NCBI GenBank assembly: GCA_025399215.1
Contig: MU621274.1
Coordinates: 1-31,790 of the forward strand
Reading direction: 5' to 3'
DNA from: Globomyces pollinis-pini
Taxonomy: Eukaryota > Chytridiomycota > Chytridiomycetes > Rhizophydiales > Globomycetaceae
DNA length: 31,790 nucleotides
Shown here piece after piece: positions 1-31,790 of this stretch. Position numbers and translations under genes: made by a program. Under the pieces are notes generated by a model. The model did not search any database. It was not told the DNA's origin and worked only from the letters and a program-made list of their open reading frames with translations. Within the stretch, counting starts at the first letter, position 1. Each line of letters begins with the position of its first letter.

Positions 1-2409
1 TTCAGCCACCCCCAATGAGGTAGGTACAATTGCACATTTGGCACATGTGCAAGTGTTTTAGTCAACTCGCAAATTCAATTCATTTAAACTCGATTTTATA
101 TATATATATATATTTACTTTATGCATATTCTTCTAGTATTCCTTTATATATAATAAGTTAATGTCTAATTGTCTGATTGGTCTTGATTGTTATTGCTGTC
201 TCTATGCAAATTCTTTTAGTCTTCTTTAGATTCACTCTATGCATATTCTTCTAGTATTCTTTTCTAATAAGTTATGGCTAATTGTCTGATTCGTCTTGGT
301 TGTTATAGCTGTTTCTATCCAACTCTAAGTGTTCCTTTAAAATAAGGGATCAATCGTCTTGATTATTATTGCTGTTGATAAAATGTTGGCTTTTCAATAG
401 TAACATTTGTTACTTTATTCTTGACTGAGTGTACTAATACTTTTTAGTATAGTAACTATCCATAATTTTAAACTTGCATATTCCAATCTCATGAGAAGTG
501 ATATAGTTAAAGAATCTAATAGAAGGTTATAATTTTTGATAAGTTACATATGTAATTTTTCTTTCCAAAATATACCATCAAAATTTCTTTGTGCAGTTGT
601 CTACTATGTTTTTGATTAAGTTCATAACTGATTAAATTTTGTGAATCTTCAATTCCAATACAGTGAAAGGTGTCTACAGCATTATTTGGGTTTATTGTTT
701 TCAAAAAAAAAGAAAACTCAATCCAAAAAAAAGAGTCAACTAACAGTGATATCAACTTAAAACCTACGTAAATCCCAAAGAACTAGAAAGAAATTTGATT
801 CCTTTTTGCTTAAATCAATAAATATATTGCGATAGAGAAATCAATAGGAAAGAGACCCAAATTGTTATTTTTGAAAATGCGATATAAGGGCTGAAGAGAA
901 GACAAACAAGTTTTGTAAGAATTAAGAACTTATCATTTGATTGAATTGTTAAAGGATTTTTTTGGTTTTGGAATCGAATCTCATTACGTTTACCATATCG
1001 GTTAATACCATTACCGAAGAATATTGTCCACTAAGACCTGGAAATATAAAAGGGTAATGTAGACCAAAGATGACGGATGATATGGATCGGTTTTAAAGTG
1101 AAGACTTCAGAGCGTAGTTGAATTATCTCTGAAATGCAATCATTAATCAATTGCTGGTAAGAAATTTCAACTCTATTCCCAATTATTCATACTGTATTTA
1201 TAACTAATCATAGCTATCTCCCCAAAAAGCTGAAAGTATTTTCATCAAAATAACACTTTTTTCATCTAACAGAACAATAGAAGGGTTAGCGACATCTCTG
1301 ACATTTCAATATTCACTTTGCACTTTCTAGTTTGACTTTCATCCAATACTGCAAAACTTCAGTATTAGGTCAATCACACTCTGATGGGACACTTATACTT
1401 TCTGAGCGCTTCAATCATAACGCCATTGTTTTCCTATTCACACATTAGTGATTAAGCACCACCGGGGGTTTCTTGGGACTACGTGAAAAGGTGTTAAAAC
1501 ATTTCACTAACCTTTTAAATTGAACTAGCTTGATGGCGTTAATGTGCAAATCACCCATCTGCGACGGGATACATTAATTTTATAACAATATGGTCAACTT
1601 TTATAAACTTGAACAGTTGCGTTGTATTGATTCTTTGGTCGGGTTCAAATCAATTCTTTTGTTCCGTTGTCTTTTACACATTGTTCCATTCAAGAATATT
1701 TACGATGTTGGTCTATGTACAATATAGCGATTTGATTCAGTTTATAGTTGCTGTGTTTTTCTCAATTGCATCAAGCAGTTTTTTTATAAACTTTTTTGTT
1801 TATAGTAAGTTATAGTAACAAAATGACTCCCATTACACGCAATCAATTTCATCTACTATCTGGGGCAATTACTTAGTATTATTAATGTAAAAGTATATAT
1901 ATATATATATATTAGAGCTAATATGTCGGTTTTAATCTTACAGTAAAGCCCAATTCTTGGCTATTTACTGGACAGAACTTAGCAATCATGTGCTTGATTT
2001 TAATAGGTATTGTATTCAAGTTGTTCACGGCTGTTTGTATTAATGCGTTTAATTGCAGTTCATTTGCATATCACAATTTGATTTTTTCGTCCGACGCTAT
2101 CGTTGGTATCTGTTAGGGAATTAGAGATATGATAGAATTTGTATATATGATTGGAAAATTGACATTCCTAACATAAAACACTGGCTTTATGTTTACTGAC
2201 CATATAAATTCCATCTTTTACATACCGGAGTAGTTATGGCAGAAGCGGAGAAAATGGATTTTGCTTTTAATGATGGCAAGTTATCATCACTTTTTATCCA
2301 GACAAAAATTATCTACCAAATTAACAACTGGTTTTCGAAACAATTTCAACATTGTTCCCCGTTCAGTTCAATGCTATAAAATTAGAAATCGAATAGCTTT
2401 ATATCAATA
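1..2409. other. Gene-poor AT-rich stretch
   Basis: I found no convincing gene here. Short open frames exist, for example a hydrophobic 68-codon frame at 1609-1815 on the plus strand, but they have no recognisable domain and no plausible continuation through introns. The stretch holds short TA-dinucleotide runs near 99-112 and 1894-1911, and an imperfect tandem duplication near the left end that is listed separately. It may contain regulatory or decayed sequence. Confidence 0.6.
120..350. repeat. Imperfect tandem duplication, period about 118 bp
   Basis: A segment starting TATGCATATTCTTCTAGTAT at 120 recurs at 238, offset by 118 bp. The shared order of motifs continues through TAATAAGTTA, CTAATTGTCTGATT and GTCTTG.TTGTTAT.GCTGT. 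A third, shorter echo of the last motif follows at about 351-375. The copies differ by scattered substitutions and small indels, so the duplication is not recent. No function is evident. Confidence 0.7.
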
Positions 2410-3203
2410 CTATTTAAACGCATTTGAACAAATTCTCCATATATTTTGACAAACGCTACAGTCCATTCTGGGGAATAATTCATGAACCTTTCCAAGCAAA
2501 TGGTACACTTCTGGCATTTTACTCAAATCAAATCGCATTACTTCAGTGACAATCGCTAGACATTTGGGGCTTGATATATTATTTTTAAAATGCGATAGAG
2601 AGTTACTGAGGTATACATCCGACTTTCCTGTAGTCACTAAATGGGTTAGATAACTGGCCATCCAGGCAGTAAACATTGAAATAGTGTCAAAACATCCATT
2701 TAATCTAGTTTTAAACATTTCCTCTATCGCAAAGCTAGAGCTTGTGGAATGGGTCTCGGATCAATTCTGGGGATCATTGTAATAACGTTTTGTAACTGAG
2801 TCATTGCTCTGATCGAAATGTTCAATCGACCGAAAATCAAAATTGTGCCAGAAAACTCCACCAGCTGATTAATATATATAAGTTGTTCCGTTCGTATATT
2901 TTTTTGTAGAACTGTCAAGTTTGAAATTTGATTATCAAATTTTTGAAGGAGCATATTGATTACTTGATCAGAATACTTTGAGGAAACTTTGGATATCTAT
3001 TAGTAAATATTATTCACCAGTAAAGTCTAATATCAGTGAGGTGACTTCATCTTCCCCCTCTTCCTAGAAGATTGGTAATAGTACAATACCACTATAATTA
3101 TGATATTTGATGATTTACAATAGTTAGCAGGTTTCAATATTAGATTCAGCAAAGTATGTTGGGTTAGGGTGTTAATAATAGATTCAGCAAAGTATGTTGG
3201 CAT
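2410..3203 (-). CDS. Unidentified multi-exon protein (possibly frame-broken)
   Basis: I do not recognise the family. Reading on the minus strand from an ATG at 3203, exon 1 (3203-3090) joins exon 2 (3063-3018) across a 26-nt GT-AG intron, then exon 3 from 2986 across a 31-nt intron. The frame runs to about 2724, encoding an acidic EEGEDE patch followed by amphipathic helix-like sequence rich in Leu, Ile and Gln. A further 102-codon frame (2718-2410) of similar character ends in a stop at 2410-2412 but lies in a different frame. Joining the two needs either an intron using the weak donor near 2790 (for example CA|GTTACA, with the acceptor in CTCTAG) or a one-base indel. Exon 1 contains a shifted direct repeat, which lowers confidence in the N terminus. 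The overall look is a helical scaffold or transport-type protein of about 220-240 residues, and a pseudogene is possible. Confidence 0.45.
3141..3200. repeat. 22-bp direct repeat, spacing 38 bp
   Basis: The 22-mer beginning TAGATTCAGCAAAG occurs perfectly at 3141-3162 and 3179-3200. It falls inside the proposed first exon of the minus-strand gene at 2410-3203. Because the 38-bp offset is not a multiple of three, the two copies are read in different frames. This is either a tandem slip that altered the N terminus or a sign that the first exon is not coding. Confidence 0.85.
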
Positions 3204-3922
3204 ATTGGTTGATGTGTTCCAGATTAGTCTACATTATAGGAATGCTGAATTATAACTTGGTTATAAAGAGCGTAATGAATGGCACAATTAACGTGTATTT
3301 GACCGACATCAGTCCATCCAAATAGAATAGTTCAACGTATTCTACACATTCAATTGTTCAATTTAAGAATGATTCAAAGTATCTTCAAATCATTCTGTAA
3401 GAAACGTTTGTTAGACAATTCTAAAACATATAGCAGGTTGGATAAGATACTATAGAAATGATGCAGAGCATTTTTTGGTTTTCATTTTAATTTATAAGAG
3501 GATATCTCAACAGAAGGTCCAAGAATTGAGCATTCCAAAAATAGTCGTGGTTGTTGACTATGTGTAAGAACTGCTGAAAAATATCAAGATAATCTCGGTT
3601 AAATTAAACTCTGTAATCCCACTCAGAAGTAGCATATGTCTGGATCTAGATAGTCCCAGAGTTGGCTTAAAACATTCGCGTATGGTACTATTTTACCACA
3701 CCTTAATAAGAATTACAAAACATTTAACATCTTTAGTAATGTCAATAAGGATTGAAAAGAATTCCGATTCATGCCCAGCCCTATATAAAGTTAATTTTGA
3801 ATGTGAAGGCCAAACTTTAGAAATCGACTTGATACTATCACGGAGAAAATATGTGTTCACCCCCCTTTAAAAATACTTGATGTTAAAAGTAAAAATACTT
3901 GATGTTGAAACATTAGATTAAT
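3204..3922. other. Intergenic stretch with a short direct repeat
   Basis: No gene is supported here. A 62-codon plus-strand frame at 3682-3870 has no recognisable domain. Just after it, the 16-mer beginning AAAAATACTTGATG is repeated at 3869-3884 and 3891-3906, next to the end of the transposase remnant that follows. Confidence 0.5.
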
Positions 3923-4207
3923 TTAATCAATATATTCAGAACCATCTGATAGTGATTCATTACCTCCACTTGTTCGTGGTTTTTTCTTAGTCTTCCAACC
4001 AAGTATAGTATGACCACCACTTTTTATAACTGCGCATAGTTTATCTTTAAAAGTGCCCAAACCTTTCTTTCGGTCTTCATCGGTAAGCTCCAAGTACAAT
4101 TGTTGCATTAGCTTTGAGATTTCCTCCTTAGTTTCAGCTCTTGGCCATAGTGCCTTCAAACGCATCCTCAACATATTCCAAACTAACTCAATAGGAATGT
4201 TATCCAC
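3923..4207 (-). pseudogene. Tc1/mariner-like (IS630 superfamily) transposase, C-terminal remnant
   Basis: The frame encodes about 94 residues. It opens with a degenerate form of the [D]NPIE[L/H]VW block (here DNIPIELVWNML) that carries the last catalytic-region motif of Tc1/mariner and related DDE transposases. It continues with the usual charged helices and a KSGGHTILGW-like tail followed by a Lys-rich and then acidic end. Upstream, the frame is closed by a stop just before the motif, and I see no helix-turn-helix or earlier DDE segments, so the element is truncated to its C terminus. The codon for the apparent first residue is GTG, another sign that this is a fragment. A long hairpin lies directly upstream. 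Family assignment rests mainly on the PIELVW block. Confidence 0.6.
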
Positions 4208-4222
4208 ATTAACCTAAAAGTG

Positions 4223-4271
4223 TGGCATGCCATTAGAGATTGGCTAGCCCATATCTCTAATGGCATAGCCA
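4223..4271. repeat. Near-perfect inverted repeat (hairpin, arms of about 18 bp)
   Basis: The arm TGGCATGCCATTAGAGAT at 4223-4240 is mirrored by ATCTCTAATGGCATAGCCA at 4253-4271, with one extra base. The 12-base loop contains the self-complementary octamer GGCTAGCC. It sits at the 5' boundary of the transposase remnant, so it may be a leftover terminal repeat or a small palindromic element. Confidence 0.75.
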
Positions 4272-4500
4272 TTCTCTTGTAATTTGATTCTATCCTATTA
4301 ATGTTGAACAGAACAGGATATTTGATATTTTATTTATATTTAGGGTTGGATCGAATCGAATATTCGACAATCGAATACTAATATTACATTCGATTCAGTT
4401 GAGGTGTCGAATCTAATTCTATTACTAATATTAGTATTAGATTCGATTCGATTTTAAAATCGAGGTTGTCGAATACTAATCTAATTCTAAAAGTTTCGAA

Positions 4501-4765
4501 TCGAATATTAGAATAAATTGATCGAATATTAGATCTAATTAGTCGAATATTAGAATAAATTGATCGAATATTAAATCTAATTAGTCGAATATTAGAATAA
4601 ATTGATCGAATATTAAATCTAATTAGTCGAATATTAGAATAAATTGATCGAATATTAAATCTAATTAGTCGAATATTAGAATAAATTGATCGAATATTAG
4701 ATCTAATTAGTCGAATATTAGAATAAATTGATCGAATATTAGATCTAATTAGTCGAATATTAGAA
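4501..4765. repeat. 42-bp tandem repeat array inside the hAT element (6.3 copies)
   Basis: Six complete 42-bp units run from 4501 to 4752, followed by a 13-bp partial copy. Each unit consists of two related 21-bp halves that both start TCGAATATTA, one continuing GAATAAATTGA and the other (G/A)ATCTAATTAG. Units 2-4 carry the variant AAATCT, while units 1, 5 and 6 carry AGATCT, which shows stepwise amplification. The array lies in the left subterminal region of the transposon. Confidence 0.95.
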
Positions 4766-4887
4766 AGAATAATTATTCTTATGAAACGTTTCTAAATTTT
4801 ATTGTGTTTTAACTTAAAACCGCTAATTCTAAGTTCAAATTAAACAACTGTAGTTGAATTTTTAGATTGAGGGACTATTTAAATCGT

Positions 4888-5172
4888 TTATTCTGAATCT
4901 TCACAATCCCACTCATCACTTTCTAATTTAAGCCAGTCTCGTAGACACATAATTGCTTGTAGTGTTGGTGGGGACAAACGACTCCTATTCCATGGCATAG
5001 CTAGGCGAGCGCGCGAAAAGACTCTCTCAGATGCTGCCGATGTAGCGGGAATTGCCAATATCATCCTCGCAATTTGACTTAGTTTCGGATAGCCAGTGAT
5101 TCTAAAGTCGCATTTGGGAATGCGATACCGTTTGAAGTTGAATTTGCATATCCGATTAGACTGTGCATCAAT
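4888..5172 (-). pseudogene. hAT transposase C-terminal dimerisation domain (hATC) remnant
   Basis: The minus-strand frame from 5172 to the stop at 4888-4890 encodes 94 residues. They contain the hallmark hATC sequence: GYPKLSQIARMILAIPATSA, then ASERVFSRARLAM, SPPTLQAIMCLRDW and an acidic tail ending DCEDSE. In hAT transposases this domain mediates dimerisation and contributes the last catalytic region. Upstream the frame is closed by a stop at 5173-5175, and no zinc-finger BED or earlier catalytic segments remain. The remnant lies wholly inside the 4341-5399 element and ends about 120 bp downstream of the tandem array. Confidence 0.9.
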
Positions 5173-5423
5173 TCAATGAAGGTCTCATAATCAGAAAACA
5201 TCAGATATAGAAAGAAACAAGATAAACAAATTTTTACGAATCATTTTGTGAGGAATGAAACCCTAACGTTAGGTATTCGATTCGATTTTTCGAATATTAG
5301 ATTCGATTCGAAACTATTCGAAAAATCGAATCGAATACTAATATTAGATTAGATTAGATTCGATTTTGACATCGAATACTAATATTCGAGCCAACCCTAT
5401 TTATATTTCAAATAAGAGTTGAT

Positions 5424-6783
5424 TTAAAACAGTATATTAACCAAAATAACTAGAAAATAAGCCATAACACCAAGAGGCGATGACAGGCCATTGGACTGGC
5501 CAGGAGGTGCTTTAGGGGTCGAATCTGTGTTTTTGGTAGCAAAAGCAAAATTCCCTTCGACTTTCTGCAAATCTTTCTTAAACGATTCCAAAATGGGTGT
5601 TCCAGGCTTCGTTATTTCAAAATCGCGCATCGTCAACTCTTCTTCTTTTGTGTATTCAAACATACAGATTGCCTTTAAATTAGGGAATTCTTTGATTATA
5701 TCAGGATTAGTAATATACTGTCTCCAAAATGCTTGCTTAATAGCTAAATAGTCAATGATTATAAAACATACCCAGTTCACCTGGTCCAGGATCGAGGGAT
5801 GCAGTTGGATTTCGCAAAAAGTATTGATGAAAAGCTGCACCAGATTCAGGAATAAAAAATGGCTTGTTACGTTTTGTAGAATACAAATCATAAAAGTTGA
5901 TTTTAGCGTCATCATTAACACCTGTTAATAAATCTGAAAATACAGTAGAATTAGGTAACAAGTTTTTGTCAAAGGGGAAGTTTGGACCAAACCAATATGT
6001 GGATAAACCAACCCTAAAATAAGATGAAGGAAATTTTACCAGTCAACATATTCATCTCCTGGATAAAAAGCTTTGTAAGGATCGTCTTTACTATCGTATT
6101 CGCCATTATTATTGGTGTCTAGCAATGTAAAATCTGGACCAGTTGTAGAATTAAAAGAATATGCACCCCCTTTGAATGGATATCCAAACCCAATATTTGG
6201 AGCCCAAATAAATGCAACTCTTCCAGTACATAAAGGGTTTGCTCTAATCGCTCTGACTACATTAATCCACATATTGACAAAAGCAGTAGGTTTCTGTCCA
6301 AATCTAAACCACGAACCTAGCATGAGCATAACTACAAATAATACCATTCATTTCAGGTGCTAAACGAATAAATATTGCCCTGCCATTTTTGGTAAATCCA
6401 GCAATTTGCTTTACAAAATCACTGATTGCTTTTGGAGTAACTGATTCCAAAGTAATCGGGTATACCGTCAGATACATAATTGCATTAGTGTTAGTTTGAT
6501 CAATCAGTTGAACAGGAGGAGGGTTGTTAAAATCCAAAGGAATATTCTGAGCAAATTGAAAAAAGGAACCATAAAAACCCAATCGTTCATTGAAAGATGC
6601 AGGAGAGTCTCGTCCAGGGGTAGTATCCAACCACGAACCAAGCAATATTTTACCATCCTGAGGAACCAGAGGAATATTTTCCGCAAACTTTCTACTGATA
6701 GTTGCAGGGATTTGTTGAGAAGGAACAGATATTGTGTTGGTGGAAGCAATGAACGAACCAATAGCCAGCAATCCTTTCCACAT
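5424..6783 (-). CDS. Glycoside hydrolase family 26-like protein, secreted, probable GPI anchor
   Basis: The rebuilt gene has four exons (6783-6345, 6316-6040, 6013-5772, 5743-5424) separated by GT-AG introns of 28, 26 and 28 nt, giving 425 residues. The start is the ATG at 6783. It opens a hydrophobic signal peptide (MWKGLLAIGSFIAS). The catalytic signature RLAPEMNGSW spans the first intron, and its Glu (about residue 144) is the expected acid/base of clan A enzymes of this family. A second Glu in FFIPESGA (about residue 295) fits the nucleophile. WAPNIGFGYPF and DPYKAFYPGDEYVDW are also typical of fungal GH26-like proteins. The C terminus has a Ser/Pro/Gly stretch followed by a hydrophobic tail (VMAYFLVILVNILF) with nothing after it, which suggests a GPI signal. 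Members of the family hydrolyse beta-mannans or related beta-glucans. Substrate cannot be read from sequence, but a wall or extracellular polysaccharide is likely. Confidence 0.85.
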
Positions 6784-7103
6784 TTTAAATAAGGGAAACA
6801 ATTAACTTTTCTTATGACGTATGTATGTGGCTGGTGCACAATTGAATCTTAAGAAATTGTCACACCATTAAAACCAATCGTTGAACTAAATTCAACTAAA
6901 AATGGAGAATATGATCCATCTTATTCATTCGTAGATATGATTATACAGGTTAGATTGATGTTTATGTTATTTTCATAATTTAGTATGTAGTAATGACCAT
7001 AAAAGATCTGTATTCATGACTGGAATTTGATCTGCATGAAAGAGGGAATTTGTGCACTCTGTCATCTGTTTGGTGGTTGACTTTTCCAGTTTGACATTTT
7101 TCA
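6784..7103. promoter_or_regulatory. Divergent intergenic region between the GH26 and AGS-repeat genes
   Basis: These 320 bp separate two genes transcribed away from each other and must contain both promoters. I see no distinct conserved element. Open frames crossing it on either strand have no recognisable domain. Confidence 0.4.
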
Positions 7104-8371
7104 ATGACAGAAACAACTCCATTACTCTACTACACACCAGTTTACGCTGTACCAAAAAAACAATGCTGTTCATGTTCCCGAATCTTCTGTATTGTGTCTG
7201 TTGCTGTCTTAACTGCCATAATTGTCCTGTCTTTACCCTACGTTCCTCTCTCGGATTCTTTCTTGCCCATTGTATCCTCTTCAAATTATTCAGTCTCTCC
7301 CCAACAATCACCTTACGGTCTTCTGGATGTTCAATGCGTTGGGTTTGCTGTAAACTTCTTTCAAACTAACTCTTAGTCTTGCAACCCAAATGTATCATTC
7401 AACACTTCAATTTCTGATATTTTTATTGAATTTCAAGTTCGATCAAATGATCCAAACTGCTTAGAATATCTCAACTATGGAATAACTGAGAATGTCCCAA
7501 ATCAGTTATCCATTTACACAAAAACAACCAACCCATTTCGATTTTCAAACCCAGTAGAAGTTTGGATTTTTATCCATTTACCTACTTCAGTGACTTTTAA
7601 TGATTTTAAAATGGATGCTGAAGTTGGTCGATTGCGTTGGTTTGGAGATAAATCAAATCCAATGAAAATCAGTGATTTTCAAGTAAATACTAGGGCTGGT
7701 AGTGTTGGAATATTCGTATGCTCTATGTGATTTTAATGTAATTAGGATGTATCAACTTCTCAAATGGACATCCATACAGCTGCTGGGTCAGTGGATATCA
7801 AAGTAATCACAACAACACTAATAACAGGATATATCTAGTGACACAATCAAAATAATTTCTAAAGCTGGATCTGTTAAAACTGACGATATCACTCTGACCG
7901 ATTTGATTGATATTGACTCTAGAGCAGGTTCTATTCAATTAGACGTCAAGTTCATCAACTCATCGAAACTACAACGACTAGTGAAAGCAAAATCTTCTGC
8001 TGGATCAGTCTCTGGTAGCGTAAAACATTATCTTCAAACTGATGTTGATTCTCGAGCTGGAAGTGTGAACCTATCTTTAAAGCCTTTAACAGATGTTACT
8101 ACAGAAACAAAAGTATATTCGTCTGCTGGAAGCGTACATGTTAAAATCGTAAACACAATTTGTTTTTATCGTTTAGGATGATTATAAAGGAAAGTTTGAT
8201 ATCCATTCAGTTACTTCGTCATTAAAACTACACGGTAAAGATATCCATGTGACAGAATCAAGTGGAAAGTTTTCGAATTACCGAAAGATTGGATATGTGG
8301 GTGATGGAACCAGCCAGTCTACATTCACATCTGATTCATTGGCAGGTTCTACCAGGGTCAAGTTTGACTGA
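7104..8371 (+). CDS. Single-pass membrane protein with AGS-repeat beta-solenoid (adhesin/DUF4097-like)
   Basis: Five exons (7104-7349, 7377-7715, 7746-7802, 7828-8148, 8177-8371) join across introns of 27, 30, 25 and 28 nt to give 385 residues. Every intron is phase 0. The N-terminal cytosolic segment starts MTETTPLL, which includes an acidic dileucine motif (ETTPLL) of the kind that sorts proteins to lysosomes or vacuoles. A Cys-rich stretch and one transmembrane helix follow (about residues 25-47), then an ectodomain. From about residue 188 the ectodomain is built from repeats of roughly 20-25 residues centred on (R/A/S)AGS(V/I), seen at least seven times: TRAGSVGIF, TAAGSVDIK, SKAGSVKT, SRAGSIQL, SSAGSVSG, SRAGSVNL, SSAGSVHV. 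Alternating hydrophobic residues suggest a parallel beta-helix, as in DUF4097-type putative adhesins. Function is unknown. AATAAA is present at 8396, shortly after the stop. Confidence 0.8.
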
Positions 8372-8527
8372 ATTTTATGATTTGTTTTTTTGTTTTAATA
8401 AACCTCAAGTTCGTTTTAGTTGAAGATTGGTCGGTTTGTGTTGAATTTCATTTTCTTAGTTTGAAGATTTCAACGTTGCGAATACAATCCCCAATATGGT
8501 ACAAGCAATCTATCCTAACCACAGTCA

Positions 8528-8791
8528 ATGTCAGATAAATCACTAGGATTTCTAATCTGGACACTCTCTGTTACGTTTTTCATTTACTATTTCATTTGGT
8601 TATTCATCACAGTATTCACCACAAACTAACCATAGCCATTTCTACCAAGTAATCACATGCTACAGAGCGCATTTCTAGATTACGAATTAGGGATATTTAT
8701 ACCTGTCTTTCTGTTTGTTTGTGCTGTATCATTAATTGGATTTTATCTTTCCTTTATTTTGATCAAGGCCAGTGCAGTCAAACGTTCTTAG
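8528..8791 (+). CDS. DPM2: Dolichol-phosphate mannosyltransferase regulatory subunit DPM2
   Basis: Two exons (8528-8611 and 8636-8791) join across a 24-nt intron and encode 79 residues, close to the usual 80-85 of the family. The protein has two transmembrane helices (about residues 6-28 and 48-70). They are linked by a short loop PFLPSNHMLQSAFLDYE that matches the PF(I/L)-x-S-x-H-x(5)-FL layout of DPM2, with a basic C terminus (AVKRS). DPM2 is an ER membrane protein that stabilises the dolichol-phosphate-mannose synthase complex and also associates with the GPI-GlcNAc transferase. It therefore serves N-glycosylation, O-mannosylation and GPI anchoring. A short upstream ATG frame (8495-8545) overlaps the start codon in another frame and could damp translation. 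Identification rests on size, topology and the loop motif. Confidence 0.8.
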
Positions 8792-8815
8792 TTCTGTTGT
8801 TGTTTTGAATGTGCT

Positions 8816-9022
8816 TTAAAAGCAAAATGAAGTATATACATACAAATAAACGTTAGTTGATGTCACTTGCGAGTAAACGTTTGGATCCGAGTCAACCTTC
8901 AGTTGTATATGATTCAATTCAATGCGTTCAGAAATAGTAGATGAGAATGTGAACTGATCAATGTACTGTGATACATCAGATACCTTCACCATACGATCCG
9001 ATTTGATAAGTAGATAGTTCAA
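8816..9022 (-). CDS. Uncertain small open frame, unidentified
   Basis: A minus-strand frame of about 68 codons, read from a TTG at 9022 with the first in-frame ATG ten codons later (MVKVSDVSQYIDQFTFSS), has a plausible protein-like composition and could be an exon. A possible acceptor (TTTGCAG) lies just upstream, and a donor near 8847 could lead to a short terminal exon overlapping the 3' end of DPM2. I found no complete consistent gene model and do not recognise the sequence. It may be non-coding. Confidence 0.2.
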   Translation of the reverse strand: MNYLLIKSDRMVKVSDVSQYIDQFTFSSTISERIELNHIQLKVDSDPNVYSQVTSTNVYLYVYTSFCF

Positions 9023-9414
9023 TGTAAGTCTGCAAACTAAGATTGCTTATTATTGCTCGATGCTAAACAACCATAGCCTTGTTCGAAACACATGTCTTCT
9101 GTTCATAACTTTTAAAAAACCAAATCAGGAATGAAATATTAAATACAGATCAGTAACTTAACTATCGAATTTAGATTTAATGTTCCAATCTAGGTAATCG
9201 TCAAAAGAAAACTGTTAAGTATTAGCCCACAAATGTCAATGTACACCATATGTTTCATTCAAATCCTCATGGACAGAATAGAATTTCGGCAAATGGCGTT
9301 TCAGTTTAACAGTTTGTATAGGCGACGTGCATGCGATAATTCACATTGGTGTCTCATGCTGGTCTGTGTTGTGAAGACATATAAACTACATCTTAACACC
9401 ATATTAAAATTAAA
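9023..9414. other. Intergenic region upstream of the carboxypeptidase gene
   Basis: I see no gene in these roughly 390 bp. A short plus-strand open frame at 9233-9418 runs into the carboxypeptidase start in another frame and has no domain. The promoter of the carboxypeptidase is presumably here. A TATAAA-like stretch occurs at about 9380, 35 bp before the start codon. Confidence 0.4.
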
Positions 9415-10694
9415 ATGATAATGAAATCCGGGTTTTTAGCTGCATTAATTGGATGTGCTCTGGGAGCTCCTAGTAGTGGGATCTATAAAGGTGATCGTGT
9501 TTACCAGTTGGACATCACCACAGAAGCTGAAAAACAATTGGTTGCTGGTCTGATTCAGGTAAAAAGGAATTAAAATAATAGCAGGACGAATCTCTTCATC
9601 TTGATCCTTGGACTGACTTAACAATTGGCCCTGTTCATTTACACGTACCTTCAAAAGTTGATAAATTGGTAATGTCTGCTTTGTCAAACTTGAAAACCTC
9701 CATTTATATAGAAGATTTACAAGCAGTTGTTGATGAAGAAACTGAGACCACAATTGCTAATCAAGAACTGTCTAAAGGCCTATCAATTGATGAACAGGCG
9801 GATACTCTCTTTACGGCTTACCAAGAAGCTGATACATATATGAATTTCTTATTATCAAAACCTGGTGTGCAAGAGATTCAATTGGGTAAAACGTTTGAAG
9901 GTCGTATGATTCGAGGGGTAAAGTTTGGAACGGGTACCAAACAAATCTTCTTGAATGGTGGGATTCATGCTCGCGAATGGATCACACCTGCTGCTGCCAC
10001 TTATATTGCAAACTTCTTATTAGGAAGTGAACCTGAAGCACTCAGTATGCGTGAGAAATTCACATTTCATATTGTCCCAAACTTGAACCCTGATGGATAT
10101 GCATACACTAGATCGAAAGAACGTATGTGGAGAAAGAATCGAGAACCTAGCAAGTCCAGTTCTTGCATTGGCACTGATCCTAATCGTAATTTTGATGCCG
10201 ATTGGGGAAATACTGCTGGTGCTAGCAGCAGTCCTTGTTCTGACACCTTTTATGGATCCGCCGCGCTAAGCACTGCTGAAGCAACTGCTCTAGCAAACTA
10301 TTTGAAAAGTCTTACCAACGTTGTCAGTTACGTTGATGTACATTCTTACTCTCAATTGTGGATGTTCCCTTGGGGTTACAAATGCGGTGCCAAGATTCCA
10401 GATTACCAAGATTTAGCAGAAGCTACACGATTAGGTGTTGCAGCACTAAAAGGTATTAACAATCTAAGTTTCAAGAATGGACCATCATGCGATACTATCT
10501 ACCAAGCTACTGGAACTACAACTGACTATGCTTATGACAAACTTAAAATTAAATATTCTTTTGTTCTTGAATTACGACCTCAGAATGGGTTTGGAACCAA
10601 TGGTTTCGCCTTACCTGCCAGTCAAATTGTAGCTGCCAGTGAAGAAACTCTACGTGGTCTTATTGCTGCGTGGAACTATGCTTACAGCCATTAG
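9415..10694 (+). CDS. Zinc carboxypeptidase, M14 family (carboxypeptidase A type), secreted proenzyme
   Basis: Two exons (9415-9558 and 9585-10694) are separated by a 26-nt intron, giving 417 residues (415 if the second ATG at 9421 is used). A signal peptide (about residues 1-17, ending CALGAPS) is followed by an M14 propeptide of about 85-95 residues and then the catalytic domain. Zinc ligands are visible as His176 and Glu179 in GGIHAREW and His301 in VDVHSYSQ. The substrate-binding DPNRNF block lies near residues 246-251, the flexible Tyr is in TIYQATG (about 354), and the catalytic Glu377 is in SFVLELR. The residue at the pocket position that is acidic in B-type enzymes is Thr here (GTTTDY), which suggests cleavage of aliphatic or aromatic C-terminal residues rather than Lys or Arg. 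It is secreted and likely digests protein for nutrition. I chose the 26-nt rather than a 23-nt intron because its TAATAGCAG end resembles other introns in the window. Confidence 0.93.
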
Positions 10695-10752
10695 GAAATC
10701 TAATAAATCTGATCATAAACCATAAAAACTAATAATTATTCGTATTTTTTAT

Positions 10753-11724
10753 TCATTTTCTACTACCATATAATCCTAAATAACAGGACATACTGTAAAT
10801 TACAATCCAAAAGTAGGCGTCCCCAATGATACTTATAGCAAATTGAATGGACTGGCTTTTCTCCAGGTAGACACCAGTTAACAATCCCATAAAATAGAAT
10901 CCAAGACAAATATAGAAATAGAACGTCCCATAATTCATTAGATATCGCAAATGCCATAGTTGTCTAGAAATAATGTCATTGACGGCCTGTTTGGTACCTT
11001 CCAACTGTGATTCGTGTTTGGTTTCACAACTAGGTTTTGTATTTGCATTGCGTATATTTTGAATTAAACGATAAAGAGAAAAATACACGACTGGGGCAGA
11101 TATAAACCAACAACTGAAAGTGAGTGCAGTGTAAAAGAGACGACGAAAGTATAGATATTGTGAAATGTCTGAATTCGTGCCTTTAAACGCCCACAATGTA
11201 GCCAATACAATGTATGATAATACAGTTACAGCTCGTATTATTCTAATGAGCTTTGCAACATCAAATTTCTTTCCTTTGATAATGATTGGCTCGAATAATT
11301 TCATTTTTGTTGAAAGGGTGACAAAACTAACCATTGCAAAGGAACCAGCTATTGAACCAAATACCAATGAAATAAGTTCCAAATAGATACTTTTTTGTAC
11401 GTATTGAATTATATCGGTGTTGGTCCAGTTAGAAATATCGATGTGAAAGACTGATATGACATTGATATAGAATATCATCCGAACTAATCCATGCATGCTG
11501 CTAAACAAGCAGACACTATCCATATCTTTCCAGTTTTTGATTTTTAGTTTTCCATCTTTAAGATTCAAATACAATTTCTGTAACACCATCAATCCATAAG
11601 TTACATGTGTTAATATGCTCAATCCTAGCATGACATAATCTTTTATGAGATATTGCTCTTTGTTTGTACATCCTAGGTATGATATATGAAAGTCACATAA
11701 TTTAAATAGAAATGAATCTGACAT
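10753..11724 (-). CDS. Seven-helix membrane protein, paralogue A
   Basis: A single exon encodes 323 residues. Seven hydrophobic helices can be drawn (about residues 30-54, 70-92, 112-135, 163-184, 193-216, 264-288 and 295-318) with a short N terminus, a GPCR-like topology. Hallmarks shared with the two copies at 14.2-15.7 kb are the N-terminal C-DFHI-Y-GC block with two Cys, the LIKDYVMLGL start of helix 1, the NW...MD...C....HGL.R.IFY block of helix 2, a GKK-D-AKLIR-R loop before helix 4, and DAYFW in helix 7. The loop between helices 5 and 6 varies most. I do not recognise a characterised family. Distant resemblance to fungal 7TM or THH1/TOM1-like proteins is only an impression. It is convergent with the carboxypeptidase gene, with 58 bp between the two stop codons. 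Confidence 0.85.
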   Translation of the reverse strand: MSDSFLFKLCDFHISYLGCTNKEQYLIKDYVMLGLSILTHVTYGLMVLQKLYLNLKDGKLKIKNWKDMDSVCLFSSMHGLVRMIFYINVISVFHIDISNWTNTDIIQYVQKSIYLELISLVFGSIAGSFAMVSFVTLSTKMKLFEPIIIKGKKFDVAKLIRIIRAVTVLSYIVLATLWAFKGTNSDISQYLYFRRLFYTALTFSCWFISAPVVYFSLYRLIQNIRNANTKPSCETKHESQLEGTKQAVNDIISRQLWHLRYLMNYGTFYFYICLGFYFMGLLTGVYLEKSQSIQFAISIIGDAYFWIVIYSMSCYLGLYGSRK

Positions 11725-12023
11725 TACGCGAAAAGTGATAATTATTTTGCTACAATATTTTGATAGTTTCCATTGAACGATGATTTAAGATGCATTTTAT
11801 GAAATGGATTGAAGTTAACCACTGAAGCAGTAAACTGAAATTAGTTCCATAAACTCTCTCACTGTATTATAAACTTAACCAATTCAATTTTCAATATACG
11901 ATACCATGGTATTTGATGAATTCAGAACCTTGACGGTCATCTTTTCACCAATCAAATCCACGGTTTTAAGCGCCATTCGAGAGACCTGAAAAAAATTATT
12001 TCGAAGCGATTTACTATATTAAA

Positions 12024-13785
12024 ATGTCCCGCCTGTTGCTCCGGTCTGGTATTGTATTAGGGTCCACTTCCGGTGTGTATCTATATTTGAAGGATAAAGA
12101 ACAACCATTTAGACCGTTGACTTTTTGGAGAAAGATTATGCCAATTTACATGTAATTGTTGCATTGTATTGATTTTATAGGCATTATCGATACGTATATA
12201 TAATCACTTGTTTATCTATAGGTTCAATGGACAAAGCAGGAAGAACTTAACCCAAACGTGTGGGAAGATTTGCACCTTAAGTATGCACCAAAAGTATTGG
12301 ATGCTATACTGGAATTAAAGGGTATCTATATAAAAGTTGGACAGGTATGGGTTTTTAAAGTAACCATGTTGTAGGTTTTAGCTACACGACCTGATATTGC
12401 ACCAAAAATTTATCAAGATGCATTTAAAGTGTTACTGGATGGTGTACCGGGGATAAGTGGAAAGGAAGCCAGAGAAAATGTTGAAAATCAGCTTGGAAGG
12501 CCAATAGATGATTTATTCTCTTACTTTGATGATAAACCAATTGCTGCTGCATCGGTTGGACAAGTTCATAGAGCTAAAATGATCGATGGAAGAGATGTAG
12601 TTGTGAAAATTCAACATCCTGGAGCGTTTGAACTATTTCAAACGGACATTGGAACCGTGTCGGCTGTAAGACATATTTGACTAATCCTAAGTTTGTGAAA
12701 ATGGCACAACCTGAGCAAGCACTTGTGTTGGATGAATTAGAGCGCCAGATATTACTGGAATTTGATTTTGAACGGGAAGCATGGGCACTCGAAAAAGTTC
12801 ATCATAATATCACAAACTTTTTTCCAAATGTTAAAATTCCATTACCGGTAGATGGACTCTTCAACCGAACTGTTTTGGTAATGGATTATATTCCTGGTGA
12901 AAAATTAATTGATGTTGCTGTGAAAAATGGAGAATTAACTGCGAAAAGGCTAGGAATTTCATTTGAAGAACTTCAAAGACAATCTCTAGCTCCATCATTT
13001 ACTTTTCAACTCAGGTATTTATTGATGAAATCGTTCAGTGCATTGCATCGATATATAATACAGACTTACAATTTTACATTTGGACGAATTTTGTTTCCAT
13101 TAACAGTCCCCAAAAAATTATTGGACATCAATAAACTATATAATGATTTACTTCAAGTACACGGAAAGCAATTGTTGATCGATGGTCTACTAAATGGTGA
13201 TCCACATCGTATGTCTAAACTTGAATTTTTAAACAATAGCTGGAAACATTTTGGTTACACCGGATGGAAAGCTAGGATTAATCGATTATGGGCAAGTCAA
13301 GACTTTCACACAAAAGGAACGACGAGACTCTGCTAAGATGATGATGCTGTTGAATAAAGGCCCAGATGCAATGGATGAAATCGTCAAATTTGCCATTTCA
13401 ATGGGTTTCGAAACAGAGAAAAATGATCCACTTGTCATTTATAAAACTTGTGTAATTGCTTACGATCGAGATGATTTAGGTGTGACTGATGGTAATTCAT
13501 ATTTGTTTAATATCAGGGTTGGGACTGCAAGCATACATGGAAATGATGGATAAAAGAGATCGTACCAAACGAATCCCCGAGAACATGTTCATGGCTGTAA
13601 GAACTTGTATTATTTTACGGGGATTGTCTGCCATTCTGGGACCAAATCATCCACCAATCAGTATCTCTCATGAGTGGCAACATTACGCCAAACTGGCTTT
13701 GCAAATGTTCCCTGAAGATCTTGATCATGATCACATTAAACCGATTTATACACCGTCCAAGAAGTTAGTCCTTCCAATAAATTAG
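12024..13785 (+). CDS. ABC1/ADCK (UbiB) family atypical kinase
   Basis: Seven exons (12024-12151, 12181-12193, 12222-12344, 12375-12665, 12692-13208, 13240-13491, 13517-13785) join across introns of 29, 28, 30, 26, 31 and 25 nt and give 530 residues. Exon 2 is only 13 nt long. The N terminus is basic and hydrophobic, compatible with mitochondrial targeting. Family motifs are LKGIYIKVGQ (about 79-88, the KxGQ signature), AAASVGQVH (145-153, the Ala-rich replacement of the glycine loop), the VVVK lysine (about 166), GDPHPGN (354-360, split by intron 5) and IDYGQ (372-376, the metal-binding DFG equivalent). ABC1-family proteins act as atypical kinases or ATPases in mitochondrial lipid and coenzyme Q homeostasis. 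The TFWRKIMPIY start and overall size resemble ADCK1-like members more than COQ8, but subfamily assignment is tentative. Confidence 0.92.
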
Positions 13786-14158
13786 ATTTTTTTGATTGAA
13801 TACTTCAACTCCTAAGAAGCGAAAAATATGAATTAAAAGTTTGGATGTGAATCATCTCAATTCAATTGAGATATGAAGATTGAATTTTGAAACTTTCACT
13901 TTTCACTAAACGATTTTTCATTTTCAGTCTCTTGTTGAGTCACACTTTACAGAAATTCATCGTGTGACGCAGGCGAAAACGCGCTTGAGGTCCTATCAGA
14001 TTCAATGTTGATTGATACATTTAGATTAGGGTTCAATAACATTCACCTACTAATTTCAATTGTTTTGCTAGTATAACCAGGCAAGTGATGTGGTTTGTAC
14101 TTTAACATACCACGTCTGACGTCGAAAAAACGCGTTTGAGTTTTTATCAAATTCAACA
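13786..14158. repeat. Duplicated upstream region of the 7-helix paralogues
   Basis: The 140 bp before the truncated paralogue (about 14020-14158) align with the 140 bp before the full paralogue (about 14558-14698). They share TGGTTTGTACTTT, CCACGTCTGAC, ACGCGTTTGAG and TTTTTATCAAATTCAACAATG. A weaker third echo (GTGACGCAGGCGAAAACGCG followed by CTTGAGGTCCTATCAGATTC) lies at about 13961-14004 with no gene after it, apparently the relic of another copy. The shared GACG-TCGAA-ACGCG block just upstream of the ATG may be a common promoter element. Confidence 0.7.
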
Positions 14159-14439
14159 ATGAGTAGTAAATCATTCCTCTTTGATATATGTGATTTCCAT
14201 ATCACTTATGTTGGATGCTCAAATAGACAACAGTTTTTGATCAAGGATTACGTGATGTTGGGACTCTGCTTGCTAATCGTTTTGACGTATGGCGGTTTGG
14301 TTATTCAAAAGCTTTTNNNNNNNNNNTTATAAAAGACCCAAGTTCACAATTCATTATCAGCATACTTTGTGATGTTTACTTTTGGTTGTGTATTTACGGA
14401 TTTTCGTTTTATCTACTATTCTCAGGGAAAAGATCTTAA
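14159..14439 (+). CDS. Seven-helix membrane protein, paralogue B (interrupted by assembly gap)
   Basis: The first 158 nt (14159-14316) encode the N terminus and the first helix. They are identical to the start of paralogue C at 14699. Ten Ns follow. After the gap the sequence resumes in the last part of the same gene (from VIKDPSSQFIIS to a stop at 14437-14439). It aligns with the end of paralogue C at roughly 89% by eye and terminates slightly earlier. Compared with paralogue C, about 737 nt of coding sequence are missing, so the ten Ns stand for a gap of unknown, probably much larger, size. The frame is consistent with an intact gene if the gap has the paralogue's length. Whether the gene is really complete cannot be decided here. 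Confidence 0.7.
14317..14326. other. Assembly gap (10 N) within paralogue B
   Basis: Ten unknown bases mark a scaffold join. Alignment with the neighbouring paralogue predicts about 737 bp of missing sequence, so the length is a placeholder. The sequence left of the gap is identical to the neighbouring copy over its last 188 bp, while the sequence on the right is diverged. Confidence 0.95.
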
Positions 14440-14698
14440 CAATTAAGTTTTGAATAAACTTGAAATTTCCACTAAAGTAGTATTGAAAAAACTTTGGACA
14501 TTTACAAGTCTTATTAAATGGAACCTTTTAAAGGCTTATATCTTTATCACAAACAGATTAGTGTTCAATAACAATCAATAGTCTCACCTAGCAATTTCCA
14601 ATAATTTGCTAGAAGAAGCGATAAGAGATATGGTTTGTACTTTTACATTCCACGTCTGACATCGAAATAACGCGTTTGAGTTTTTATCAAATTCAACA

Positions 14699-15712
14699 AT
14701 GAGTAGTAAATCATTCCTCTTTGATATATGTGATTTCCATATCACTTATGTTGGATGCTCAAATAGACAACAGTTTTTGATCAAGGATTACGTGATGTTG
14801 GGACTCTGCTTGCTAATCGTTTTGACGTATGGCGGTTTGGTTATTCAAAAGCTTTTCATGAATCTTAGAAACAAACGAAGTCTTTTGAAGAACTGGAACC
14901 AAATGGACACATTTTGTATGATATCAATGCTACATGGACTGTTTCGTACGATATTCTATGTCAATATAGTATATATCTATCATGGGGACTCAAAAACCAC
15001 CTGGTCCAACGAGAGAATGGAGCAATACGTGCGAACAAGTATTTTCATGGAATTGGTTCTATTCATGCTCGGGTCGCTTGCTGCTGCCACATTTATTGAC
15101 TGCTATGTTCAAATTTCAACTAGCATGCTGTTGTATCAACCCATCGATATCAGAGGGAAAAAAATAGATTTGGCAAAACTGATTCGAGTACTAAGACTAG
15201 TTATTCTGATTGTCTATATTATCTTAGCATCAATCTGGGCTACTAAGGGCGTCACCTCTGGGATGGAAGATTATATGCACTATCGAAGGGCCTTCTACTG
15301 CTCTATTGCATTCGCTTGTTGGTTTATTTCCGCACCAATTGTGTTTTCCGCTGGCCGCCGTTTAGTGTTCAATATGATAAAGAATAGAACTTTAGCAGAT
15401 AGCGTTCAATCAAAAGTTACTGCGGAACAATCCGCATCGGTTGGAAATGAAATCAATTCCGCTAAAAGTCATCCAGTAAGAAACAAAGACAAAATGCAAG
15501 TCTCATATATGAATTTTGCAATTTACTATTTTACATTCATTTTATATGGTTGTCTCGGGCTATATTTCTTCGGCTTGATTGTAGGTGTGGAAGTTATAAA
15601 AGACTCAGGTTCACAATTCATTATTAGCATAGTTTGTGACGCTTACTTTTGGTTGTGTATATACGGATTCTCGTTCTATCTACTATTCTCAAGACAAAGA
15701 TCCCAAAAATAA
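14699..15712 (+). CDS. Seven-helix membrane protein, paralogue C
   Basis: A single exon of 337 residues, about half identical by eye to paralogue A. Seven hydrophobic helices are predicted in the same order. The extracellular-type N terminus carries the two conserved Cys of CDFHITYVGC, helix 1 starts DYVMLGLCLL, helix 2 contains MLHGLFRTIFYVN, the GKKIDLAKLIRVLR loop precedes helix 4, and the last helix has CDAYFWLCIYGFSFYLLF. A hydrophilic Ser/Lys-rich loop of about 60 residues separates helices 5 and 6, longer than in paralogue A. The gene is a tandem duplicate of paralogue B, in the same orientation with start codons 540 bp apart as assembled. AATAAA overlaps the end of the gene (15710-15715). 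A sensory or receptor role fits the topology but is inference. Confidence 0.88.
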   Translation: MSSKSFLFDICDFHITYVGCSNRQQFLIKDYVMLGLCLLIVLTYGGLVIQKLFMNLRNKRSLLKNWNQMDTFCMISMLHGLFRTIFYVNIVYIYHGDSKTTWSNERMEQYVRTSIFMELVLFMLGSLAAATFIDCYVQISTSMLLYQPIDIRGKKIDLAKLIRVLRLVILIVYIILASIWATKGVTSGMEDYMHYRRAFYCSIAFACWFISAPIVFSAGRRLVFNMIKNRTLADSVQSKVTAEQSASVGNEINSAKSHPVRNKDKMQVSYMNFAIYYFTFILYGCLGLYFFGLIVGVEVIKDSGSQFIISIVCDAYFWLCIYGFSFYLLFSRQRSQK

Positions 15713-16034
15713 ATATTCTATTACGTCCATAAGCCAGGGTAATTTATAATATAGAGTTACTATTAAACATTAACAAATTTGGTGAACATCTGTTGTTCAG
15801 ATAATATGGAGTAGTTTAACGTGCGAAAATAAGACTTATTCTTAATTAAAAATGATCAATGAAGAATCAAGTAAGGGTCAAATAAAGGCCTTATTGGCAC
15901 CGATACTACTGGGAATAGAATGATGCTCATGATATTTTTTACAAACATACATTGGACAAGTTGACTTCACAGTGTTATGGCTTATGTATGAGGCTATCCT
16001 CCAGAATTTATTTTAATTTCTAAGAGCGTCTTCT
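15713..16034. other. Intergenic region between convergent genes
   Basis: These 322 bp lie between the ends of paralogue C (plus) and the DUF2306-like gene (minus). I see no coding frame, repeat or structured element. Confidence 0.5.
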
Positions 16035-16709
16035 TTAATAAATTCTTTTGGCACGCATCGCAGACAAGGACAAATAACCAAAGATCAGACCAAAAAGCCA
16101 GCAAAACGTTGGCCAAGCGTCCAGTTTAAATCCAAACATTTGAGGTAAACGAATAATTGCTGGAATACAACAGCCTCCAAAAAAAGCACCAGTCATGAAA
16201 GATTGATGACTTTTAACGTCTCCATTTCGAATTGCAATAAATCCCCTTATTTGCGCACCGACTTGTAAGACCCCACCTATAGTGATCCCAATTGAAAATC
16301 CGATCCTTTCTTTATCTACAGGGTTGCCTAATTCCTGCGTAAACCAAACAACGATGACTCCAAATAAGGTACTGATAATACCAGTCACCATACTGCATCT
16401 ACCCAAGATTTTGTGGATCATACGATAGTTTGGACCATGAGATGGTGTATGAAATAGGTTCCAGATCATTATCCAGACGGTGACAAACGCATTCACTAGA
16501 TGGAATCCCACTACCCAGTCAATTTTAGGGCTCCCATAGTTCTCTGCATTTATCATGAAGGGAATTCCTCTTCCAATAGTAAACCATAAACAAAGTATGG
16601 TCATAAGCAAGAAATAGATATTAAAGTTTCCATTCCAGAAATATCGATTTTCCGGTGCTTGTACGACAGGTGTATCTTTGTCCTCGGGAATGATTCTTGG
16701 GTTTTCCAT
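16035..16709 (-). CDS. Polytopic membrane protein, DUF2306-like
   Basis: A single exon of 224 residues begins with a hydrophilic N terminus (about 27 residues), followed by six hydrophobic segments (roughly 31-52, 66-85, 102-122, 138-158, 170-190 and 197-216). The HKILGR block before the third helix and the SHQSFMTGAFFGG block before the fifth resemble the H-R-LGR and (R/S)H--WM patterns of the DUF2306 family of integral membrane proteins. Paired His residues at such helix ends could bind haem or metal, but that is conjecture. No function is known. The gene is single-exon like the 7-helix paralogues, but I see no sequence relationship with them. Confidence 0.7.
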   Translation of the reverse strand: MENPRIIPEDKDTPVVQAPENRYFWNGNFNIYFLLMTILCLWFTIGRGIPFMINAENYGSPKIDWVVGFHLVNAFVTVWIMIWNLFHTPSHGPNYRMIHKILGRCSMVTGIISTLFGVIVVWFTQELGNPVDKERIGFSIGITIGGVLQVGAQIRGFIAIRNGDVKSHQSFMTGAFFGGCCIPAIIRLPQMFGFKLDAWPTFCWLFGLIFGYLSLSAMRAKRIY

Positions 16710-17594
16710 TCTAAATGTGGAAATTTGTTGGGTTTAGGTTTGGACGTGGATTCCGCCACTTGTTTGTTACACACAAAATATCCAAGATATTGCAATGTAC
16801 AATCCGAAAGAGAAATTTTTGGGATTAATTATACGTTAAAAATGTTAGGCATAGGCTATATCAGGTAATTTGATTCAAAGAGCAACTGAGTATTGGATTT
16901 TAACCAACAAAGCAGCATAAGCAAGATAAGCAAATGCAATATTAGGGGTAAAAACCCACATGATGATCTTAAATATGATTCATATTAGATGTTTTTTTTT
17001 GCGTATAATATTTAATTAATTTCAAGGTGGTAAACTGTCATAATTGGTAAGTCACTCACCAAGTCAAACATTTCAACAGATCAGGCCTTATTGCTCTCAA
17101 GCTAATACAAGAAGAATTTAGATTTTTGCATCCATATAAATTGTCGAAACCGCGTTTTCGACTGTTCTAGCCAAATTCGTACATCAACTAGAATCTATTG
17201 GCTGCACTATCCAAGGGTTAGGATATACAATCATTTTTACGATTTTAAAAGAAGAGACAGTAATCTAGTGAAAATCTAAAGTTATTAGGTTAATATTTAA
17301 CCTCACAAAACATCAATATGTCTTATTCGTGGGTATACATTCTTCGAAACCTTTCTTAACTTTCTTTCCTTGAGCATTAAGCGTTATAAGAATGAACTTG
17401 TCTTTTATCAGTTGTATGGATAATTCAGTACACTATTTATAACTACCTATATATTTCATTTACATAATACGCACAAAGCATTTGAAATGTACTTGATGAT
17501 TTTTGTACAATATCGACAGATGAAAAGGCAATTCTGCGATGCCTATTGTTCACAAACGTATGAAGTTTGTGACATCATTCACGTTCACTTTAAA
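16710..17594. promoter_or_regulatory. Divergent intergenic region upstream of CFAP61
   Basis: About 885 bp separate the minus-strand DUF2306-like gene from the plus-strand CFAP61 gene. I see no gene in it. An in-frame extension of CFAP61 up to an ATG at 17487 is open but adds 36 residues with no counterpart in the family, so it is more likely 5' leader. Confidence 0.45.
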
Positions 17595-20500
17595 ATGAAT
17601 TTTAGAAGAGCAGATGTGAAAGATATTCCGGGAATTAAACAATTAATCAAAGGAGGATTTGGAAGAGATGATATGGAAAGAGCTTTAAAAAGACGTTACG
17701 GAGATGGTTTTAGTTTGAATTACTTGATGTAACGAGTTAACCATTCCTAATCGATTATAGTGATACATGCCCACTCTCACTCGTATCTCTAAATAATAAC
17801 GATGAAATCAATGGATTTTTAGCTCTATCAATGAACCCACCGGAGCATTTACCACTTGTGACTGTGCGAGATCCTCTAGGAGAATTGCCAGACACGCAAT
17901 TCTATTTACCAACTAGTGATTGGGATACTTGGATAAAGCAAAATTATAAATGTCCCAATGCTAAGGTATATGAAACCTAAGTTTAAACCTATAGATTAAT
18001 AACATGGCATTTTTGAATTTCTTTTGTTCGGATCAAGATTCGGCAATTTCTATCTTTGAAAAAGCATTCAGTATTATTTTCGATATGCTACCATCGCTGC
18101 AAATGATTGCATACTTTCTGCCAGATTCATTGATTTTATTCCCTCCGTTATCTTCTAACAGGCCGATATTACCATTGGACGAAAAGACGAAACTAAGTCG
18201 ATGTAGATTGAAGAAAACAAAGATTTCAAGCAATTTTTTTACAGAGTGTATTGCAAGTACTCAATGTACGTATCCATTTTCACTTCATGCATGCCATCGT
18301 AAAGAGTTTTGCCCTTCTTTTGACGTTCGATTGGCTAGAGTTGAAGATTGCGATGATTTAGTTCCTATTCTTAAACGAAATCATGTATGTATCAGATCTT
18401 TTTTTAAACTTTAAACAGTTACTTGATAATGGTCATGAAGATCAGTATGTTTCCAGTTTGTTGGAAACAGAAAGCCCAACAGTCAAGTCTTTGGTAGCAG
18501 AAGTAATTAACCTATCAGCTCAGTTGTTTTAGGTAGATGGACAGGTGGTAGCATTCATGAGTATAAGTCGTGACGTTGACCAGGAAAAGCTCAGAGAATC
18601 TTATAGATTGCAACCTTTTCATCAACTAATCAAAAGTAAAATGAATATGCTTATATGTTTAGTTCCACAGACCAGCACTCAAGTTAATGGGAAACAATTA
18701 TCAATCTTATTTGACAATTCTATTAACATCAGCAAATCAAATCATGTAACCTCCAAAGAAAATGTTGCTGAGCCAGAGACACAACCAGATATAACTCCAG
18801 AGGATAGTATTGAAGATGACATAGTGCCAGAAATTGAAGAACCATCTGAAGAAAAATTATCGCAAAGCAATGTGTTTATAGTGACTTTAATGTGTGTCGA
18901 AACCAAATATTCTGCTTATGCATCACAATTAATTCAATTTGGTTTTCAAATTTGGCCTGATTTAGAATATTGTGCACTTACTTTAGCACCTGGAACCCCC
19001 GAAACTTCACTGATGCGATATTGCTCTCCAATTCCTAGCGTTTCACCTGAAATAGAGTAAAGCTTTACCTCTTTTTTATTCTAGGGATCGTTTATATTTG
19101 ACAAACCGATTTACTTTAAAGGAGCCTGTGGAAGTTAAGCTAGCTACGCCTCAGCATTTGAACAGCATTCTAAATCTTGCGGTATCTATCAAGGGTATGA
19201 AAGAGTTCCGCCAACTTGTTACATCACAATTTACACCTGATCCTGAGAGTGAAGAAAAGAGTTTAACATATGTGGCATTAGCAGCTGGCCAAGTAATTGG
19301 AGCTGTAGTCTTAAGCTATTGCAACGAAAGAACTGCAGAAGCACTACTCGACCAATACGATGTCGCCAGTTTCTTCAACGTGAATTGGAAACCTATTGAA
19401 GGCAATTATTCAATCGCAAAGTATCTTTTGATCAATCCATTGTTTGAATGCCAAACAAGATATATCTGCTTCGAAATCATGAGGATGCTGAAATTGAATT
19501 GTATCCTTTATCCCAAGAATCAACTTGTGGAAGATTTAGCAACTAAAAGATTGACAATTCGAGAATTTATTCCAGTCAAACCTAGACGAATGTAAATTGT
19601 TGTGCCTTAACAATTCACAGGATTGAATACCCAAATAACTTGCGAGATGATATTCCAGTACCACCAAACATCCTCGGAAACCTGCAAATGTTCTCAATGC
19701 AATCGTTGTATGAACCAAGAGTAAGTCAACTGGTGTTTGATTCTATAGATGGTGGTGGACACGAGAATAGTGGTAGTGGGTGGATCAGACACGGGTATAT
19801 CATTTTTAGAAACCCTCATTTACGTAATCGAACATTTACCAAACTAATCGGCAGATGTCTCATATACAATTTTCCAACTTGACGCTGATATCAAATGATG
19901 GTATACCTGATGTTGTGGATGGTTGGTTAGTAGATAATCGTTCCTACACGTCACTATCGTAAATGCATTCTTTGTCAAATCTAATTTTTGCAGTTTAAAG
20001 CAACATGCAATTGATTATTACGCCAGGATAATCACCGATTCCACTGTTGAATTACATCGAGAACATAAAAAGGTTACAATCTCATCTGAGTCAACGATAA
20101 AGTGATTTCATACCTGATTCTTATTTTTAATAGATATGATTATTTGGTTCTTTGTCCTGGGTTGCAATACTACTCGGATATCTTGGAACCAGGGTTTGGA
20201 GCGGTTGATGGAGTTTTTGCAGTTAATAATCAAGAATTGCCAGACTTCATGAGTTATATTGAATTCAATAAAGCTAGTCAAGGAAAAATTGTGATGTATA
20301 GGATTATATATTCACTAACGGTCTAGATATGGTCGAAGTTTACAGGCATATATGGCGATTGAATGTAAGTTAGTTAACCTTTAAATGCGTTAGATTGTAT
20401 AATGAATCAAATTCCCCCAGCACGTATCTATTTTGTAGACCCAACTACTAGTAAAGGATCAAGTGCTTTTCCCAAAGAAGCAGTGAATGAACTTGTTCAG

Positions 20501-21638
20501 GAAAAGTTAAAATTACATGGAATACCTGTACATCAAAACTATACATTTGATTCATATCAAACTAATGATGGTTATATAACTGCAATTTCATTTCTGGTAA
20601 ATTTTAAAAATCTAACGATGATTAGGATAAAAATTCCCGAAAGGTTTTTGTATCCAATGTTGATATTTTTCTATATGCTGACCAGAAATCGATCCATATC
20701 AATTCATTCAAAACAATCAATGATGCATGCTTAGTCTATGATGGTGCATTAGTCATCGACAAAGATTTCCGAACAACGGATCCATTTATGTAATCATCTT
20801 GAACGCTAACAAAAATATTAGATTTGGAGCTGGAACAGCAACCAAATATGCAACAGCAGAAAAAACCGATTGGCTACCAAGTATGTACAGCTCCAAAGAA
20901 ATTGGAAATCGATTGGCATGGGTCATGATGCATTTCTTTGATCCAAACGTTCATCCATTAAGTTTAACAGAAGAAAAAAGGAAATATACATATAGAGATT
21001 CATTAAAACGAAGAGCCAATTTACCTGGTGGGCTCAAATACTTTAGCTTTGACATGCCAAAACTACCCAATTTCAAACCTGATCCATTGGTTCGTTATGT
21101 ATTCTCACACTTAGTCACGAAACTTGGAAATAACTGTTCCAAATATGGAATATAGTTGTATTCATGTTGATCAACGAGGATATATCCAAGCATTTGAATA
21201 TATTGGTCCACGGGATATTCCAATGTCCAATCTAGAATGTTTATATTCAAGACATGAAAAATACTTTAACAGATTGATTGCTAGATTTGATGAAGGTGTC
21301 ATTCCAGACTTTATTCCGTAAACTTTTAATTTATCATTTATTTTATTATAGGTTCTTCAATGAAACTTGGGCATTATGCTTATTCCATGATCGATTCCCA
21401 GCTTTTATACAAAAATCTCGTGCAGATGGTTTAGTACTTGAAAATGAAACTACAAAGATTATGGTGGAATTGAGGAAAAATCATAAAAAGGTATTATTAT
21501 AGTTTTAATTGTTTGTAGATGAACGAACGTGATTTAGAAGCTATTTATGATAGATTTGACCAATCTCCCGATCGTGAAGAATGGAATAAGTCCGTGTTTG
21601 ATTATCTTCTCAAAACTCAAGTATTTAAACAATGGTAA
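17595..21638 (+). CDS. CFAP61: Cilia- and flagella-associated protein 61
   Basis: Eighteen exons (17595-17728, 17761-17965, 17995-18384, 18419-18502, 18533-19056, 19085-19591, 19621-19720, 19749-19823, 19855-19958, 19994-20101, 20134-20295, 20327-20364, 20394-20596, 20626-20789, 20822-21089, 21115-21317, 21352-21490, 21519-21638) join in one frame across 17 introns of 25-35 nt, giving 1175 residues, close to the roughly 1200 of animal CFAP61. The N-terminal half has acetyltransferase-fold-like segments (FDVRLARVEDCDDLVPI, VKLATPQHLNSILNLAV). At about residues 649-674 a dinucleotide-binding strand-loop (TRIVVVGGSDTGISFLETL) opens a Rossmann-like domain. The C terminus contains the family hallmark ETWALCLFHDRF. 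CFAP61 belongs to the calmodulin- and spoke-associated complex at radial spoke 3 and is needed for flagellar beating. Its presence implies a motile flagellated stage. It converges with MLH1, with 114 bp between the two stop codons. Confidence 0.95.
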
Positions 21639-21752
21639 TAAAACTGAATCTTTTTATGTTTTCAAATCAATTTACACTTCTATGTTCAGATCATTTGAAC
21701 GTTTCGAATTCAGATACAATTGCAAAATAAAAATAAAATCTATTAACCATAA

Positions 21753-24700
21753 TCAGCATCGTTCAAATATCTTGTACAAATCATGTAAACTAGCCAAATT
21801 CCGTACCACACCATCCTCTACCCACTTACCCAATCCAATCACATTTCGTAACGCTGGAAACAACATATGATTTACCTCATATTCATATCGTACCAGATCG
21901 AGTTGGGGTATATTCTGGAATTGATAGAAAATTGATAATTCCGTACTGACAGCTTCAAAGCATGGTTTTTCCTCTTGCCAATTCACCTATAATTAAGATT
22001 GTAAATTTACATGTGTGGCTAGACGTAAAATGAACTCAGGTAGTTTAACCATATTAGGTATATAATCGGTCAATAGAACAGGTAAACCGGTTAAATATCC
22101 TAAAATGAGATTATAGACAAAACTACCATTAGAATCAATACGAATGGAAAAATATTCAAGTAGCATTGCACTCTTTTCTATCAGCAATTCCATAACTTCT
22201 TGTGCCATTTCATCCTTCCCTGCCATACGTTCCTCATCGTACAAGCCATCCTGAGTATCCAACATAATAATCACACATTCTTTCACACACACCGGTGTCA
22301 TTTCAATTAGCCCAAAGTTTGAAACCCCTTTTAAGATCGTTTGATAAAAGAATTGTTGACTGGTTTAAGCATTTCATTATCTACCTTATGTCTACATAAT
22401 TTACTAAAAGAAGATTGGTTTGATGTTGTATCAATGCTAATTGTTCATTATAATATCCTACAAAAGTATGTTCATGAAAAATTTCCGTCAACCCTACTTT
22501 TAGAATGTCAGAATACCTTTATGCTCCTGGGCACTTATCTCACCAATAAGCTCAAGCACACTGGTAAGATGAATATCAATCCATTGTTTGGGCACTTCAA
22601 TTTCAACTACTGTATCTACTACTGTAGAGACGCTTGAATCAATATTTTCTGCATCATAATGTTTAATATCAAGCACATCGGAAGGTTTCATGGAATTTAA
22701 GGTTGTATCAGCGCTACTGGATTGTTCATGGTAGTCTTCTATGGTCTGCTCCACAGATCCAGATATTCTTTCGCCAGGACACACTATTAGCGTATTATCT
22801 TCAATATCGTTTATCTGTGTGTCAATTACATCAGCATTAATATCAGAAGTTTTCAGTTCGTGAATAAGCTCTATGCGCTGTTTTTTATTCACATTTAAAT
22901 GTGCAATATTTTTATCCACAAATGAGTCTAATGTTCTTGTTCTGCTATCTGTTCGTACCAGCAAATGCGGCTTGCTACTGTTTTGGCTTGATTGCGATTG
23001 CTGAGATTGACTGCTGATTCCCATATTGTTATTAAAGGATTTATCTAGCGAATTATCTACTTTAGTCATACCTGGAAAGAATTAATAACGATTAAGCGGT
23101 GCAATTCGTGTAAGTTTTGGATACAACCATATATACAAGTAGTCAGCAACGTGACATATCGAAAAAATTTAATCAAGTACGTACCAGGTTTAATAATTGA
23201 TATGGAACTTGCACCAAATACAGTCTAATCTTAAACCACCAAAACGCAAACCTGTACTGGAAAACTACGCGACCCACTGTGATCTTTCAGCTTTTCCTCT
23301 ATTACGTTGCAAATTTCCATCACAATCAAGTCCTCTTTTAGGAAATGTACTTGTGATTTAGTAGGATGAACATTCACATCAATTAAATGTGGTTCGATTT
23401 CCAATGAGATATATATGATATAATGGGCTTGTTTTGATAGGTATTTGGTGTACAGTTGGTCAATGCTTTTCTTAAGGCTGATACAATCAACAAGTCTAGC
23501 AAGTTTAGCAATTGGTAATGATTGAGAATCTATAATATAGAAAAGAACAAATAATGAAACATAAGATATGTATCAAAAGTACAAGAGAAATATTGGGTGA
23601 ATAGTAAATTCAAATAATGTGAATACAACTGTTCACCATGCATAATGTAGAAGAAATAATGCGAATTTTTAAAGACAACCTTTGATTGATAAAAAGCAAA
23701 ACTGCTTTTCGTTTACAAACTGCATTTGGAACTGAAAAGCAAGCATGTAATTTGTAATGCAAGATAGAGCTACTATGTGACAATTCAATCAACTGTTTAG
23801 CAAGGTTCGAGCCGTAGATACGAGTGATGGCGTCAATGGTATTGGAAGGGATGGTATTGAGGTCGAGGTGGTTGGATCCGTGCTGATGATTAGGAATCAA
23901 AGATACCTTTTTGCAAGTGAATTTAATGTGAGAATTGTGAATTGAATATTTTTGAATTACATCTGATAGTGAGAAACTAATTGTTACCCAGGATACGAGA
24001 ATACTCTTCATTAACATTCTTAAATGCCTTTTTCCTATTTTGCTGGTTATAAAAGAGGTCCTCAATCTAAAGTTATTGTCGAGTGTATAAGTACTGTGAT
24101 AGTGGTACCAATATTTCCAGCAGTAGGTTTTAAAGAATTTGGAATCATTTTTCCGTCCAAGTATGCAGCTCTTTGGTAAGTTTAATATATAAGAATACTT
24201 ATAAGCAAGGTTTGAGTCTTTAGTTTTCGTAGAGACAGAGAGATGTGCGATATGAGAAATTGAAGCCAATGCTTCACCTCTGAAGCCATAAGTATTTAAA
24301 GACTTTAAATCTACGATTGTTAGCATTTGGTGTACACAGAAATATATAAAACACATCCAGTAATTGAAATGCAGTGTGAATACGTCGAACACAGGTTCAG
24401 CAAATCCAGTTATTTAAAGTCCGTTTTGTATTTGTAAAAGAAAGTTTTGATAATTACCATCAAAACAAGATAACTTTGAGGTGGTGAAGCGTTCACAGAG
24501 CAATGGTAAATCATCTTTGTGGATACCACTATAGATAGCAGTTAATAAACAAATAGATACCTAAGATTAGATATTATATAGTTAGTACGATCCATTATCT
24601 GATATAGAGATAAGTTTGAGACCCTAAGGATTAAAATGGATATTTGATACGGCATTAGTGAATGAGAGATGAATTGTTGTAGCACTAGCATCTATAGAAT

Positions 24701-24880
24701 TTTCAATGAGTTCTTTGATAGCATTTGAAGGTCTTTGTATAATCTATGGTTAGTTAGGGTACTTTGTAAGTAATTGAATAAGGAACAAGGTAATTATGAT
24801 AGGATTAGAATTACTTCGCCAGCAGCAATTCGGTTAATTGTAGTCTCATCCAATTTCCTGATTCTTTTTTGTCCGGTCAT
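21753..24880 (-). CDS. MLH1: DNA mismatch repair protein MLH1 (MutL homologue)
   Basis: Sixteen exons run from the ATG at 24880 to 21753: 24880-24815, 24743-24651, 24623-24589, 24528-24458, 24310-24199, 24170-24095, 24066-23988, 23962-23907, 23882-23680, 23495-23252, 23224-23185, 23071-22517, 22493-22385, 22359-22127, 22099-22011, 21986-21753. They join in frame to 764 residues (human MLH1 has 756). GHKL ATPase motifs are ELIENSIDA (Glu33, Asn37), SDNGSGI (62-67) and NTYGFRGEALAS (94-105). DVNVHPTK and LLFINQRLV follow, then the VRTDSRTRTLDSF linker, and the C-terminal dimerisation domain ends in the MLH1-specific FERC. MLH1 pairs with PMS1 or MLH3 partners in mismatch repair and crossover resolution. 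Introns range from 23 nt (22494-22516) to 184 nt. One 60-nt intron (24529-24588) splits exactly into two abutting GT-AG units. The usual PAR/ATR-type motif after LFYN reads QQNRKK here. Confidence 0.96.
24529..24588 (-). other. Stacked double intron in MLH1 (28 + 32 nt, no exon between)
   Basis: The intron between MLH1 exons 3 and 4 is 60 nt. On the minus strand it reads as two complete intron-like units, 24588-24561 and 24560-24529, joined AG|GT at CTTAG|GTATC. Unit 1 begins GTACTAAC and has TCTAAT near its end. Unit 2 begins GTATCT and has TTAAC before CTATAG. Excision of both is needed to restore DNGSGI. Confidence 0.75.
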
Positions 24881-25060
24881 GAACTTCTGAAGCCAAAGTT
24901 GTAACCCTAACTCATTCGTAACCCTAGACAAAGTAGTACAAAAGAAATGATTGCTAGTGTTTTATTGGTTACTATCATTGATTTATGGCTAACTGTTAAT
25001 GCCCTCGTGATATAATAAACTGTCTCCTGTTAATGCCCTTGTGCTATAGATGTTATCATC
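24881..25060. repeat. Short intergenic region with a direct repeat at the chitin synthase 3' end
   Basis: Between the MLH1 start and the chitin synthase stop, the sequence around CTGTTAATGCCCTCGTGATA (24991-25010) recurs as CTGTTAATGCCCTTGTGCTA at 25027-25046, 36 bp apart. The second copy contains the last codons and stop of the chitin synthase (minus strand). This is a small 3'-end duplication, and the short gap to MLH1 must hold the MLH1 promoter. Confidence 0.65.
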
Positions 25061-28000
25061 ATGTCAATCGCTTCCTTCCTCTCTTGAACTACACTACCAT
25101 ACCGTGCACTTAACAAATCTCGTATCTCCTTGCGCGTCTTCTGACTTAAATCATACTCTCGCATCATACTCCGTAATTCATTCTTCATCTCTTCTTCACT
25201 CACTTTCATAATTTCTTCATCTTGCATCACTTCATCTTCTTCTGGACTCTTTCCAACCCTATTATGTGTATATCGTATGGATTTGTCGGACTCAGTACCA
25301 AATTCTGATAAAGTTCCATTCCACTGCCATTTTATCATCTCCATCTCCCCTTCAGTCACCTTTGATTACTCAATAATGATCATACCTAAACGTTAAAGCT
25401 GCCATTCTCATACCTAAACTTAACTTGCAAATGATTTGTACCTAAGATGAGTATTCATTCAATCAAATACCGATTCTGGTTCAAATGATGTCTCTTCTTC
25501 TTCCTCAACCTGTCTTGTGTTTCCCCATGTGAAATCATCAAAGTGCCAAAATGAATACAAAGGGACGAAAAATCCAATAATTGGCATCGCCAGTACATAC
25601 TAATATCAAATAAGTATCCTTCATACAATAATCATCCATCCTATTTGTGCCCATGCTCGTTTCGTTACAAAAATTAATGCTTGTAACCTATGCATCAATA
25701 CAGAAACATTGTTACCTAGTTGTTAAAAAACAGCAATTCACCTGGAAAGTTAACAAAAAAAATGGTAACCTAAGATGATCAGTGGAAGCTAGGATACCCA
25801 TAAGCAGCAGACAGCATCACAATTGAAACAACAGGAAGTACATCCGACTGAATAACAATCGAATATATAATATAAATAATATACAACAATCCAGCAGGTT
25901 GTACCACTGTTGAAAACAAATCCAAAAGAATAACAAACCTCATCGAAAACACACAACATCCACATAACTGTTCAACTGACAACAAGTCAAATAGATTATG
26001 CACTGTCGAATTAATCCATCGCCTTCGTTGTGATAATAAAACACGCCATTGATCAGGTACCACTGTCCAACATGTTGCCATACCATTAAACCTTAATTTC
26101 AACCTTGGGAAATTTTTGAGCATTAAAGTTGTCAAATATCGATCTTCCCCCAATTGCAATAAATTTTTTAAATGAAGAGTGTTTATGTTGGATTCACTAT
26201 ATGCGCTGGTAATACGATGTGAGATGAGTATTGGTGTAGATTGTCGTTTTTGAGTTTGCTTGATTCGGTACATGCAGAAACAACCTGGCAAACATGTCAC
26301 TGCGCCAAACATAGATTCAAATGACTTGGATAGATGATGAGATATAAAATATTCATACACCTACACAGTTAAGTAGTCAAAATCTTTGATATGATTTCAG
26401 TTTTAAAAGTGATAATCCCAATGACGAGGATTCATCATCATTATGAATACTGCGATTAAATTGTGATTGAGATAAATGAATAAAGACGACTAATAATACT
26501 AGTGGGGAACCTACCTGAATCATAGTCACCCAACTATCACGATCGTTCAAGATCAACGTCTCTCCACATATCCCCATCACTTGCACATCATGTACCATAG
26601 ACGATATTAAATGGGTTAAAGCCGTCGTATTCACGATGGTATCCGCATCTACCATCAACAGATACTCAAAAAGACCAGGATTGTAACCCAACTGTTGGAA
26701 TTTGTTGCATAGAGTACGTTCTAAAGGATTCATTGCTTGGTTGTAATGGATTCGTGATAAAAGGCGCATCAAAATCATTTGGCTATCACGTTTACCTTTA
26801 CAATATCAATTTATTGTGGTTACCTAAAGAATCAATATTGGAATGTAAACTTACCTCGATTTCCAGGTCGAGTTGGCTCTTTTCCATTTCCAATTTTAAT
26901 TACAAATATAAATGGAATTGATTTCCCATTCTTCATGAACAATCCCGAGTACACTATTCCACGATTGATCTTCAACTCACCCTCACCGATACTTTCAAAA
27001 GCATCAGACCTAATTTGGGAATCTGGTTCCAAATCCAATACTTGTAAGATAATCTCTGGGGTTGGTATATCATTCCCCGATCCTGTCACCAAACCTACGA
27101 TCAACATTTCAAAACAAACCATCGGCCACGATAAATAGAAACTTGCGGGTTGAATCGTAATCTAATGATAAGATAGAATCCAATGTATTTTGAATTGATT
27201 CGAATGATTCTGTATAGCAAGGTACGAGTACAATAACAAATTTATCACATTGCTCTGGATCGCCTTGATAACCACATCGAATTGCAGCCAGAAATTTACA
27301 AACAATGACTGATACCAACAAGATTGTGAAACTTAACAACAAATAATTTGAAATTTGACATTTCAATGAATTTCGATTATCTACCGTTCCAATATAAAAC
27401 AAATTATTTATGCATTGAAAGTATAATGGTGATTTCGGATCTGTACGTGTAATCTGTAACCATTGTTTCGTAGCATCTGTACCATAGAAATTTGAAAATA
27501 ATGCTTCAACAGATGGACCCAAGAATCGAACTCTGGAATTGAAATAACTGGAGATGTCATAGACGTTATCTCCAATGATGATCAACCGATTATTAGCACT
27601 GGAGATTTTTTGGATGTATGATATACTCCATGCCACTCTGGCTCTTGCATATCGGTTCATATATTCCAGGTATTGTTTCGGAACCCCTTGACTATCATTG
27701 CTTTTGTGTGCATAGATTGGTTTTGATCGTTTCGATAGATTATCCCAAGTGGGATCTGGAATGGGCAACCCTGGACAATACCTTTCAAATGATTGTTGTT
27801 TATAGAATAGCGAAGAAATGTCTTTTCCTAGTAAACTTTCGAATTGATACTCCGGAACTTTATATCCTTTATCATGGTTCATAATCAATTCAGATATCTC
27901 ATAGACACGGCCGTATCCAAATACCCATGGATCTTTAATTGTTAATTTACCATACCATCATACCTTTAATATCTGTTCGAGTTGCGATTTCTGATACACT

Positions 28001-28330
28001 GTACACATTCTGATCAGGACACACCACTCGTCCCAACCCAATAATGAAAAATAGTAAAGATGCTGAGATGAGAAAGATGATAATGCATATGGCGACCTAA
28101 AAAATCAGAATATCATTACCCACCTTTTCACGCCATGCCATTCTGACTTGATTTGTCTTCATGCCGGATACTCGTAGACAACAGGATGGGATATACCACG
28201 TCAAACACCAAGTACAACAGAGCCATCTACACCTAGCTCGAGTCATTTTCTTCTTTTTTGGCCTTGGAATTTTCTCTTTCACATTGGTGTTCACTTCTAT
28301 TATTTCATCAGTATCATTTTCAGTCGCCAT
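25030..28330 (-). CDS. Chitin synthase, class V/VII-like (cytochrome b5-like, CHS2 and DEK_C domains; no myosin motor)
   Basis: Nine exons (28330-28124, 28096-27964, 27932-27120, 27094-26855, 26795-26515, 26360-25798, 25687-25627, 25599-25471, 25359-25030) give 918 residues from the ATG at 28330. After an acidic and Lys-rich N terminus come two hydrophobic segments around VRMAWREKV, a cytochrome-b5-like region ([16 protein letters not shown], about 229-244), another helix, and the processive GT2 domain: [15 protein letters not shown] (380-385), GNRGKRDSQM, VDADT (513-517), GEDRYLTT (629-636) and QRRRWINS (669-676). C-terminal membrane helices, an acidic tail ETSFEPES and a DEK_C-type helical domain at the last 60 residues follow. 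The enzyme polymerises UDP-GlcNAc into chitin at the plasma membrane. Many relatives carry an N-terminal myosin motor, and none is present upstream here. Three introns (25360-25470, 25688-25797, 26796-26854) are stacks of abutting mini-introns. The 154-nt intron at 26361-26514 is not. Confidence 0.95.
25360..25470 (-). other. Stack of four abutting introns in the chitin synthase gene (29+28+28+26 nt)
   Basis: The 111-nt interval between exons 8 and 9 divides without remainder into four GT...AG units on the minus strand: 25470-25442, 25441-25414, 25413-25386 and 25385-25360. Junctions are CTTAG|GTACA, TTTAG|GTATG and TTTAG|GTATG, and the last acceptor is CAAAG. Units 2 to 4 each have a branch-point-like motif near the end (GTTAAG, TTTAAC, AGTAAT). 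The host exons read EPES|VTEGE in phase 0. Confidence 0.75.
25688..25797 (-). other. Stack of four abutting introns in the chitin synthase gene (28+28+26+28 nt)
   Basis: The 110-nt interval between exons 6 and 7 divides exactly into four GT...AG units on the minus strand: 25797-25770, 25769-25742, 25741-25716 and 25715-25688. Junctions are CTTAG|GTTAC, TCCAG|GTGAA and ACTAG|GTAAC, and the last acceptor is GCATAG. Branch-like motifs are CTGAT, GTTAAC, TTTAAC and TTGAT. The exons join as AAYG|LQALIF, as expected for the family. Confidence 0.75.
26796..26854 (-). other. Stacked double intron in the chitin synthase gene (31 + 28 nt)
   Basis: The 59-nt interval between exons 4 and 5 divides exactly into 26854-26824 and 26823-26796 on the minus strand, with junction TTTAG|GTAAC. 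Removing both units restores the conserved GNRGKRDSQM motif. Removing only the first leaves an early stop. Confidence 0.75.
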
Positions 28331-28493
28331 ACTGTCATTATGGCTTCTTGTCAACCAGTTTTATACTTCTGTGAATGTGAAATAACGTGTCAATTGTGTA
28401 GAGTTAAAATATGTTAAAAAAATCTAATTTCGCCATGAATAAAGTTATATTAAAATAAAAACAAATACGAATACAAATCATCAAGATATTGAA

Positions 28494-28952
28494 TTAGACG
28501 TTATCTACTGAACCGATACGATAAACCATTATAAACCGACGCGATTTAAACATACCAATATTGGAAAAATCAAATTCACAGTCTTTCCAATCTTTAGCCA
28601 ATTCTCTCAAACTGGCACAAGCATTACGATACCCATACACCACATGTGCACACATCATGACGATCCCAAAAGTATAACACCCTAATCCGATAAAATACAT
28701 GACCAGATTAAACTCGTAAAGGAACGCATTGATAAGTGCTAGGATAATGGTGACCATGAATAGTGCAAATGATGTATAAGAAACCGGTTTTGAGATAGTT
28801 CCTCTTAGAATTGCATTTGCTTTTGACATTCTGTATTCCAATTCCAACTGGTCAATGGAAGTGCTTGCAATTTCAGGACTGGATTTGAATTCTTGGACAT
28901 GGATTAGTGGGTTGATACGTGTGAGACTGCTTGTGATTCGGAACTCTTGCAT
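28494..28952 (-). CDS. Small membrane protein with two helices, unidentified
   Basis: A single exon of 152 residues starts at the ATG at 28952. A hydrophilic N-terminal 60 residues, including a charged SIDQLELEYRM helix, precede two hydrophobic segments (about 58-78 and 84-107). A cytosolic-looking C terminus with a CASLRELAKDWKDCEF helix and a FKSRRFIMVYRIG end follows. I do not recognise the family. It is upstream of, and codirectional with, the chitin synthase, 163 bp from its start codon, and divergent from the polytopic protein at 29.6 kb. A membrane adaptor is one possibility, but the sequence alone gives no function. Confidence 0.6.
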   Translation of the reverse strand: MQEFRITSSLTRINPLIHVQEFKSSPEIASTSIDQLELEYRMSKANAILRGTISKPVSYTSFALFMVTIILALINAFLYEFNLVMYFIGLGCYTFGIVMMCAHVVYGYRNACASLRELAKDWKDCEFDFSNIGMFKSRRFIMVYRIGSVDNV

Positions 28953-29603
28953 TTAACTTTTTCCATTCAGTTTTGGTTTGTTTTTATTATTGAGTCGGAA
29001 TGAGCCATCGTTTCATTGCATCAGCCTGTTCGTCTTTGGTTTTAATTGGAAATCCGGCCAATGACTTGATGGGTTTTTATCCTCTTCTAATTTATTTAGG
29101 AAAGTATTGGTTACAAAAATCTGGTGTCATCGTGTCGTGTTGACATCTGCCCATCCTAGTTTTCTAAAAAAAAAACAGGCAAGTTTGCTTGGCTTCAATT
29201 GGATCCTTTATTACACAGCCTTGTGGTTCAGCTTGGTGTGATTGGTGTGTGCGAGTACTAAGTACTTATCAAGGATAAATGACTACCCAAAATAAGGTCT
29301 TATAGACTCTGCCTTGAACGTGACTGCATCTTTCACCTTTACAGATTAACTAACGATTCCATTAATATATCGCTTTATAAAGACTATTCGTCAACAATTC
29401 TTGGTGAAAGGATAGTTGGAACATGTTTGACCACATGCATTGACCAATATATAGTTCAAAACAATATTTTAAGGAAACCAACTCATAAAACACATATTTA
29501 ATGCACACCATGGAACTGCGTAATGAGTAATATCAACTGAACGTCATCAATCTATCGCGTCACCCAATTGTCGATCATGCAATCTTTCCAATTCATACAT
29601 TAA
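28953..29603. promoter_or_regulatory. Divergent intergenic region
   Basis: About 650 bp lie between two divergently transcribed membrane-protein genes. I see no coding frame or clear structured element, only an A-run at 29167-29175. Promoters for both neighbours must be here. Confidence 0.4.
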
Positions 29604-30604
29604 ATGAATTTCTTTGCAGCCATCATCGCTCTGCCTTGCTTTATCTTAATCTTCAGCTTTGAAACGTATTTGGTCTTCAAGCATGGAATTCGTAAAGGTT
29701 CTTATGCAATACAAGTCAAAGCTCTCTATGTGGTTTCTTTTATTCAAATGGTATCTTGTTTCTTTTGGTTCTTTGGTTTTGCCCTTGGTAAATTGGATAA
29801 TATCTTCTCGGAAGGAGAATCAGAAGGAGAATCTATCAATTGTATTGGATTGGTTGGGGCCGAAATTTGCTTATCTATCTTTCAATGTATCATGTCTTCT
29901 TTGGCATTATACAATACTATTCTATTGTATCATATTCAACCAAAAGCGTGTATGATCCTATCTTATATTAACTCTTTTAGCGAAAATCAGATCTGGGTTT
30001 ACTAGAAAATCCAAAATCTTTTTTGTATGTGTTGTATTTTGTTTATCAGTTTATACTGTACTTTGCTGGACTACAGCCCAACAACGTCGTTGTCCATTAG
30101 CAAAACCATACATTCTACCTCAATTCTATCACATCTTTTATCCAGTTTTCTTGATTATTGATTCCATCTGTTGGGGTTATAGTTATATTCAATTTCGTAA
30201 ATTGAGAGCTCAACTTTTGGCTGCCGGTAAAGATATTCAGTCTGGAGCTCGTGAAATGGATACTAGATTAGAAGCAACACTTCGACTTCATGCTTTCCAA
30301 CTTCAAGCAACTTTGATTTCGTCTGCAATTGCGGTAGTTATCTTTATAGCACAATTCAATCTGGATATTAAAATCTTACGTCAAATAGCATGTATGTTTT
30401 GTTTTGCAATGTATTTGGTACGTGATTTTGTTTTGATTTTAGGGTTATGCAGCACGTCGTTTACCAGTGATGATTATTCATACCAAAACGAATGTTAGTG
30501 AATTCTGGGCTAAATATTTGCCTGTTTCTTCAACAAAGACTCAGCTTCAATCCAATGCTGATACTAAGGCCTCAGCAGTTCATACACAATCGATTAAAAA
30601 GTGA
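29604..30604 (+). CDS. Polytopic membrane protein (six to seven helices), unidentified
   Basis: Three exons (29604-29949, 29981-30417, 30443-30604) join across introns of 31 and 25 nt and encode 314 residues. The hydrophobic segments are about 3-24, 38-60, 76-105, 130-148 (IFFVCVVFCLSVYTVLCW), 167-188 and 221-240, with a weaker one at 246-262. Between helices 5 and 6 lies a charged helical stretch of about 30 residues, and the C terminus is a hydrophilic, Ser/Thr/Lys-rich tail. I placed no intron at the GT...AG near 30028-30048, because reading through gives a perfect fourth helix. The topology is GPCR-like, but the conserved blocks of the 7-helix paralogues at 10.7-15.7 kb are absent. AATAAAG overlaps the stop codon. 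Confidence 0.75.
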
Positions 30605-30690
30605 ATAAAGAGACTATAGCTCATTCATCCTCTTATGATACTAAGAAGTGAAAATTTGTAATGTATGAAAATAATTGTATTGAATAAAGA

Positions 30691-31680
30691 TCACTTTTGC
30701 AGTTTCCATTGATGGCATGTTCGAATAAGCTCATTTGAGTTGAATTTAAATGTGTTGTGGATCTTTCCAATCGAATCACGATCAACCAAGATGTCCATCA
30801 GTACTCTTTGATCTAATTCAAAGTCGAGAGTTAACATTGATAGAAGATACTCGAATATATCATCAATTATAATTGACTTTAATAGCATTAATGCACCTCT
30901 GAACTGTAATAAATTGTTGGCTGCTTGATTCATCTTTGAGTCTTGAATATGTGTAAAGATTTGATATTTGTTTTTTGTATTCATGTGTACAATCAAGTTT
31001 GGATTCACACCCAAAGTTGAATGAAATGAATTACCAAAATCATGAAATTCTTTATCACCAATAGAACAGTCGATTGAATTCAATCTAAGCTCCAAAAGAG
31101 TAGAATTTTGTTGAAGACTATCAAGTATATCAGTCAAATGTTTGTCATTGAATAGATTCCAACCAATTAATTCTACTGTTCGTAAACACCGATTCGATCG
31201 CAACATATCTTGGATTTGAAGACTTAATTCATCTGTCATATCATATTGAAAATGAACTTTCAGTGATTCGATAGATGGGTGATACTTGAGGAAATTATAT
31301 TCGCATAAGAACTGATTCGATTTGGCATGTTTGATGAATAAAGACTTCAAATAACGTAAACTGGGTATGATTTTAAATATTTGGGTTTCAATATCTTTAG
31401 GTAGAGCATGATAGGTGATGATTTCTTTAAGACATTCACTACTGTGTAGTGCTTCTGCGATAAATTGTAGATCATTGATATTGAATGTTCTGTAGATCTG
31501 TCCAAAGTCGACAGCTTCACAATACTGGATAGCTTTTGCAGCTAATGATTTAACATTATCAATCTTCAATTGAAGAGACACAGTATCATCAGTCTGAATG
31601 TTGGTACAACGGGATAAGCGCTGTTCTTCCAGAGTCAGTCTATACCATTCTTGAATAGGCGCTAAATTAATGATCGACAT
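30691..31680 (-). CDS. Leucine-rich-repeat-like (RNI-type) protein
   Basis: A single exon of 329 residues starts at the ATG at 31680 and has no signal peptide or membrane segment. The middle third shows irregular leucine-rich units of about 25-30 residues: LRYLKSLFIKHAK, IESLKVHFQYDM, LRTVELIGWNLFND, LLELRLNSIDCSIGD. Each ends in a helix-like part, as in ribonuclease-inhibitor-type repeats. The last 80 residues are helical, with acidic and Leu-rich composition. The N-terminal 60 residues may form a helical cap. Such proteins usually act in protein-protein interaction. The partner is unknown and I do not recognise a specific orthologue. The gene converges with the polytopic membrane protein at 30604, with 86 bp between the stop codons. 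Confidence 0.7.
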   Translation of the reverse strand: MSIINLAPIQEWYRLTLEEQRLSRCTNIQTDDTVSLQLKIDNVKSLAAKAIQYCEAVDFGQIYRTFNINDLQFIAEALHSSECLKEIITYHALPKDIETQIFKIIPSLRYLKSLFIKHAKSNQFLCEYNFLKYHPSIESLKVHFQYDMTDELSLQIQDMLRSNRCLRTVELIGWNLFNDKHLTDILDSLQQNSTLLELRLNSIDCSIGDKEFHDFGNSFHSTLGVNPNLIVHMNTKNKYQIFTHIQDSKMNQAANNLLQFRGALMLLKSIIIDDIFEYLLSMLTLDFELDQRVLMDILVDRDSIGKIHNTFKFNSNELIRTCHQWKLQK

Positions 31681-31790
31681 GAATTAAAAAAGATTATAGA
31701 AAAAAAAGGAGTGCTGAAAGGGGTTTCTGCCTTTTGGATGGTGATGTTACCATCAAACATGTGCGCAGCACTCGGGACTCGCATCGCTTT

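Follow-up and report, generated by a model that had tools for sequence, protein, structure and literature searches.

Parts of two papers (PMC7138796; PMC5639578) describe the stwintron as an arrangement in which one intron sits within a splice element of another, so that the internal intron must be removed first. The stwintrons of Ascomycota ([D1,2], [D5,6] and [A2,3]) hold several spliceosomal introns at one position, have been proposed to be recognised by intron definition and call for more than one splicing reaction. Drosophila ratchet points are located mostly in long introns and, in the part of the source available, reportedly depend on a cryptic exon downstream (PMC8605326). In these ratchet points, or zero-nucleotide exons, an acceptor and a donor are juxtaposed as AG/GT (the slash marking the cut), so that the first step would restore a donor. 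Intron gain is described in sections of further papers as proceeding by DNA repeat expansion in the Cryptococcus gene CNN00420 (PMC2395259) and by tandem duplication in the potato RdRp gene (PMC4974935), and introners are described in part of another source (PMC9860276) as a single family copied to many sites.

The window analysed here is a 31,790-nt stretch of the chytrid Globomyces pollinis-pini (contig MU621274.1). It contains a chitin synthase gene in which introns of 59, 110 and 111 nt are stacks of two, four and four units of 26–31 nt. The preliminary description had read these as complete minimal introns joined through zero-length exons, un-nested and in this respect unlike stwintrons; the tiling proves to be exact at all three introns, and the same anatomy holds genome-wide, with up to 10 units among the stacks that were read. 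The stacks are a variant of the known complex introns. They share with the Ascomycota stwintrons the presence of several spliceosomal introns at one position, but their units are complete and lie side by side, the order of removal would be free and up to 10 units of ~28 nt may follow one another. The juxtaposed AG/GT is shared with Drosophila ratchet points, but the next acceptor is located 24–35 nt away, the whole stack spans 59–285 nt in those read and the next unit starts at once with no evident exon. As in the Cryptococcus and potato genes, the duplication of repeated DNA appears to make introns, with similar signs in the PHYHD1 stack and in an array at locus L031; introns that abut without an exon are not reported in the portions of those two papers that were available. 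Introners also supply many new introns per genome, whereas pairs of units from different stacks score low here, a comparison limited to 16 stacks. No report of abutting minimal-intron arrays was found among the matches listed in the open-licence PubMed Central literature.

The chitin synthase is class V-like, and with whole stacks spliced out its product contains Chitin_synth_2, DEK_C and Cyt-b5-like domains (Pfam PF03142, 5.7e-201; PF08766, 2e-10; PF00173, 1.3e-07). The public G. pollinis-pini chitin synthase (P0001) is identical to this spliced product over its full 714 residues. Of the eight intron positions, three are occupied by the stacks, four by single introns of 25–31 nt and one by an untiled intron of 154 nt (Table 1). 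Every unit of the three stacks starts with GT and ends with AG with a remainder of zero, and AG/GT is juxtaposed at all seven internal junctions. The GT and AG of each unit are uninterrupted and the cuts fall exactly between units, which is not the interrupted arrangement of a stwintron. By eye, no clear nested solution was seen for the 154-nt intron or for an untiled 71-nt intron in the neighbouring MLH1 gene.

The junctions were placed on an alignment of 11 chitin synthases, composed of the window product and 10 others, one of which is the identical public model P0001. The 59-nt stack splits the codon of G465 within the motif GNRGKRDSQ, which is invariant in all 11 proteins, and the 110-nt stack splits the codon of G746, which is invariant together with Y745. 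The 154-nt intron lies between Q558 and V559 within the conserved TMIQVYEY. The 111-nt stack is located in a variable stretch between the catalytic domain and the DEK_C tail, where the join is identical in P0001. A gene finder with zero-length exons forbidden recovered the 110-nt stack as a single intron of 110 nt. Tandem Repeats Finder reported no repeat at the stacks of the window; short-period copies of one sequence are thereby ruled out there, and the units of the chitin synthase stacks are not recent copies of one another, as had been proposed.

Table 1. Positions of the stacks and of the related introns and genes (window coordinates unless a contig or locus is named).
Feature	Location	Strand	Units or size	Basis or junction
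Chitin synthase gene, class V-like	25030..28330	-	918 aa, 8 intron positions	own gene model and Pfam
Chitin synthase stack of 2 units	26796..26854	-	31+28 nt: 26824-26854, 26796-26823	exact tiling; exons ...GAG / GTAAACG
Chitin synthase stack of 4 units	25688..25797	-	28+28+26+28 nt: 25770-25797, 25742-25769, 25716-25741, 25688-25715	exact tiling
Chitin synthase stack of 4 units	25360..25470	-	29+28+28+26 nt: 25442-25470, 25414-25441, 25386-25413, 25360-25385	exact tiling
Chitin synthase untiled intron	26361..26514	-	154 nt	gene model; no AG/GT unit tiling
Chitin synthase single minimal intron	28097..28123	-	27 nt	gene model
Chitin synthase single minimal intron	27933..27963	-	31 nt	gene model
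Chitin synthase single minimal intron	27095..27119	-	25 nt	gene model
Chitin synthase single minimal intron	25600..25626	-	27 nt	gene model
MLH1 stack of 2 units (fourth window stack)	24529..24588	-	28+32 nt: 24561-24588, 24529-24560	unit-chain scan
MLH1 untiled intron	24744..24814	-	71 nt, internal AGGT absent	joins NRIAAGE to IIQRPSN
PHYHD1 stack	contig C12 (L027)		10 units, 285 nt, two units identical	joins LIFK to QPDIGGE as in 2opw, gapless
GDSL lipase stack	contig C7		8 units, 228 nt	gene finder with zero-length exons forbidden, low gene score; Pfam
MCM8 stack	contig C10		7 units, 190 nt	gapless junction against 7wi7, left flank poorly conserved
Protein kinase stack	L031		5 units	joins FLHDL to GLIHTDLKPEN; gapless against CHK1; matches CHK1 and CLK chains
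WD40 protein, two stacks	contig C2		4 units each; second re-read as 31+29+30+30
MED14 stack			4 units	Pfam identification
Stack	contig C4		5 units	own gene model only
Stack	L045		3 units	own gene model only

Removal of the MLH1 stack gives ISDNGS/GIHKDDL, and over 103 residues this product aligns without gaps to the MLH1 structure 4p7a, another short intron having been taken out of the query by eye. Outside the window the longest stack that was read interrupts a PHYHD1 gene; like the chitin synthase stacks, those of PHYHD1, the GDSL lipase, MCM8 and the protein kinase are tiled exactly. The public model of the PHYHD1 gene (P0121) contains 19 extra amino acids that hand translation assigns to two of the ten units; five other aligned homologs lack them. 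This model appears to retain two units as protein, whether through a slip in annotation or because units are partly retained, and gene annotation is possibly misled by stacks. The protein kinase stack was found in an unbiased stretch (L031). The stacks at C4, L013, L024, L045 and L022 have the authors' own gene model as their only basis; the gene at L022 is presumably DOP1-like. In the 200-kb sample outside the window stacks are few, being composed of the 5-unit stack (by protein alignment), a 3-unit stack (by gene model), and one 3-unit and some 2-unit chains that lack a clear context. Among the 30 L-loci, 19 were examined, with overlapping ones skipped, although one gene is common to L003 and L005. 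A stack model covered the TAGGTA site in 13 of the 19, several with weak gene scores, and no stack model covered it in the other six (L001, L009, L013, L014, L016 and L030). On contig C4, positions 31807–32069 hold six AGGT triples in register over ~260 nt, perhaps one stack of about nine units. On contig C451 a 5.5-kb stretch (3089–8587) contains TAGGTA triples in five rows, read as several close stacks on both strands.

The units have the features of minimal U2-type introns: GT...AG ends, a YTNAY motif near the acceptor and a narrow, short length. In a 232-kb sample, made up of the window and a further 200 kb, the short introns called by our own gene finder have a modal length of 28 nt and nearly all fall within 23–35 nt, which bears out the proposal that a unit has the size of an ordinary single intron. 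Most units had also been said to carry a branch-like YTNAY, and with its A at -7 to -15 this motif is present in 74 of 99 distinct units (shuffled mean 36.8, maximum 50, in 500 shuffles). These units were listed by a pattern search that set no demand on the sequence between the boundaries. The motif was found in 41 of 50 single introns and in 10 of 24 pairs outside the period of 25–33 nt, some of which are perhaps real units of 34–36 nt; these 24 rows supersede a first hand-picked off-period set (6 of 17 rows).

Statistics by position within the stack were computed on 16 stacks with 71 units of 24–35 nt (59–285 nt per stack); the stacks at L002, L010, L012 and L017 and the first at L024 were left out for having two units or a weak gene score. 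The mean lengths of first, internal and last units are 28.4, 28.3 and 28.3 nt against 28.4 nt for single introns (units versus singles, Kolmogorov–Smirnov p 0.98). Donor scores are 3.31, 3.24 and 3.44 in the same order against 3.76 in single introns (first versus rest, p 0.91), acceptor scores are 3.64, 3.32 and 2.86 against 3.65, the last units being weakest, and branch scores are 3.10, 2.91 and 2.82 against 3.17 (last versus rest, p 0.46). YTNAY is present in 16/16 first, 31/39 internal and 13/16 last units. The units of stacks are a little weaker in their signals than single introns, with branch scores lower at p 0.033 in a first set of 14 stacks. These comparisons are to be read with the caveats that the stacks were partly chosen by models scoring the same motifs and that the lack of a difference at n=16 per group is weak proof of equality.

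The genome searched comprises 18.5 Mb in 459 contigs, and the counts of repeat patterns are lower bounds. Pairs of TAGGTA number 423 at spacings of 10–40 nt and 193 at 41–71 nt; within the former, 269 fall in the seven spacings of 25–31 nt and 154 in the other 24. The reversed pattern is flat at ~17–19 pairs per spacing throughout (130 at 25–31 nt, 575 at 10–40 nt and 510 at 41–71 nt), whereas TAGGTA peaks. Reversed controls outnumber TAGGTA in absolute counts (575 and 510 against 423 and 193), so reliance is placed on the peak in spacing and on triples. TAGGTA triples occur 62 times at a period of 25–31 nt, against one for the reversed pattern and none at a period of 37–43 nt. AGGT triples in register occur 479 times at 25–31 nt against 85 at 37–43 nt, and triples of the reversed AGGT pattern are equally frequent at both periods (627 and 636). 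Internal AGGT at unit spacing is thus above chance genome-wide, a check that the preliminary description had proposed. The first 100 of the 479 on-period rows, on contigs C1–C34, fall into 63 clusters, of which 16 contain at least two overlapping rows; on the same contigs the off-period rows number 17, in 15 clusters. From these counts, with chance triples included, some hundreds of stacks are estimated to be present in the genome.

Within the 232-kb sample, window included, chains of at least three units have 9 ends at the loosest threshold, against a mean of 0.25 in four dinucleotide shuffles and one in the reversed sequence. Chains of at least two units have 34 ends, against 11.75 in shuffled and 46 in reversed sequence, so that two-unit chains alone prove nothing. 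Raw spacing between AGGT pairs in the sample has a slight bump only (33 at 26–30 nt, other bins 16–30). A gene finder with a flat prior on intron length called 97 introns longer than 40 nt in the 232 kb, three of which were tiled against 0.17 expected from shuffles; little weight is given to these calls, since most of the 97 are probably false and only three are tiled. A gene model with an equal prior for spacer exons of 0–8 nt called seven spacers of zero length and four others (1, 4, 6 and 6 nt). Five of the seven are within the chitin synthase, and one of these is wrong, as it would delete a conserved exon; the spacer test therefore says little outside the window.

That the stacks are AGGT occurring by chance at intron spacing, or errors of the gene models, is a disfavoured reading and very improbable. 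The 85 off-period AGGT triples, the abundance of two-unit chains in reversed sequence and the wrong zero-length call are in keeping with it, but the contrast between periods (62 against 0 and 479 against 85 triples), the junctions within conserved protein motifs of chitin synthase, PHYHD1 and MLH1, and the identity of the public chitin synthase all speak against it. The probable reading is that each unit would be a complete intron, taken out singly and in any order, with stacks growing by tandem duplication. An intron-defining spliceosome would pair the nearest GT and AG across ~28 nt and excise each unit separately. Once a unit is gone, the next GT again follows directly on an AG or on the end of the exon, the remaining units can still be spliced, and the order would be free. 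The preliminary description had proposed either sequential (recursive) splicing or skipping from the first donor to the last acceptor; a fixed sequence is not required, since the removal of any unit leaves all other AG/GT junctions intact.

One-step splicing that pairs the outermost donor and acceptor, treating the stack as an ordinary intron of 59–285 nt whose internal units are roleless leftovers of duplication, is considered unlikely. It is mechanically possible, as the untiled introns of 154 nt (chitin synthase) and 71 nt (MLH1) in the same fungus indicate; the protein evidence shows removal of the whole stack and no more, and some stacks, such as that of PHYHD1, are visibly young duplicates. 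However, internal units match the first and last in donor, branch and length although 47 of 55 neighbouring pairs have no detectable similarity, and within duplicate families chosen by hand the splice signals have changed less than other positions. The boundaries themselves point the same way. Of the 193 TAGGTA pairs counted at 41–71 nt, 84 were listed, and 58 of these are tiled by an internal AG/GT. The 26 untiled pairs comprise 14 in the 13 spacings of 50–62 nt and 12 in the other 18 spacings (p 0.24), without a clear excess over the ~11 expected by even spread, which favours there being few if any pairs that have lost only the middle AG/GT. Idle internal boundaries in old stacks would be expected to leave a clear excess of such spacings; none is clear, which indirectly favours the removal of stacks unit by unit. 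A young age of the stacks could also account for intact boundaries. A stochastic mixture, in which any donor is used with any downstream acceptor, isoforms arise when some units are retained and the length of a stack is in effect neutral, appears quite improbable. Since removal commutes, every complete route would give the same mRNA, and the two units apparently kept by the public PHYHD1 model may be a real isoform or an annotation slip, but this mixture predicts relaxed internal signals, which are not clearly seen.

Growth of stacks by exact tandem duplication is suggested by a minority of them. Among the 16 stacks, 8 of the 55 adjacent unit pairs (in PHYHD1, L045, L022 and L013) score above the 99th percentile for pairs taken across stacks, and none of the three chitin synthase stacks is among them. 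The claim that units are not recent copies thus stands for the chitin synthase and fails as a statement about all stacks, since these eight pairs show tandem copying. The lack of detectable homology in the remaining 47 pairs leaves tandem duplication unestablished for most stacks. Where AGGT is present at both junctions, it forms a 4-nt repeat spaced by the length of one intron, which would favour exact duplication, after which the units would diverge with selection preserving their splice signals. In four hand-picked duplicate families, changes are found at 4 of 80 signal positions and 26 of 143 other positions (p 0.007). A downstream exon starting with GT is suggestively commoner after stacks (7/16) than after single introns (8/50, p 0.037). 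As the gain or loss of a unit leaves the mRNA unchanged, the length of a stack can drift.

Exact duplication between AGGT junctions would give a concrete route for introns to multiply in place with the protein unchanged. Should the units be removed singly, intron definition over ~28 nt would suffice for long chains, and recursive splicing could do without long introns and without a cryptic exon. The stacks would also offer a natural case in which many orders of splicing lead to one and the same short message and no exon has to be defined. A broader proposal, about evenly poised between right and wrong, is that a spliceosome tuned to introns of ~28 nt would hide exact duplication in place from the mRNA, and that these introns behave like a minisatellite in which every repeat works: up to ten or more units per stack, perhaps several hundred stacks in the 18.5-Mb genome, single units removed in free order and each kept functional by selection. 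On this view the stacks would form a class of their own among complex introns, with a direct and ongoing route of multiplication.

Some other features were observed at L031 and in the window. At L031, positions 1664–1948 on the reverse strand hold an array with a period of 40 nt and 6.8 copies, the unit of which is a 15-nt exon plus an intron of 25–30 nt; by eye the array reads as Arg-Tyr-Asp-Asp-Arg repeats. It is apparently a product of the same duplication process with the exon included. In the window, a multi-pass membrane protein gene is seen by eye in two copies, a shortened one at 14159–14440, with ten N at 14317, followed directly by an intact one at 14699–15712; the gene has been duplicated locally, and the assembly has a gap there. 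An AT-rich tandem repeat with a unit of ~42 nt was seen by eye at 4500–4790. The gene at 17594–21638, which we take to resemble the flagellar protein CFAP61, contains many introns near 28 nt.
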